64,000 nt of DNA from Cryomorphaceae bacterium BACL11 MAG-121001-bin54 (lineage in GTDB: Bacteria; Bacteroidota; Bacteroidia; Flavobacteriales; BACL11), in NCBI GenBank assembly GCA_905182255.1, contig CAJJAH010000002.1, forward strand, positions 124,001 through 188,000, read 5' to 3'. The notes under the pieces were generated by a model that did no database searches, was not told where the DNA came from, and saw nothing but the letters and a program-made list of their open reading frames with translations. Positions 1 to 64,000 of the stretch are shown piece after piece. Position numbers and translations under genes: made by a program. Each line of letters begins with the position of its first letter. Position 1 is the stretch's first letter.

Positions 1-2
1 AC

Positions 3-200
3 ACTCAAAACATTGATTCACAACATTTTTTCAGTACTGATTGCAATTACACTAATATTAATGAGGATGCTGAATTACACAAAAAAATAATATCAATTAA
101 AGATATTTATGGTAGAGAATCTTCTACACATACTAATTCATTTTTATTTTACATTTACCAAAATGGAAAAATGGAAAAACGAATAATTTTAGATAATTAA
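3..200 (+). CDS. C-terminal end of a secreted protein with a minimal T9SS-like tail (5' end outside window)
   Basis: The frame is open from the window edge to TAA at 198-200, leaving about 65 residues of a larger protein. The last 40 residues contain DIYGRES, then FLFYIY, then MEKRII just before the stop. The same order of elements ends the exported protein at 56524-58287 (DILGRES, FFYIY, VEKRIV), so this is probably a cell-surface or secreted protein carried by the type IX system. It lacks the YPNP block of the classical sorting domain. The passenger domain lies outside the window, so its function cannot be judged. Confidence 0.75.
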   Translation, partial: TQNIDSQHFFSTDCNYTNINEDAELHKKIISIKDIYGRESSTHTNSFLFYIYQNGKMEKRIILDN

Positions 201-260
201 GTATTAATCAATAGACTGAAAAAACAAATTAAATCCTTTTAAAATATAGTAAAGAAACTA

Positions 261-289
261 TTGCTGAAATAAAAATATTTATATTTTTG
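261..289 (+). promoter_or_regulatory. Promoter of tRNA-Ser
   Basis: TTG at 261-263 and TATTTTTG at 282-289 are 18 bases apart. This is the -33/-7 arrangement (TTG, TAnnTTTG) of Bacteroidota sigma factors. The tRNA begins 12 bases after the -7 box. Confidence 0.8.
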
Positions 290-301
290 CAGTCCGCAAT
301 C

Positions 302-386
302 GGAGAGATGGCAGAGTGGTCGAATGCGGTGGTCTTGAAAACCATTGTACAGCAATGTACCGGGGGTTCGAATCCCTCTCTCTCCG
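302..386 (+). tRNA. tRNA-Ser (anticodon TGA)
   Basis: Acceptor arms GGAGAGA (302-308) and TCTCTCC (379-385) pair fully, and the discriminator is G386. The anticodon loop reads CTTGAAA, giving anticodon TGA (serine, UCA codons). A long variable arm (TTGTACAGCAATGTACC region) and the T-loop GGTTCGAATCC are visible, as expected for a class II tRNA. CCA is not encoded. Confidence 0.97.
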
Positions 387-388
387 CA

Positions 389-420
389 AAAAAGTCCTAG
401 CATTTATGTTAGGACTTTTT
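389..420 (+). terminator. Intrinsic terminator after tRNA-Ser
   Basis: AAAAAGTCCTA (389-399) pairs with TAGGACTTTTT (410-420) around a ten-base loop, ending in a T run. It lies directly downstream of the tRNA and just before the Rieske gene. Confidence 0.8.
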
Positions 421-443
421 ATTTATAATTCTAAATTTACATC

Positions 444-1523
444 ATGAAAAAAATAGATGTTGATATCACAAAAGCAGCAACTCTACAAGGAGAGTTTTAT
501 TCTAATAAAGAAAACTTCAATAATAGCTTAGAGAAAATTTTTTCTAGTAGTTGGCAATTCATTTCAGATGATAGTCAATTAAGTGAAGATAGAAGCTCTT
601 TTCCTTTTTATTTTTTAGGAGACCTAATTCCTGAACCTCTATTACTTATCAATAACAAGGGTATAATTAATTGTTTTTCTAATGTATGTACTCATAGAGG
701 AAATATACTTATTAAAGAACCTTTAAATATTAAGAAGTACATTACATGTGGTTATCACGGTAAACAGTTTGATACTTGCGGAAAATTTAAATTTATGCCA
801 AAAACAGAAGAAATGCAAAACTTTCCTTCAGCGCAAGATGATTTACCTAAAATTGAAGTTGCAAAATGGAGACAATTTATTTTTTCATCATTAAAGCCTG
901 AGTTTGATTTTAAAGAATTAATTAATGATGTGGAGCAAAGAATAGGTTGGATGCCAGTTGAAGACTTTAAATACCGAGAAGATTTATCAAAGGAATACTA
1001 TGTTAAAGCAAACTGGGCCTTATATTGTGATAATTACTTAGAGGGATTCCATATTCCTTTTATACATGCTGATTTAAATGCTGTATTAGATTTCGGTAGT
1101 TACGATGTAGAAACTTTTAAATATTCAAATCTTCAACTAGGGATCGCATCTGATGATGATATTTGTTTTGACTTACCTAAAGAATCAAAGGACTATGGAA
1201 GAAAAATAGCTGCATATTACTTTTGGTTATTCCCTAACTTAATGCTTAATTTTTATCCTTGGGGAATGTCAATAAACATTATAATTCCAATTTCAGTAAA
1301 TGAAACAAGAGTGCAGTTTAAATCCTATGTTTGGGATGAGAGTAAATTAGATAGTGGTGCAGGTGCTAATTTAGATAAAGTAGAACTTGAGGATGAACAA
1401 ATAGTTCAACAAGTACAAAAAGGAGTGAATTCTCGATTTTATAAGCATGGTCGATTCTCACCAACCATGGAAAAAGGTGTACATCACTTTCACAGACTTG
1501 TTAGTGATTTTATAAATAATTAG
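444..1523 (+). CDS. Rieske non-haem iron oxygenase, alpha subunit
   Basis: A 359-residue aromatic-ring-hydroxylating/choline-monooxygenase-like oxygenase. The N-terminal Rieske domain has C82-x-H84 and C102-x-x-H105 for the 2Fe-2S cluster. The C-terminal catalytic domain has N197, E200, H203 and H208 in the usual N-x-x-E-x-x-H-x4-H pattern for mononuclear iron. The C-terminal GRFSP...GVHHFH segment is typical of this family. No reductase or ferredoxin gene is beside it; its neighbours are two tRNA genes. The substrate cannot be told: a ring compound or a quaternary amine are both possible. Family assignment is firm, substrate unknown. Confidence 0.88.
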   Translation: MKKIDVDITKAATLQGEFYSNKENFNNSLEKIFSSSWQFISDDSQLSEDRSSFPFYFLGDLIPEPLLLINNKGIINCFSNVCTHRGNILIKEPLNIKKYITCGYHGKQFDTCGKFKFMPKTEEMQNFPSAQDDLPKIEVAKWRQFIFSSLKPEFDFKELINDVEQRIGWMPVEDFKYREDLSKEYYVKANWALYCDNYLEGFHIPFIHADLNAVLDFGSYDVETFKYSNLQLGIASDDDICFDLPKESKDYGRKIAAYYFWLFPNLMLNFYPWGMSINIIIPISVNETRVQFKSYVWDESKLDSGAGANLDKVELEDEQIVQQVQKGVNSRFYKHGRFSPTMEKGVHHFHRLVSDFINN

Positions 1524-1577
1524 AAATAAAAAATTATATATTGTATTTCTAAATAGCATTGATCTTTGGCTTAAACT

Positions 1578-1604
1578 AAAAAAACTCAGTAATCACTTAC
1601 TGAG
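1578..1604 (-). terminator. Terminator of tRNA-Arg, possibly bidirectional
   Basis: CTCAGTAA (1585-1592) pairs with TTACTGAG (1597-1604). On the minus strand the hairpin is followed by seven T residues (A run 1578-1584), so it ends tRNA-Arg transcription. On the plus strand the following CTTTCTGTTTT could also stop the Rieske transcript. Confidence 0.7.
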
Positions 1605-1616
1605 CTTTCTGTTTTG

Positions 1617-1690
1617 TGATCGAGACAGGATTCGAACCTGTGACCGTCTGCTTAGAAGGCAGATGCTCTATCCAGCTGAGCTACTCGACC
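1617..1690 (-). tRNA. tRNA-Arg (anticodon TCT)
   Basis: Read on the minus strand it starts GGTCGAG and ends CTCGATC plus discriminator A. The D arm (AGCTCAGCTGGATAGAGC), the anticodon loop CTTCTAA (anticodon TCT, arginine AGA codons) and the T loop GGTTCGAATCC are all present. Length is 74 bases, with no encoded CCA. Confidence 0.97.
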
Positions 1691-1752
1691 GATGTAAATT
1701 GGGCTGCAAACTTAAAAATTTTCTTCTTCTAAAAAACAAATTAAGAAGAAAT

Positions 1753-2235
1753 TTATTTCCTGTTTAAAACAGCCATTTTTATAGCAGTAATAGCGGCTTC
1801 AATTCCTTTATTACCAAATTTTCCTCCTGACCTATTTAAAGCCTGCTTCATAGTATTATCAGTCAATACTCCAAAAATAACAGGTATATCCAAACTGATA
1901 TTTAAATCTTTGATCCCTAAAGCAACAGCATTACAAACAAAATCAAAATGCTTTGTCTCTCCTTGAATGACTGAACCTAAACAGATTATTGCATCAGGGT
2001 TGTTTTTAGCAGCTATTTTAGCCCCAAAAACTAATTCATAACTACCTGGAACATTGTACCTAACAATATCATTAGTATCTGCACCACATTCAATTAATGC
2101 CTCAATGGCTCCTTTGTAAAGTCCTTCAGTAATATCTCCATTCCATTCAGAAACAACAATACCAAAGGATAAGCCTTTGGCATTGGAAACTTCTTCTTTT
2201 ATAAAGTAAGAGAGATTAGTATTCTTTTTAATCAT
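1753..2235 (-). CDS. ribH: 6,7-dimethyl-8-ribityllumazine synthase
   Basis: Condenses 5-amino-6-ribitylamino-uracil with dihydroxybutanone phosphate, the penultimate step of riboflavin synthesis in the cytosol. At 160 residues it has the normal length. The core GSVIQGETKHFDF motif carries the catalytic H96. The start codon overlaps the stop of the upstream TPR gene as TAATG, indicating coupled translation. No FMN riboswitch is seen upstream; ribD is 45 kb away at 47439, so the rib genes are scattered here. Confidence 0.95.
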   Translation of the reverse strand: MIKKNTNLSYFIKEEVSNAKGLSFGIVVSEWNGDITEGLYKGAIEALIECGADTNDIVRYNVPGSYELVFGAKIAAKNNPDAIICLGSVIQGETKHFDFVCNAVALGIKDLNISLDIPVIFGVLTDNTMKQALNRSGGKFGNKGIEAAITAIKMAVLNRK

Positions 2236-2918
2236 TACAATGCATTTTCAGCTCGAGCAATATATTTTTCAATTCCATTACCCTCACGAGAAGCTTTATA
2301 ATCAGATTCAATTCCTTTGTACAAAACTAATGCATCAGCAACATCACCGTTTGATTCATGAATCATAGCCTGCTTTAACATATATCTTGGAGTTGTAAAA
2401 TCATTAATATTTTTTGCTGCAGCATCTTCATAAAATGAAAGTGCATTATTAAGGTCAGATAATTCCATATAAGCATCACCAATACAACCTAAAGCCAAAG
2501 CAGAAAGCACCATATCATCTGATGAAAAATCACCTAAATATTCAATAGCATTTTCAAAATCACCTGAATTTAAATAGGCTAATCCCGCATAATAATTTGC
2601 TAAAGATCCAGCTTTAGTAGAACTATATTCATCTGCAATATCAACAAATCCTAAGTATTGTCCATCACCATTTAAAGCTAAATTAAAAGAATCTTTTTGA
2701 AAATAAAGCTCAGCCATAAACATATCAGCTTGCGCTTCCTTTTCCATTGGAGCAATATATAGATTTTGATAACCTATAAATAATGCTATAACTAGAACTA
2801 AAGCTCCTACTATTGTTATCAAGTTTTTCTGGTTATCCTCAATATATTGCTCTGTTCTTGAAAGTGTTTCTTCAATTTGAGCAAATTGATCTTCTGTTTT
2901 ATTGTTTTTCTTAGCCAT
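2235..2918 (-). CDS. TPR-repeat inner-membrane-anchored protein (YfgM-like)
   Basis: A 227-residue protein. A polar N-terminus (about 1-32) is followed by one membrane helix (about 34-52, ITIVGALVLVIALFIGY), then TPR-like helices to the end (FENAIEYL, LNNALSFYEDA, VADALVLYKGI). The layout of a short cytosolic tail, one helix and a periplasmic TPR domain matches YfgM/ancillary translocon-type proteins, which chaperone exported proteins. The gene precedes ribH in a two-gene operon with its own promoter at 2939-2968. The exact role is inferred from architecture only. Confidence 0.8.
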   Translation of the reverse strand: MAKKNNKTEDQFAQIEETLSRTEQYIEDNQKNLITIVGALVLVIALFIGYQNLYIAPMEKEAQADMFMAELYFQKDSFNLALNGDGQYLGFVDIADEYSSTKAGSLANYYAGLAYLNSGDFENAIEYLGDFSSDDMVLSALALGCIGDAYMELSDLNNALSFYEDAAAKNINDFTTPRYMLKQAMIHESNGDVADALVLYKGIESDYKASREGNGIEKYIARAENAL

Positions 2919-2938
2919 TTAATCTTATTTTTGGAGCG

Positions 2939-2968
2939 CAAATATAAGATTTTTGAATTGCCAAGCAA
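2939..2968 (-). promoter_or_regulatory. Promoter of the TPR-ribH operon
   Basis: On the minus strand, TTG (2966-2968), a 19-base spacer and TATATTTG (2939-2946) match the Bacteroidota -33/-7 pair. The ATG follows about 20 bases downstream at 2918. Confidence 0.7.
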
Positions 2969-3032
2969 TCATGAACTCTATAAAAATTAATTTATGAGCA
3001 AAGAACTGAATACTAAAACTAATTGAAAGCCA

Positions 3033-4130
3033 TTGCATTTAAAAAACTTACAGATAAATCAGTTTAAAAATCATACTCAAAGTATTTTTTCCTTTACAGA
3101 GCAGGTAAATTGTTTTGTAGGTGATAATGGTGCAGGGAAAACAAATATATTGGATGCTATTCATTATTTATCTCAGTCAAAAAGCTATTTTAACCATATT
3201 GATGCACAAAATATTCAATTCAATATGGACTACTTTATGCTTAAGGGTAATTTTACAAAGAAAGAAATGACTGATGAAATTCAATGTAATTTAAAACAAG
3301 GGGAGGGAAAGGTACTTAAAAAGAATCAAAAAAAATACAAGCGTTTTTCAGAACATATTGGGCAGTTTCCTACTGTAATCATATCACCAACAGATAGTAA
3401 CTTAATTTTAGAAGGAAGTGAGATAAGGCGGAAATATTTAGATAGTAGTATTGCACAATACAAGCAGAGTTACCTTAAAACACTTATCAATTACAACAAA
3501 ACTCTAAAGCAAAGAAATGCTTTACTGAAACAATTTTCTGACAGAGGATATTTTGATGAATTGTCACTTGAAACATATAACAATCAACTTATCCAATTAG
3601 GCACATTAATTTACGACGAAAGGACTGATTTTCTAAAGGAACTCACTCCTGTATTTAATAGATACTATTCTGAAATTTCAGGAAGTAAAGAAGCCGTTAA
3701 TCTTGTATATAAATCACAATTAAATGAAGCTGATTTTAAGGATTTGATAAACGCTTCACAATTAAAAGATAGAGCTAGTAATTATACCCAGGTGGGAACT
3801 CATAAAGATGATATTCTATTTGAGATGAACAATCACCCTATAAAGAAGATTGGTTCTCAAGGTCAACAAAAATCATTTTTAATTGCTTTAAAACTTGCGC
3901 AGTTTGAGTTTATTAAAAATCAAATTGGGTTTAATCCTATTCTTTTGTTGGACGATATATTTGACAAGTTAGATGATAACAGAGTATTAAAATTAATTAG
4001 CTTTGTAAATAAGGGAGTTTTTGGGCAGGTTTTTATTACTGATACTCATGCCCAAAGGAGCGAGGAAATTTTAACAAAAGCCAATATTCCTTACAGTATT
4101 TTTAAAATTGAAAATGGAGCCACACTATAA
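3033..4130 (+). CDS. recF: DNA replication and repair protein RecF
   Basis: An SMC-like ATPase that loads RecA at gapped DNA together with RecO/RecR. It is 365 residues, of normal length. The Walker A GDNGAGKTN lies near residues 30-38, an ABC-type signature (IGSQGQQKS) near residue 270, and the Walker B/D-loop LLLDDIFDKLD near residue 308. The frame is closed by TGA at 3024-3026 and has no upstream ATG, so translation must start at TTG 3033. The stop overlaps the DUF721 start (TAATG). Confidence 0.95.
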   Translation: MHLKNLQINQFKNHTQSIFSFTEQVNCFVGDNGAGKTNILDAIHYLSQSKSYFNHIDAQNIQFNMDYFMLKGNFTKKEMTDEIQCNLKQGEGKVLKKNQKKYKRFSEHIGQFPTVIISPTDSNLILEGSEIRRKYLDSSIAQYKQSYLKTLINYNKTLKQRNALLKQFSDRGYFDELSLETYNNQLIQLGTLIYDERTDFLKELTPVFNRYYSEISGSKEAVNLVYKSQLNEADFKDLINASQLKDRASNYTQVGTHKDDILFEMNNHPIKKIGSQGQQKSFLIALKLAQFEFIKNQIGFNPILLLDDIFDKLDDNRVLKLISFVNKGVFGQVFITDTHAQRSEEILTKANIPYSIFKIENGATL

Positions 4131-4420
4131 TGAGAGGTAAAAACACACATAATGTTGGAGACATCATAAGAAAATTAATGAAAAACCCAAAGCTATCAGG
4201 TAAGCTTGATGAATTAGATGCTTTGGCAATTTGGGATGACATAATGGGAGAAGCTTTAATAAAATACATTATTGATAGAAAAATTTACAAAGACATAATG
4301 TATGTAAAATTAAAATCAGCGCCTATGCGCAACGAGTTAAGCTACAAAAAAACAGAACTTTTACAACAAATAAACAAGCGATTAGGAAAGCCATTCTTAA
4401 AAGATATTGTCTTAAAATAA
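4130..4420 (+). CDS. DUF721 family protein (DciA-like)
   Basis: A 96-residue protein of the DUF721 family, whose DciA members load the replicative helicase in many bacteria. It shows the small basic KH-like fold pattern: helix (NVGDIIRKLMKN), the WDDIMGEAL segment, then LYVKL-type strands and SAPMRNELSYKK. Its ATG overlaps the recF stop by one base, and recF-DUF721 adjacency is common. Whether this short form acts as a helicase loader is inferred. DnaB would be the expected partner. Confidence 0.8.
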   Translation: MRGKNTHNVGDIIRKLMKNPKLSGKLDELDALAIWDDIMGEALIKYIIDRKIYKDIMYVKLKSAPMRNELSYKKTELLQQINKRLGKPFLKDIVLK

Positions 4421-4440
4421 ACTTAAACGATTCACTTTCA

Positions 4441-4890
4441 ATGAAACTTAAATCAATAAAAACTACTGACAAACTTGCTTTCTATGCTTTAGAAACGGAT
4501 AAATTAGATACGATTTCTCTTTTTGAAGGAAGTGTGCCTGCAGGATTCCCTTCACCAGCTGATGAGGCTATAGATTTGGATTTGAATCTGCATGATCATT
4601 TGGTAAGAAACCCTAGCCACACTTTTTGTGTAAAGGCAATAGGAGAGAGCATGAAAGATGCTGGCATACAAAGTGGAGATGTAATGTTAGTAGATAGGGC
4701 AATTGAACCTGAAAACAGAAGTATAGTATTGGCAGTTATTGATAATGAGTTTACTGTAAAACGGGTAAATGTTTCTGACAAGAAATTATACCTAATGCCA
4801 GAGAATGAAAATTTCACACCAATTGAAATTACTGAGGAAATGGACTTTAAGGTTTGGGGAGTAGTTACCTATATTATTCATAAAGTTTAA
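4441..4890 (+). CDS. umuD: UmuD-like self-cleaving SOS mutagenesis protein (peptidase S24)
   Basis: A 149-residue LexA/UmuD-family protein. The cleavage region reads PAGFPSPAD, predicting a cut between A34 and G35. The catalytic dyad is S70 (GESM) and K107 (FTVKRV). There is no N-terminal DNA-binding domain, so it is UmuD rather than LexA. In E. coli, cleaved UmuD' activates the Y-family polymerase UmuC; no umuC follows here, only a short gap and a terminator. It lies 20 bases behind the recF-DUF721 pair, so it may be co-transcribed with recF. No SOS box could be recognised. Confidence 0.9.
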   Translation: MKLKSIKTTDKLAFYALETDKLDTISLFEGSVPAGFPSPADEAIDLDLNLHDHLVRNPSHTFCVKAIGESMKDAGIQSGDVMLVDRAIEPENRSIVLAVIDNEFTVKRVNVSDKKLYLMPENENFTPIEITEEMDFKVWGVVTYIIHKV

Positions 4891-5007
4891 AAAATATTTT
4901 TTTATTTAAAAATAAAGGACTTACACTGTTTTGTGAGGATTAGAGTTTTTAGGAAAATGCCTACTCATTTAGGTATTGAAATTACTAAAGTAGTAAGTGT
5001 AAACAAT

Positions 5008-5033
5008 AAAAGCTACCCTTTCGAGTAGCTTTT
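5008..5033. terminator. Bidirectional terminator between umuD and ndk
   Basis: AAAAGCTAC (5008-5016) pairs with GTAGCTTTT (5025-5033) around an eight-base loop. A/T runs on both sides suit termination of both converging genes. Confidence 0.75.
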
Positions 5034-5059
5034 GCTTAGTAATAACAAAAAGTATTTTA

Positions 5060-5476
5060 CTACAATCTTTCCTCAGCTGAAAAGTGGAAGTCAGCTTCAA
5101 TATTTGCATTCTCATCTGAATCAGAACCGTGTACAGCATTTTTAGCTAAACTCTCAGCAAATTCTGCTCTAATTGTTCCTTCTGCAGCATCAGCAGGATT
5201 AGTAGCTCCAATTAAGGTTCTAAAATCAGCAACTGCATTGTCTTTTTCTAAAATAGCAGCAATAATAGGTAATTCACACATGTAATTAACCAACTCTCCA
5301 TAGAAAGGACGCTCACTATGAACAGCATAAAAATTACTAGCTCTTTCTTTAGATAAATGTACTTTTTTCAAAGCTACAATTCTAAATCCTGCTCCTTCAA
5401 TTTTGTTTAAGATTGCACCAGTATTTCCAGCTGCAACAGCTTCTGGTTTAATCATTGTAAATGTAATATTAGACAT
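5060..5476 (-). CDS. ndk: Nucleoside diphosphate kinase
   Basis: Transfers the gamma phosphate of ATP to (d)NDPs through a phosphohistidine. It is 138 residues, the usual length. The catalytic H116 lies in NAVHGSDS, and the N-terminal TMIKPEAV strand is typical. The gene is divergent from nrnA with back-to-back promoters at 5505-5555. Both products act in nucleotide metabolism, though no shared regulation is visible beyond the common intergenic space. Confidence 0.97.
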
Positions 5477-5504
5477 TTTTTAAATTTTTATTTATTAAGG
5501 GCTG

Positions 5505-5512
5505 CAAAATTA
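5505..5512 (-). promoter_or_regulatory. -7 box of ndk
   Basis: TAATTTTG on the minus strand fits TAnnTTTG, 28 bases before the ATG at 5476. A TTG lies upstream (5528-5530) but with a short 15-base spacer. Confidence 0.55.
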
Positions 5513-5547
5513 GAAATTATTAGCATCCAAGCTATTATTTCTTTTAC

Positions 5548-5555
5548 TATTTTTG
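5548..5555 (+). promoter_or_regulatory. -7 box of nrnA, seven bases before the start codon
   Basis: TATTTTTG fits TAnnTTTG. The ATG is at 5563, so the transcript would have a leader of only about three bases. Confidence 0.6.
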
Positions 5556-5562
5556 CATCAAT

Positions 5563-6582
5563 ATGACAAAAAAAGCACAAGAATTAAAAGTACTGTTAAG
5601 TAGTCCTAAAAAAATAGTTATAACAACCCACAAAGGTCCTGACGGAGATGCAATTGGTTCATCATTAGGATTGTTGCATTTGCTAAAACAACTTGGACAT
5701 AAAGTGCAAATAATAACTCCCAACGAATATGCTGAATTTTTACACTGGTTACCAGGAAACAGTGATGTCATTACTTATGATGGAAATGAAGTGAAAGCTA
5801 ACAAAATAACTAATGAAGCAGAGCTAATTTTTCTATTAGATTTTAGTCATTTAAGCAGGATTTCAACTTATGCTGATACAATAAAAAATAGTAATGCAAC
5901 TAAAATCATGATTGATCATCATCAAGACCCTGACATGGATATTGCAGATATTATCTTTTCGGATATAAGCTCATGCTCTACAGCTCAAATGGTGTTTGAA
6001 GTCATGGAAGCAATGAACATGACTAAGTATCTAAATAAAGCAATTGCTGAATGTTTGTATGTGGGTATCATGACAGATACCGGCAGTTTCAAATACGCAT
6101 CAACTAGCGCAAAAACACATAATGTAATTGCCGAACTGATTAATACAGGAATTGAAAACGATAAAATTCATGATTTAATTTACGATAACTCATCCGCTAC
6201 AAGAATACAATTACTTGGATATTGTCTAAATGAGAAATTAAGACTATATCCAGAAAATAATTCTGCAATTATTTCGTTAACTGAAGATGAATTGAAAAAA
6301 TTTAAATTTAAGAAAGGAGATACTGAAGGATTTGTTAACTATGCATTATCAATTAAAGGAATTAAATTTGCTATTTTTATAGCAGAAAAAGATGGAATAG
6401 TCAAGCTTTCCCTACGCTCAAAGGGAGGGTTTAAAGTAAATAAAATTGCTAATAAATATTTCAGTGGAGGTGGACATATGAATGCTTCAGGTGGAGTATC
6501 TGAATATTCTGTAAATGAAACGATTATAAAAGTTGAAAAAATATTAAATAAATATAAATCTGAATTAAATAAATCTAAATAA
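5563..6582 (+). CDS. nrnA: DHH-family phosphoesterase (NrnA-like nanoRNase/pAp phosphatase)
   Basis: Removes the last nucleotides of RNA decay (nanoRNAs) and, in many members, dephosphorylates pAp. It is 339 residues. The DHH domain has DGDAIGSS (D27, D29) and the name-giving D118-H119-H120. The DHHA1 domain near the C-terminus has GGGHMNASGG around residue 305. Length and motif order match bacterial NrnA. It is followed three bases later by the PPIase gene. The very short leader is notable. Confidence 0.92.
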   Translation: MTKKAQELKVLLSSPKKIVITTHKGPDGDAIGSSLGLLHLLKQLGHKVQIITPNEYAEFLHWLPGNSDVITYDGNEVKANKITNEAELIFLLDFSHLSRISTYADTIKNSNATKIMIDHHQDPDMDIADIIFSDISSCSTAQMVFEVMEAMNMTKYLNKAIAECLYVGIMTDTGSFKYASTSAKTHNVIAELINTGIENDKIHDLIYDNSSATRIQLLGYCLNEKLRLYPENNSAIISLTEDELKKFKFKKGDTEGFVNYALSIKGIKFAIFIAEKDGIVKLSLRSKGGFKVNKIANKYFSGGGHMNASGGVSEYSVNETIIKVEKILNKYKSELNKSK

Positions 6583-6585
6583 ACT

Positions 6586-7665
6586 ATGAGAAAAATAACA
6601 ATCCTATCAATACTATGCGCAATAACATTAAGTTCATTTTCACAAAATATTTTCAATAAAAAAGAAAATACAACAAATAATAATTTAAAATCAAATTTAG
6701 AAAACGGTATGTACGCAAAAATAAATACAACAAAGGGTGAAATCCTAATCAAATTAGAATATGAAAAAACTCCTCTTACAGTGGCTAACTTTGTTGGTCT
6801 AGCTGAAGGAACATTAAAGAATAGCAAAAAAGAATTAGGGACTCCTTACTATGATGGCTTAAAATTCCACAGAGTAATTGCTGATTTTATGGTTCAAGGT
6901 GGCTGTCCTGATGGTAATGGAACAGGTGACCCTGGATATAAATTTGCTGACGAATTTCATCCTAACCTAAAGCATGATAAAGAAGGTGTTTTATCTATGG
7001 CAAACTCAGGGCCAGCAACAAATGGCTCACAATTTTTTATCACTCACAAAGAAACACCATGGTTGGACGGAAAACATTCAGTTTTTGGGTGTGTTATTGA
7101 AGGGATGGATATTGTGAATGCTATTACTCAAGATGATATAATGAATTCCGTGACCATCATAAGAGAAGGTACATCTGCAAAATCATTTGATGCCAAAAAT
7201 ATATTTAAAACTGCTCAATTAGAAATTGAAAAAGCTAATTCTAAAAAAGCAAAAGAATCAGCTCAGTTGATAAAAAAATTAACAGAAGGAGCAACAACTA
7301 CAAAAAGTGGTTTAGCATACTTTATGATTACGGAAGGTTCGGGTGCTCAAGCAACAGCAGGAAAAACAGTATCTGTAAATTATACTGGTAAACTAGCTGA
7401 TGGCACTAAATTTGATTCCTCATACGATAGAAATGCTCCTATAGAGTTTCCCCTAGGAGAAGGAAGAGTAATTCCAGGATGGGATGAGGGAATTTCATTA
7501 TTAAAAGTTGGAGGAAAAGCAACTTTCATTATACCACCTCATTTAGCTTATGGAAGTAAAGGTGCTGGAGGTGTAATACCACCTAACGCAACTTTAATTT
7601 TTGAAGTTGAATTAATGGATGTAAAGCAAGGAAAAAAGGACCTTCATGAAGGTCATAATCATTAA
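6586..7665 (+). CDS. Exported peptidyl-prolyl isomerase: cyclophilin fused to FKBP
   Basis: A 359-residue protein with a signal peptide (about 1-20, ending SSFSQ). A cyclophilin domain (about 43-195) has FHRVIADFMVQGG and NGSQFFIT. A helical linker (about 200-235) is followed by an FKBP domain (about 240-350) with VSVNYTGKL, FDSS, VIPGWDEG and AYG. It ends in a His-rich tail (HEGHNH). Two unrelated proline isomerase folds in one exported chain should help fold envelope proteins. It sits just behind nrnA, and a strong terminator closes the unit. Confidence 0.93.
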   Translation: MRKITILSILCAITLSSFSQNIFNKKENTTNNNLKSNLENGMYAKINTTKGEILIKLEYEKTPLTVANFVGLAEGTLKNSKKELGTPYYDGLKFHRVIADFMVQGGCPDGNGTGDPGYKFADEFHPNLKHDKEGVLSMANSGPATNGSQFFITHKETPWLDGKHSVFGCVIEGMDIVNAITQDDIMNSVTIIREGTSAKSFDAKNIFKTAQLEIEKANSKKAKESAQLIKKLTEGATTTKSGLAYFMITEGSGAQATAGKTVSVNYTGKLADGTKFDSSYDRNAPIEFPLGEGRVIPGWDEGISLLKVGGKATFIIPPHLAYGSKGAGGVIPPNATLIFEVELMDVKQGKKDLHEGHNH

Positions 7666-7721
7666 TAAATAATTCATTACACTTAAGAAATAGTTTTAAA
7701 AAATTATTTTTTAATATTACT

Positions 7722-7755
7722 GTAAAGGCTAACAAATGTTAGCCTTTACTTTTTT
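7722..7755 (+). terminator. Intrinsic terminator after the PPIase gene
   Basis: GTAAAGGCTAAC (7722-7733) pairs perfectly with GTTAGCCTTTAC (7738-7749) around AAAT, followed by six T residues. Confidence 0.9.
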
Positions 7756-7884
7756 ACAAATATTTGTTAGTGATATTTAGCAATGTTTAATAAAAATCAT
7801 ATTATATTTAATAGTAATGGTTAATAAAAAAACTCAATAAAATATTATAATTACTATACTTTTTTAAAAAACAGAAAAATGATA

Positions 7885-7917
7885 AATAAAAAAACACCTC
7901 AATAATTTGAGGTGTTT
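7885..7917 (-). terminator. Intrinsic terminator of the PKD-like protein gene
   Basis: AAACACCTCAA (7892-7902) pairs with TTGAGGTGTTT (7907-7917). On the minus strand it runs into an extended T run, just after the stop at 7943. Confidence 0.85.
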
Positions 7918-7942
7918 CTTGAAATATATTTTTTATAAATAT

Positions 7943-8425
7943 CTATTTTATGACTACTACAGGACAACTATTTGGTTCTGGAGAAACATTTACCCAAACA
8001 GTATCTGTACAGCTTGCTCCATAATTATCAGTGACAGTCAATTCAAATCCATAATTACCAGATTGAGCATCAAAATTTAAAACGGCATTTTTTCTAGTCT
8101 CATTAATATCAGCAACATTATTACCTGAAAATTGTTTCCAATAAAATTCCATGGAATCACTTTCATTATCAAATGACGCTGCAGCAGATAATACAACTGA
8201 CCTCATGTAAGTATCAGGATCGTTATCGTGAACAATTGTAATATCTAAACTTCTAGCTGCAATTTCTGCAGCTCTTTTTTCATCATTAATTATTTTTTCA
8301 GCTAAAGCTCTTTCTGACTCTGCCTTTGCAATTCTTTTACTATGACCATCCACAATACTATAAGTAAATAGGGATAAACATGCGAAAATTAGAATAACAG
8401 TTAGTGGGGTTTCGATTTTAGACAT
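7943..8425 (-). CDS. Membrane-anchored protein with a PKD/cadherin-like Ig domain
   Basis: A 160-residue protein I cannot name. It has one N-terminal membrane helix (about 8-25), a charged helical stretch likely to be coiled coil (about 28-58, rich in A, E, K and R), then one beta-sandwich domain (about 60-150). The domain shows PKD-like marks: SAAASFDNES, FYWKQFSG, YGFELTVTDNYGAS and DTVWVNV. It probably faces the periplasm. It stands alone with its own promoter and terminator. Role unknown. Confidence 0.75.
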   Translation of the reverse strand: MSKIETPLTVILIFACLSLFTYSIVDGHSKRIAKAESERALAEKIINDEKRAAEIAARSLDITIVHDNDPDTYMRSVVLSAAASFDNESDSMEFYWKQFSGNNVADINETRKNAVLNFDAQSGNYGFELTVTDNYGASCTDTVWVNVSPEPNSCPVVVIK

Positions 8426-8451
8426 CTATAATTTTTATTAGTTAATAAAAG

Positions 8452-8481
8452 CAAAGTTAATAAAATATTAGCAATAAGCAA
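8452..8481 (-). promoter_or_regulatory. Promoter of the PKD-like protein gene
   Basis: Minus-strand TTG (8479-8481), a 19-base spacer and TAACTTTG (8452-8459), 26 bases before the ATG at 8425. Confidence 0.7.
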
Positions 8482-8614
8482 GTTACATGTAAACTTTAGC
8501 AATAAATCAGAAATTATAATAAAAAATATCAATAATCAATAACTCTAATTTACTAAAAATAAATAAATAAAAAGTAAAATATTGTTCTTTATAATTTTAT
8601 AACAAAAATAAGAT

Positions 8615-8622
8615 TAATTTCG
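8615..8622 (+). promoter_or_regulatory. Likely -7 box of typA
   Basis: TAATTTCG resembles TAnnTTTG with one change, 17 bases before the ATG at 8640. No clear TTG at -33. Confidence 0.45.
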
Positions 8623-8639
8623 CCGCCTAAATTTTTAAT

Positions 8640-10409
8640 ATGCAATCAATCAGAAATGTAGCAATTATTGCCCATGTCGATCACGGAAAAACTACCTTAG
8701 TTGATAAAATTATTGACCAATGTAAAGTTCTTGACGAAAGAAAAGAAAGAACAGAATTATTGTTAGATAACAATGATTTAGAAAGAGAAAGAGGGATTAC
8801 TATCCTTTCTAAAAATGTATCAGTCAATTACAATGGTGTCAAAATCAATGTAATTGATACTCCAGGCCATGCTGATTTTGGAGGTGAGGTTGAAAGGGTA
8901 CTTAAAATGGCTGATGGCGTTCTATTATTAGTTGATGCTTTTGAGGGAGCTATGCCACAGACAAGATTTGTACTTAGTAAAGCAATTGAATTAGGATTAA
9001 AACCTATAGTTGTTGTAAATAAGGTAGATAAAGAAAATTGTACTCCTGATTTAGTACAAGATGCAATTTTTGACCTAATGTTTAATTTGGATGCTTCTGA
9101 AGATCAGTTAGATTTTGTTACAATTTTTGGCTCATCTAAACAAGGATGGATGAGTTTGGATTGGAAAGATAAAAAGGATGATATTACTGAATTATTAGAT
9201 GTTGTAATTTCTGAAATTCCTGCAGCTCCATATAATGAAGGAACTCCACAAATGCAGATAACATCCTTGGATTACTCTAAATTTGTTGGACGTATTGCAA
9301 TTGGACGTATTTTTAGAGGAGATTTGGTTGAGGGAAAGGATTATATACTCTGCAAAGCTGATGGTGTGCGAAAAAAGGTAAGAATTAAAGAATTACATGT
9401 ATTTGAAGGTATGGGTAAAATACAAGTAAAAACAGCTCGAGCTGGTGATATTTGTTCTATGGTTGGTATTGATGATTTTGAAATTGGAGATACTTTAGCT
9501 GACTTAGATAACCCTGAAGAATTACCAAGAATATCTATTGATGAGCCTACTATGAGTATGCTCTTTACAATTAATAATTCTCCATTTTTCGGCAAGGAAG
9601 GGAAGTATTGTACTTCTCGTCATCTAAGAGATAGATTATATAAAGAATTAGAGAAAAATTTAGCACTAAAAGTTGAAGATGGAACTTCTGAAGAAAAGTT
9701 TAACGTGTTTGGCAGAGGGATCCTTCACTTGTCAGTACTAATTGAAACTATGCGAAGAGAAGGCTTTGAGTTACAAGTTGGTAAGCCACAAGTTATATAC
9801 AAAGAAATTGATGGCAAGAAATGTGAGCCTATGGAAACGTTAGTTATTGATGTTCCTGCTGAATTTTCAGGAAAAGCAATTGATTTAGTTACACAAAGAA
9901 AGGGAGATATGTTGGTAATGGAGCCAAAAGGAGATTTACAACATTTAGAATTTGACATACCTTCAAGAGGATTAATTGGATTAAGGAATAATATGCTTAC
10001 TGCAACTGCTGGGAACGCAATTATGACACACAGATTCAGAGAGTATGGACCTCATAAAGGAGAGATTGCTGAGCGTATGAAAGGTTCATTAATTTCAATG
10101 GAAGCAGGAAGCTCAACAGCTTTTTCAATTGGAAAATTACAGGATAGAGGAAAATTCTTTATCTCACCAGGAACAGCTATTTATAAAGGACAAGTAATTG
10201 GAGAAAATAGTCGTGAAGATGATTTAGATATTAATGTTATTAAAGGAAAGCAATTAACTAATATGCGTAAATCAGGTACTGATGCTACAATTGTAATTGC
10301 ACCTAAAATTGATTTTTCATTAGAAGAAAGTATGGAATATATTCAAGCTGATGAGTATTTAGAAGTTACGCCAGAATCATTAAGAATGCGTAAAATTAAT
10401 TACAGATAA
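8640..10409 (+). CDS. typA: Translational GTPase TypA/BipA
   Basis: A ribosome-binding GTPase related to EF-G, involved in ribosome assembly and stress growth. It is 589 residues, normal for the family. G1 is AHVDHGKT (11-18), G2 lies in RERGITI, G3 is DTPGHADFGGEVER, and G4 is NKVDKE. The EF-G-like domains and the BipA-specific C-terminal region (SRGLIGLRN, GPHKGEIAERMKGSLISME) are intact. It is a single-gene transcript ended by the hairpin at 10432-10459. Confidence 0.97.
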   Translation: MQSIRNVAIIAHVDHGKTTLVDKIIDQCKVLDERKERTELLLDNNDLERERGITILSKNVSVNYNGVKINVIDTPGHADFGGEVERVLKMADGVLLLVDAFEGAMPQTRFVLSKAIELGLKPIVVVNKVDKENCTPDLVQDAIFDLMFNLDASEDQLDFVTIFGSSKQGWMSLDWKDKKDDITELLDVVISEIPAAPYNEGTPQMQITSLDYSKFVGRIAIGRIFRGDLVEGKDYILCKADGVRKKVRIKELHVFEGMGKIQVKTARAGDICSMVGIDDFEIGDTLADLDNPEELPRISIDEPTMSMLFTINNSPFFGKEGKYCTSRHLRDRLYKELEKNLALKVEDGTSEEKFNVFGRGILHLSVLIETMRREGFELQVGKPQVIYKEIDGKKCEPMETLVIDVPAEFSGKAIDLVTQRKGDMLVMEPKGDLQHLEFDIPSRGLIGLRNNMLTATAGNAIMTHRFREYGPHKGEIAERMKGSLISMEAGSSTAFSIGKLQDRGKFFISPGTAIYKGQVIGENSREDDLDINVIKGKQLTNMRKSGTDATIVIAPKIDFSLEESMEYIQADEYLEVTPESLRMRKINYR

Positions 10410-10431
10410 ACAACATAAAATATAGATATAT

Positions 10432-10459
10432 AAATGGAGGTGTAAAAGCCTCCATTTTT
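10432..10459 (+). terminator. Intrinsic terminator of typA
   Basis: AAATGGAGG (10432-10440) pairs with CCTCCATTT (10449-10457), followed by T residues. Its tail abuts the -7 box of the next gene. Confidence 0.85.
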
Positions 10460-10461
10460 AT

Positions 10462-10469
10462 TATCTTTG
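10462..10469 (+). promoter_or_regulatory. -7 box of the 10490-13985 operon
   Basis: TATCTTTG fits TAnnTTTG, 20 bases before the ATG at 10490 and only two bases after the typA terminator. Confidence 0.6.
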
Positions 10470-10489
10470 AATTTCATAAATCTAAAAAC

Positions 10490-10912
10490 ATGAAAGATAA
10501 CAAAAAGGCATCAAAAACTAATAAGCAGAAAAAACATAAGTCAATTACAGAAGTACTCTTTACGTTTTATGCTTTTATTTTATTTACATTAGGTGTTTTA
10601 GTAGTGTTTTTTACTGAAGAATTTGATTTACTTGATTTAAGAGGTGATACAGGTAAAATTTCTTATATATTTTTAAAGTTTATTGGAAGCTTTGAGCTTT
10701 TAGCTAGTTTTTCAATATTTAGTCTTAGAAAATTAAATGGACGCGTTATTTACTACACAGTAGTTGGTTTAATTATTGCTGGATTTATTAACCTTTACTT
10801 ACTATCTTCATTAAACGAGTATATTACTTTACCATCTGTATATTTTATTTTTCAGGCAATAGTTCAACTTTCTTTCTTTTTTGTTCTTTTTGATCAAGCA
10901 AAAAGGAAATAA
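10490..10912 (+). CDS. Small four-helix membrane protein, function unknown
   Basis: A 140-residue protein. A lysine-rich cytosolic N-terminus (about 1-18) precedes four predicted membrane helices (about 22-42, 62-78, 88-106 and 114-134), ending in a basic tail (DQAKRK). I recognise no family. It is first in a three-gene operon: its stop overlaps the start of the flavoprotein gene as TAATG, and that gene overlaps the ABC-F gene as ATGA. The context gives no firm function. Confidence 0.7.
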   Translation: MKDNKKASKTNKQKKHKSITEVLFTFYAFILFTLGVLVVFFTEEFDLLDLRGDTGKISYIFLKFIGSFELLASFSIFSLRKLNGRVIYYTVVGLIIAGFINLYLLSSLNEYITLPSVYFIFQAIVQLSFFFVLFDQAKRK

Positions 10913-12114
10913 TGAAAATAGCAGTAATTGGTGGTGGTGCCGCAGGATTTATGGCAGCTATTACTGCAAAAGAAACTAATCCGAAAGCAAAAGTTACTAT
11001 CTTTGAAAAAACAGACAAAGTACTTGCAAAAGTAAAAGTATCAGGAGGAGGCAGGTGCAATGTTACTAATGCAACGTTTAGTATTTCCCAGCTAATAAAA
11101 AATTACCCTAGGGGAGGAAGAGAACTCAAAAAATCATTCAATCACTTTTTTACATCCGATACTGTTAAATGGTTTGAAAGTAGAGGAGTAATCTTGAAAA
11201 CAGAATCAGATAACAGAATGTTTCCATTAAGTAATAGTTCTCAGACTATTGTTGATCTATTACTTGATACAGCTGAAAATTTATCAATTAGGCTTTCTTA
11301 TAAAAGTAAAATTAATTCCATAAAAACTAATGAAAATGGAATAATTCTATCCGTTAATGGAGAAACTCTTATTTTTGATAAAGTAATAATTGCAAGTGGA
11401 GGAAGCCCTAAAGAAAGTGGATTGGATTGGTTGAAAAAATTGGGATACAAAATTATAAGTCCAGTGCCTTCATTGTTTACATTTAATATGCCTAAAAACC
11501 CAATAACTGAACTTATGGGACTTAGCGTGCTTAATGTAACATCAAGCATCAAAGGAAGTAAATTAAAGCAGACAGGACCTCTTTTGATTACCCATTGGGG
11601 AATGAGCGGGCCAGCAATACTTAAACTATCTGCTTGGGGAGCTCAGGATTTGGCAAAGAAAAACTATAATTTTAGCGTACAGGTAAATTGGTTAGCAATA
11701 AATGAAGAGGAGCTAAGAAGTCAGCTTAGTAATATTACTTCAAGTAGGAAACAAATATACAAGCACAATCCTTTAGAAATCCCTAAGCGATTATGGCATT
11801 TTATGTTGAATAAATTAGAAATAGCTGAAAATCAAATTTGGAATGAGTTAGCTAAAAAGAAAAAAAACCGACTTATAAATATGCTTTTAAATGATGAGTT
11901 TGAAGTAAAAGGGAAAACAACTTTTAAAGAAGAGTTTGTAAGTTGTGGAGGGATAGATTTATCAGAAATAAATATGCAAACTATGCAAAGTAACCGCCAC
12001 AAAGGAATTTACTTTGCAGGAGAATTATTAAATATTGATGGTGTAACTGGAGGGTTTAACTTTCAGGCCGCTTGGACAACAGGTTACTTGGCTGGAAAAA
12101 ATAGTGCATTATGA
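10912..12114 (+). CDS. HI0933/BaiN-type NAD(P)/FAD-dependent oxidoreductase
   Basis: A 400-residue flavoprotein of the HI0933 family. An N-terminal FAD-binding Rossmann motif GGGAAGFMAA (about 8-17) is followed by the family signature SGGGRCNVTN (about 44-53). The middle has TGPLLITHWGMSGPA. The C-terminal FAD-binding block reads GIYFAGELLNIDGVTGGFN. Members include bile-acid reductase BaiN, but most have unknown substrates; here the substrate cannot be deduced. It overlaps both neighbours, so the three genes are translated together. Confidence 0.9.
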   Translation: MKIAVIGGGAAGFMAAITAKETNPKAKVTIFEKTDKVLAKVKVSGGGRCNVTNATFSISQLIKNYPRGGRELKKSFNHFFTSDTVKWFESRGVILKTESDNRMFPLSNSSQTIVDLLLDTAENLSIRLSYKSKINSIKTNENGIILSVNGETLIFDKVIIASGGSPKESGLDWLKKLGYKIISPVPSLFTFNMPKNPITELMGLSVLNVTSSIKGSKLKQTGPLLITHWGMSGPAILKLSAWGAQDLAKKNYNFSVQVNWLAINEEELRSQLSNITSSRKQIYKHNPLEIPKRLWHFMLNKLEIAENQIWNELAKKKKNRLINMLLNDEFEVKGKTTFKEEFVSCGGIDLSEINMQTMQSNRHKGIYFAGELLNIDGVTGGFNFQAAWTTGYLAGKNSAL

Positions 12115-13985
12115 ATTTATTAGCTGTAGAGAATTTAGGCAAAAATTTTGGAGAAAGAATCCTTTTTGAAGGGCTAAGTTTTGGCTTATCCAAAGGGGAT
12201 AAAGTTGCCCTAATTGCCAATAATGGAACAGGAAAATCATCAATGTTAAAAATATTGGCAGGACAAGATTCCGCAGATGAAGGAGAAGTGATTTTTAGGA
12301 AGGAATGTAAAATTTCTTATCTATCTCAAGATGCTATATTTGATGATAAATTAACTATAAATGAACTTATAAATAGTGCTCATAATAAAATAAGCATCCT
12401 AGTAAAAGATTATGAAAAAGCAGTAGAAAATCATAGCAATAAGGGAAGTTCACAAACTGAAAAATTGGTAGAAGAACTTACTGCTAAAATGGAGCAAGAA
12501 AATGCTTGGGATTACCAAAGGAGAAGTGAGCAAATACTTTCAAAATTTAACATCAAAAATCTTCAGCAAAAAGTAGGTGCTTTATCAGGTGGGCAAAAGA
12601 AAAGACTATCCCTTGCACTTTTATTATTAGAAAATGCAGACATATTACTTTTAGATGAGCCAACCAATCATTTAGATATATCAATGATAGAATGGTTAGA
12701 GAAATATTTACAACAACAAAACATTACTGTTTTAATGGTAACTCACGATAGGTATTTCTTGGAGCGAGTTTGTAATAATATTATGGAATTAGAAGGAGGA
12801 AACCTATATCATCATAAAGGGAATTTTTCTTATTTCTTAGAAAAAAGAGCCGAAAGAGAAAGTAATTTTGATGTAGAGATTGGAAAGGCACAAAAGCTTA
12901 TGAAAAAAGAGCTTGAATGGATAAGAAGGTCTCCTAAAGCAAGAACTACAAAATCAAAAGCTAGAATAGATAACTTTGATAAAATAAAGAAAAAAGCAAG
13001 TTCCAAAAGAATAACACAAGAGCTTAATATTGATGTAAAGATGGATAGGATGGGAGGTAAAATTCTAGAGTTAAAAAACATTAAAAAGAATTATGATGAC
13101 TTAACTATTCTTAAAGGTTTTGACTACACCTTCAAAAAGGGAGAGCGCATAGGAATACTAGGTAAAAATGGAGTAGGAAAGAGTACATTTTTAAATATCA
13201 TAACAGGAAGAGAAAAGCCTGATAGTGGCAAAATCAATGTAGGAGAAACTATAAATTATGGTTATTTCACTCAAGGAGGTTTAGACACTGATGAAGATAG
13301 AAGAGTAATAACCGTACTTAAAGATATTGCAGAGTTTATTGTAATGTCAGATAATAGAAAAGTAAGTGCTTCACAGTTATTAGAACACTTTATGTTTACC
13401 CCAGAAATGCAATTCACTGAAGTTAAAAGATTAAGTGGTGGGGAAAGAAGAAGGTTATATTTACTAACTGTTCTAATGAAAAATCCTAATTTCTTGATAT
13501 TAGATGAACCAACCAATGATTTGGACTTACTTACCTTAACTAAATTAGAAGAATTCCTTTTGCAATACAAAGGGTGTTTGATACTGGTATCACATGATAG
13601 GTTCTTTATGGATAAATTAACAGAGCACCTTTTTGTATTTAAAGGAAATGGGGAAATAGAGGATCACTATTGTACCTATTCTCAATATCGTGAAAAAGAA
13701 ATAGCACAAGAAAAAGAATTCAAAAAAATACAACACTTAGAGAAGGAAAACTCAAAAATTAAAGCTGTTAGAAAGAAACTTTCTTTTAATGAGCAATATG
13801 AATACACTAATTTGGAGAAAGAAATACAAAATTTAGAAGAAGAAAAATTAGAACTTGAAAGTAATATACAGATTCCTAATATTGAATTAGCTGAAATGAT
13901 GAAAAAAAGTGAACGACTAGGCATAGTAATAAATCTTATTGATGAAAAAGAAATGAGATGGTTGGAGCTTGATGATATGCAGTAA
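12111..13985 (+). CDS. ABC-F family ATPase (Uup-like)
   Basis: A 624-residue soluble protein with two ABC ATPase domains and no membrane segments. Domain 1 has Walker A ANNGTGKS (36-43), signature LSGGQKKR and LLLDEPTNHLD. Domain 2 has GKNGVGKS, LSGGERRR and LILDEPTNDLD. The inter-domain linker is highly basic. The C-terminal 90 residues form a charged coiled coil as in Uup. ABC-F proteins act on the ribosome, and Uup affects ribosome function and transposon excision. Antibiotic resistance is not implied by the sequence. Confidence 0.92.
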   Translation: MNLLAVENLGKNFGERILFEGLSFGLSKGDKVALIANNGTGKSSMLKILAGQDSADEGEVIFRKECKISYLSQDAIFDDKLTINELINSAHNKISILVKDYEKAVENHSNKGSSQTEKLVEELTAKMEQENAWDYQRRSEQILSKFNIKNLQQKVGALSGGQKKRLSLALLLLENADILLLDEPTNHLDISMIEWLEKYLQQQNITVLMVTHDRYFLERVCNNIMELEGGNLYHHKGNFSYFLEKRAERESNFDVEIGKAQKLMKKELEWIRRSPKARTTKSKARIDNFDKIKKKASSKRITQELNIDVKMDRMGGKILELKNIKKNYDDLTILKGFDYTFKKGERIGILGKNGVGKSTFLNIITGREKPDSGKINVGETINYGYFTQGGLDTDEDRRVITVLKDIAEFIVMSDNRKVSASQLLEHFMFTPEMQFTEVKRLSGGERRRLYLLTVLMKNPNFLILDEPTNDLDLLTLTKLEEFLLQYKGCLILVSHDRFFMDKLTEHLFVFKGNGEIEDHYCTYSQYREKEIAQEKEFKKIQHLEKENSKIKAVRKKLSFNEQYEYTNLEKEIQNLEEEKLELESNIQIPNIELAEMMKKSERLGIVINLIDEKEMRWLELDDMQ

Positions 13986-14125
13986 TATTTCTTAAAATAC
14001 TTATTATATTAAGCTGTTAATAAATATTAAATTTTAAGAATTAAATATTTCATTTTTGAGTTAATTAAATACTTATAATTGCAACTAGTTTTTTACTCTT
14101 TATTAGTTCATTCAAATAAAGAACA

Positions 14126-14230
14126 TTTAAAAAGGATAATGGGAATCGTGTGAAAATCACGAACTGTTGCGCAACTGTAAATGGCACTATAATTTCATAA
14201 GTAGCTATAAGTCAGACACATACCTTTTAA
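14126..14230 (+). promoter_or_regulatory. Cobalamin (AdoCbl-type) riboswitch upstream of nrdB-nrdA
   Basis: The conserved core is readable: GGGAATCGTGTGAAAATCACG (split around 14141-14161), then CTG..GCGCAACTGTAA at 14164-14180, and the 3' strand AGTCAGACACATACC at 14210-14224. The outer stem P1 is formed by AAAAGG(A)TA near 14131 with TACCTTTT at 14221. A further imperfect hairpin (AATCTgCTTT 14238-14247 with AAAGtaAGATT 14255-14265) has no T run, so control is more likely at translation or by another structure. This leader explains the 385-base gap before nrdB; 13986-14125 holds nothing else I can support. Confidence 0.9.
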
Positions 14231-14370
14231 TAAAAAGAATCTGCTTTCGCATAAAAAGTAAGATTGTAATGTATTTGTGTGTGTGTAAATTCACCTCTAT
14301 AATTATTATCTAGCTGTTTATAAAGCATAGTAAACTACTTATTTATTATTAACTTAAAGATTAAAATAAT

Positions 14371-15345
14371 ATGGGAATTTTTGACTATCGAAGAAATTAT
14401 AAACCATTTGAGTACCCAGAAGTACTTGAATTTACAGATGCAATAAATAAATCATTTTGGGTACACTCTGAAGTAGATTTTACTGCTGACACACAAGATT
14501 TTTTATCTCATCTAAATGAGGCTGAACAAAATTCAATTAAAAATGCATTATTAGCAATTGCACAGATTGAAGTTTCTGTTAAAACATTCTGGGGAAACCT
14601 TTACAACCATTTACCTAAACCAGAGTTTAATGGCTTAGGGAGTACTTTTGCAGAATGTGAGTTTAGACACTCTGAAGCTTATTCTAGACTCTTAGAAGTG
14701 CTTGGTTATAATGATGAATTTGAGGATTTAATTAGTATTCCAATCATAAAGGAAAGAGTTGATTATTTACAAAGTGCATTATCTCACGCTAATTCTGATG
14801 ACAAGAAACAATACGCAAATACACTTATATTATTTTCTATTCTAATTGAGAATGTATCTTTATTTAGTCAGTTTGCTATTATTCTTTCATTTACACGATT
14901 TAAGGGATACATGAAAAACGTAAGTAATATTATAGCATGGACATCAATAGATGAACAATTACATGCAAATGCTGGTATCTATATTGTTAATAAGATAAAA
15001 GAAGAAAACCCTGAATTTTTTGATTCTGAAAGCATAAATAAAATAAGATTAATGGTAAAGGAATCAATTGATATTGAGAGCAGATTACTAGATTGGATAT
15101 TTGAACAAGGAGAGTTAGAGTTTATTAACAAAATAGACCTACTTAACTTTATGAAGTACCGTACTGATGAAAGTTTAGTAAAAATAGGAATTGAACCAGT
15201 ATTTAATATTCCTTTTGAAGCATATCAACCAATGGCATGGTTTGAGAAAGAGGTGTTTTCAAATAGTATGGATGACTTTTTTGCCAAAAGACCCGTTGAC
15301 TATACTAAGCATGATAAAAGCATTACAGCGTCAGATTTATTTTAA
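14371..15345 (+). CDS. nrdB: Class I ribonucleotide reductase, small (radical) subunit
   Basis: Builds the metal-tyrosyl radical that drives reduction of NDPs to dNDPs. It is 324 residues. Metal ligands are readable: E67 (in place of the D84 of E. coli), E97, H100, E160, E195 and H198. The radical tyrosine Y104 follows H100 by four residues, as in canonical R2. There is no N-terminal ATP-cone of the kind some flavobacterial NrdB proteins carry. A cobalamin riboswitch precedes it and nrdA follows 15 bases later. The carboxylate E67 is as in Chlamydia-type R2, but the tyrosine is retained. Confidence 0.95.
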   Translation: MGIFDYRRNYKPFEYPEVLEFTDAINKSFWVHSEVDFTADTQDFLSHLNEAEQNSIKNALLAIAQIEVSVKTFWGNLYNHLPKPEFNGLGSTFAECEFRHSEAYSRLLEVLGYNDEFEDLISIPIIKERVDYLQSALSHANSDDKKQYANTLILFSILIENVSLFSQFAIILSFTRFKGYMKNVSNIIAWTSIDEQLHANAGIYIVNKIKEENPEFFDSESINKIRLMVKESIDIESRLLDWIFEQGELEFINKIDLLNFMKYRTDESLVKIGIEPVFNIPFEAYQPMAWFEKEVFSNSMDDFFAKRPVDYTKHDKSITASDLF

Positions 15346-15360
15346 AATATTTAAGAAATT

Positions 15361-17007
15361 ATGGAAAGATATTGGTGGAAGAATAAAGAAAGTGAGCAAA
15401 TATTAAATAGGGGTTATTTGTTAAAAGGAGAAACTGTTGAAGGAGCAATAGACAGAATATGTACAGCAGCTGCAAAAAACTTATTTAGACCTGAGCTCAA
15501 GGAAGGATTTAAGGAGCTAATTGAAAGAGGATGGATGAGTTTAAGCTCACCAATATGGGCCAATATGGGTACAGAAAGAGGATTACCGATTTCGTGTTTC
15601 AATGTACATATTCCTGATAGGATAGAGGATATTACTCATAAATTAGGTGAGGTAATTATGCAAACAAAAATAGGTGGAGGAACATCTGGTTATTTTGGTG
15701 CTATGCGTGAGAGAGGAAGTGCTGTAAAAGATAATGGAAAGAGTAGTGGGGCAGTAAGTTTTATGAAATTATTTGATACTACTATGGATACTATCTCTCA
15801 AGGAGGGGTTAGAAGAGGAGCATTTGCTGCTTACTTAGATATTGATCACCCGGATATTGAAGAGTTTATGCAGATTAAGAGTATAGGAAGTCCAATTCAA
15901 AATCTATTTTATGCAGTTTGTGTACCTGATTACTGGATGAATGAAATGATAGAAGGAGATCTAGAAAAGAGAAAAATATGGGCTAAAGTTTTAGAAAATC
16001 GCCAACAAAAAGGATTGCCATATATATTTTTCTCAGATAACGTAAACCGAAACAAGCCTCAAGTATATAAAGATAAGGGAATGATGATTAATGCAAGTAA
16101 TCTCTGTTCGGAGATTGCTTTGCCCTCAAGTATTGATGAGTCTTTTATTTGCTGTTTATCATCATTAAATTTAGAGGCATATGATGAATGGAAAGATACA
16201 GAAGCTGTAAAATTAGCAACTTTCTTCTTGGATGCAGTACTTGAAGAGTTTATTAAAAAAACAGAAGGTAATTATTATTTAAAAAACGCGCAAAACTTTG
16301 CAAAAAGACATAGAGCATTAGGCTTAGGAGTATTAGGATGGCATTCATATTTACAAAAAAATATGATTCCATTTGAGGGAATGAAAGCAAAACAATTAAC
16401 AGAATCTATATTTAAAGAAATAAGCGAGAAAGCTGAAAAAGCAACTGTAGAATTGGCAAGGATTTATGGTGAACCAGAGTTACTAAAAGGATATGGAAGA
16501 AGAAATACTACACTTATGGCAATTGCACCAACTACTTCTTCATCAGCTATACTAGGACAGACATCTCCAGGTATAGAGCCTTTTTACAGTAATTTCTACA
16601 AAGTTGGATTAGCGAAAGGAAATTTTATGCGTAAAAATAAATACCTAGAAAAACTATTGATTGAAAAAGAAATTGATAATGAAGAGGTATGGAGGGGTAT
16701 AATGCTGAATAATGGTAGTGTTAGTCATATAAATGAACTTTCTGATGATGAAAAGGAAGTATTTAAAACTTTTAAGGAAATTAGTCAGCTTGAAATTATC
16801 CAACAAGCATCTATTCGTCAGAAATATATAGATCAAGCACAAAGTTTAAATATAAACATCCCGTCTACTGTACCAATTAAAGAAGTAAACAACCTAATAA
16901 TTGAAGCTTGGAAACTGGGAGTAAAAACACTCTATTATCAAAGAAGTCAAAGTGTTTCTAAAGAAATGGTAACTAATTTAGTTTCATGCAAAAGCTGTGA
17001 GGGATAA
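15361..17007 (+). CDS. nrdA: Class I ribonucleotide reductase, large (catalytic) subunit, no ATP-cone
   Basis: Reduces ribonucleotides using a thiyl radical. It is 548 residues, much shorter than E. coli NrdA (about 760), because the N-terminal ATP-cone is missing. Key residues are C79 (ISCFN), the active-site N247-x-C249-x-E251 (NLCSE), a C264/C265 pair as redox partner of C79, and the C-terminal C543-x-x-C546 that receives electrons from thioredoxin. Short NrdA forms are common in flavobacteria. Being in one operon with nrdB, it should be under the same B12-sensing leader. Confidence 0.95.
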   Translation: MERYWWKNKESEQILNRGYLLKGETVEGAIDRICTAAAKNLFRPELKEGFKELIERGWMSLSSPIWANMGTERGLPISCFNVHIPDRIEDITHKLGEVIMQTKIGGGTSGYFGAMRERGSAVKDNGKSSGAVSFMKLFDTTMDTISQGGVRRGAFAAYLDIDHPDIEEFMQIKSIGSPIQNLFYAVCVPDYWMNEMIEGDLEKRKIWAKVLENRQQKGLPYIFFSDNVNRNKPQVYKDKGMMINASNLCSEIALPSSIDESFICCLSSLNLEAYDEWKDTEAVKLATFFLDAVLEEFIKKTEGNYYLKNAQNFAKRHRALGLGVLGWHSYLQKNMIPFEGMKAKQLTESIFKEISEKAEKATVELARIYGEPELLKGYGRRNTTLMAIAPTTSSSAILGQTSPGIEPFYSNFYKVGLAKGNFMRKNKYLEKLLIEKEIDNEEVWRGIMLNNGSVSHINELSDDEKEVFKTFKEISQLEIIQQASIRQKYIDQAQSLNINIPSTVPIKEVNNLIIEAWKLGVKTLYYQRSQSVSKEMVTNLVSCKSCEG

Positions 17008-17117
17008 GCTCTAAACTTCTTTGTATAAGAAGAAAATCATAATTTTATTACAAGACTAAAGTTGAAATTAGTTTATAACAATATGTCTGATTTTAAAAAT
17101 TCTTAAACAAATTATAT

Positions 17118-17125
17118 TAAGTTTG
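17118..17125 (+). promoter_or_regulatory. -7 box of the T9SS cargo gene
   Basis: TAAGTTTG fits TAnnTTTG, 31 bases before the ATG at 17157. Confidence 0.5.
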
Positions 17126-17156
17126 TAATTAATTAAATATTATTTAACAAACTAAA

Positions 17157-18252
17157 ATGAAAAAAATACTTTTAACAACAATATGCTTGGCTTTTGCAAC
17201 TTTTAGTTTTTCTCAGCAACTTAGTAGGTATGTTGTGTCAAGTGGTGGTAATTATTCTAATGCTGGAGGATATAGTAATTCTTCAACTATTGGAGAGTCT
17301 ATGGTTACAACCCTTACTTCAGCCTCTAATGTCTTAACTCAAGGTTTTCAGCAGAGTTTCCCTCCTCTAACTTGTGATATTCCAACAAATTTACAATTAC
17401 AAACAGCCTTTGATGTTCAAGCTTGGGTTCAGTGGGATGAAATGAGTTCTGTTAGTGATAGTGTAGATTTTTATAAAGTACTATACAGAGCAGTTGGAGA
17501 TACTACTTGGCTTATTAAGCAAAAAACATATGATGGCAATCAGACTCCAATTGTTAAGGTAAGGCTTCAGTTCTTATCTGCTGCTACGCAATATGAGATG
17601 AAAATAAGAGCAGGATATAATTCTGGATGTATTTCAGATTTCAGTGCAATAAGTTATTTCAATACACTTTCTGAGTGTCCAAATATTACAAACTTATCTG
17701 CAACTTCTTTAAAGCCTAACAGAGTAAATTTTAATTGGGATACTATGGGGGTGTATAGCTTTCTTAGAATTAAATTAAGAGTTGATACCTTAAATGCTTC
17801 TTGGATGAATGCTGGTGGTTTTGGAGTTTTTTACCCTCTAACTTCTAAATCTAAGAACGGATTAACACCTGGCCAATCATATAGAGCGCAAGCGAGAACT
17901 TGGTGTGACCCAAATGGAGGTTCTTATAGAGCGACAGGATGGACATCTCCAATTTTATGGACACAACCTAATGCAATAAGATTAGAAGGTGGTACATCTA
18001 TTCAATAACTTAGCTATTTACCCTAACCCATCAAGAGATGTATTTAACATCAGCTTTACAAGTGAAGAAATTCAAGATTTAGAAGTTAGAGTGATTAATC
18101 TAATAGGAGAGGAGCTTATAAATGAAAGCTTAGAGAAGTTTATTGGTGAGTATACTAAAGCAATTAATTTAGCTAATTATACTAAAGGAATTTACTTCTT
18201 AGAAATCTCAACTAATAATGGAATAATTAATAAGAAAATGATATTGCAATAA
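17157..18252 (+). pseudogene. Frameshifted secreted protein with fibronectin III-like domains and a T9SS sorting tail
   Basis: The first frame (17157-18008) encodes a signal peptide (MKKILL...FSFSQ), a short repeat-rich start and two Fn3-like units (CDIPTNLQLQTAF..., CPNITNLSATSL...). It stops just after RLEGGTSIQ. The next frame, from about 18004 to 18252, encodes the missing sorting domain: NNLAIYPNPSRDVFNI to GIYFLEIS...KKMILQ. Dropping one base, C18003, joins them as GGTSI-NNLAIYPNP with no other change. The break is recent or a sequencing error. Without the tail the product would not be sorted by T9SS. It was probably an adhesin-like surface protein. Confidence 0.85.
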
Positions 18253-18277
18253 ATCTCTAAAAAATATAAAACAAAAG

Positions 18278-18304
18278 ACCTACCCTAATAAGTAGGTTTT
18301 TTTT
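18278..18304 (+). terminator. Terminator after the T9SS cargo gene
   Basis: ACCTAC (18278-18283) pairs with GTAGGT (18292-18297), followed by a run of eight T residues. The stem is short. Confidence 0.6.
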
Positions 18305-18385
18305 AGAAATGTGACTAACTGTATAATAGTTTTTTAATTATATAAAAGAAAAAGTAGGCATTGCCCTAGTTATCTGCTTTATTCC

Positions 18386-18393
18386 TATTTTTG
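18386..18393 (+). promoter_or_regulatory. -7 box of the DEAD-box helicase gene
   Basis: TATTTTTG fits TAnnTTTG, 13 bases before the first ATG. A TTG lies at 18361-18363 with a 22-base spacer. Confidence 0.6.
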
Positions 18394-18406
18394 CAACAAA
18401 TTAATA

Positions 18407-19756
18407 ATGATGAGCAATTTTAGCGAAATTAACCTTAACAAGCAATTGAAAAATGCAATTGATGATTTAGGTTTTCAGAAACAAACTCCTATTCAGAAAG
18501 AAACATATTCCAAGATACTAGCAGGAAAAGATCTTGTAGGAATTGCCCAAACAGGAACAGGAAAAACTATTGCTTATTGTTTACCACTATTACAAGAGTT
18601 AAGTTATTCAAAACAAAATAATCCTAGAATATTAATCTTAGTACCAACTAGGGAACTAGTCGCTCAAGTTGTAGAAACCCTAGAACAGTTAACAAAATAC
18701 ATTACTTGTCGTGTTGTTGGTGTTTATGGAGGAACTAACATGAATACACAAAAGAAGTGGTTAGAAAATGGAGCTGATATTGTAGTAGCTACTCCAGGAA
18801 GATTGTATGATTTAGCACTTTGTCGTGCCTTACAATTAAAAGGAGTAAAAAAAGTAGTAATTGATGAAGTAGATGTAATGCTTGATTTAGGGTTTCGCTT
18901 TCAATTGACTAATATCTTTGAATTACTTTCTATAAGAAAACAAAACATAATGTTTTCGGCAACTATGACAGAGGAAGTTTCAGAATTAATTAATAGTTTT
19001 TTTAGTAATCCAGAAAAAATACAAATTGCATTAAGCGGAACACCACTTGATAATATATCTCAAACAAAATATGCTGTTCCTAATTACTATTCAAAAGAAA
19101 ATCTATTAGCAAATATCCTTAGTGATAAGGGTGAAATGAAAAAAGTCTTAGTATTTGTTTCTAGTAAGAAAATTGCAGATAGATTGTATGAATCGATGTC
19201 GGAGTTTTATCTTTCTGATCTAGCCGTAATTCATTCCAATAAATCACAAAACTATAGGTTTAGGTCAATTAATCAATATGATGAAGGAAAGGTTAGAATA
19301 TTAATTGCTACGGACATAATTGCTAGAGGATTAGATTTAGATAAAATATCGCATGTAATCAACTTTGATACCCCAACTTTTGCTGAAAACTACATGCATA
19401 GAATTGGACGTACAGGAAGGGCAGAAGAAAAAGGAAAATCTATCTTATTCTACACCGAAAGAGAAGACTATTATTGCGATAAGATTGAGGAATTAATGGG
19501 AACAAAAATTCTTGAATTAGAAATACCTGAAGAAGTAGAAATTACTCAGCAATTAACAACTGAAGAGCATAGAGCAAACGGAAAGAATGTATTCAGAAAT
19601 GATAAGAAAGTAGAAAGAGAAAATTCTGGTTTCCATGAAAAAAGTGAGAAAAACCAGCAAGTAAATGATAGAGATCAATGGCGAAAAGCTAGAGATAGAA
19701 AATACAAAAGATCAATATCAAGAGGTGATAAGGGAGTAAACCTAAGAAAGAAATAG
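18407..19756 (+). CDS. DEAD-box RNA helicase with DEVD motif II
   Basis: A 449-residue ATP-dependent RNA helicase. The Q motif lies near residue 22. Motif I is AQTGTGKT (47-54), Ia PTRELVAQ, motif II D153-E-V-D156 instead of DEAD, III SAT, V ARGLD and VI HRIGRTGR. The last 60 residues are basic and polar, typical of an RNA-binding tail. Two consecutive ATG codons (18407, 18410) could start it. It overlaps the next gene by one base. It likely acts in ribosome assembly or mRNA turnover. Confidence 0.93.
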   Translation: MMSNFSEINLNKQLKNAIDDLGFQKQTPIQKETYSKILAGKDLVGIAQTGTGKTIAYCLPLLQELSYSKQNNPRILILVPTRELVAQVVETLEQLTKYITCRVVGVYGGTNMNTQKKWLENGADIVVATPGRLYDLALCRALQLKGVKKVVIDEVDVMLDLGFRFQLTNIFELLSIRKQNIMFSATMTEEVSELINSFFSNPEKIQIALSGTPLDNISQTKYAVPNYYSKENLLANILSDKGEMKKVLVFVSSKKIADRLYESMSEFYLSDLAVIHSNKSQNYRFRSINQYDEGKVRILIATDIIARGLDLDKISHVINFDTPTFAENYMHRIGRTGRAEEKGKSILFYTEREDYYCDKIEELMGTKILELEIPEEVEITQQLTTEEHRANGKNVFRNDKKVERENSGFHEKSEKNQQVNDRDQWRKARDRKYKRSISRGDKGVNLRKK

Positions 19757-20172
19757 TGTTAACTAAATCAGTAATAATTTCTGAACTTAATAAGCAATTA
19801 CTAAGAAAATTAACCTATTTAAAGACTAACCTAAAACAAGCAATTGAATCTAGAAACTCTGACACAAAGAGTAGTGCTGGAGATAAATTTGAAACAAGCC
19901 GTGAAATGGCTCAGATTGAAATTCATAAAATTGAAATTGAAATTTTAAAAACTCAACAATTCATTACTGATTTATTTAGCAAAGTCACACAATTAATTAT
20001 TACAGATAAAGGAGCTTTTCTAATTTCAATTCCATTTGGTAAATTAATATTGAATGATGAAAAAATATTTTGTATTTCAAAAAATGCTCCCATCGCAAAA
20101 CATCTTATTACAACTAAAAAAAATAATAATTTTTTTTATAATGATATGAAATATAATATAATAGGTGGCTAG
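19756..20172 (+). CDS. GreA/GreB-like small protein
   Basis: A 138-residue protein starting at GTG 19756, which shares its G with the helicase stop. The N-terminal half is helical, with SSAGDKFETSREMAQIEI resembling the coiled-coil arm of GreA-type factors. The C-terminal half (KGAFLISIPFGKL, CISKNAPIAKHL, YNDMKYNI) resembles the GreA FKBP-like domain, including an APIAKHL version of the SPIGKAL motif. GreA factors rescue backtracked RNA polymerase. Related flavobacterial proteins are often carelessly named. The function is an inference from these motifs. Confidence 0.6.
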   Translation: MLTKSVIISELNKQLLRKLTYLKTNLKQAIESRNSDTKSSAGDKFETSREMAQIEIHKIEIEILKTQQFITDLFSKVTQLIITDKGAFLISIPFGKLILNDEKIFCISKNAPIAKHLITTKKNNNFFYNDMKYNIIGG

Positions 20173-20268
20173 ATTAAATAGTACATATTTACTATTATTA
20201 TTAATTAAAGAATAGTGAAAAAAGTAAAAACATATTATATCTTTATAGATTAAAAATATATAATAAAC

Positions 20269-21384
20269 ATGGAATTATTTAAAGAAGAACATACAATTTT
20301 TCCTACTACATATAATGAAATTCTCCAAAGAGTACGTTCTATTGACCCAGTTAAATATGGATCTACACGTAATTACATAAATGGTGCAATAACCTATTTA
20401 TCTCCATACATTTCTAGAGGGGTAATTTCTACAAAATTTATACTGGAAGAAGTTTTAAAAAAAGGATATAATGCTAAGCAAATTGAAAAGTTTATTCAAG
20501 AATTAGCTTGGCGAGATTATTGGCAACAAGTATGGTGTAATAAAAATAATTTGATAAATAATGATTTAAAACATACTCAAAAATCTATTTCAAATTACTC
20601 AATTTCAAAAGTGACTGTGGAAGCAAAAACTGGTATTATAGCTATAGATAATGCAATTAATCAATTATACAAAACAGGTTATATGCATAATCACTTAAGA
20701 ATGTATATAGCATCACTTTCTTGTAATATAGCTAAAAGCCATTGGAAATTCCCTTCAAAATGGATGTACTACCATCTACTAGACGCAGATTGGGGTAGTA
20801 ATGCCTTAAACTGGCAATGGGTAGCAGGAACAAATTCTAATAAGAAATATTTTGCAAATCAAAACAACATAGATAGATTCTGTTTTACAAATCAAAAAGA
20901 AACATTTTTAGATGTTCCTTATGAAGACTTTATAACTCTTGAAACACCAGAAATTTTAAAAAAATGTGAATCTATTACTCTAAAAACTATATTACCTAAG
21001 CAGGAAAATTTAGAAATAGACTCAGCTCTTCCAAGTTGTATTTATAACTTTTATAACCTAGATCCTTTATGGAAAAAGAACGATTCAGTTAACAGAATAC
21101 TTTTACTTGAACCATCTCATTTTGAGCAGTATCCAGTATCTAAAAAAACAATTGATTTTATTATTAAACTTTCAAAGGAAAATTTGGTAGATATTCAAAT
21201 CTATGTGGGGGAGTTTAACAATCTTGTTTCAGAATATAAGCTAGAAAGCTTATTTTTTAAGGAGCATCCTTTAAATAAACATTATAAAGGCAATGAAGAT
21301 GCTAGAGATTGGATGTTTGAAGTGAGAGGGTATTTTCCTTCCTTCTTTTCATTTTGGAAAAAATGTGAAAAGCAACTTAAATAA
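20269..21384 (+). CDS. Photolyase-family FAD-binding protein lacking the N-terminal antenna domain
   Basis: A 371-residue protein. It starts directly with the FAD-binding helical domain of photolyases (about 1-215), without the usual N-terminal alpha/beta domain. The flavin/substrate segment [17 protein letters not shown] keeps the Asn and both Trp of canonical photolyases. The last 100 residues ([18 protein letters not shown]...[10 protein letters not shown]) look like an alpha/beta fold placed after the FAD domain, as if permuted. DNA repair under light is plausible but unproven. It is first in a three-gene flavoprotein operon and overlaps the next gene as TAATG. Confidence 0.85.
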
Positions 21385-22841
21385 TGCATAAAGAAACGGT
21401 AAATATTGTTTGGTTAAAACGCGATATTAGATCTCAAGATCACGCTCCTTTATTAAAAGCAGAACGTGATGGCATCCCATATCATATTTTTTATTTGTTT
21501 GAACCTTCAAACATAAACTACCCAGATACTAGCATACGACACCTAAAGTTTGTATACCATTCTCTTTTGGTACTAAATAAAAAGCTCGCACCTTTTAATA
21601 GAAGAGTGGAAATATTTTATGCAGAGGCCCAAACAGTATTTGAAAGCATGCAGAAGCAGTTAGATATAAGGTCTATCTTTAGCTACCAAGAAAGCGGAAC
21701 TCAACAATCATGGAATCGTGATAAATTAATTAAAAGTTTATGTAAAGCTCATCACATTGACTGGCAAGAATCCCAACGTGATGGAATTCTAAGAGGAATT
21801 AAAAATCGTAAAAACTGGAGCAAGAAGTGGCATAAAAAAATGCATACTCCTGTACTTGAAAACACATATACTATTTCAAATACCCCATTTCTAAATCATA
21901 ATTTTTTATTACCTAATAAATTTGAAAATCAAATAAAGACTTATAATAAAGAATACCAACCCGCAGGAGAAATAAACGCTTGGAGATATTTAAAATCATT
22001 TACAGATAAAAGAGGATTTAATTATCAGAAACACATTTCAAAACCAAATGAAAGTAGGATATCTTGCAGTAGACTATCACCATATCTAGCTTGGGGAAAC
22101 ATAAGTATTAAACAAGCCTTTCAATTTATTGGTACACATCGAAATGGAACTAAAAATAGTGGAGCATTTTCAGCAATGCTTACAAGATTACACTGGCATT
22201 GTCATTTTATTCAAAAATTTGAAGTAGAATGCGATTATGAAACCGCTTGTATTAATAATGGCTATGAGTTGTTGACACATGACAAAAATAAAAATTTAAT
22301 AAAAGCATGGAAAGAGGGGAGTACAGGCTTTCCACTAGTAGATGCATGTATGCGAGCTGTTAAAGAAACAGGCTGGATAAACTTTAGAATGCGAGCTATG
22401 TTGGTATCTTTTTTCACCTTCAACTTAGATCAAGATTGGAGAGATGGTACTTATCATTTAGCACAACAGTTTTTAGATTATGAACCAGGGATTCATTTTC
22501 CGCAGTTTCAGATGCAAGCAGGTACAACAGGAATAAATACCATTCGTTTATACAATCCTGTAAAAAACTCTCAAGAGCATGATTCAGAAGGTATATTTAT
22601 TAAAAAATGGGTGCCTGAACTTAGTAAGGTACCAATAGCATACATTCATGAACCTTGGAAGATGTCAGCTATGGAACAAATGTTCTGTGGGGTAATAATA
22701 GGGGAAAATTATCCACTTCCAATAGTCGATCTTCAAAATAGTTCTAGAATGGCACGAGCTAAAATATGGGCACATAAAAAACACCCAGCCGTACAAAAGG
22801 AAAAGAAACGTCTCTTACAAACACATGTTAATCTAAAATGA
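21384..22841 (+). CDS. Cryptochrome/photolyase-family protein with a non-canonical flavin pocket
   Basis: A 485-residue protein with both domains: an N-terminal alpha/beta photolyase domain (about 5-165, beginning [15 protein letters not shown]) and a C-terminal FAD domain. Where E. coli photolyase reads A-N-N-G-G-W-Q-W, this protein reads I-H-F-P-Q-F-Q-M. The Asn facing flavin N5 is thus His, the proximal Trp of the electron chain (W382) is Phe, and the dimer-binding Trp is Met. These changes favour a cryptochrome-like or altered repair role over a standard CPD photolyase. It is co-translated with its neighbour. Confidence 0.85.
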
Positions 22842-22934
22842 TCTATGTAAATTAGAGACAAAGATGGAATATGTAAATTTTAATTTTTTTCTTTTATTAT
22901 ATAAATAAAAACAAAAGCTTAGAAAGCAAAAAAT

Positions 22935-24185
22935 ATGAATAGGAAAGACTATAAAATACATATTATTGGTGGTGGAGTAAGTGGATTAATAGCCGCTAAG
23001 GTATTAGAAGAAAACGGCTTTAAACCAACTGTAATAGAAGCAACAGATCGGGCTGGGGGACGCATAAAAACTGATATTATTGAAGGTTATCAATTAGATC
23101 ATGGTTTTCAAGTAATATTGACAGCTTATCCTGCTGTTAAAAAATATCTAGATTACAAGGCTCTAGACTTACAGAATTTTTTGCCTGGGGCTTCTATTTT
23201 TAAAGCTAATAAACAAAGTATTATAGGTGATCCTTTACGAGACGTTTCATTGCTAATTTCTACCTTATTTTCAGGAATTGGCACTATTTCTGATAAGATT
23301 AAAATACTAAAGCTTAACCATGAAATAAAAAAGAAATCTCTGACTGATATCTTTTCAGAAAAAGAACAAACTACTATTAGTTACTTAAGAGAACTTGGGT
23401 TTTCTAAAGAAATACTTAATGATTTCTTTATTCCATTTTTTAGCGGCATTTTTCTTGAAAATAAATTAGAAACATCAAGTAGAATGTTTGAATTCGTCTA
23501 TAAAATGTTTGGTGAAGGCCATGCAGCGATTCCAAAAGCAGGAATGGAGGCAATTCCAAAGCAATTGTTAAACAATTTAAAAACTACAACTTTCCAATAC
23601 AATACAAAAGTAACATCTGTAGAAGAGGGAGAAATTACACTTAAAAATGGAAGTAAGTTAGTAAGCGATTTTACAATTTTAACAATCCCCGCAAATAGCT
23701 TAGTATCAAGTCTTAAAAAAAATTCTACAAAATGGAGGTCATGCATAACACTATATTTTGAAACCAACATAAGAGTTATAAATAGGCCATTAATTGGTTT
23801 GATTGCAAAAAAAAATAGTTTAGTGAATAATATAGTTTACAACAGCAGCTTATGCAGTACAACAAAACCTGAGAATGAACTCCTGTGTGTTACTGTTATA
23901 GATGACCAAGGGCTCACTAACCTTAAATTAGTTAAAGCTGTTAAGGAAGAGCTAAAAATACTTTGTGATATTTCCGTAGTTCGATTAATTAAACAATACC
24001 AAATTAATAAAGCGTTGCCAATACTTAAAAATTTAAAATACGAAATGAAACCTTCTAAAACACGTCTATCAAAAAGTTTATTCATTGCAGGTGACACACA
24101 ATTAAATGCCTCATTTAATGCAGCTATGATTTCTGGGGAACTGGCGGCATTAGAATTAATTAAAGCCGCAACTAATAGAATTTAG
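22935..24185 (+). CDS. Amine-oxidase/phytoene-desaturase-type FAD oxidoreductase
   Basis: A 416-residue flavoprotein. The N-terminal dinucleotide fold is IIGGGVSGLIAAK (about 10-22) with the acidic ending VIEATDRAGGR. The GYQLDHGFQV segment is typical of NAD(P)/FAD oxidases of the protoporphyrinogen oxidase and carotenoid desaturase superfamily. The C-terminal block is FIAGDTQLNASFNAAMISGE. It follows the two photolyase-family genes by 93 bases on the same strand, so it may belong to the same light-related unit. The substrate is unknown. Confidence 0.82.
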   Translation: MNRKDYKIHIIGGGVSGLIAAKVLEENGFKPTVIEATDRAGGRIKTDIIEGYQLDHGFQVILTAYPAVKKYLDYKALDLQNFLPGASIFKANKQSIIGDPLRDVSLLISTLFSGIGTISDKIKILKLNHEIKKKSLTDIFSEKEQTTISYLRELGFSKEILNDFFIPFFSGIFLENKLETSSRMFEFVYKMFGEGHAAIPKAGMEAIPKQLLNNLKTTTFQYNTKVTSVEEGEITLKNGSKLVSDFTILTIPANSLVSSLKKNSTKWRSCITLYFETNIRVINRPLIGLIAKKNSLVNNIVYNSSLCSTTKPENELLCVTVIDDQGLTNLKLVKAVKEELKILCDISVVRLIKQYQINKALPILKNLKYEMKPSKTRLSKSLFIAGDTQLNASFNAAMISGELAALELIKAATNRI

Positions 24186-24205
24186 TTATAGTTATAAAAT
24201 TATTG

Positions 24206-24238
24206 TTCTATAATCCCTAAGTAAAAATCATTATAGAA
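24206..24238. repeat. Inverted repeat between convergent genes, possible terminator
   Basis: TTCTATAAT (24206-24214) and ATTATAGAA (24230-24238) form a nine-base-pair stem with a 15-base loop just after the amine-oxidase gene. No strong T run follows, so termination is only possible. The rest of 24239-24353 shows nothing I can support. Confidence 0.4.
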
Positions 24239-24353
24239 TCCTTATTAATTATGTATTACTAGATATAAACCATTTACCTATATTGTCCTATAATTAATAT
24301 TATGTTAAATTACAATATTTGTAATTACACCCTACTAATAATAATTAGAAAAC

Positions 24354-26846
24354 TTAATTACTTAAAAAGGAATCTATAAGATATAATAAATATTCTTTAT
24401 GCTGTTTTGATTGCAAATCTCCAACGCTCGTTTTAAGATTTGATTTTAACCATGAAATATTGTAGAAAGCAGAACTTTTAGACATATTATCATATCTTGA
24501 TTTTGAATCTAAAATTTTCAATAATCGATTAACATATGTTGTTTGAAGATTCTGTCTTATAGTAGAAATATCTGTGTTAAAATCTGATTCAAAAATAGAA
24601 TTTCTTAAATCAATCATATAATATGGAAGTTTGTAATCATTTCCGTATAAACTAGAGTTAGAAAATCTCAGCAAAACATTAGGATGAAGCAAATGATTAA
24701 GTAATCTATTTTGGTACGAAAGTATTCTTTGATGAATTGTAGGATCAGTAGAAACCTTAAATCCCCTTCTTTGGGTCTGTAAATAAGGAATTAAATCTTT
24801 TTGCAGTAGCATTTTGTTACTAAATCCATATTTGGCAATTAAGGCAAGAGCTTCCTTCTGAGTTTTTTCATCAACACATTCAAATGGTTTGTTAATTGAT
24901 TTTTGATTAATATGTGAAAGATCAATCTTCACACCACCAATTTGTCTTGAAACAATATTCAATGTTTGATAGTAAGAATAGACTAATGTTCTATATGATC
25001 GATATAGTTCTTCATATGTATTATTTTCACTAGTATATTTGGTTTTTAAATCTTTTAAAATCTCAAAAATCATCTCAATTTTATCTGAAGAATGTTCAAT
25101 TTGAGTATTTGAAAGATCATAAATCATAGCATTAGGATCAGTTCCTTTTCCGGGTGATCTCATATCTAAAGCATCATTTGCAAATGCAAGTTCCTTTTCA
25201 GTAGATCTAGATAATATATCAGCTAATAATTTATCTTCATTTTCAGAATCATTATATTCAGTATACCCAAATTCAATTGCCCATATATCGTAATATCCAG
25301 GCTTAACATCAAAATAGAGACCTTGATTATTAGGGTCCTTTGTTATATTAATAGCAGGATAATCCATTACAGAAGATGTGACACCTCTTTCTTTTACAAT
25401 CTCTTTATTATTTAATTCATCATTACTAAGAAGTGTACTCGCTTTAAAATTGTGATTTAATCCAAGTGTATGACCAACTTCATGTAAAACTAATCTGTAT
25501 AGTGATTGTTTAACTAATTCTTTTTCGAGTTCATCAGATAAGTTCATGTTCTTAATATAATTTAAGCCAAATGAATTTTCTATCTGCTGAAACTTTGATG
25601 CTGAACAAATGTGATTACCAAGATTATGAGATTCATTAAATAAATCATCTGCAACTATTCTATTTGTAATATAAGACCACTCTAGCATTATATCAGCTCC
25701 TAGAATCTCACCTGTCCTAGGATTAACAAATGAAGGACCATATCCTCCCCATGGTGGATTCGGAGAAGATGTCCATCGCAAAACATTATATCTTATATCA
25801 CCAGCATCCCAATCAGCAGTATCAGGTTGAACTTTAACCTGAATAGCATTTATAAAACCTGCTTTCTCAAAAGCTATATTCCATCTTTCAACACCTTCTT
25901 TTATAATATCTCTAAATTCAAATGGTGTTGTATTTTCAATCCACCAAACGATAGGTTTAATAGGTTCCGAAAGAAATTGTGTTGTATCCTTTTTTACTAA
26001 TTTCCATTTATTAATAAAATCTCTATAATTAACTTGGTCCACGCTAGTCATATCATTAGATTTAGTAGTAAAAAAGCCTACTCTGGAATCATCTTTTCTA
26101 GATTTGAAATTATTATCTGGCATTTTAACCAAACTATGCTGAACAAGAACAGATACATTTCTAGAATCAGTAATTGCCCCCCCTCCTCTTTTTGAAGGAT
26201 ATTTACTTTCATAAAAATAATTAACTACAATATCGGTATTTTCTGGATAATTTCTGATTTTATCATATCTAGTTTTATTCTTACTTAAGTTGCCAAGTTT
26301 AAATCCTTTATACGCTCCAGGGTATGAGTATTTAATTTGTTGAAAAGATTCATTAAGAAAAATATTATCTGCATTTAGTAGAAACCTTTTTTTATCTTCA
26401 CTAGTAGCAATAATTGTCTCTGAAATAATAATTGGAGTATTAATATTAGTGTTTTCTGCCTTCTTAAGCGGGCTTTCATCATCAAAATAAAAAGAAGTGT
26501 TTTCTATGGTAAAGTCAATTTTATCATAGAATTTATTAATCTTAATTATTTTTGAACCTCTATAACTACCTTTCACAGCTCCAGCATCAGTAACTCCATT
26601 TTCAATATAGCTAAAATAAATAAACTCTTTATCAAGGTGAGTTGAATCAATTTCAATGTATGATTTTCCATCCTTTTTGTTCTGGTAAATCGTAAATAAA
26701 CCTTTGAATACTTCATGATTTTTTGTCTTTAACTCAATAGGATCAGAAATTTTAGTCTTAGTGTTCTTGCTAAATATATTCTGAGATGTTATTTGAGAAT
26801 TAAATATTATTGATATGATTAATAATAAGATTATTCTAATTTTCAT
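24354..26846 (-). CDS. Secreted zinc metalloprotease of the metzincin type (DUF5117/DUF4953-like)
   Basis: An 830-residue protein with a signal peptide (about 1-22, ending SQITSQ). The zinc motif H455-E-V-G-H459-T-L-G-L-N-H465 is the full HExxHxxGxxH, and a Met-turn SVMDYP follows near residue 490. Flanking regions match the large Bacteroidota zinc-dependent metalloproteases (DUF5117 N-terminal, DUF5118-like). It lacks a T9SS tail, so it probably acts in the periplasm or is released by another route. Substrates are unknown. It lies downstream of the TPR and M16 protease genes. Confidence 0.88.
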   Translation of the reverse strand: MKIRIILLLIISIIFNSQITSQNIFSKNTKTKISDPIELKTKNHEVFKGLFTIYQNKKDGKSYIEIDSTHLDKEFIYFSYIENGVTDAGAVKGSYRGSKIIKINKFYDKIDFTIENTSFYFDDESPLKKAENTNINTPIIISETIIATSEDKKRFLLNADNIFLNESFQQIKYSYPGAYKGFKLGNLSKNKTRYDKIRNYPENTDIVVNYFYESKYPSKRGGGAITDSRNVSVLVQHSLVKMPDNNFKSRKDDSRVGFFTTKSNDMTSVDQVNYRDFINKWKLVKKDTTQFLSEPIKPIVWWIENTTPFEFRDIIKEGVERWNIAFEKAGFINAIQVKVQPDTADWDAGDIRYNVLRWTSSPNPPWGGYGPSFVNPRTGEILGADIMLEWSYITNRIVADDLFNESHNLGNHICSASKFQQIENSFGLNYIKNMNLSDELEKELVKQSLYRLVLHEVGHTLGLNHNFKASTLLSNDELNNKEIVKERGVTSSVMDYPAINITKDPNNQGLYFDVKPGYYDIWAIEFGYTEYNDSENEDKLLADILSRSTEKELAFANDALDMRSPGKGTDPNAMIYDLSNTQIEHSSDKIEMIFEILKDLKTKYTSENNTYEELYRSYRTLVYSYYQTLNIVSRQIGGVKIDLSHINQKSINKPFECVDEKTQKEALALIAKYGFSNKMLLQKDLIPYLQTQRRGFKVSTDPTIHQRILSYQNRLLNHLLHPNVLLRFSNSSLYGNDYKLPYYMIDLRNSIFESDFNTDISTIRQNLQTTYVNRLLKILDSKSRYDNMSKSSAFYNISWLKSNLKTSVGDLQSKQHKEYLLYLIDSFLSN

Positions 26847-26899
26847 TTTTATAAATATTTGAATTAATAAAGGTTAAGAGTAGAAAGTAACTAATACTT

Positions 26900-28078
26900 C
26901 TATTTTAATTCCTCGATAAGCTTTTTCATCTCTTCAGATTTTGCATAATCCCCATCTAAATAATACAATTGTTTTAAAGAGAGTAAAGTATTTTTATCTT
27001 CAGAATTTAAATTGTGTGCTGTTTCCAAATATGGTAAAGCTTTTGCAAATACTGCTTCAGCATCCATATTCAATTTTTTATACAAAGAATTATTTGAAGT
27101 TGCATTTGCTTTATTTTTAGTTTCAACTCCTTGATTAAAGTAAAGAGCTCCCAAATTGTAGTTAGCTCCAAATGCAGAAGGATTCAATTGTAAAGCAGTT
27201 AAATAATCTTTTTCAGCATTATCAATATCCCCTTCTTGATCAAAAATTGTACCTCTATTAAAATACAATAACTCATTTTCATCATCTAAAGCAATTGCTT
27301 CACCTAACTTACCTATTAGCTCTGAGGTTCGACCAAGCTGAATATATAAATTAATTTCAGTATTAATTAGACCTTGATCTTCCTCAAAACTCTCTCTGCC
27401 TAAGGCTAAGTATTCAAGTGCTTTATCAGTTTTCCCTTCTTCAATGAATATATTACTCATTTGAACAAAAATAGCAGGGTCATTAAAATTAATATCTATC
27501 AACTCTTGTAATAATTCTTTTGATTTAACATTATTTTTCATTTTCTTAGAAGAAAAAAAAGAATTATATAATATTGTTTCTTTAGTAATGTTACCTCTTT
27601 TTAATTGATCTTCGGTATCAAATGGAATGATTTTAAAAATGGCGGAATAATGCTTTAAAGAACTAACATAATTACCTGAGTTGTACTCTTCAATTGCTTT
27701 ATTAAATAAATTATAACCACATTGTACTATTCCTGCTAGAACATCTTCCTTTGTTGTCCATTTTCTAACAATAACTCTACCTTTTTTATCAGTTTGTAAA
27801 CATTTTAGGTGAGCTTCAGTTGCTTTGAAAATAGCATTTTTATCAAGATTATCTTGTTTTAAAGCAATTTGTAAATAGATTTGAGAACGATAGTTCCACA
27901 TTTTAGCATCATTTGATGTACTCTCTGTTTCATACGCTTCATCAATGTATTTTTTAGCATCAACATATTCCTCATTTCTTAAAGCAATAGATGCGTTTAC
28001 AACATTGTGCTTTTGTGCAGAAATAAGGTTAGAAAACAAAGTGAATAATAGTAATATTAAAAGTCCTTTTTTTATCAT
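26900..28078 (-). CDS. Exported TPR-repeat protein
   Basis: A 392-residue protein with a signal peptide (MIKKGLLILLLFTLFSNLISAQ). Several TPR-like helical pairs follow, for example KALEYLALGRE, ELLYFNRGTIFDQEGDIDNAEKDY and AFGANYNLGALYFNQG. It lies four bases after the M16 protease stop on the same strand. TPR proteins next to gyrA are common in this group. It probably scaffolds envelope complexes; the partner is unknown. Confidence 0.85.
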   Translation of the reverse strand: MIKKGLLILLLFTLFSNLISAQKHNVVNASIALRNEEYVDAKKYIDEAYETESTSNDAKMWNYRSQIYLQIALKQDNLDKNAIFKATEAHLKCLQTDKKGRVIVRKWTTKEDVLAGIVQCGYNLFNKAIEEYNSGNYVSSLKHYSAIFKIIPFDTEDQLKRGNITKETILYNSFFSSKKMKNNVKSKELLQELIDINFNDPAIFVQMSNIFIEEGKTDKALEYLALGRESFEEDQGLINTEINLYIQLGRTSELIGKLGEAIALDDENELLYFNRGTIFDQEGDIDNAEKDYLTALQLNPSAFGANYNLGALYFNQGVETKNKANATSNNSLYKKLNMDAEAVFAKALPYLETAHNLNSEDKNTLLSLKQLYYLDGDYAKSEEMKKLIEELK

Positions 28079-28082
28079 GTTT

Positions 28083-30938
28083 TTATTGTTTAATTTCTGT
28101 TACTTTAAAGTTATACTTTACACCATCAGTATTAGATTGTAAGTTTTGTAATTTCTTTTTAATCAAATATTTATTACCTACAATTACTATAGTCATTTTA
28201 TCAGGATGAATTTTTGCTTTAGCTAATGCATTAATCTCATCTAAAGTAATGTTATTTAATACATCTGTTTGTGCATCAATAAAGCTTTCATCTAAATCGT
28301 GTTTTAACATCTTATTTAAGAAACCAAGCTTCTGCCTTGGCGATTCATATTCTAACGCTTCACTATTTAATATTGAACTTTTTGTTGAAGCCAATTCATC
28401 AGCAGTTACTCCTGTTAAAGTCATAGCATTTAACTCATTAAATATTTCTACTAATGCACTATCTGTCGCTTCCGTTTTTACTGATGAGAAAACAGTGAAT
28501 GCTCCTGTATATTCTGAAGCTCTAAAGAAAGAATATACTCCATATGTATAACCTTTATCTTCTCTTAAATTTAAGAATAATCTACCGCTAGCTCCACCTC
28601 CCAGCGGATAATTCATAACATTAGATTTAAAGTGATCTCCAGCAATATCAAAATTATCAGCAGTATGCCCTAAAAAGATATTTGATTGAGAAGCTCCTTC
28701 TTTATCAATTATGTAGATTTGTGTTTCTTGAGATTCTGGAAAATCAAAATCAGATGGATTAGGAATATTTACATCCTCTCCATTCCAGTTTTTTAAGAAA
28801 TCAAGTTTTGATATAATAGTACTTTCATCAATATCACCAACTATAACTAATGAAGCTACTTTTGGAGAATAAAATGCATCATAGTATGCTTGAACATCAC
28901 TAATTTTTATCTTTTTTATTGTTTTACTAGAAGGCATTCTTCCAAAAGGAGTTTCACCAAATAACTTATGAGTGTAATTTGTAGAGGCTAAGAATTGAGC
29001 ATTCTTTTTCATAGACTCCAAACCTTCTTCTATTTGTTTTTTTACTCTTTTAAAATCTTCAGCATTAAATGCAGGTTCCAATAACTTTTCTTTTGCCAAA
29101 ACTAAAGTAGCATCCAAGTTTTTAGTCATTGTTTCGATATACATAAAGGTTTCAGTTCCACTTGAAGAAAAAGAAATAGAAGAACCTAAGCTTCTTAAAG
29201 CAACACTTATGGCTTCTGAATCTTTTGTTTTTGTACTTTCATTCATCATATCAGCAGTAAATGAAGCCAAACCAACTTTTTTAGCTTCTTCTAAAAGTGT
29301 ACCTCCTTTAAGTGTTAATCTTAGGTATACCTTTGGTGTTTCAGAGGTTTTTGTTCCAATTACTTTAAGACCATTTTCAAATGTTGTTTTATAGTATTCA
29401 GGAACTTGTGGTGCTTTAGGAAGTCCAGCTGTTGGCTGTACATTTCTTTCAAAACTATCTTCAGGTCTTTTGTATACTAAGTTTGCATATTGTGGATCTT
29501 CCTTTAGAATTAAATTAGCATTTGGGTTGACACTAATAATGCTATCTAATTCCTTTACAAAAGGGCTTTTAGGACGAACAGTTAAAAAAACTGCTTTTCT
29601 GTTCTTAATATATTTATTAAATACTCTAATAATATCCTCTCTAGTAACATCATTATACATTTTAATCATATCATAAACATTATATCTTCCTCTACCTAAC
29701 CATTCCATTGATGAGATTGCAGATGCTTTAGAAGAAATAGATGTCTTTTGACTAATTATTTGTGTTTCCATTTCTGTTTTAACCATAGCTAACTCCTCAT
29801 TTGTAAATCCTTTTTCTTCCCATTCTGCAATTGTATTTCTAATATCGGCTTCAATATTATTGAAGTAAATACCTGGATCTTCTTGCCAATCAGGAAATGT
29901 AAGAACTTGGAAATGAAACTCACCTGCTAACTCACGGCACGGATGATAAACATTTGCTTGCATTGCTTTCTCTGATTTAATAAAATTCTTATAGAATAAA
30001 GAATTATTTCCATTTCCCATTAATGCAGCTAACATATCTAATGGTGCTTCGTCCTTATGATAATTAGGCACTGTGGGAAAAACAACATCTGTTAAAGGTA
30101 AGTATACATTATCTGTATAACCTGTATATAGATCAGATGAAAGCCTAGGAGCACTTACTTTTTGCCTTCTAACAGTTGCTCCTCTTTTAATACTTCCAAA
30201 ATACTTTTCTACCATTGGCATAACTTCTTTAGCTGTAATATCACCAGCAATAGTAAGAATTGCATTATTTGGACCATACCATCTTAAAAAAAAGTCTTTT
30301 AAATCTTGAAGTGTAGCTCTATCCAAATCATCTACATATCCAATTACAGGCCAGCTATATGGATGTCCATTTGGATATAAAGTTTGTCCTAAAATCTCTG
30401 TACTCAATCCGTAAGGTTGGTTAATCTGATTTTGATATTTTTCATTTTTTACTGCATCTCTCTGGTTTTCAAACTTTTCTTGAGTAACTGCATTTAGCAT
30501 AAAACCCATCCTATCTGATTCTAACCATAAAGCAGTCTCTAAATAATTACTTGGAAGTGTTTCATAATAATTAGTTCTATCAGAATTAGTTGTTCCTTGA
30601 AAGGTACCCCCAGCATCACCAATAATCCTGAAATGCTGCTCATCAGCTACATGTTCAGAGCCCTGAAACATCATATGTTCGAAAAAGTGAGCAAATCCTG
30701 ATTTTCCAGCTGCTTCACGATTACTTCCAACATGATATGTAACATCTACATGAACAATAGGATCAGAGTGATCTTCATGAATTAATACTGTTAATCCGTT
30801 TGGAAGCTCCCATTTTTCATAAGGAATGTCCATAGGGTTACTACTTGCAGGTTTTACTAAAGTCGTTTCAATAACATCTTGCGCGACTGTAGTTAGTGTA
30901 ATCAGAAATGCAACTATTAAAAAATTATTTTTCTTCAT
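28083..30938 (-). CDS. Exported M16 (pitrilysin-family) zinc protease, two M16 units
   Basis: About 951 residues from the chosen start. The inverted zinc motif HFFEH lies at about residues 84-88, with the distal glutamate region downstream. A second, inactive-looking M16 half lies at about 530-900, with R/Y substrate-binding features ([20 protein letters not shown]). The frame is open upstream to 31037, but the 33 extra residues are basic and lie inside gyrA, whereas M at 30938 begins a clean signal peptide ([15 protein letters not shown]...VAQ). The start overlaps the gyrA end by 14 bases. It digests peptides in the periplasm. Confidence 0.9.
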
Positions 30939-33519
30939 TTTCATCATTGTTTTCTTTTGTATTATTATCTTCATTTTCTTTAGTAGAGGTCTCATCATTT
31001 GTTGTCTCTTCATTATCAATACCAACAACAACTTCAATTACATTACCATCATCATCTAATAACAAATCCTCCTCCTCTTCCCATTTAGAAACACAAGCAA
31101 CTGAAGCAATACTATCCTCATCTCTTAATCTTATAATTTTAACTCCTTGAGTTGCTCTTCCCATTACTCTTAATGTGTCTACACCAATCCTAATAGTAAC
31201 ACCTGATTTATTAATTACCATTAAATCATCAGCATCAGTAACATTTTTAAGAGCAATTAAGCCACCTGTTTTTTCTGTAACATTAATAGTTTTTACTCCC
31301 TTTCCACCTCTATTTGTAATTCTATAATCTTCAACAGCTGAACGCTTCCCATATCCATTTTCAGAGACTACTAAAACAGATGATTCCATGTCATTAATAC
31401 AAATCATTCCTACAACTTCATCATCTTCAGAAGGCAATCTAATTCCTCTTACACCTGCAGCAGTACGACCCATTGATCTGACTTTCTCTTCTTCAAAGCG
31501 TATAGATTTTCCTGACTTAACAGCCATCATGATTTGAGAATTTCCAGTAGTCATTTTAGCCTCTAACAATTGATCTCCTTCACGAATAGTTATTGCATTA
31601 ATTCCATTTGTTCTAGGTCTAGAGTATTGCTCTAAAGAAGTCTTTTTAATAACTCCTTTCTTAGTACACATAACTATATAGTGAGAATTGATATATTCCT
31701 CATCCTTTAAGTCCTTGGTATTGATGTAAGCCATAATTTTATCATCCTTAGGTAAGTTAATCATGTTCTGAATAGCTCTACCCTTAGCTGTTTTTCCACC
31801 CTCAGGTATTTCATATACTTTTAGCCAAAAACACCTACCCTGTTCAGTAAAGAATAACATATAATCATGATTATTTGCCATAACCATTTCTTCCACAAAA
31901 TCTTCGTCCCTAGTTGTAGCGCCTTTACTACCAACTCCTCCTCTATTTTGAGATCGATACTCGCTCAATGATGTTCTTTTTATGTATCCTAAATGAGAAA
32001 TAGTAATTAATACTTCCTCATTTGGTATCATATCTTCAATGCTTACTTCAGATGAAGAGTATTCAATATTAGATCTTCTCTCATCACCATACTTTTCTTT
32101 TACTTCTTTTAAGTCGTCAGAAAGCATAGTAAATCTTAAATCTTCATCAGATAAAATTAAGTTTAGTTGCACAATTTTTTCCATTATTTCAGCATGCTCA
32201 GCTTTTATCTTATCCATCTCAAGACCAGTAAGTTTTTGTAATCTTAAGTCCAAAATAGCTCTTGACTGAACCTCTGATAATTGAAAATTACTAATCAAGC
32301 CGTTTCTCGCATCTTCAGGTGTACGAGAAGAACGAATTAATTTAATTACAGCATCTAGATTATCAAGTGCAATTAATAAACCTTCTAAAATATGTGCTCT
32401 CTTTTCTGCTGCTGCTAATTCGTATTTTGTTTTTCTAACTAAAACTTCATGTCTATGATCTACAAAATAACCAATCAATTCTTTTAAATTTAACATCTGA
32501 GGCCTTCCTTTTACAAGTGCAATGTTATTTACTGAAAATGAAGACTGTAGAGAAGTATACTTATACAACTTGTTTAGTACAATGTTAGGAATTGCGTCAC
32601 GCTTTAAATCATAAACAATTCGCATTCCATTTCTATCAGACTCATCTCTAATGTCAGCAATTCCATCTATCTTCTTAGAATTCACTAAATCAGCAGTTTG
32701 CTTAATCATATTAGCCTTATTCACCATATAAGGAATCTCTTCAACAATTATCTGCTCTCTTGTACCTGATTCATCAAAACGAACTTTAGCTCTAATTACT
32801 ATACGTCCTCTACCTGTTTCAAAAGCAGAACGCACACCATCATAGCCATAAATTGTCCCTCCTGTTGGAAAGTCAGGAGCTTTTACATACTCCATTAAGT
32901 CAGCAATTTCTAAATCACCTCTCTTTTCAATATAAGCAAGAGTCCCGTTCACAATCTCAGTGATGTTATGTGGAGGCATATTAGTTGCCATACCAACCGC
33001 AATACCAGTTGCACCATTTAAAAGCAAAGCTGGTAGCCTTGCTGGTAAAACAGATGGCTCTTTTAATGTATCATCAAAATTTAAGTTCCAATCAATTGTT
33101 TCTTTATCTATATCCAATAACATATCTTCTGCAGCCTTACGCATTCTAGCCTCAGTATAACGCATTGCTGCAGGATTATCACCATCAACAGAACCAAAAT
33201 TTCCTTGCCCGTCAACTAACATGTAGCGCAAACTCCAAGGCTGAGCCATACGAACCATAGCATCATAAACTGAAGTATCACCATGGGGATGGAACTTACC
33301 TAATACTTCCCCAACAATTCTTGCTGATTTCTTGTAAGCAGTATTAGATTTAATACCTAACTCATGCATACCAAACAAAACCCTCCTGTGCACTGGCTTC
33401 AATCCATCTCTAACATCTGGCAAAGCTCTTGACACAATAACTGACATTGAATAATCAATGTACTTTGATTTCATCTCCTCCTCAATATTAATAGGAATAA
33501 TTTTTTCGCCTAATGACAT
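30925..33519 (-). CDS. gyrA: DNA gyrase subunit A
   Basis: The breakage-reunion subunit that supercoils DNA with GyrB. It is 864 residues. The catalytic tyrosine lies in [10 protein letters not shown] near residue 120. The quinolone region reads [11 protein letters not shown], with Thr where E. coli has S83 and Asp at the D87 position. The beta-pinwheel C-terminal domain carries the GyrA-box-like [10 protein letters not shown]. The protein ends in a very acidic Asp/Glu/Asn tail of about 40 residues, as seen in other GyrA tails. It is divergent from clpC. Confidence 0.97.
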
Positions 33520-33646
33520 ATTTTATATCTTTTTTCGTTAAGGTAACAAATAAAAGAAATTTGCGTATTTATAACAGTAAAACGCTTAGTTTTTACCTTA
33601 TAAGTTATGAACAATATTTGTTAAAAAAAATGAAGTAATACTATTG

Positions 33647-33675
33647 TTGAGTATAGGTTTTTAGTAAGTATCTTG
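33647..33675 (+). promoter_or_regulatory. Candidate promoter of clpC
   Basis: TTG (33647-33649), 19 bases, then TATCTTG (33669-33675), a -7 box one T short of consensus, 34 bases before the ATG. No HrcA/CIRCE or CtsR site was seen. Confidence 0.5.
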
Positions 33676-33709
33676 CAGCAGATTTAAGAATAAATTAAAA
33701 CAACAAGTT

Positions 33710-36253
33710 ATGAATACAGGATTTTCAAGTAGAATGAAAGATGTTTTTACCTATGTAAGAGAAGAGGTAATTAGATTAGGAGGCGAAAGTATAGGAGTTG
33801 AACATTTATTTTTAGGCATATTACGAGAAGGTGGTGGTACTGCTATAAATACACTTAAAAGCTTAGGAATAGACCCTAAAGACTTACGCGTCATTATTGA
33901 AAGCAATATTACAAAAAGAGATAGTAGATCTAGTATTGATAAAGATAGCATTGATTTTAAAAAGCAAACGGAACGTATTCTTAAAAAATCAATAATGGAA
34001 CGTAAAAATTTAGGAGAAGAAGAAATAAAAACAATTCATGTTTTACTTGCCATCTTACTTGACAAAAGCAATATAGTTACTATATCTTTTAAACACTTGC
34101 ACCTTAATTATGAAATTATTTTAGAAGAATATGATTCATCTATTTCTGATATTAGATCAAAAAATGATGATTCTTTCGGTGAAGATGATGATGAAGAAAA
34201 TGATGATGTTTTTGGCTCATCAAAAATTGAAAAACCAAAATCAAATTCTAAAAACCTAACTCCTGTTTTGGATAATTTTGGAAGAGATTTAACAAAATAC
34301 GCTAAAGAAGGAAGACTAGATCCTGTTGTGGGAAGACATAAAGAAATTGAAAGAGTATCTCAAATCCTAAGCAGAAGAAAGAAGAACAATCCAATATTAG
34401 TAGGAGAACCAGGAGTAGGTAAATCAGCTATTGCTGAAGGGTTAGCGCTTAGAATAGTAGAAAGAAAAGTCTCAAGAGTTTTGTTTAGCAAAAGAATTGT
34501 AATGCTTGACTTAGCCGCATTAGTTGCAGGCACTAAATACAGAGGCCAATTTGAAGAAAGAATGAAAGGAATTATCAGTGAATTAGAGAAAAACCCTAAT
34601 ATTATCTTATTTATTGATGAAATACACACTTTAGTTGGAGCTGGAGGCGCTTCAGGATCTTTAGATGCTTCTAATATGTTTAAACCTGCATTAGCAAAAG
34701 GAGAACTACAATGTATTGGCGCAACAACTCTTGATGAATACCGTCAACATATTGAAAAGGATGGAGCATTAGAAAGAAGATTTCAGAAAGTGATAGTAGA
34801 GCCTACATCTATAGATGAAACAATAGAAATACTTACAAACATAAAGTTTAAATATGAAGAACATCATAATGTAAGTTATACTGACGATGCAATAAAAGCA
34901 TGCGTAATATTAACTGACAGATACATGAATGATAGGTTTTTACCAGACAAAGCTATTGATGCACTAGACGAAGCAGGATCAAGAGTTCATATAACAAACA
35001 TTAAAGTTCCAGAAAATATTACAAATTTAGAATTTAATTTAGATGAGATTACTGTTCAGAAAAAAGGTGCTATCAAAAAACAGAAGTTTGAAATAGCAGC
35101 TGAATTAAGAGATAATGAAAAGAAAATTACCGCTCAACTTGAACACGCCAAAGATATATGGGAAAAGGAATTAAAAGCACATAAAGAAACTGTCTCAGAA
35201 GAAAATGTAGCAGATGTTGTTTCAATAATGACAGGAATTCCCGTAAATAGAATTGCATCTCAAGAAAGAAAGAAGCTTTCATCAATGACTGATAATATTA
35301 AATCAAAAATAATTGGACAAGATGAAGCAGTTGAAAAAGTTGTAAAAGCTATTAGAAGAAATAGAGTTGGACTTAAGGACCCAAACAAACCAATTGGTTC
35401 ATTTATTTTTTTAGGACCTACAGGAGTTGGAAAAACACAACTTACTAAAACTTTATCAGAAGAAATGTTTGACTCTCAAGAATCTCTGATACGCTTAGAT
35501 ATGAGTGAATATATGGAAAAATTTGCCGTAAGTAGGTTGGTTGGAGCTCCTCCTGGATATGTAGGATATGAAGAAGGTGGCCAACTTACTGAAAAAATAA
35601 GAAGAAAACCTTATTCCGTTATACTACTAGATGAAATTGAAAAGGCACACCCTGACATATTTAATATTTTATTACAAGCGTTAGATGATGGGCAAATGAC
35701 TGATAGCTTAGGAAGAAAAATTAGCTTTAAGAACACTATTATTATAATGACTTCAAATATTGGAGCTCGTCAATTAAAAGATTTCGGTCAAGGCATAGGA
35801 TTTAATACTAAAGCAAAAATAAATAACTCTGAATCTCATTCAAAAAGTGTAATTGAAAAAGCACTAAAAAGAGCTTTTGCTCCAGAATTTTTAAATAGAA
35901 TTGATGATGTAATTGTATTTAATAGTTTAGATAAAAAAGATATTGATAAGATTATAGATATTGAAATGAATAGCTTATTAAAGCGTATTGATACATTAGG
36001 ATATACAGTTAAAATATCAGAAGAGGCTAAAGACTTTATTGCTGAAAAAGGGTTTGATTCTAAATTTGGCGCGAGACCTTTAAAGCGAGCAATTCAAAGA
36101 TATTTTGAAGATCCATTATCAGAAGAGATAATAAATGCTCAAATTAAAGAAGGTGATACAATAAAAGTCAGCTTACACAAAGATAAATCAACTTTAGTTA
36201 TGAAAATAAATAAACCTAAGTTAAAAGCAAAAAATTCAGTTAAAAAAGAGTAA
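33710..36253 (+). CDS. clpC: ClpC-type ATP-dependent protease/chaperone subunit
   Basis: An 847-residue Hsp100 AAA+ unfoldase that feeds ClpP. It has an N-terminal Clp_N repeat domain (about 1-145), an acidic linker, AAA module 1 with Walker A GEPGVGKS (232-239), a UVR-like middle segment (about 430-500), and AAA module 2 with GPTGVGKT and the VGAPPGYVGYEEGG pore/sensor region. The C-terminal domain ends in a lysine-rich tail. It stands alone, closed by a hairpin at 36254-36283. Confidence 0.94.
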   Translation: MNTGFSSRMKDVFTYVREEVIRLGGESIGVEHLFLGILREGGGTAINTLKSLGIDPKDLRVIIESNITKRDSRSSIDKDSIDFKKQTERILKKSIMERKNLGEEEIKTIHVLLAILLDKSNIVTISFKHLHLNYEIILEEYDSSISDIRSKNDDSFGEDDDEENDDVFGSSKIEKPKSNSKNLTPVLDNFGRDLTKYAKEGRLDPVVGRHKEIERVSQILSRRKKNNPILVGEPGVGKSAIAEGLALRIVERKVSRVLFSKRIVMLDLAALVAGTKYRGQFEERMKGIISELEKNPNIILFIDEIHTLVGAGGASGSLDASNMFKPALAKGELQCIGATTLDEYRQHIEKDGALERRFQKVIVEPTSIDETIEILTNIKFKYEEHHNVSYTDDAIKACVILTDRYMNDRFLPDKAIDALDEAGSRVHITNIKVPENITNLEFNLDEITVQKKGAIKKQKFEIAAELRDNEKKITAQLEHAKDIWEKELKAHKETVSEENVADVVSIMTGIPVNRIASQERKKLSSMTDNIKSKIIGQDEAVEKVVKAIRRNRVGLKDPNKPIGSFIFLGPTGVGKTQLTKTLSEEMFDSQESLIRLDMSEYMEKFAVSRLVGAPPGYVGYEEGGQLTEKIRRKPYSVILLDEIEKAHPDIFNILLQALDDGQMTDSLGRKISFKNTIIIMTSNIGARQLKDFGQGIGFNTKAKINNSESHSKSVIEKALKRAFAPEFLNRIDDVIVFNSLDKKDIDKIIDIEMNSLLKRIDTLGYTVKISEEAKDFIAEKGFDSKFGARPLKRAIQRYFEDPLSEEIINAQIKEGDTIKVSLHKDKSTLVMKINKPKLKAKNSVKKE

Positions 36254-36283
36254 CAAAAAAACCACTGAAAAGTGGGATTTTTT
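36254..36283. terminator. Bidirectional terminator between clpC and fabI
   Basis: CCACT (36262-36266) pairs with AGTGG (36271-36275), flanked by an A run on the left and a T run on the right, between the two converging stops. Confidence 0.65.
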
Positions 36284-36297
36284 GCAATTAATTATAA

Positions 36298-37146
36298 TTA
36301 TTTTTTATCAGAAGCTTTCTTTTCATCTTCCATTACTTTTAGATAAGTAGCCATTGCTGTTTCACTCATTCCAGTAAAGGAGAATCCCCCATCATGAAAT
36401 AAGTTTTGCATAGTGACTTTTCTAGTATAATCAGAAAACATAGAAATACAATAATCAGCACATTCATCAGATGTTGCATTACCTAAAGGAGAAAGATCAT
36501 TTGCAAACCTATAAAAGCCATCAAAACCAGCAACTCCACTACCAGCTGTAGTTTCAGTAGGTGATTGAGATATTGTATTTACCCTCACATTTCTTCTTAT
36601 TCCATAATGATAACCAAAACTTCTTGCAATGGACTCTAACATAGCCTTGTTGTCTGCCATATCGTTGTAAGTATGAAAAACTCTTTGTGCTGCAATATAA
36701 GAAAGCCCTACAACTGATCCCCATTCACTCAAAGCATCGAGTTCCCAGGCAGCTTGCATAGTTTTATGGAAAGACAATGCTGAAACATCATAACCCTTCA
36801 TAGTCCAGTCATGATTTTGTTCATAATATGCCTTTCCCTTACGGACATTTACAGACATTCCTATAGAATGAAGCACAAAATCAATCTTACCTCCTAACTC
36901 CTCCATTGCTCCATCATATAGAGCTTTTAAATCCTCCATAGAAGTTGCATCTGCTGGAATAACCTTAGAGTTGGTTTGTTCCGCTAATTCACTAATTGTA
37001 CCCATGCGTAATGCGATAGGTGCATTCGTAAGTACAAATTTAGCACCCTCAGCATGCGCATGTTCTGCAACTTTCCAAGCTATAGACTTACTATCTAATG
37101 CTCCAAAAATAATCCCTCTCTTTCCTTTTAAAATATTGTTTGCCAT
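36298..37146 (-). CDS. fabI: Enoyl-[acyl-carrier-protein] reductase (NADH), FabI type
   Basis: Catalyses the last step of each fatty-acid elongation cycle. It is 282 residues from M at 37146. An upstream in-frame ATG at 37167 exists, but the -7 box at 37165-37172 puts the transcript start below it, and the FabI N-terminus (NILKGKRGIIFGALDSKSIAW) fits the later start. The catalytic Tyr and Lys lie in YNDMADNKAMLE. Cofactor motif and length are standard. It lies next to recN with a 29-base gap. Confidence 0.95.
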   Translation of the reverse strand: MANNILKGKRGIIFGALDSKSIAWKVAEHAHAEGAKFVLTNAPIALRMGTISELAEQTNSKVIPADATSMEDLKALYDGAMEELGGKIDFVLHSIGMSVNVRKGKAYYEQNHDWTMKGYDVSALSFHKTMQAAWELDALSEWGSVVGLSYIAAQRVFHTYNDMADNKAMLESIARSFGYHYGIRRNVRVNTISQSPTETTAGSGVAGFDGFYRFANDLSPLGNATSDECADYCISMFSDYTRKVTMQNLFHDGGFSFTGMSETAMATYLKVMEDEKKASDKK

Positions 37147-37164
37147 TTTATTTAATTTATTTTG

Positions 37165-37172
37165 CAAATATA
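37165..37172 (-). promoter_or_regulatory. -7 box of fabI
   Basis: TATATTTG on the minus strand fits TAnnTTTG, 18 bases before the ATG at 37146. It overlaps the recN stop region and decides the fabI start. Confidence 0.65.
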
Positions 37173-37175
37173 AAC

Positions 37176-38813
37176 TTATTGATTTAATAACTCTTCAGCA
37201 TTATCAAATGCTGCCTTTGTTAATTTTTTACCACTTAATAATTTAGCTATCTCTTCAACTCTCTGTTGACGGTTTAAAGCAATAATATCAGAAACAGTAT
37301 TACCGCTAACAACTCTTTTCACTACTTTAAAGTGATTATTTGCTTTGGAGGCAATTTGAGGTAAATGAGAAATTGAAATTAGCTGATTATCTTTACTAAT
37401 ATTAAGCATCATCTCCCCCATTAAACTTGCGATCTCACCACTAACACCAGTATCAATCTCATCAAAAACAAGGATATTTACTTTTGAAAACTGTGCTACT
37501 ATATACTTTATAGCCAACATTAACCTTGAAAGCTCACCACCTGAAGCTACTTTAGCGACTTCTTGTAAAGCGCTTCCTTTATTAGCAGAAAATAAAAAAG
37601 AAATAGTTGTATTTCCATTTTGATAAAACTGATCAGTTTTAGTTAGTACTACTTTAAAATTAGCGTGCGGCATCCCTAATTCTTGTAAATGCTTCTCAAT
37701 CAAAAGTTTTATTTTTGGTAAAGCCTTAGTTCTCTTTAAATTTAAAACTTCGGCAACAGCTTTTAAAACTATAATCTGTTTTTCTATTTCTTTTTGTTTT
37801 TCTATGACTTGCATTTCAAATGAGGATGAAAGGATAATTTTTTTCTCAATTTCATTCTTTAAATCTATTAACTCTTCAATAAATTTTTTTCGGTGTTTTA
37901 GCAATAAATTATTTAATATATCTAAGCGATTATTTAATTTCAATAATTGCTCAGGATCAGCATTTAACTTACTATTTATTTCAGATAATTCTGTATTTAT
38001 ATCATTCAATTCTATTAACACAGCATCCAATCTTGTTGATAAAGCATCAAAAGCATCAAACTCAATAAGCTTTCTTTTAACAATACTTAAAGAAGTAAGA
38101 ATTCCATCATCATTATTTAAATAATGTTCCCCATCTACAATAGCATTTGATATTCCATCAACATTCTCCAATAATGAAATATTGTTTTCTATATCTTCTT
38201 TTTCATTTTCTATTAAGTTAGCACTATTTAATTCCTCAAACTGAAATTGTAAAAAATCCAGCTCCGACGAAGAAAGACTACCTGATTTTTTAACAATATT
38301 TAATTCTGAAACTAGAGCAGTATATTGCTTTAACTTTTGCTGATATTTAAATAGTTCATTTTCTGATTTGGATAATTGATCAATCAATAAAAATTGAGCC
38401 TGTTCATCTTTTAATAATACGGACTGATGTTGAGAGTGAATTTCAATAATCTGCTTTCCAAAAGCAGTTAAGACCTGCAATAAAACAGGAGTATCATTAA
38501 TAAACGCTCTACTTTTTCCAAATGAATTTATCTCACGTCTAACTACAGTTTCTTTTTCAAAATCTAAATCATTATCTATAAAGAATTGCTCTTTAGAGCT
38601 GTCAATAATGAATATTGCCTCAATAGTGCTTTTGGATCGATTTTCATCTGCTGTAAAACGCTCTACTCTTTTCCCTAAAAGTAGTGATAAAGCATCTAAC
38701 ATAATTGATTTGCCAGATCCTGTTTCTCCTGAAATTACAGTAAATCCATCAGTGAAATCAATAAATACGTTTTTTAATAAAGCATAATTCTGAATGTGTA
38801 AACTTTTTATCAT
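37176..38813 (-). CDS. recN: DNA repair protein RecN
   Basis: An SMC-like ATPase for double-strand break repair, 545 residues. Walker A is SGETGSGKS (about 29-37). A long coiled-coil middle (about 150-360) contains the expected E/K/L-rich helices, and the C-terminal half has the signature LMLAIKYI...and Walker B VLVFDEIDTGVSGE. The start overlaps the end of the DUF4835 gene by four bases, so it is translated as part of the minus-strand gene chain. Confidence 0.95.
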   Translation of the reverse strand: MIKSLHIQNYALLKNVFIDFTDGFTVISGETGSGKSIMLDALSLLLGKRVERFTADENRSKSTIEAIFIIDSSKEQFFIDNDLDFEKETVVRREINSFGKSRAFINDTPVLLQVLTAFGKQIIEIHSQHQSVLLKDEQAQFLLIDQLSKSENELFKYQQKLKQYTALVSELNIVKKSGSLSSSELDFLQFQFEELNSANLIENEKEDIENNISLLENVDGISNAIVDGEHYLNNDDGILTSLSIVKRKLIEFDAFDALSTRLDAVLIELNDINTELSEINSKLNADPEQLLKLNNRLDILNNLLLKHRKKFIEELIDLKNEIEKKIILSSSFEMQVIEKQKEIEKQIIVLKAVAEVLNLKRTKALPKIKLLIEKHLQELGMPHANFKVVLTKTDQFYQNGNTTISFLFSANKGSALQEVAKVASGGELSRLMLAIKYIVAQFSKVNILVFDEIDTGVSGEIASLMGEMMLNISKDNQLISISHLPQIASKANNHFKVVKRVVSGNTVSDIIALNRQQRVEEIAKLLSGKKLTKAAFDNAEELLNQ

Positions 38814-39724
38814 CTACCCCCTTGTGATGAATTGGTAATCGCCTCATACTTTGTGGAACGAGAAGGGTCTATCTCAATTAATGTTTTAACAATCCTAGCT
38901 TTTTCATTAGGGAAAGCTTCAGAATATATCTTAATAATCTCATCTGATTTAGCATCAAAAAAAAGTTTTAAAATAAAAGCGGAAGCATTTTCACGATAAA
39001 TACTTTTTAAGCTCTCTAATGCTTCAGTAATTTCAAAACGAGCATCATCTGGCTCTTCAGATAAATTATCCATTCCAGACCTATGATAATGATACATACA
39101 CAAATGAAAATCAGAATACCTTTGATCAATTAAATCATTTACTAGCCAATATCTGTTCTTATCACTTTGAAACGCCTTCCATCCAGTTTCAGGAGCATTT
39201 TGAGCATTACTTACTATTTTCTGAGCTCTATTAAAATACTCATTACCACCTTCTTCAGAAAAGGAAGCAAAGTCTAAACCCAACACTATATTAACATAAA
39301 AAGCTAAAACTGACGTAAGGTTAGAAAGATGAGTAGATTCAGAAAACTCTAAAGACTGATACTCTAAATACTTAAATCTAAAGTTATTATCTAAATAGTT
39401 AAATAAAGTAGATTTATAAGAAGTAGCATAAATAGGCCTTGTACTTTGTATCTGAATTGAAGCCTCAAACTCATCATTGGATATTTTTTTACTAATATTA
39501 ATCATGATAGTACATTCAATACGCTCCTCATTTTGAACGCTAGTAGTAGACCATTTTTTATTATTAATGAATTCATAAATATCAGTCTGCATAGTTTGAA
39601 AAACCTTTCTATCACTAGTTTGAACTTGACTTGAATTAACTCTAACATTACACAATAGTTCTTGTGCACTTATATTTAAAGTAAACACACAAAATAATAC
39701 ATATAAAAAAAATTTCTTATTCAC
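38810..39724 (-). CDS. DUF4835 family exported protein
   Basis: A 304-residue protein with a signal peptide (about 1-20, ending LNISAQ) and the body typical of the Bacteroidota DUF4835 family (QELLCNVRVNSSQVQ, NNKKWSTT, ERIECTIMINI, VLGLDFASFSEEGG). The family is regularly found between coaBC/bamD and recN, as here, but has no known biochemical role. Context with bamD suggests an envelope function. It overlaps coaBC by eight bases. Confidence 0.85.
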   Translation of the reverse strand: MNKKFFLYVLFCVFTLNISAQELLCNVRVNSSQVQTSDRKVFQTMQTDIYEFINNKKWSTTSVQNEERIECTIMINISKKISNDEFEASIQIQSTRPIYATSYKSTLFNYLDNNFRFKYLEYQSLEFSESTHLSNLTSVLAFYVNIVLGLDFASFSEEGGNEYFNRAQKIVSNAQNAPETGWKAFQSDKNRYWLVNDLIDQRYSDFHLCMYHYHRSGMDNLSEEPDDARFEITEALESLKSIYRENASAFILKLFFDAKSDEIIKIYSEAFPNEKARIVKTLIEIDPSRSTKYEAITNSSQGGR

Positions 39725-40916
39725 TTAGTTCAATTATTTTAACAATAATATCTTTAGCAACTTCACTTTTATCTTTTAACTTAAAATTACTAATGTTATT
39801 TGCTTTGTCAATAATAGATATTTTATTAGTATTATGTTGAAAACCAGCACCCTTATTATTTAATGAATTCAATACAATCATATCTAAATTTTTTCTTTTT
39901 AATTTATCTTGCGCATTTTCAAACTCATTATTTGTTTCTAATGCAAAACCAACAATAAATTGCTTTTGATTTTTCTTTTTCCCCATTTCTGCAAGAATAT
40001 CTACTGTTTTTTCAAGACATATATTTAAATTTCTGTTTGATTTCTTGATCTTATTTTCAGCAATAATAATTGGTTTATAATCAGCTACAGCAGCAGCAAA
40101 AATACCAATATCTGCTTCTGAAAAATGAGAATTTACTTGATCCAACATTTGTGATGCAGTAATTACTTTGTAAACTGTAATATTAGCATGTTTACATTTC
40201 AAATGTGTAGGGCCTAAAATTAAATTAACTAAGGCTCCATTATTTGCCGCCTCAATTGCTAATGCAATTCCCATCTTACCTGATGAACTATTAGCAATGA
40301 AGCGAACAGGATCAATAGATTCATGAGTTGGACCTGCAGTAACTAATACTTTTTTATTAGTTAAAGGCAGATTCTTATTTAACTCATTAGTAATGCTGTC
40401 AATGATTTCAAATGGTTCAGCCATTCTACCCTCACCTACTAAACCGCTAGCTAACTCCCCAATTCCTGAAGGAATAAGAATATTTCCAAATTCTTGTAAT
40501 GAACTAATATTTAGCTTTGTTGAAGGATGCTTATACATATCTAAATCCATAGCAGGAGCAAAATAAACAGGACATTTAGCAGATAAATATGTAGCTAAAA
40601 GCAAATTATCACATTCTCCACTTTTCATTTTTGCCATAGTATTAGCAGATAAAGGAGCAATTACCATAAAGTCAGCCCACAAACCTAACTCAACATGATT
40701 ACTCCACTCACCACTATCAGGATCAACCATTTTTGTTAATACAGGATTGTCAGACAAAGTAGCTAAGGTTAAACGAGCTACAAAATCTAAAGAAGCCTCA
40801 GTTTGAATAACTCGAACTAAAGCTCCTTCTTTTATAAATAGACGTACTAATTCAGCTGTTTTATAAGCCGCAATACTAGCTGTTACTCCTAATAATACTT
40901 TCTTACCCTTAAGCAT
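39717..40916 (-). CDS. coaBC: Bifunctional phosphopantothenoylcysteine decarboxylase / phosphopantothenate-cysteine ligase
   Basis: Performs two steps of coenzyme A synthesis. It is about 399 residues from M at 40916; another ATG five codons upstream at 40931 is possible but overlaps rpoZ further. The N-terminal CoaC flavoprotein domain begins KVLLGVTASIAAYK, has the APLSANTMAK segment and the substrate motif PAMDLDMY. The C-terminal CoaB domain has VTAGPTHESIDPVRFIAN and FAAAVADYKP. Between rpoZ and the DUF4835 gene it follows the conserved flavobacterial order. Confidence 0.94.
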   Translation of the reverse strand: MLKGKKVLLGVTASIAAYKTAELVRLFIKEGALVRVIQTEASLDFVARLTLATLSDNPVLTKMVDPDSGEWSNHVELGLWADFMVIAPLSANTMAKMKSGECDNLLLATYLSAKCPVYFAPAMDLDMYKHPSTKLNISSLQEFGNILIPSGIGELASGLVGEGRMAEPFEIIDSITNELNKNLPLTNKKVLVTAGPTHESIDPVRFIANSSSGKMGIALAIEAANNGALVNLILGPTHLKCKHANITVYKVITASQMLDQVNSHFSEADIGIFAAAVADYKPIIIAENKIKKSNRNLNICLEKTVDILAEMGKKKNQKQFIVGFALETNNEFENAQDKLKRKNLDMIVLNSLNNKGAGFQHNTNKISIIDKANNISNFKLKDKSEVAKDIIVKIIELSE

Positions 40917-41259
40917 TATTATTTGAGCCATCTATACTTTCTTCTAAATCAGCATCACGTATATAGATTTCATTATTTAACAATTCTTTCATTGCAATTG
41001 CCCAAGGCTTTGGTAAGCTTTCATAAAATTTTGAAACTGCAATTTGTTCTTGATTTTCAAAAACTTCATCCAATTGTTCTTGAGTTAATGCAAATTCTTC
41101 TAACTTTAACATTAATTCTGCTTTCATTTTCTCATTAACTTGTGCTGATCTTTTTGCCATCACTGAAACAGCTTTAAAAATATTATCTGTTTTTGCAACA
41201 AAATCATTTACATCTCTAGTTATTGTAGATTTTTGAGCTCCTGTGTTTTTAAATTTCAT
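40909..41259 (-). CDS. rpoZ: RNA polymerase omega subunit (Bacteroidota type)
   Basis: A 116-residue protein. The central VNDFVAKTDNIFKAVSVMAKRSAQVN matches the omega/Rpb6 core (the run is split here as VNDFVAKTDN and IFKAVSVMAKRSAQ). The FENQEQIAVSKFYESLPKP tail is specific to the Bacteroidota form. It stabilises the beta-prime subunit. It overlaps bamD by 11 bases upstream and coaBC by eight bases downstream. Confidence 0.85.
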   Translation of the reverse strand: MKFKNTGAQKSTITRDVNDFVAKTDNIFKAVSVMAKRSAQVNEKMKAELMLKLEEFALTQEQLDEVFENQEQIAVSKFYESLPKPWAIAMKELLNNEIYIRDADLEESIDGSNNNA

Positions 41260-42058
41260 CTTTTTTTTCTTTTAATTCAGTTAAAGTTTGATTCGTTTTA
41301 TTATATGTGTTCTCTAAATCTTTTATTAAATCACTATTTGGATAGCTATCCTTAAATTGAGCATAAGCATCTAAAGTATCTTTAAGCCTAGATCTAACTT
41401 TAGTACTAATACTATTTATAGCTAATAAGTAGGATGATTTTACAATTAAAAAATATACTTCTTCCCTGTTCGTGTAAGACGGAAAATCAATCAGTACATT
41501 TTCCAATGCAATAATTGCCGATTTATAATTTTCTGTTGTAAAATATTGTTTAGCATTTTCAAATGCTTTTTTTGACAAGATAGTTCTTAATTCATCTAAT
41601 AATGAATTACATTTTTCAACTCTATTACTATTAGGGAATCTGTCAACAAAAGTTTGCAATTCATTTATTGCTTTGTAATTATTGGTTGCATCAAGAGAAA
41701 AATTAGGAGCTTCAAGATAATAACAATATGCTGTCATATATGCACACTCTTCAGCATGCTTTCCATTTGGATAATTTTGAGTGTAATTCTTAAATAAATA
41801 TGCTGCCATTAAATTATCACTGGCAGAATAATGACAATAAGCAAAATAATAACTTACTTCTTCCATTTTAGCAGTACCTCTTAGTACAGTTGATAATTCA
41901 TTAAATAAAGGCATAGCTCTATTAAAATCTTCTGCTTCATAATAAGCAACTGCTTTAGTATACTTATAATTGTAATCATCACTTTTTAATACTTTCTGGT
42001 ATTCTCCGCAAGAATTAAATACTAAGGCAATAAATAGTAATGTTGTTATTTTTTTCAT
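41249..42058 (-). CDS. bamD: Outer membrane assembly lipoprotein BamD
   Basis: A 269-residue lipoprotein of the beta-barrel assembly machine. A lipobox-type signal (LFIALVFNSC) gives a predicted lipid-anchored Cys about residue 17. The rest consists of TPR-like helices (AEDFNRAMPLFNEL, SASDNLMAAYLFKNY, NYKSAIIALENVL) with the PNSNRVEKC spacing typical of BamD. It is the first gene of the tightly overlapped chain bamD-rpoZ-coaBC-DUF4835-recN. Confidence 0.92.
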   Translation of the reverse strand: MKKITTLLFIALVFNSCGEYQKVLKSDDYNYKYTKAVAYYEAEDFNRAMPLFNELSTVLRGTAKMEEVSYYFAYCHYSASDNLMAAYLFKNYTQNYPNGKHAEECAYMTAYCYYLEAPNFSLDATNNYKAINELQTFVDRFPNSNRVEKCNSLLDELRTILSKKAFENAKQYFTTENYKSAIIALENVLIDFPSYTNREEVYFLIVKSSYLLAINSISTKVRSRLKDTLDAYAQFKDSYPNSDLIKDLENTYNKTNQTLTELKEKKDEI

Positions 42059-42145
42059 AATAATTTTAATGTGGTAAAGATAAATGGTATAATTGAATAT
42101 TCCTAAAATATTTTTTATCTAGTAAAGTAACCTAATTTTAATTTA

Positions 42146-42676
42146 TCACTCTATTATTGAAGTGATTTTTGTGCTCATTGGTTTTGTTGTAGAGTAAAAG
42201 TAGTTTACAAAATCTCCCTTCCCACTTACAATATATTTCTGAAAATTCCATTTTACTGAGGAACTAGATTTTCCATTTACTTTTTTGTTGGTCAGCCAAT
42301 TATAAAGTGGGTGCATTTTTTCACCTCTAACATCAATTTTTTCCGTCATTAAAAAGCTTACTCCAAAGTTTTTGGTACAAAAAAGTTGAATTTCTTTTTC
42401 TGCTGCCGGCTCCTGACCTCCAAACTGATTACAAGGTAATCCAATTACAATTAAATCATTTTTATACTGCTGATGCAACTCTTCAAGTCCAGCATATTGT
42501 GATGTAAAGCCACATTCTGAAGCCACATTAACAAATAAAATATGTTTTCCTTTGAATTCATTCAAATCAATATTATTACCGCTAATATCATTGATCGATA
42601 TATCATAAATTGATTCTTGTGCATCAATATTAGTAAAAGAGAGGATTGCCATAATTGCTAGTATTAGATTTTTCAT
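42146..42676 (-). CDS. Exported glutathione-peroxidase-family thiol peroxidase
   Basis: A 176-residue protein with a signal peptide (about 1-19). The catalytic cysteine lies in NVASECGFTSQY, with the partner motifs GLPCNQFGGQEP and WNFQKYI that supply the Gln, Trp and Asn of the tetrad. It uses Cys, not selenocysteine. Bacterial members mostly use thioredoxin-like donors. It overlaps dapA by four bases, an association that is probably positional only. Confidence 0.9.
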   Translation of the reverse strand: MKNLILAIMAILSFTNIDAQESIYDISINDISGNNIDLNEFKGKHILFVNVASECGFTSQYAGLEELHQQYKNDLIVIGLPCNQFGGQEPAAEKEIQLFCTKNFGVSFLMTEKIDVRGEKMHPLYNWLTNKKVNGKSSSSVKWNFQKYIVSGKGDFVNYFYSTTKPMSTKITSIIE

Positions 42677-43545
42677 TTTTTTAATAAACTTTTAATTTCA
42701 TTTTTTATTGCATCACTTGCTTCAATAAGAGGAGGTCGAACAAAACACTTACAAATTTCTAATAATTCTAAACAAGCTTTTACTCCTGAAGGGTTACCCT
42801 CAGAATAAAGAGGTCCGTAAAAATCATACAATTTATAGTGCATTTGATTAGCTATGTTGTTATTTCCTGATATTCCAAAAGAAACCATATCAGAGTAATT
42901 CTTAGGGAGCAACTGTCCGATTACTGAAATAACGCCCTCTGCCCCCATATAGATCATTGGCAAAGTAAGTCCATCATCACCAGATAGCACAACAAAATCA
43001 CTATTTTTATTTTTAATAATTTTCATAATTTGATCCATATTACCTGAAGCTTCCTTTACTGCAACAATATTTTTAAAATCATTTGCCAAACGCAAAGTAG
43101 TATCAGCTGTCATATTACTTGCTGTACGACCAGGAACATTGTAGAGTATAATAGGTAAAGGACAAGCCTCTGCAATCATTTTATAATGTAAATAAATACC
43201 CTCTTGAGTAGGTTTATTATAATAAGGTGAAACAGAAAGTATAGCATCAACGCCCGTAAAATTAGTGCTCTTGATTTCCTCTACTAAAGATAAGGTGTTA
43301 TTACCTCCAATTCCTAAAACTATAGGTAATACACCCTTATTAATCTTTATACAGAAAGCAATTACTGATTGCTTTTCTTGTTTTGATAAAACTGCACTTT
43401 CACCAGTAGTACCCATTAAAACTAAATAATCTATTCCACCATCAATTTGATAATTAATTAGATTTTCCAGACCATCATAATCAATACTCAAATCCTCATT
43501 AAATGGTGTGATAAGTGCCACCCCTGTACCTTTAATTTTATCCAT
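42673..43545 (-). CDS. dapA: 4-hydroxy-tetrahydrodipicolinate synthase
   Basis: Condenses pyruvate and aspartate semialdehyde, the first step specific to lysine and diaminopimelate. It is 290 residues, standard. The Schiff-base lysine is K164 (VAVKEASGN), the catalytic tyrosine is Y135 (LYNVPGR), and GTTGES (45-50) binds pyruvate. It lies one base from the DUF6913-like gene and overlaps the peroxidase gene, in the chain ligA-DUF6913-dapA-peroxidase. Confidence 0.96.
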   Translation of the reverse strand: MDKIKGTGVALITPFNEDLSIDYDGLENLINYQIDGGIDYLVLMGTTGESAVLSKQEKQSVIAFCIKINKGVLPIVLGIGGNNTLSLVEEIKSTNFTGVDAILSVSPYYNKPTQEGIYLHYKMIAEACPLPIILYNVPGRTASNMTADTTLRLANDFKNIVAVKEASGNMDQIMKIIKNKNSDFVVLSGDDGLTLPMIYMGAEGVISVIGQLLPKNYSDMVSFGISGNNNIANQMHYKLYDFYGPLYSEGNPSGVKACLELLEICKCFVRPPLIEASDAIKNEIKSLLKK

Positions 43546-43546
43546 T

Positions 43547-44088
43547 TTACTTATTTATTAAATTGATATAATGCTTTATTTCTCTCATGAGTTTATCCTT
43601 ACTTTTATCTTCCTTTAATGCAATCATCAAATCATATATTTCATATCCTTCTTCATGTTGTCCAATCTTAAAGTGTGCTAAAGAACTTGCAACCAAATAT
43701 TTAATAGGAATACAACTACCATCACACAAATTAATCAAAATATCATACTCCGTTTTTATAAAATTTTCAATAATGTAATTATGTGGCTTATAATACCAAT
43801 TAAGATCTTTCTGATAAAAAAAATCATATTGTAACTTAGGAATATGACAGTATGATAACTTCTTTGCATTTACAAAACCTAATGCTTTAACGTCCTTCTT
43901 TAAAGTTGAAAAGTAATCTACAAAAGGTTTTACTTGTTTAATTTGTTCTTCTGATGTAGCATCATATAAAATCCCTACAGATTTAGCGACATCCAAATTA
44001 CACACCTCTTTTAATCGCTTATTAGTTTTTAACTCATTTTGAAAAACCCATTTTCCAATTTTTTTCTTTGTATTTTCTATAAATTGCA

Positions 44089-44089
<1 letters not shown>
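43547..44089 (-). CDS. DUF6913-like conserved protein, function unknown
   Basis: A 180-residue cytosolic protein with a basic N-terminus (NTKKKIGKWVFQNEL). The body resembles a conserved Bacteroidota protein usually found beside ligA/dapA, which I believe is DUF6913. Visible features are VGILYDATSE, PFVDYFSTL, ALGFVNAKK and a DILINLCDGSCIPIKYLVA segment. No signal peptide or catalytic motif is evident. Its start overlaps the ligA stop as TAATG. No function is claimed. Confidence 0.65.
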
Positions 44090-46080
<1,991 letters not shown>

Positions 46081-46542
46081 CTAAGAATTGAAAGGGAAAT
46101 GTGAATCATGCAGTATAATACAAAGCTTTCCAGAATCATCTTTTTTATAGATAAAAGTATATTCAACCTTTACTTCTGATTTATCTTCTTTTTGAAAAAA
46201 ATAATTTCCCATAGCTATTGCAATGTTTCCTTCAATTCTTAAACCAATATTTTCAAAACGTACTGCCTCCCAATTTAATAATGCAAAACCACCATCTTCA
46301 TTAAAATTAGAATCTCCACCAATAAAATAAGATAGAGCTGCATCTTTTGTAAGTCTAAATTGCTGTATACTAGCAAGAGTTGGCTTAAAAAATACTTCCC
46401 CCATATGAAAGCCATATAATTCTGATAAATAGTTTACAGCCTCTTTTTTATAATTTGAACTGTTTCTATGTAGCTTTCCTATCTTCAAAAGGCCCTTAGA
46501 CCATTTCTCTTGTATATTTAAAACTTCTTTCTTTAATATCAT
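46081..46542 (-). CDS. NTF2/SnoaL-like protein
   Basis: A 153-residue protein with the alpha+beta cone pattern of NTF2-like proteins: an N-terminal helix pair, KPTLASIQQFRLTKDAAL, the FALLNWEAVRF strand, IAIAMGNYFF, and a terminal LHDSHFPF. Related proteins have been wrongly labelled phosphoribosyl-AMP cyclohydrolase in databases; none of that enzyme's motifs are here. It lies directly upstream of ligA. Function unknown. Confidence 0.65.
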   Translation of the reverse strand: MILKKEVLNIQEKWSKGLLKIGKLHRNSSNYKKEAVNYLSELYGFHMGEVFFKPTLASIQQFRLTKDAALSYFIGGDSNFNEDGGFALLNWEAVRFENIGLRIEGNIAIAMGNYFFQKEDKSEVKVEYTFIYKKDDSGKLCIILHDSHFPFNS

Positions 46543-46571
46543 ATTGTAATGAATTATATTTTCAAAAATAA

Positions 46572-47405
46572 TTAATTCTTTATAGCTTTTAGCATTCTAT
46601 CCTTTTCGTTTATATCTTTTTTCAACTCAATATCAACAAAACCAATACACTTTAATAATTCTATTATTTCAATTCCAAAACTTTCGTTTATTTCAAAAAA
46701 TAACAATCCATTTTTAGATAAACATGCATACGAAAGTTCAGCAATTTTTTTATAAAATAATAAAGGGTTTTTATTAGAAACAAAAAGAGCTAAGTGTGGT
46801 TCGTTATCTAAGACATTACTAAGCATTAAATCTTTTTCTTTTTCTAATACATAGGGTGGATTGCTTATTATTACATCAACTCTTTCTAAATTATCCGTTA
46901 TTAAAATATCTTGCTTTAAAAAGTTAATTTTAACTTCATTTTTTTTTGCATTTTCTTTAGCAACCAATAAAGCAGGTTCAGACACATCTATTGCAGAAAT
47001 TTCTACATTTTTATTTTTCTTTATAGCAATAGGAATACAACCTGATCCTGTACCAATATCCAACGCTGAATTAAATTCATGCTCTAATATCCATAATACC
47101 AATTCTTCTGTTTCTGGTCTTGGAATTAAAGTATGCTTATTAACTTTGAATTTGAGTCCATAAAACTCAGTTTCTCCTAAAATGTACTGTATTGGTATAT
47201 TTGCTTTTAAATCCTCGATTATCTGACGAAATCTATCTATAATATCAATACCAATTTCCTTATCTGAATTAATAATACATTCTGAACGATTATATCCTAG
47301 AAGAAAGTCTATACTGATATAAGCCCAGGAAATAATTTCTCGCTCTTTAGCAATATCTTTTAACTGCTTAATATAATAAGGTATAATATTGCTGACTTTT
47401 TCCAT
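46572..47405 (-). CDS. prmC: Peptide chain release factor N5-glutamine methyltransferase
   Basis: Methylates the GGQ glutamine of release factors. It is about 277 residues. The SAM-binding motif is ALDIGTGSGCIPIA, the catalytic motif ISNPPYV. The frame is open upstream to 47450, but the -7 box TACCTTTG at 47410-47417 lies inside that extension. The ATG at 47405 begins a normal PrmC N-terminus (KVSNIIPYYIKQLK) and sits exactly four bases after the box. Hence a leaderless message is predicted. Divergent from ribD. Confidence 0.93.
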   Translation of the reverse strand: MEKVSNIIPYYIKQLKDIAKEREIISWAYISIDFLLGYNRSECIINSDKEIGIDIIDRFRQIIEDLKANIPIQYILGETEFYGLKFKVNKHTLIPRPETEELVLWILEHEFNSALDIGTGSGCIPIAIKKNKNVEISAIDVSEPALLVAKENAKKNEVKINFLKQDILITDNLERVDVIISNPPYVLEKEKDLMLSNVLDNEPHLALFVSNKNPLLFYKKIAELSYACLSKNGLLFFEINESFGIEIIELLKCIGFVDIELKKDINEKDRMLKAIKN

Positions 47406-47409
47406 AGGA

Positions 47410-47417
47410 CAAAGGTA
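47410..47417 (-). promoter_or_regulatory. -7 box of prmC, four bases before ATG
   Basis: TACCTTTG fits TAnnTTTG; the next bases are TCCT then ATG (47405-47403). It decides the prmC start. Confidence 0.65.
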
Positions 47418-47426
47418 TGATTTTGC

Positions 47427-47434
47427 TATTTTTG
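47427..47434 (+). promoter_or_regulatory. -7 box of ribD, four bases before ATG
   Basis: TATTTTTG fits TAnnTTTG; AAGC then ATG at 47439. It faces the prmC box only nine bases away on the other strand. Confidence 0.65.
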
Positions 47435-47438
47435 AAGC

Positions 47439-48467
47439 ATGCAAAATCAAGAGTTTTTCATGAATAGGTGCTTGGAGTTAGCAACAAAAGGCTTAGAAAA
47501 TGTTTCTCCAAACCCAATGGTAGGTTCAGTTATTGTACATGAAAATAAAATAATTGGAGAGGGTTATCATAAGGAATTTGGCAAAGAACATGCTGAAGTA
47601 AATGCAATAGCAAGTGTAAAAAATAAAAGCTTACTTAAGTATTCGACACTTTATGTTAACCTAGAACCTTGTGCACATTTTGGAAAAACACCACCCTGCT
47701 CTAACTTAATAATTGAACATAAAATACCTAAAGTAGTAATTGGTTGTGTAGATACTTTTTCTGATGTTAATGGGAAAGGAATATTAAAAATGGAGAAAGC
47801 AGGTATTGAAATAAATATTGGTGTTTTAGAAAAAGAAAGTCAAGAGTTAAATAAACGATTTTTCACTTTTCATGAGAAAAAAAGACCATATATCATCCTA
47901 AAATGGGCTGAGAGTAAAGATGGCTTTATAGCTCCTAAAAACCAAATTGCACCATTTTGGATGACTTCTAGCGATTCTAAGAAATTAGTACACCAGTTCA
48001 GAGCAGAAGAGGATGCTATTTTAATAGGAAGGGTTACTGTTGAAAAAGATAATCCTTCACTCACAGTTAGAGAGATTAGGGGTGAAAATCCAATACGAAT
48101 AGTAATCGATAAAGACCTAAAACTTTCTAAAAAATTAATCATATTCAATAATGAAGCAAAAACAATTATTTTTAATACTCAAATAACAAAACAATTAAAT
48201 TCAAACTATTATATAAAAATTAATTATAGAAATATGATTAATAATATATTACATGAATTATATAAACAAAATATTCAATCTTTAATTATAGAAGGAGGTG
48301 CAAAAACTTTACAATCCTTTATTGATCAAAAACTATGGGATGAAGCTAGAATATTTACAGCAAACAAAACATTAATTGAAGGAGTGAAATCTCCAAGAAT
48401 CGAAGGTGAAATTATTTACGAAACAACAATAGATAAAGATCAATTAGAAATTGTTAAAAATGTTTAA
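47439..48467 (+). CDS. ribD: Bifunctional riboflavin biosynthesis deaminase/reductase
   Basis: Deaminates and then reduces the pyrimidine intermediate of riboflavin synthesis. It is 342 residues. The N-terminal deaminase domain has the zinc motif HAEVNAI and PCAHFGKTPPCSN. The C-terminal reductase domain starts near residue 150 (PYIILKWAESKDGFI) and has the DAILIGRVTVEKDNP and LIIEGGAKTL motifs. If the predicted leaderless start is wrong, M8 (47460) is the only nearby alternative. Confidence 0.95.
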   Translation: MQNQEFFMNRCLELATKGLENVSPNPMVGSVIVHENKIIGEGYHKEFGKEHAEVNAIASVKNKSLLKYSTLYVNLEPCAHFGKTPPCSNLIIEHKIPKVVIGCVDTFSDVNGKGILKMEKAGIEINIGVLEKESQELNKRFFTFHEKKRPYIILKWAESKDGFIAPKNQIAPFWMTSSDSKKLVHQFRAEEDAILIGRVTVEKDNPSLTVREIRGENPIRIVIDKDLKLSKKLIIFNNEAKTIIFNTQITKQLNSNYYIKINYRNMINNILHELYKQNIQSLIIEGGAKTLQSFIDQKLWDEARIFTANKTLIEGVKSPRIEGEIIYETTIDKDQLEIVKNV

Positions 48468-48509
48468 CACATCTTTGACCATAATTCTTCATTTTCAATT
48501 TGTATTCTA

Positions 48510-49121
48510 ATGTTTAATGACACTTACAAAGAGATTAAAGACCATACAACAGGTGTTTACAAAGAAAAGGGAAGTAAATTTATAGCCTACTCTTATCCTG
48601 TCTATTCTGAAAAGGAAATAAAAGAAAAATTAGAAAAAGTAAGAAAAATAGAATATGCCGCAAGACACCATTGCTATGCCTACATTCTTAATGCTAATAA
48701 ATCAGTACAAAGAGCAAGTGATGATGGAGAACCTTCTTATACTGCCGGAAAACCAATACTTGGACAAATACTATCAAATGACTTAACTAATATACTAATA
48801 ATAGTTGTTCGTTATTTTGGTGGAGTCAAACTTGGTGCTTCTGGGCTGATAAGATCATACAAAACTGCAGCAGCAGAGGCAATACTAAGTGCAAATATCA
48901 TCACAGAAACGATTAAAGAACAATATGAAGTAAGCTTTAAATACCCACAAATGAATGATGTAATGCGACTAGTAAAAGAGTACGATCTTAAATTAGTTAA
49001 TACTGACTTTCAAATAAAATGCAAACTTATATTTGCAGTCCAAAAAAGCAAAGCTTGTTTAGTAGTTGAAGCATTTAGAAAAAACCATGAATTAAAAATA
49101 GAATATATTAAAACTTTATAA
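48510..49121 (+). CDS. YigZ/IMPACT family protein
   Basis: A 203-residue protein. The N-terminal UPF0029/IMPACT domain shows EKGSKFIAYSYPV, YAARHHCYAYIL, SDDGEPSYTAGKPIL and VVRYFGGVKLGASGLIRSY. A C-terminal ferredoxin-like domain (about 135-203) follows. Eukaryotic IMPACT regulates translation; the bacterial role is unclear. Its stop overlaps the M42 peptidase start as TAATG. Confidence 0.9.
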   Translation: MFNDTYKEIKDHTTGVYKEKGSKFIAYSYPVYSEKEIKEKLEKVRKIEYAARHHCYAYILNANKSVQRASDDGEPSYTAGKPILGQILSNDLTNILIIVVRYFGGVKLGASGLIRSYKTAAAEAILSANIITETIKEQYEVSFKYPQMNDVMRLVKEYDLKLVNTDFQIKCKLIFAVQKSKACLVVEAFRKNHELKIEYIKTL

Positions 49122-50029
49122 TGAAATTACTAGAAAAACTTTGCAATATCCATGCTCCTTCAGGAGAAGAATTTACTTTAACTGAATTCTTACTAAATCA
49201 TATAACTAAAAACCAAGAAGAATGGAAGATTAAACCAACTTTACATTTTGGAAAAAAGTTTCAGGATAATATAATTATGGTATTTGGAAAGCCAAGAACA
49301 GCAATTTTTGCACATTTAGATTCAATCGGCTTTACAGTAAAGTACAATAATGAAATTGTAAAGATTGGAGGCCCAGTAACTAACGAAGGTATTTTATTAG
49401 TTGGTGAAGATAGTAAAGGGAAAATAGAGGGAGAAATTATTAAAAATAAGGATGGAATGTTTGTTAATTTCAAAAGAATGATAGATCCAGGAACATCTCT
49501 AACTTTTAAAGTTGATTTTAGAGAAACTGATGATTTCATACAAAGCTGTTATATGGATAACCGACTAGGTGTTTGGAACTGCCTAGAAATAGCTAAAAAT
49601 CTAGAAAATGGAATTATTGTATTTTCAACATGGGAAGAACATGGAGGTGGTTCTGCAGGATATTTAGGAAAATTCATTCAAGAGAAATATGGAGTAATGC
49701 AAGCACTTATATCCGATATAACCTGGGTAACTCACGGTGTTAAACATGGAAAAGGTTGCGCAATATCCTTAAGAGATAGTGGTATTCCAAGAAGGTCATA
49801 CATAAATAAAGTAATAGCAATTGCTAAAAAATATGACATTAACTTTCAGCTAGAAGTTGAGGATGCTGGTGGTAGCGATGGGAATGAGTTACAAAAAAGC
49901 AATTATCCATGGGACTGGTGTTTTGTTGGCGCTCCAGAAGATCACGTACATTCTCCAGATGAAAAAGTACATAAAGCTGACATAAAATCTATGGTAAACT
50001 TGTATACTATTTTATTAAAAGAACTCTAA
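49121..50029 (+). CDS. M42-family aminopeptidase
   Basis: A 302-residue cytosolic metallopeptidase, a little shorter than usual (330-360). Metal and catalytic residues are seen in FAHLDSIGF, MDNRLGVWN, WEEHGGGSAGY (Glu base) and SDITWVTHG, with the last ligand in GAPEDHVHSPDEKVH. It removes N-terminal residues from peptides. It is translationally coupled to the YigZ-like gene and converges on the lipoprotein gene at 50063. Confidence 0.88.
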   Translation: MKLLEKLCNIHAPSGEEFTLTEFLLNHITKNQEEWKIKPTLHFGKKFQDNIIMVFGKPRTAIFAHLDSIGFTVKYNNEIVKIGGPVTNEGILLVGEDSKGKIEGEIIKNKDGMFVNFKRMIDPGTSLTFKVDFRETDDFIQSCYMDNRLGVWNCLEIAKNLENGIIVFSTWEEHGGGSAGYLGKFIQEKYGVMQALISDITWVTHGVKHGKGCAISLRDSGIPRRSYINKVIAIAKKYDINFQLEVEDAGGSDGNELQKSNYPWDWCFVGAPEDHVHSPDEKVHKADIKSMVNLYTILLKEL

Positions 50030-50062
50030 TTATAACATTAGAACAAAAAATAAGAAATTTCA

Positions 50063-51133
50063 TTAATAAAAAGCAATATCTCTAACATTACCATCAACTA
50101 CAATGGTATCTATATATAAACCTATATCCAAATCGTATTTGTAAATAGTATTTTTACTATTATGAGAATCATTAATATACAAAACATCTCTGTTAAAGTA
50201 ACTAGTAGTTGAGTCAGCTTGATTGTATACTGAATATCTTTCATCTTGATAGAACAAAACATCAGAAACTCTACTTAAAATAGAAGCTAATCCTGTACCA
50301 GAGCTAGACATGCTATAAATTCCATTTTCTGCAGTAAAATAACAAATGTTATCATTATCTAAAATTAAATTTTTTGCATTAAAAATACCTGATAATGATT
50401 CTGATCCAATAATATACATTTGAAAAGGATCAATAGTAACTAAAGTTGCTTCTGTTTTTACATTAACTACAGAATTAGTATCAAAAATACCTTTACAAAG
50501 AATATTTAATCCATTGTTAAATACAGCTGAATTTGGATTAACTCCAATATTTAAACTACCAATCATATTAGCAAAAGGAACTAACTCATCTCTATAATCA
50601 ATAGCTACAACAGTTGAATCCTTTAAAGAGTCCAAAACTGCACCACCATTCATAATAAACGAACGATAAGATTTTGATATAATAAAAACAGGTTTAGTCT
50701 TATCTCCTACCTCAACATCAGATGTCATTTCCATTCGATCAATGTCAATAACCTTAACCTTTGCATCATCTTTATCAACTGTAAAAATTCTATTCATTGA
50801 AACAAAATCAAAATCTATAAGATTCATAAATCCACCCACCTCACCTTTAATTTCAAAAGTTTCAACATTAGCTGAATAGAGACTATTTTCAGTTGCAATA
50901 TATGCTTTTGTACCTTGGAAATTTATCTTATTTACATTGTAAAGTGAAATACCATTAACATCTTGAAAAATATTATCCATAACTACTCCATTTTTGTAGA
51001 AGCTAACACCATTATCTGTAGTTATATAAATTCCAGAACCATACTTTTTTGGAAATGAAGGCGTTTCTTCCTTATCCTTTTTACAGGAAGAAATAAAGAC
51101 CAAAGCAATAAATAAATAGTTAATTAATTTCAT
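50063..51133 (-). CDS. Beta-propeller lipoprotein, second B12-locus propeller (DUF5074-like)
   Basis: A 356-residue protein with a lipoprotein signal (LFIALVFISSCKKDKEE, lipid Cys about residue 17). The body is all beta, with repeating strand pairs (GSGIYITTDNGVSFYK, KAYIATENSLYSANV, LNIGVNPNSAVFNNGLNILCKG), consistent with a propeller related to the BtuG-like neighbour. It has no T9SS tail. A terminator and a separate -7 box lie between it and the btuB operon, so it is an independent transcript, with possible read-through. Cobalamin binding is an inference from context. Confidence 0.7.
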   Translation of the reverse strand: MKLINYLFIALVFISSCKKDKEETPSFPKKYGSGIYITTDNGVSFYKNGVVMDNIFQDVNGISLYNVNKINFQGTKAYIATENSLYSANVETFEIKGEVGGFMNLIDFDFVSMNRIFTVDKDDAKVKVIDIDRMEMTSDVEVGDKTKPVFIISKSYRSFIMNGGAVLDSLKDSTVVAIDYRDELVPFANMIGSLNIGVNPNSAVFNNGLNILCKGIFDTNSVVNVKTEATLVTIDPFQMYIIGSESLSGIFNAKNLILDNDNICYFTAENGIYSMSSSGTGLASILSRVSDVLFYQDERYSVYNQADSTTSYFNRDVLYINDSHNSKNTIYKYDLDIGLYIDTIVVDGNVRDIAFY

Positions 51134-51148
51134 GGTATAATTTTTAGC

Positions 51149-51156
51149 AAATATAA
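51149..51156 (-). promoter_or_regulatory. -7 box of the propeller lipoprotein gene
   Basis: TATATTTG fits TAnnTTTG, 15 bases before the ATG at 51133 and directly after the upstream terminator's T run. Confidence 0.6.
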
Positions 51157-51180
51157 AAAAAGGGAGGCAACTGCCTCCCT
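51156..51180 (-). terminator. Terminator of the btuB-propeller operon
   Basis: GGGAGGC (51163-51169) pairs perfectly with GCCTCCC (51174-51180). On the minus strand it is followed by seven T residues. Confidence 0.9.
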
Positions 51181-51209
51181 CATTAAATTAAAATACTTAA
51201 TACTTAGGT

Positions 51210-52490
51210 TTACTCAACAATTAACTTCTTTGTAATCACTCCCAAATTTGTATTAATTTCAACTAAATAGATTCCATTCATTTCTTTTGTTAAATCAATT
51301 ACATCAGAAAAATTTGACAATGTAATCGATTTAACGACTACACCTAATACATTTCTTACAACAATAGAATTAATTATTTTGGAAGAGTTAATTAAAAATC
51401 TACCACTAGATGGATTAGGATAAACAGAAATTGAAGCAGTGCTCAAGTCTGATATTGATGAAACAGTTTCTGAAAAAGCAAAACTTCCAGGTATGATGCC
51501 AACTTGAAATGAATCAACTACTAATCCTGTAGTTGCATAACGATAAACCCAGCCCTGTTGAACGAAATCAACAGCATCAGAACCATAAATTTCATTTGAA
51601 ATAGGGTCATAACCTAAACCATAAAAACTTCTGTCAATAATTGGAGTAGTAGATAAATTAATATCATTAATTCCAAACTCATAAACAGCTTTACTCCACG
51701 ATCCATCAGAATAATATAATTTATTTCCCGCTCCGTTAATAACTAAATCTTCAGGGTGATTTCCTATTGGAAATACTAAAGAAGACTCAATAGTATTAGT
51801 GCTAGTATTTATCATTGCCAAAACACCGGGGGTTTCGCTAATAACATTCCAGTTAGCATCATATTCCGTGAAACCACCAGTTAAAACCCATACATTACCA
51901 TTAACATCTACAACAGCAGAATTTGGTTTATCCCCAACAGTTAAAGTAGTTTCAACTGCATCAGTATTAGTATTAATGACCGTAACCGTGCTATCAAGAC
52001 CCCAACCACCAACATTACATACATATGCAAAACCATTAGAAACAGCAATACCTTCCGGACCTGTTCCGCAATCAATAGTTGAAGAAACAGTATTAGACAA
52101 TAAATCAATAACCTGAATTCCATTAATACCCCAATCGCTAGCATAAGCCTTAAATGTATTTACTTGTTTTAAATATCTTGGTTGATAAACTTGAATAGCT
52201 GTAACATAGATATGATTTTCATCAATAACTTGAATTGTGGATGAATTATTTACACAAATATATCCATTACCATTAATCAATTCCATTGATTGAGCAACAT
52301 CACCCATTAAAGCTCCTCCATTATTAGAACTATACACATCATTGGATACTGAATTTGTTGTTTTATCGTAAATTGATAAAGAGCTATTCCCAGTTCCAAA
52401 ATTCCCTTCATTAGTAATATATACTGAAGAGCTCTGTGCAAATCCTATAATTGGTAATAGCATTATAATTTTTAATAATTTTTTTTTCAT
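51210..52490 (-). CDS. BtuG-like beta-propeller with T9SS sorting domain (probable surface cobalamin-binding protein)
   Basis: A 426-residue protein. A signal peptide (about 1-18, ending IIGFAQ) is followed by a YncE/DUF5074-type propeller (about 20-340) starting YITNEGNFGTGNSSLSIYD, with GDVAQSM, GPEGIAVSNGFAYVCN, GDKPNSAVVDVNGNVWVL and GNHPEDLVING blades. The C-terminus is a classical type A sorting domain (VYPNPSSGRFLIN to KKLIVE). BtuG of Bacteroides is a surface lipoprotein of this fold that passes B12 to BtuB. Here it follows a BtuB-like gene under a B12 riboswitch but uses T9SS export instead of a lipid anchor. Confidence 0.85.
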   Translation of the reverse strand: MKKKLLKIIMLLPIIGFAQSSSVYITNEGNFGTGNSSLSIYDKTTNSVSNDVYSSNNGGALMGDVAQSMELINGNGYICVNNSSTIQVIDENHIYVTAIQVYQPRYLKQVNTFKAYASDWGINGIQVIDLLSNTVSSTIDCGTGPEGIAVSNGFAYVCNVGGWGLDSTVTVINTNTDAVETTLTVGDKPNSAVVDVNGNVWVLTGGFTEYDANWNVISETPGVLAMINTSTNTIESSLVFPIGNHPEDLVINGAGNKLYYSDGSWSKAVYEFGINDINLSTTPIIDRSFYGLGYDPISNEIYGSDAVDFVQQGWVYRYATTGLVVDSFQVGIIPGSFAFSETVSSISDLSTASISVYPNPSSGRFLINSSKIINSIVVRNVLGVVVKSITLSNFSDVIDLTKEMNGIYLVEINTNLGVITKKLIVE

Positions 52491-52510
52491 TTTTTTGTTT
52501 TTGTTTTTGA

Positions 52511-54385
52511 TTAGTTAATTGTATAATTTATAGTTAATAATAATTCTCTTCCAGGGTTGGGATAATTTTGATAAGTAGTATAGCTTTTATCCACCACGTT
52601 TTTTAATTTACCAACAAATGTAATAGGTAACTTTTCAAGCGCATACTTAATAGCAATATCAGTTAAGATAAATCCATCTAAAGTATTGTTATTTAATGAT
52701 CCATAAGTTGTAATTACCTCTCCAGTATAGGATGTATTTAAGCTGAACTGAAGATTATTCATAGTAAGGGTAAAGCTTATATTTCCTTTGTGAAGAGGAA
52801 CATACCTTAGCTGCTCGCCAACAGTGTTATCCAACTTGTTACTAGATAATTCACTGGTTGATCTGATAAAAGAATAGTTTCCTAAAATACTTAGTCTTTT
52901 AATTTTAAATATAGCTTTTGTCTCTAAGCCTCTACTCCACACTTGCTTTATATTATTAGGTTTCCAATTTCCATTTTCCATTCGCTGCCAAACTATCATG
53001 TCTGATATGTCTAAAGTGTAAGCGGTTACACTAAATTGTATATACTTAGAGTTAACATCAAAACCCAGTTCTTTGCTCCATGCATCTTCAGGTGTTAAGT
53101 CAGTATTTCCATTTGACCCTGCTCCTACCCAAAATCTATCGTTATATGTAGGTGAGCGAAAGTTTCTATTGTATTTAAGCCTGAATTTTATAGAAGAACT
53201 TAAATTGGCTTCAAAAGCCAAAGTTGGCATAACAGGAACTTCAAATGAAGTCTGCCAATCTTTACGCAATACAGTGTTTAAGGCAAAAAATTCTGATCTA
53301 TACTGTATGGAAGAAAAGGCCGTTAGATTGGTCTCATTCTTGCCCATAAAAATATAATTATTGTTAGCTATCTTGTTATTAGTAAAAGCACCTGCAATAT
53401 TAAATAAGTAATTTCCTTTAATCAATTTAACATCAGCATCTGAAATATAACTTTCCGCTAAGAAATGGCTATCAATATTTTTTAAAATTTCAGTATACCT
53501 GAAGTCCTCTTGAATGTAGGCTTGTTTTAAATTAATGCTCAAATAATCGTCTTTATGATTTATGCTTAATAATACACGATTAGCCTTATCATATTGCTTG
53601 GCATCGGAAAAAGGAGTAGTCATGTTTTGCGGCACTTCTCTATCAAGTTGACTAGCCCAATAACTAAAGTTGTAAATAGTGTACTTACTTGATTTATAAC
53701 TTACATCCAAATGTTGGTTTTTTGATTTTATCTTTCCATATTCATTTGTAACTAATGGACGTCCAAATTGAGTAACATTAATGTACTCAAAATCATTAGC
53801 ATGAATTAAGCTTTGTAAACTAACTTTTGCTGATAATTTCCTTTGCTTTAAAGAAAATGCTAAAGATTCACTTTTCAAACCATAACTACCCATGGTTGTA
53901 TTTATAGAAAAAGAATTTTTATTTATAGATTTAGAGTTAGTATTTAGATGTATACTTCCTCCAACTGATCCAGAACCAAATACTGAAGCATTACCACCAT
54001 GTACCAGATAAATATCAGTAAAATTATGAGTATGGATACTTGAAAAGTCAGATAGTCCATTAGCAATAGAGTTAAGAGGAACTCCATTCCATAGTACTAA
54101 AGTATGAGAACTAGTTGTACCCCTAAATGAAGGAGTAGCCAAAGAACCATATTGCTTTATGTATATAGATGAGGAGCTTGAAATGACACTTGCTAAATCA
54201 CAACTACTACCTTCTCCTATTTCTGCTGGTTTAATAACATCAATTTGAGCACCAATAGTATGAACTGCAAGTCTACTTTCTATTAACTTTACTTCTGGAA
54301 GCTGGATGGTATCCATAGCCATCTGACCTTGTAAAATATTTACAAAACCCAATAGGAGAAATATGTGTGCTATAATCTGTTTCAT
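52511..54385 (-). CDS. btuB: TonB-dependent outer-membrane receptor, BtuB-like (cobalamin uptake)
   Basis: A 624-residue receptor. A signal peptide (about 1-20) is followed by a plug domain (about 45-150) with SFRGTTSSHTLVLWNGVPLN and GSGSVGGSIHLNT, then a 22-strand-type barrel ending YPNPGRELLLTINYTIN with a terminal hydrophobic residue. IQLPEVKLIESR near the mature N-terminus may hold the TonB box. The substrate is assigned from the cobalamin riboswitch directly upstream and the BtuG-like gene downstream. Barrel sequence alone would not show it. Confidence 0.88.
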   Translation of the reverse strand: MKQIIAHIFLLLGFVNILQGQMAMDTIQLPEVKLIESRLAVHTIGAQIDVIKPAEIGEGSSCDLASVISSSSSIYIKQYGSLATPSFRGTTSSHTLVLWNGVPLNSIANGLSDFSSIHTHNFTDIYLVHGGNASVFGSGSVGGSIHLNTNSKSINKNSFSINTTMGSYGLKSESLAFSLKQRKLSAKVSLQSLIHANDFEYINVTQFGRPLVTNEYGKIKSKNQHLDVSYKSSKYTIYNFSYWASQLDREVPQNMTTPFSDAKQYDKANRVLLSINHKDDYLSINLKQAYIQEDFRYTEILKNIDSHFLAESYISDADVKLIKGNYLFNIAGAFTNNKIANNNYIFMGKNETNLTAFSSIQYRSEFFALNTVLRKDWQTSFEVPVMPTLAFEANLSSSIKFRLKYNRNFRSPTYNDRFWVGAGSNGNTDLTPEDAWSKELGFDVNSKYIQFSVTAYTLDISDMIVWQRMENGNWKPNNIKQVWSRGLETKAIFKIKRLSILGNYSFIRSTSELSSNKLDNTVGEQLRYVPLHKGNISFTLTMNNLQFSLNTSYTGEVITTYGSLNNNTLDGFILTDIAIKYALEKLPITFVGKLKNVVDKSYTTYQNYPNPGRELLLTINYTIN

Positions 54386-54427
54386 CTGCCTGCCGTTTTA
54401 TCCAGAAACGAATCGGTTTTTTTATGC

Positions 54428-54570
54428 TTAGCAGGTCTTCTGACTTGGTCCTTTTGGAATGGCCTTCCCATTAATTAAAACAGTGGCAATGTAGTTTCCA
54501 AAAAATTTATGGACTTTACAGCTTCTGGTAAAGTTGAGGAGTTACACCTCATTCCCTTTTACACTAAAAT
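54428..54570 (-). promoter_or_regulatory. Cobalamin riboswitch upstream of btuB
   Basis: On the minus strand the core reads GGGAATGAGGTGTAACTCC (54556-54538 region), CAACTTTACC, AAGCTGTAAAG, then GCCACTG, and the 3' strand AAGTCAGAAGACCTGC (54446-54431). These match the AdoCbl riboswitch conserved blocks in order. It lies between the promoter at 54590 and the btuB ATG at 54385. B12 would be expected to reduce btuB expression. Confidence 0.9.
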
Positions 54571-54589
54571 ATAATGTACTAAACTGAGG

Positions 54590-54597
54590 CAAATATA
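54590..54597 (-). promoter_or_regulatory. -7 box of the btuB leader transcript
   Basis: TATATTTG fits TAnnTTTG. A start about 54585 would place the whole riboswitch in the leader. Confidence 0.65.
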
Positions 54598-54627
54598 AAA
54601 ATAGTTAATAGCTAGCGGCTATTACTT

Positions 54628-54732
54628 TTAAAAAAATATAATTTTCATATGTTCTCTTATGAGCTTAGTATTACTTACTAAACCTTTAGGCCTAACTATA
54701 GGGTTTACGCTTGTTCCTTTCTTAAATGGCAT
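54628..54732 (-). pseudogene. 34-codon remnant resembling a phage-type DUF5681 N-terminus
   Basis: From ATG 54732 to TAA 54628 the frame reads MPFKKGTSVNPIVRPKGLV, then SNTKLIREHMK and a short end. DUF5681 proteins, found beside phage terminases, begin with an FKKGxSGNPxGRPKGxxN block. Here the spacing is kept but key glycines are changed and nothing follows. It is best read as the decayed start of a phage-derived gene, or a chance match. The flanking bases 54601-54627 and 54733-54777 show nothing else. Confidence 0.4.
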
Positions 54733-54777
54733 ATTATATAATAGAAAATATGCAGATTTATTTTAAAATCAACTTTC

Positions 54778-55290
54778 TTATCTAAAACTATTCATAGCTT
54801 TTACTAATTGATTATTTAATTCTTGGTCAACTAGTTTACCATCTTTAAAAATATCATTAAATCCTTTAACACTTACTTTACTTACTACTTCTGCACCAAA
54901 ATATGGTAAAGTTCTTTCAGTAATAGCTAGAGCTGTTTGCGCACCTCCTGCTCCAGGTGAAGCACTTAAAATAACTACTTGTTTATTTTTTAAAAAATCA
55001 CGATTATTTCGCGATAACCATTCTAATATGTTTTTAAAGAAAGCACTAATATTTCCATTGTATTCACAGACTGAAATAACAAGTTTATTTGCCTCAGATA
55101 ATTTAGCATCTAAATGCTTTACTGACTGCGGAATACCTTCTGAAATTTCTAAATCTTGACTGTACATAGGTACAATATAGTCGTTTAATTTGATTACCTC
55201 AAAATTCTCTACTAATTTTACTGCGTAACTTACTAATTGGTGGTTGATTGATTTTGAACTATTGCTTCCTGCAAATGCGATTATTTTCAT
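54778..55290 (-). CDS. NAD(P)H-dependent FMN reductase (flavodoxin-like)
   Basis: A 170-residue flavodoxin-fold protein. The FMN phosphate loop is FAGSNSSKSINHQL (about 6-19), and the second flavin-contacting segment is ISVCEYNGNISAFFKNILEW. Another loop reads SASPGAGGAQTAL. Such enzymes reduce FMN, quinones or azo and chromate compounds using NAD(P)H. The physiological substrate cannot be read. It stands alone with its own -7 box. Confidence 0.9.
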   Translation of the reverse strand: MKIIAFAGSNSSKSINHQLVSYAVKLVENFEVIKLNDYIVPMYSQDLEISEGIPQSVKHLDAKLSEANKLVISVCEYNGNISAFFKNILEWLSRNNRDFLKNKQVVILSASPGAGGAQTALAITERTLPYFGAEVVSKVSVKGFNDIFKDGKLVDQELNNQLVKAMNSFR

Positions 55291-55305
55291 TTTTTTTTAA
55301 TATTA

Positions 55306-55313
55306 CAAAGTTA
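55306..55313 (-). promoter_or_regulatory. -7 box of the FMN reductase gene
   Basis: TAACTTTG fits TAnnTTTG, 15 bases before the ATG at 55290. Confidence 0.55.
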
Positions 55314-55369
55314 AAACTAATGCTAGAATTTAGCTACTATTATTTCTAATTTATTTTAACTATTTATAA

Positions 55370-55429
55370 CTAAATTTTCCCAAACCCAATCATAGGCAAG
55401 CAAAGTAATATAAGTATTAGTTTTTTCAT
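55370..55429 (-). pseudogene. Orphan signal-peptide stub
   Basis: ATG 55429 opens a 19-codon frame, MKKLILILLCLPMIGFGKI, then TAG. It is nearly identical to the signal peptide of the CAP-domain gene just upstream (MKKLLLILLCLPIIGFGQN), with the same leader DNA before it. The mature part is missing. It looks like the scar of a deleted exported-protein gene. Confidence 0.6.
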
Positions 55430-55448
55430 AACCTTAGTTGTTTGTTTT
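55379..55448 (-). repeat. Leader/signal-peptide repeat, copy A
   Basis: A 70-base block with AACAAACAACTAAGG, then ATG and DNA coding KKL.LILLCLP. It is shared with copies at 55897-55960, 58251-58305 and, partly, 58851-58883. Confidence 0.7.
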
Positions 55449-55947
55449 AATATGTTTCTTTGCCTACATAATTACCTGGCGGACTATACTGACAAACCCA
55501 AATTTGCTTATCTTCACATTGCACAACTGCACAACCTACTTCTTTTGTATCTCTCCAAATAATTTGAGTATAATGTCCGCAACCAAAGTTGTTATTTATA
55601 CATTTCTTAGTTTTAAAATCAAAACATTCTTTCTCAGTAGCCCAATAGTCTACAACATCATAAGATTTAGCTACTTTATCATAATATAATGCTAAATTTT
55701 CTCCGTATCCTTTTCTATATTTTTTTGAACTATGTTTTAAGCTGTTTGAGCACTTTTTTTTTAGAATTTTAGCCCAAATTAATGCATTCGTTGCTAATTC
55801 ATCAGACCATTTAAGTTTATTAATTCCTAACTCAGAACGATAAATATTATGAGCATCTAACATTCCCTCAATTTCTACATACTCACTTTCATTTTGCCCA
55901 AACCCAATAATAGGCAAGCAAAGTAATATAAGTAGTAGTTTTTTCAT
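55447..55947 (-). CDS. Secreted CAP-domain (SCP/PR-1-like) protein
   Basis: A 166-residue protein with a signal peptide (about 1-18, ending IIGFGQ). The CAP domain has MLDAHNIYRSELGI (first His), WSDELATNA, GYGENLA, GCGHYTQIIWRDTKEVGCAVVQC and VCQYSPPGN. Both His and the acidic residues of the CAP cavity appear present, and several Cys suggest disulfides. Bacterial CAP proteins have no settled function. Its stop overlaps the repeat that precedes the orphan signal peptide. Confidence 0.9.
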   Translation of the reverse strand: MKKLLLILLCLPIIGFGQNESEYVEIEGMLDAHNIYRSELGINKLKWSDELATNALIWAKILKKKCSNSLKHSSKKYRKGYGENLALYYDKVAKSYDVVDYWATEKECFDFKTKKCINNNFGCGHYTQIIWRDTKEVGCAVVQCEDKQIWVCQYSPPGNYVGKETY

Positions 55948-55960
55948 AATCTTATTATTT
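55897..55960 (-). repeat. Leader/signal-peptide repeat, copy B
   Basis: The start of the CAP gene. It differs from copy A at a few bases over about 60, including CTACTACTT for CTAATACTT and TATTATTGGG for TATGATTGGG. Confidence 0.7.
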
Positions 55961-55991
55961 CTATCTAATTTTTAATTTTGTGTTTAGTTTT

Positions 55992-56465
55992 TTAAAGCCA
56001 TCTTCTGACTTTCTTTTTATATTCTAAATATTCTAGCCCAAACTTTTTTTCTAGGTATTGTTCTTCTTTTTTTACGGCAGTAAAGTAAACGACTATCAGT
56101 GCAGGGATAAATGCAAACATAGCCCAATAAGTCATAAAAATAAAACCTAAACCAATCGGACCTGCACAAGATATTAAATATACAGGATTTCTTGAGTATC
56201 TATATAGCCCAGATGTAATTATTTTTGAGGTAGTTTTGGTTGGTTCTATTTCAGTCTCATTCTTTTTATAAAAATTGACCATATATCCAAACCCAAGGAA
56301 TGATGAAATTAAAATTATCAATCCTAAATACACGAGCCATAATGGGCCTGTGATTGTTAACGGCTTTAAATAATGTATTACTATACCAAATAATCCAAAT
56401 CCAAGAAAAATTAATGGAGGAGGTGTTTTAACTCCAGGGTTATCATGGTTTAATTCTTTTTCCAT
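55992..56465 (-). CDS. Isoprenylcysteine/phospholipid methyltransferase-like membrane protein
   Basis: A 157-residue integral membrane protein with about four helices (about 17-32, 37-58, 90-108 and 111-130). The C-terminal block GLYRYSRNPVYL ... FTAVKKEEQYLEKKFGLEYLEYKKKVRRWL is given in parts: RYSRNPVYL, KKEEQYLEKKFG and YKKKVRRWL. It is the SAM-binding signature of the ICMT/PEMT family. The substrate is probably a lipid or small thiol, unknown. Confidence 0.85.
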   Translation of the reverse strand: MEKELNHDNPGVKTPPPLIFLGFGLFGIVIHYLKPLTITGPLWLVYLGLIILISSFLGFGYMVNFYKKNETEIEPTKTTSKIITSGLYRYSRNPVYLISCAGPIGLGFIFMTYWAMFAFIPALIVVYFTAVKKEEQYLEKKFGLEYLEYKKKVRRWL

Positions 56466-56523
56466 ATTTATAAATGTTAATCTATTTTTATAAATGTAAT
56501 TTTTTCATTGTTAATCTATTGTT

Positions 56524-58287
56524 TTATTCTATAACTATTCTTTTCTCTACTGATCCATCATCATAGATGTAAAAGAAAGGTTTGTTTTTTGTTCCTTTAG
56601 ATTCACGACCTAATATGTCTGTTATTTTTATTATTTCTTTGACTTCTGTATTTGTGTTTTGTATAATACTTGTTACTGATGGATTATATGATAAAATACA
56701 TGTGCTATCACCGTATAAAAAATAGATAGATAAAGGGAATTGTGGAGTATTTGTATTTAACGAAAAATAATTATACCAAGTTGTTCCTGAATTAGCCATG
56801 AAGTAATACAAATTACCAAAATGAACTGTATCGCCATTAGCATCAATTGTAAAGGCAACATGAGGATACCATAATCCAAAACTAAAATCACTAAATATAG
56901 AGATACTAATTGATGAGTTAGTTGTATCAATTATAACATCAGTTACTTCTAATGAATCTGAACAATTGTAGTTAATCGTTAGGTTAAGATTTGCAATGCT
57001 ATCACAGCCTGCTAAATTAATTAAAGTGATTGAATAATCTCCTGAAGCACTAAGAGTTATACTATTCCATACAATACTTGTATTAACAGATAATGTATCA
57101 TATGAAGATGTATTATAAATACAAGAACCATTATCTAAAGTAGCTGAAGCATCATAATTACAAGCAAGTGAATCTGTACATCCAAGTGTAGGCGTATAAA
57201 AAAACCAATCGAACTTTTGTGCACGATATAAATTTCCGCCATCATCATACTCTAATTGAAATACAATTTGATTATTTGAATCTACTTCTGTAACAATAGA
57301 ACCAGTATTTAGCCATTGAAGATTACCGAAATTAATAAGAGTATTTCCATTTGGCAATCTTTGTGCTCCACCTATTGATGGTGTATATAGAGAGTCAGGA
57401 TGCACAAATTCCCATACTTTTGTTGCTTCCATTAAGTTAGTATCCAATTCATATTCAACAGCTCTTGAGATATTAATTGTTCCTGTATACTGAGCACTAT
57501 AATTACCATTATCATATAATAGATATCTACTGTTTCCTAAACTTCTTATTGCATGTTGATGCGTGAAAGGATAGTCATCTACAAATGTAAATTCATTTTG
57601 AGTACCTCCCCATCTCCAAATAATTTCTCCAGTTGTTCTATGTATTTTAGTTATTTCATCCAAACCCCTACAGGAAATTAAAAAATGTCCATCAAAATCA
57701 ATATCAATTGCATTTGCATGTATAAACGGAAGATTAGCACCAGTCCATGGGCTCAAGTAGGCGTTATCGGTTACATGAAAATGATCCCAACTTTTCCATT
57801 CAAAAATAAGATTATGATTTGCGTCTAACTCTTGAATAATCAATCCTTCAACAGTTGCATTTGGGTTTCCTCCTGTAACAACAGTATCCATTGCGTAGGA
57901 CTGTTCATCATATGCAAAAAGAACAAAATTTCCATTAGCTAATGCCAGAAAATCATGATTATCTGCGGTATATCCATTTAAACAATATACAGAATCAATT
58001 TCATTTTGAAGAGAATCCATAATGAACCAACCTTTTGATAATCTGTCAAAATAGGAGATTTTATTATTGTAATTCACTTTAAAATCCCACCCTTTCATTC
58101 CTGTGTTTTGCGAATATAGTTCAGATATTGAAGGATCAATAATTTTAACAGGTTTTATTTGGGATCCGCCTAATTGATAAAATAAATTAGCTTGCCAGGA
58201 ATCTGTAGTGTTTACTGTAACCGTATAATTAGCTTGAGAAAATATTAACGCTGGCAAGCAAAGTAATATAATTAGTAGTTTCTTCAT
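56524..58287 (-). CDS. Arylsulfotransferase-like (ASST) propeller protein with a minimal T9SS-like tail
   Basis: About 587 residues from M at 58287, which opens a signal peptide (MKKLLIILLCLPALIFSQ); the longer reading to 58365 runs through the upstream gene. The ASST-type domain (about 20-370) contains HDFLALANGNFVL, HANAIDIDFDGHFLISCRG, WRWGG and HQHAIRSLGNSRYLLYDNG. A GCTDSLACNYDASATLDNGSC module lies near 375-400 (written in two parts, GCTDSLACNYD and ASATLDNGSC). The tail ends DILGRES...FFYIYDDGSVEKRIVIE. Sulfotransfer is not assured. Confidence 0.82.
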   Translation of the reverse strand: MKKLLIILLCLPALIFSQANYTVTVNTTDSWQANLFYQLGGSQIKPVKIIDPSISELYSQNTGMKGWDFKVNYNNKISYFDRLSKGWFIMDSLQNEIDSVYCLNGYTADNHDFLALANGNFVLFAYDEQSYAMDTVVTGGNPNATVEGLIIQELDANHNLIFEWKSWDHFHVTDNAYLSPWTGANLPFIHANAIDIDFDGHFLISCRGLDEITKIHRTTGEIIWRWGGTQNEFTFVDDYPFTHQHAIRSLGNSRYLLYDNGNYSAQYTGTINISRAVEYELDTNLMEATKVWEFVHPDSLYTPSIGGAQRLPNGNTLINFGNLQWLNTGSIVTEVDSNNQIVFQLEYDDGGNLYRAQKFDWFFYTPTLGCTDSLACNYDASATLDNGSCIYNTSSYDTLSVNTSIVWNSITLSASGDYSITLINLAGCDSIANLNLTINYNCSDSLEVTDVIIDTTNSSISISIFSDFSFGLWYPHVAFTIDANGDTVHFGNLYYFMANSGTTWYNYFSLNTNTPQFPLSIYFLYGDSTCILSYNPSVTSIIQNTNTEVKEIIKITDILGRESKGTKNKPFFYIYDDGSVEKRIVIE

Positions 58288-58305
58288 CTTAGTTGTTTGT
58301 TTTCC
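58251..58305 (-). repeat. Leader/signal-peptide repeat, copy C
   Basis: The start of the ASST-like gene, with the same AAACAAACAACTAAG leader and LLCLP-coding DNA as copy A. The leader also supplies the last codons (K-T-N-N-stop) of the upstream gene. Confidence 0.65.
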
Positions 58306-58867
58306 AATTTGTATTTCTCTCAAACTTAAATAATTCACTTTTATCAGTAAAATATATCGTATCATTTATTGTATTTGAAAAAAAAGTATTTGTATCACTA
58401 TCAAACAACTCAAGAGTTAAGTATGAGGAGTTTAAAGTACTAATTGTAAAATTATGCTGACCAACTATTAAAGAATTACCATTTTTAATCCAGTCAGTTA
58501 TTATGGCATCACCATCTTCATCAACTCCAGCAGCATCTCCGTTAGAATTAAAAAGTAAATCTAACCAGAAATTATTAATTTGGGATTGTGTATTTGTAAT
58601 TACCTTCTGCCCATTAGGATATGTAGTCCAATATCCTTCATTTTGAATAATAGTCCATTCAAAAGAATCCCAGTATCCAACGATTGATACAGTGGGATAG
58701 ATACAAGAACCGTCATCATTAGTAGCACTTGAATTATAGTTAGTTGCAGTAGCATCCGTACATCCATTAACTAATATTGGAGTAACTATTGTTGGTGCTA
58801 TATCTTCCTCTTCACAAGCTGAAAAAATAATTGATACTGCTAATAATGTATTAAGTAGTTTTTTCAA
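58289..58867 (-). CDS. Lipoprotein with a GCTD...DDGSC module and lipocalin-like body
   Basis: A 192-residue protein with a lipoprotein signal (LLAVSIIFSAC, lipid Cys about residue 18). It is followed by the GCTDATATNYNSSATNDDGSC module, given here as GCTDATATNYN and SSATNDDGSC (about 35-56), and a beta-rich region starting SIVGYWDSFEWTI. Translation appears to start at TTG 58867, in a leader whose other copies have ATG. Its stop is one base before the ASST-like start, so the two form an operon. Function unknown. Confidence 0.75.
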   Translation of the reverse strand: MKKLLNTLLAVSIIFSACEEEDIAPTIVTPILVNGCTDATATNYNSSATNDDGSCIYPTVSIVGYWDSFEWTIIQNEGYWTTYPNGQKVITNTQSQINNFWLDLLFNSNGDAAGVDEDGDAIITDWIKNGNSLIVGQHNFTISTLNSSYLTLELFDSDTNTFFSNTINDTIYFTDKSELFKFERNTNWKTNN

Positions 58868-58883
58868 AATCTTAGTTGTTTGT
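58851..58883 (-). repeat. Leader repeat, partial copy D
   Basis: AACAAACAACTAAGATTTTG with AAAAAACTAC. It matches copies A and C in the leader but carries TTG where copy A has ATG. Confidence 0.55.
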
Positions 58884-58964
58884 TAATATATTGTTTTAGA
58901 GTCTGTAAACTTAAGAATTATTAATAGCTTCAATTATCTTAGTTATCTAAATAGTTGTAAGGTT

Positions 58965-59801
58965 TTATTTAAAGACTTTAGCACTCAAGCTCAAACTCTT
59001 TTCTAGCTCTTCTGTATTTAATGATAAATCCTCGTTAAAATAAGTGATTAATTTTTCAGTAGGCATATTACCTACCAAATTATCATTAGCCATTGGGCAA
59101 CCGCCAAAACCTTTCAAAGCTGCATCAAATCTTCTACAACCATTAAGATAAGCAGCAGTAACTTTTTCCTTCCAAGCATCTGAAGTAGTATGAAAGTGAG
59201 CGCCAAATTCAATAGTTGAGTATTCTTTTATCAAAGTATCAAAGAGTGGTGCAATATTTGTAGGGTTAGAAACACCGATTGTATCTGAAAGAGCAATAAT
59301 TCCAATATCCAAATCATGCAGTTTTTCAGTGAGTTCAGCTACTATATCAGGATCATAATTTTCAGAATAAGGATTTCCGAAAGCCATAGATAAATATACA
59401 ACTAGTTCTTTATTGTTTTTGAGGGCTAAATTCTGAATTTTTTCTACATTATTAAGCGCTTGAGTTATGCTTTTATTCGTATTTCTTTTTTGAAATTGCT
59501 CCGAAACTGAAAGCGGAAATCCTAAGTAACTAATTTCTTCGAAATTGCAAGCATCAATAGCACCTCTAGTATTTGCAATAATTGAAAGTAATTTACTTGA
59601 AGTATTCTCTAAATCTAACTCAGCCAAAACTTTGGAAGTATCTCTTAATTGTGGAATAGCCTTAGGAGAAACAAATGAACCAAAATCAATCGTATCAAAA
59701 CCAACCTTTAACAATTGATTAATGTATGCAACCTTAATATCAGTAGGAATAAATTCACTAATACCTTGCATAGCATCTCTTGGACATTCTATTATTTTCA
59801 T
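58965..59801 (-). CDS. Hydroxymethylglutaryl-CoA lyase
   Basis: A 278-residue TIM-barrel enzyme that splits HMG-CoA into acetyl-CoA and acetoacetate in leucine degradation. Motifs are ECPRDAMQG (barrel start with the metal/substrate Arg-Asp), [25 protein letters not shown] (metal His pair) and the catalytic Cys loop GFGGCPMA. It overlaps pyrD by four bases. No other leucine pathway gene is in the window. Confidence 0.9.
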
Positions 59802-60826
59802 TTTTCAAGAATCGCTTTATTAATCCTTTTTACTATAGATGGACCCTCATAAATAAAGCCAGTATACACCTGTAATAATGTTGCTCCTGCATCCAGCTTT
59901 TCAAGTGCATCTTCAGCACTATGTATACCTCCCACTCCAATAATTGGGAATGCTTTATTGGATTTATCCGCCAAGTACTTTATCACCTGGGTTGATCTTG
60001 ATTTAATAGGCTTACCACTCAATCCTCCATTTCCTATTGCTTGAACACTATTTTCAGCTGTTTTAAGCCCACTTCTATCAATAGTTGTATTTGTAGCTAT
60101 AACTCCATCAATTTTAGTCTCTGCTATAATATCAATAATATCATCTAACTGTTCATTTGTCAAATCAGGAGCAATCTTTAACAAGATTGGTTTTTGTTTT
60201 TGTTTTTTATTATTTAAGTCCTGTAAACTATTAAGCAATGCAGTAAGAGGTTTTTTTTCTTGCAAATCCCTTAAGCCAGGAGTGTTAGGCGAACTTACAT
60301 TCACAGCAAAATAATCAACATAAGAAAATAGTTTTTCAAAACAGATAGCATAATCGTTTAACGCATCTACATTTAATGTTTGTTTGTTTTTCCCAATGTT
60401 CCCACCGATAATTATATCAGACTTCTTTCTTCTTAATCTAGCAACTACTACTTCAATCCCTTGATTATTAAAGCCCATACGATTTATAAGACCACTGTCA
60501 TCATTTAAGCGAAACAACCTTGGTTTAGGGTTTCCATCTTGTGGCAAAGGGGTAACAGTACCAATTTCAATAAAACCAAAACCAAAAGAAGCTAATTCAT
60601 CAAAAAGTTTTGCATCTTTATCAAAACCTGCAGCCAACCCTACTGGATTATCAAATTTTAAACCAAAAACTTCACGCGCCAAACCAACTTCCTTAACTTT
60701 AAAAAATACGCGCCATAGCCACATTACTCCAGGAATGATAGCTACAATTTTTATAATTTTAAAAGTAGTATGATGAATAAATTCGGGACTAAATTGAAAA
60801 AGAAAAAAACGGACGATTTTATACAT
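59798..60826 (-). CDS. pyrD: Dihydroorotate dehydrogenase, quinone-dependent (class 2)
   Basis: The fourth step of pyrimidine synthesis, at the inner membrane. It is 342 residues. An N-terminal amphipathic helix (about 1-40) for membrane contact marks class 2. FMN and substrate motifs include [20 protein letters not shown], the catalytic Ser loop [15 protein letters not shown], and ATNTT and [11 protein letters not shown]. It has its own -7 box and is followed by the HMG-CoA lyase gene. Confidence 0.96.
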
Positions 60827-60841
60827 TTAATAGATTTTATG

Positions 60842-60849
60842 CAAAAATA
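60842..60849 (-). promoter_or_regulatory. -7 box of pyrD
   Basis: TATTTTTG on the minus strand, 15 bases before the ATG at 60826. Confidence 0.6.
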
Positions 60850-60865
60850 GAAAATGCTTTCAAAA

Positions 60866-61165
60866 TTAAGAGTTTAGCTGATCAAAAGAATTATCATCAT
60901 AAAAAACAACAACTTTATCTACTTTCTTGTTGGTAAAAACCTGTTTTTCTTTAGTATCGTTTTCCATGTAGCCAATTCCACTAATCAACCAATTAGCATT
61001 TATCTTAGAATAAATATTTAAAAGCTTTTCTAAAAAATCTATACTTGGCTTATTTCGGCCTGAGAGTATGTGCGAAATAGTTGCACGATTTACACCAATA
61101 TTATCCGCTAATACTGAAGGTTTTAAGCCTTCATATTCCATCCAATTTTTAAGTCTTTTATACAT
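60866..61165 (-). CDS. XRE-family helix-turn-helix regulator
   Basis: A 99-residue protein. The HTH_3 domain (about 4-60) reads LKPSVLADNIGVNRATISHILSGR, given as LADNIGVNRATISHI for the turn and recognition helix, followed by KPSIDFLEKLLNIY and NWLISG. The tail is short and charged, with no sensor domain. A 14-base palindrome over its own transcript start suggests self-repression. It may regulate nearby genes, but no target is evident. Confidence 0.9.
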   Translation of the reverse strand: MYKRLKNWMEYEGLKPSVLADNIGVNRATISHILSGRNKPSIDFLEKLLNIYSKINANWLISGIGYMENDTKEKQVFTNKKVDKVVVFYDDNSFDQLNS

Positions 61166-61175
61166 AAATTATAAA

Positions 61176-61189
61176 TTTACAATTGTAAA
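61176..61189. promoter_or_regulatory. Palindromic candidate operator of the XRE regulator
   Basis: TTTACAATTGTAAA is a perfect 14-base palindrome between the -7 box (61193-61200) and the ATG (61165), covering the expected transcript start. Confidence 0.55.
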
Positions 61190-61192
61190 CTA

Positions 61193-61200
61193 CAAAATTA
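61193..61200 (-). promoter_or_regulatory. -7 box of the XRE regulator gene
   Basis: TAATTTTG on the minus strand fits TAnnTTTG, 27 bases before the ATG. Confidence 0.6.
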
Positions 61201-61572
61201 CAAATAGTTTTTTATTTATGCTTAATTATAGTTTATTTATTTTTAAATTGATAAATTTTTTCTTCATATAAATTATATAATTTATTGATTTAAAGTAAAT
61301 TAACTAAAATATAAAATTTGTATTAAAAATATGAATACTATAGTGTTTTTCTCTCCATAAATTTGTTTACAAAAGTAAATAAAGTAAAAACAAACATGCA
61401 AAAAAAGCTATATTTATTTTATACTAAAAGTTAATATTACAAGAAGCCAATCTATTAAAATAATGGCTGTTTGATGTGGAGTTAATATCTTAAATGAGGA
61501 TAAAAATCATTACACTTAATTACACACACCACCCTAATTCTAAGAAATCATAATTATTTTATTAAATGTATT
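61201..61572. other. AT-rich divergent intergenic region without a gene
   Basis: Between the divergent XRE and DtxR genes. All frames are broken by stops, and the longest ATG frame is about 12 codons. I see no tRNA, riboswitch or strong hairpin. Confidence 0.6.
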
Positions 61573-61588
61573 TTTAGATATGACTAAA
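61573..61588. promoter_or_regulatory. Candidate DtxR/MntR operator
   Basis: TTTAG, six bases, CTAAA: a dyad resembling iron/manganese regulator boxes, lying over the -33 region of the DtxR-ZIP promoter. Confidence 0.5.
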
Positions 61589-61596
61589 CTTTTATT

Positions 61597-61604
61597 TATG
61601 TTTG
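61597..61604 (+). promoter_or_regulatory. -7 box of the DtxR-ZIP operon
   Basis: TATGTTTG fits TAnnTTTG, 20 bases before the ATG at 61625. Confidence 0.6.
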
Positions 61605-61624
61605 TAAAACTTAAATCTTAGAAT

Positions 61625-62281
61625 ATGATCACCTTAGCAGAAGAAAATTATTTAAAAGCTATTCTCTCTATTTCATTAAATAAAGACGGGAAAGTATCCA
61701 CAAATTCTATTGCTAATGAAATTAACACTTCTGCGGCATCAGTTTCAGACATGCTTAAAAAACTGCAAGAAAAGGAATTAATAGAGTATGAAAAATATAA
61801 AGGAGTTGAACTAACTGTTAAAGGAACTAAACTTGCTACCTCTATTGTAAGGAAACATAGATTATGGGAAACTTTTTTAGTAAACAAATTAGATTTTAGC
61901 TGGGCTGAGGTGCATGATGTAGCTGAACAACTAGAACATATAAAATCAATTGAGTTAGTAGATAAATTAGATTTATTTCTGGGCTTTCCTAAATTTGACC
62001 CACATGGCGAGCCAATTCCAACAAAAGAAGGTGAAATACCAACTAGTAATACAATTCCATTAAACGAATTACAAACTGGAACTAAAGGAAATGTCATGGG
62101 CGTTAGTATGGATGAAAAAGCATTTTTGGATTATCTTACACAATTAAATATTAGAATTGGCTCTAAGATAGAGCTTTTAGAGAAAATTATTTTTGACCAA
62201 TCAATAAGTATTAAAATTGAAAATACAACTCAGCACATCAGCAATGATGTTGCAAAATACCTTTTAATAAAAATAAGCTAA
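61625..62281 (+). CDS. DtxR/MntR-family metal-dependent repressor
   Basis: A 218-residue regulator. A winged helix (about 5-70) includes VSTNSIANEINTSAASVSDML; a dimerisation/metal domain follows (about 72-140), then an SH3-like FeoA domain (about 145-218). By alignment to DtxR, the metal site holds H78, E104 and H105, but N8 and Q102 replace the Met and Cys of DtxR; MntR has Asp where N8 stands. Metal choice (Fe, Mn or Zn) is therefore open. The ZIP transporter gene follows three bases later. Confidence 0.92.
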   Translation: MITLAEENYLKAILSISLNKDGKVSTNSIANEINTSAASVSDMLKKLQEKELIEYEKYKGVELTVKGTKLATSIVRKHRLWETFLVNKLDFSWAEVHDVAEQLEHIKSIELVDKLDLFLGFPKFDPHGEPIPTKEGEIPTSNTIPLNELQTGTKGNVMGVSMDEKAFLDYLTQLNIRIGSKIELLEKIIFDQSISIKIENTTQHISNDVAKYLLIKIS

Positions 62282-62284
62282 TAA

Positions 62285-63151
62285 ATGGAAAATTACGAAT
62301 TATACAAATGGTTTATAATACAAACACCAGTAATGCAAGCACTTTATGCAGGGCTTTTCACTTGGGGGTTAACAGCATTAGGTGCAGCATTAGTTTTTCT
62401 TTTCAATACTAGCAACCGTAAAGCACTTGATATGTCCTTAGGATTTACTGGAGGCGTAATGATTGCAGCTAGCTTCTGGTCACTTCTATCTCCTGCTATT
62501 GCTTATGTTGAAATGCAAAATGAGATGGGAATATCTAACTCACCTTCATGGCTAGCTCCAGCAATAGGTTTCTTTTTAGGAGCTTCATTTCTTTTTGTAT
62601 TAGATAAAATTATACCTCATCTGCATATTTTTGCCAAAAGAGAAGAAGCCGAAGGCGTGGAAACTAATTGGCGTAAAACCATTCTTTTAGTATTAGCAAT
62701 TGCCTTACACAATATACCTGAAGGATTAGCAGTTGGAGTTGCATTTGGTGCACTTGCTAACCCTGAAATTTTAGGAATGGAAGGCCATTCAGTTTTTACT
62801 ATGGGGTCAGCAATAGCATTAGCAATAGGTATTGGTATTCAGAATTTCCCTGAAGGCTTTGCAGTATCTATGCCCTTAAGAAGACAAGGATTAAGCAAAT
62901 GGAAATCATGGAAATGGGGACAGCTATCTGCTATTGTAGAACCTATTTTTGCTGTAATTGGCGCTGCAATTGTAATGCAAGTACTTCCTATTTTACCATA
63001 CGCACTTTCATTTGCAGCTGGGGCTATGATATTCATTGTGGTAGAGGAAGTAATTCCTGAAAGCCAAAGAGGTGGAAACACTGACTTAGCAACAATGGGA
63101 CTAATAGCAGGCTTTATAGTTATGATGGTATTGGATGTAGCGTTAGGTTAG
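62285..63151 (+). CDS. ZIP-family divalent metal transporter
   Basis: A 288-residue inner-membrane transporter with about eight helices. The metal site in helix 4 is HNIPEGLAVGV (about 142-152), and in helix 5 QNFPEGFAVSM (about 198-208), where the usual His is replaced by Gln in the first position. A later VVEEVIPES matches the GufA-type ZIP signature. It imports Zn, Fe or Mn. Co-transcription with the DtxR-type repressor suggests feedback by the imported metal. Confidence 0.92.
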   Translation: MENYELYKWFIIQTPVMQALYAGLFTWGLTALGAALVFLFNTSNRKALDMSLGFTGGVMIAASFWSLLSPAIAYVEMQNEMGISNSPSWLAPAIGFFLGASFLFVLDKIIPHLHIFAKREEAEGVETNWRKTILLVLAIALHNIPEGLAVGVAFGALANPEILGMEGHSVFTMGSAIALAIGIGIQNFPEGFAVSMPLRRQGLSKWKSWKWGQLSAIVEPIFAVIGAAIVMQVLPILPYALSFAAGAMIFIVVEEVIPESQRGGNTDLATMGLIAGFIVMMVLDVALG

Positions 63152-63210
63152 ATTTTAGTTTAAGTCCAAATACATGAAATATTTCTAACTAATATATAAC
63201 ATCTATATAC

Positions 63211-63218
63211 TATCTTTG
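63211..63218 (+). promoter_or_regulatory. -7 box of smpB, four bases before ATG
   Basis: TATCTTTG, CAAT, then ATG at 63223: the same spacing as for ribD and prmC. Confidence 0.65.
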
Positions 63219-63222
63219 CAAT

Positions 63223-63675
63223 ATGTCAAGCAAAATCAACATTAAAAATCGTAAAGCTAGCTTTGAATATGAATTCATAGCTACTTTTGTTGCTGGTATT
63301 TCTCTATTAGGAACAGAAATAAAATCGATTCGCAATAATAAAGCCAATATTTCAGATGCACATTGCGTTTTTATCAATGATGAATTATATGTTAAAAGCC
63401 TGCACATTGCTGAATATACTAATGGAGGTTATATTAACCATGAGCCAAAAAGAGACCGTAAGCTTTTACTTAACCGACAAGAACTCAACAAAATGTTAGG
63501 GAAAGTAACCGAAAAAGGGAACTCTATTATTCCTATTCGTCTATTCATTAACGAAAAAGGAAAAGCTAAACTAGAAATTGCTTTAGCTAAAGGTAAAAAG
63601 GTTTACGATAAAAGAGAAAGCATTAAAGAAAAAGACCAAAAACGCGATATTGCGAGAATCAGAAATATGAGATGA
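63223..63675 (+). CDS. smpB: SsrA-binding protein SmpB
   Basis: A tmRNA partner in ribosome rescue. It is 150 residues. The OB-fold core has FEYEFIATFVAGISLLGTEIKS and ISDAHCVFINDELYVKSLHI; the first is given only as FEYEFIATF and LLGTEIKSI. The C-terminal tail KGKKVYDKRESIKEKDQKRD is the basic helix that enters the mRNA channel. The tmRNA gene was not found in the window. A leaderless message is predicted. Its stop overlaps the next ATG. Confidence 0.96.
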   Translation: MSSKINIKNRKASFEYEFIATFVAGISLLGTEIKSIRNNKANISDAHCVFINDELYVKSLHIAEYTNGGYINHEPKRDRKLLLNRQELNKMLGKVTEKGNSIIPIRLFINEKGKAKLEIALAKGKKVYDKRESIKEKDQKRDIARIRNMR

Positions 63676-64000
63676 TGAACAAATACTTTTTCCTTCTAAT
63701 TACACTACTACTTTTTGCTTGCAAAAAAGATCTAATGGATAATGGCACAAGCGCTACTTTGCATTTTTCAAATGATACTATAATTTTTGATACTGCTTTT
63801 CATTCCATAGGAACACCTACAAAAACACTCACCATCTATAATCGTAATAGCTTCACTGTCCTTACAGATATTTCATTAAACTTAATAAATGGAGGTAGTT
63901 TCAGGATGAATGTGGATGGTGTTGCAGGAAACAACCACAATGCAATTGAAATCCCTGCTAAGGATAGTATTTTTATTTTCTTAGAAGTTACACCAAACCT
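63672..64000 (+). CDS. Lipoprotein with Ig-like region, 3' end outside window
   Basis: ATG at 63672 (or the adjacent ATG at 63675) overlaps the smpB stop. A lipoprotein signal, NKYFFLLITLLLFACKKD, puts the lipid Cys near residue 17. The visible 110 residues contain LHFSNDTIIFDTAFHSIGTP, LTIYNRNSFTV and IFLEVTPN, a beta-sandwich pattern seen in a common flavobacterial lipoprotein family. The rest is cut off at the window edge. Function unknown. Confidence 0.8.
   Translation, partial: MMNKYFFLLITLLLFACKKDLMDNGTSATLHFSNDTIIFDTAFHSIGTPTKTLTIYNRNSFTVLTDISLNLINGGSFRMNVDGVAGNNHNAIEIPAKDSIFIFLEVTPN

Follow-up and report, generated by a model that had tools for sequence, protein, structure and literature searches.

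The window, by which we mean the whole stretch of 64,000 nucleotides analyzed here, carries on its minus strand a B12-uptake operon in which a promoter element is followed by a cobalamin riboswitch, btuB, btuG and a terminator, beyond which lie a second promoter element and a gene that we refer to as X. Both promoter elements are of the TAnnTTTG type used by Bacteroidota. From 5′ to 3′ on the minus strand, with the parts of BtuG placed after its gene, the features are:

54590..54597, minus strand: promoter element TATATTTG, TAnnTTTG type (exact motif match, at the 5′ end of the riboswitch transcript)
54413..54598, minus strand: cobalamin riboswitch RF00174 (full-length match, 87.2 bits against a gathering score of 31.5, E = 3.9e-20)
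52511..54385, minus strand: btuB, TonB-dependent B12 receptor of the class that partners BtuG, 624 aa (Plug and TonB_dep_Rec domains)
51210..52490, minus strand: btuG with a T9SS tail, 426 aa (DUF5074 and Por_Secre_tail)
52437..52490, minus strand: predicted type I signal peptide of BtuG, MKKKLLKIIMLLPIIGFAQ, residues 1–18, no lipobox (translation; the propeller begins within about 10 residues)
51468..52433, minus strand: BtuG propeller domain, residues 20–341 (sequence match, pocket alignment, model and Foldseek)
51216..51425, minus strand: type A T9SS sorting domain of BtuG, residues 356–425 (PF18962 and TIGR04183; pLDDT about 76–91)
51160..51181, minus strand: strong intrinsic terminator between btuG and X (stem of nine counted pairs, then a T run)
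51148..51155, minus strand: promoter element TATATTTG of X (motif match, directly 3′ of the terminator)
50063..51133, minus strand: X, a predicted lipoprotein (Cys17) and diverged BtuG-like propeller, 356 aa (profile and predicted fold)

The promoter, cobalamin riboswitch, BtuB-like receptor and terminator that an earlier note had read from this DNA were all recovered, as was its DUF5074 propeller with signal peptide I and a type A sorting domain, in which both domains score over their curated cut-offs. A similar stem-loop with a T run occurs at seven of the nine relatives' loci compared. X, the gene immediately after the btuG terminator, was omitted from that note.

The best PDB relatives of the receptor are the B. 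theta BtuB chains (8bmx_C, 1e-35 with the single sequence). As a single sequence it falls below the TIGR01779 equivalog cut-off (132.7 vs. 599.7 bits). A profile built from its relatives reached 1.4e-108 to 8bmx_C and 3.6e-107 to 8p98_A, as against roughly 1e-40 to E. coli BtuB, and because the match to B. theta BtuB is far the stronger, we assigned the receptor to the BtuG-partner class. In loop EL8 of BtuB3, the aromatic residue Tyr538 is believed to assist in expelling B12 from BtuG (PMC10404256); the residue of the window receptor that aligns with it is W474.

In the window BtuG, residues 23–329 match DUF5074 (62.5 bits, cut-off 27.2) and residues 356–425 of 426 match Por_Secre_tail, PF18962 (38 bits, cut-off 27), with TIGR04183 scoring 42.9 bits against a cut-off of 23. 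The closest solved relatives by sequence are the B12-binding BtuG lipoproteins (BtuG2 8bmy, E = 5.7e-46). An AlphaFold model (mean pLDDT 89.8) shows a confident propeller and a strand-rich tail, joined by a low-confidence linker at about residues 343–360. The earlier note had called for structure prediction and comparison with BtuG2, and the fold is indeed BtuG-like: Foldseek ranks 1–13 are all BtuG structures, with TM-scores on the target of 0.84–0.90, and most of these best-matching structures have B12 bound. The BtuG likeness suggested in that note is therefore that of a true relative, by sequence as well as by predicted fold.

BtuG2 makes 13 hydrogen bonds to B12; the contacts compared here, taken for BtuG2 from PMC10404256, are the pocket loop N54–T64 and five aromatic residues. 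The loop corresponds to NEGNFGTGNSS in the window protein; W194 and Y316 are kept as W163 and Y290, and Y335 is represented by F309. Since the two remaining aromatic contacts are replaced (W272 by H245 and Y239 by T208), the affinity for B12 may differ from that of BtuG2. The propeller has a net charge of −23, and that of BtuG2 is likewise strongly negative. Given the membership of the BtuG family, the predicted fold and the retained pocket loop, B12 binding by the window protein is likely.

The nearest known counterparts are B. theta BtuG2 and BtuG3 (PDB 8bmx-8bn0, 8bai, 8okv), in which the same seven-bladed DUF5074 propeller has as its neighbor a BtuB (BtuB2 or BtuB3) of the class found in the window, and which have riboswitch control, the pocket loop and several pocket aromatics in common with the window BtuG. 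A lipid at Cys32 holds BtuG2 on the cell surface, and its linker, which runs along loop EL2 of BtuB, forms a hinge on EL2 and EL11 (PMC10404256); the 114 BtuG homologues treated in PMC6143338 are described there as lipoproteins. In contrast, the window BtuG has neither the cysteine nor the hinge linker, and carries instead a C-terminal T9SS domain. Because it begins with a type I signal peptide, lacks the lipid cysteine and has only about 10 residues rather than 23 ahead of the NEG motif, the protein is, as judged from its sequence, a BtuG homologue that stands outside the lipoprotein type as described.

This combination of features recurs across the phylum. We assembled 161 distinct BtuG propellers, 160 from loci across the phylum plus that of the window; long open frames were deliberately favored in collecting them, and counts within this sample are thus not prevalences. 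The lipid cysteine was absent in all 31 T9SS-tailed members (window included) and present in 127 of the 130 untailed ones by a lipobox scan that relied on pattern matching rather than on a trained predictor and in which several untailed proteins failed the strict pattern and passed a looser one; the other three were masked or truncated gene models. Among the 161 proteins, then, the predicted lipid anchor and the predicted T9SS tail do not overlap. The distance from the mature N-terminus to the NEG motif had a median of 10 residues in the tailed proteins, and in the lipoproteins the distance from the lipid cysteine to the same motif had a median of 23, about 13 more, so that the tailed forms are short of some 13 residues of the stretch that serves BtuG2 as a hinge on BtuB2. 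Thus the predicted signal type, the linker and the tail change together. On the BtuG tree, a quick tree with no bootstrap, the most parsimonious number of changes in anchor-type label was nine, of which at least six were forced by strong branches, and on this basis we rejected the idea that the T9SS form arose only once. A cobalamin riboswitch precedes btuB at each of the 10 tailed loci checked, that of Flavobacterium humi DS2-A among them. Of 392 genomes drawn evenly from the phylum, 136 exceeded the DUF5074 cut-off, and in 21 of these, which is a rough floor, a T9SS-tailed BtuG adjoins BtuB; such loci were found in many families. In F. humi, which is cultured, and in a Winogradskyella MAG, a lipoprotein BtuG and a T9SS BtuG stand in tandem and are followed by further T9SS-tailed proteins of no known family. 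Where both forms coexist, the arrangement suggests that the T9SS BtuG may be an added catcher and not a replacement.

Within the window's own family the picture is different from what the earlier note had expected. That note supposed that marine relatives may present or release the propeller through T9SS; almost every relative, at both genus and family level, has retained a lipoprotein BtuG, a feature of the orthologous locus that the note left out, and the tailed form is present in distant lineages and in a cultured Flavobacterium as well. A match to the BtuG propeller was found in 33 of 52 family genomes, and at nearly all family loci the protein is a lipoprotein that ends at about ...IIPGGYCFN with no tail, which rules out the T9SS form as a common possession of the marine relatives. 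Only three family genomes, in two genera, have a T9SS BtuG at the BtuB-BtuG-X locus: that of the window (G000), G002, which is of the same genus, and G061, the MAG TMED123 of another genus. None of the three yielded a BtuG match besides the T9SS form.

The history of these three loci was examined gene by gene. The three T9SS BtuGs form one clade (support 100/100), whereas their BtuB and X each group with the relatives of their own host (100/99-100), giving three host sets. Approximately unbiased (AU) tests rejected host-consistent BtuG trees for the genus (p = 4e-52), ruling out vertical descent of the T9SS form within it, and for the other genus (p = 1.6e-8). Between G002 and G001, DNA identity was mostly 82–93% over btuB and 93–97% over X, and 59–77% over btuG, with the tail unaligned. 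Because the T9SS BtuGs form one clade while BtuB and X follow their hosts, the simplest reading of these sequences is that btuG alone has been exchanged between species in situ, by homologous recombination, and more than once. In genome G008, a second btuG copy is nearest to that genome's own lipoprotein and has acquired both a T9SS tail and a signal peptide of type I; this tailed copy marks an event separate from the swap seen in the other three genomes.

The machinery for T9SS export is present in the lineage, which supports the T9SS route proposed in the earlier note. The PorU sortase is encoded in the window genome (1335 bits). SprA was identified in 11 of the 14 genomes of the genus, but a search of the window assembly, which is 53% complete, did not find it. 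PorU removes the C-terminal domain of its cargo, which is then joined to A-LPS or released; for type A tails the usual outcome is that the sortase anchors the cargo on A-LPS, with a subset of cargo released (PMC10202324). From the computed anatomy, homology, predicted fold and switching of anchors, we infer T9SS export, surface anchoring, docking on BtuB and B12 binding, and the best reading, which we consider probable, is that a B12-binding BtuG is delivered to the cell surface by T9SS instead of by a lipid. When B12 is scarce, the riboswitch would permit expression of the operon; BtuG, as the high-affinity B12-binding partner of BtuB, would be exported through T9SS rather than lipidated; and PorU would cleave the tail and leave the mature protein attached to A-LPS near BtuB. 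Because the N- and C-termini of the propeller lie side by side, a C-terminal tether could hold it from a place similar to that of the N-terminal lipid. Loss of the hinge linker would mean that docking of the window BtuG on BtuB differs at least in part from that of BtuG2.

An alternative fate for the cleaved propeller is release, in which PorU would free it as a diffusible B12 carrier, a cobalophore, to be recovered later by cells bearing BtuB. The release of a subset of type A cargo into the medium (PMC10202324) would allow this, as would the absence from tailed BtuGs of the linker that contacts BtuB. The addition of the T9SS form to a lipoprotein BtuG in F. humi and the Winogradskyella MAG would also suit it, and vesicles of B. 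theta carrying BtuJ can deliver B12, which is a precedent for capture away from the cell (PMC12751083). Against this, type A cargo is typically anchored, and a planktonic cell in dilute seawater would easily lose a free carrier. Moreover, in the three family genomes release would leave BtuB lidless unless X substitutes. Since the T9SS form is the only BtuG found there, surface display near BtuB is more likely than release, and we regard a released carrier as possible but rather unlikely. A bolder version, in which the released protein is a cobalophore of very high affinity, possibly shared or contested, with lineages alternating between keeping it by lipid and secreting it through T9SS as an ecological strategy, seems to us slightly more doubtful again.

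Whether X could stand in as a lid depends on what X is. Its family profile matches BtuG PDB chains at E = 3.2e-13, and its model (pLDDT 86.5) has BtuG3 and BtuG2 as best Foldseek matches at about 1e-15. It is conceivable that the T9SS propeller serves as a loosely tethered B12 catcher while the lipoprotein X acts as the lid that caps BtuB, and the retention of this BtuG-like lipoprotein at most of the family's loci is in keeping with such a division of labour. However, X adjoins BtuB and BtuG at most family loci with either form of BtuG, so that it did not arise as compensation for a lost lipoprotein. Its NEGNF..N pocket loop is shorter than that of BtuG in two alignments, and because a separate promoter element lies between the terminator and X, expression of X may be independent of the riboswitch. 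Furthermore, X-like proteins were recognized only in the window's own family, whereas T9SS BtuGs lie by BtuB in many. Such a partnership is improbable.

A propeller that recognizes a different ligand, or that has a structural role at the surface and only happens to be encoded in a B12 operon, might be argued from the diversity of DUF5074/YncE-type propellers and from the two altered pocket aromatics, but is very improbable given that the top sequence and fold matches are all BtuG structures, mostly with B12 bound, that the pocket loop is conserved, and that a cobalamin riboswitch and a neighboring BtuB accompany every T9SS locus tested. An artefact of assembly or binning, with a foreign T9SS gene joined to the operon in chimeric MAG contigs, is the remotest of the explanations: the three family genomes are incomplete or metagenomic, but the same gene order in three separate assemblies, where the contig of the T9SS gene also carries a btuB and an X that agree with the host, and the wide occurrence of tailed BtuGs, including one in the cultured isolate F. 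humi DS2-A, already largely contradict it.

Each component is already known: BtuG, T9SS cargo of type A and the B12 riboswitch. Apparently new, in that we did not find them in the literature searched, are a T9SS-borne BtuG, mutually exclusive anchors accompanied by loss of the linker, and the proposed exchange of the single gene. No link of BtuG or DUF5074 to T9SS was found in that literature, in which subscription papers are thinly covered and absence is weak evidence. B. theta BtuK1 (PDB 9s6c) and BtuJ (DUF4465) are also B12-binding surface proteins of B12 operons, but belong to other families (propeller or jelly-roll) and are lipid-anchored; BtuK1 is a weaker fold match to the propellers of both BtuG and X, and the papers searched on the two proteins make no mention of T9SS. 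The type A cargo of Porphyromonas gingivalis, such as the gingipains and HBP35, shares with the window BtuG the Sec signal peptide and the C-terminal Ig-like sorting domain, with PorU present, but differs in that the cargo domain here is the partner protein of a vitamin transporter, for which we found no described type A example in the literature searched. The lipoprotein lids of TonB-dependent transporters in Bacteroidota, those of the SusD type among them, resemble BtuG as surface binders encoded with their transporter; these lids are lipid-anchored, whereas the window BtuG uses a protein-secretion tail.

In the published view, BtuG is a lipid-anchored lid hinged on BtuB by an N-terminal linker. 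The present comparison suggests repeated exchange of anchor, linker and export route, which in one marine family took place through a swap of btuG alone at the same locus. This leaves natural pairs of operons, nearly alike but unlike in the display of the B12 catcher, with which one could ask whether the lid must be hinged by a lipid, whether T9SS can serve the uptake of small molecules, and whether B12 binders are released. If the best reading is true, the role of T9SS would extend to vitamin uptake. The extra T9SS-tailed neighbors at loci L135 and L030 gave no DUF4465 match, so that their assignment to BtuJ found no support, and had no PDB relative outside the tail. For study of the tailed BtuG itself, F. 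humi DS2-A offers a cultured starting point, and among the relatives of the window genome, several encode the B12-dependent MetH.

In the window, the pair of nrdB-nrdA-like ribonucleotide reductase genes is directly preceded by a riboswitch candidate, which scores below the RF01482 gathering score of 50.
14117-14271, + strand: putative AdoCbl riboswitch (RF01482; 44.3 bits, E=6e-7, sub-threshold)
14371-17007: nrdB-nrdA-like ribonucleotide reductase pair
Upstream of the corresponding genes in the sister genomes G005 and G010, a match to the cobalamin riboswitch model RF00174 was found above threshold. Such an arrangement would be B12 control over a B12-independent reductase. A large protein, beginning MKFTRFYT... 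and presumably resembling B12-dependent ribonucleotide reductase, is encoded beside the T9SS btuG operon in Balneolaceae-like genomes.
L102, L103, L106, L108, L111: MKFTRFYT... protein, downstream of T9SS btuG

The btuB-btuG operons of Flavobacteriaceae and others also contain a family of ~320-aa proteins with a mature N-terminus like SYPPAAGQ.GSTAI and, in most cases, a T9SS tail.
Members of the ~320-aa family:
L216:6296-8272
L207:5911-6882
L135:4978-5940
L030:2098-3054
L208:2025-2996
Outside the T9SS tail, neither of two members searched gave a Pfam or PDB match, and the family is a candidate for new surface proteins of B12 operons. In family f43, two T9SS-tailed proteins come after the lipoprotein BtuG: first another propeller, of 447-553 aa and very diverged, and then one further protein.
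f43 loci with the diverged T9SS-tailed propeller:
L127:2035-3693
L247:1031-2371
L249:1163-2503
L254

Two genus members, G003 and G011, lack ~37 residues of blade 1 in their lipoprotein BtuG, a gap within which the NEGNF pocket loop falls; blade 1 is intact in their closest relatives.
Lipoprotein BtuG with the blade 1 gap:
L081:3246-4274
L086:2584-3612

Two neighbours in the window share a nearly identical signal peptide, MKKLL.ILLCLP..., with the T9SS BtuG copy of the relative G008.
55447-58365, - strand: CAP-domain protein and arylsulfotransferase-like protein
It is as if signal peptides had been exchanged as modules.
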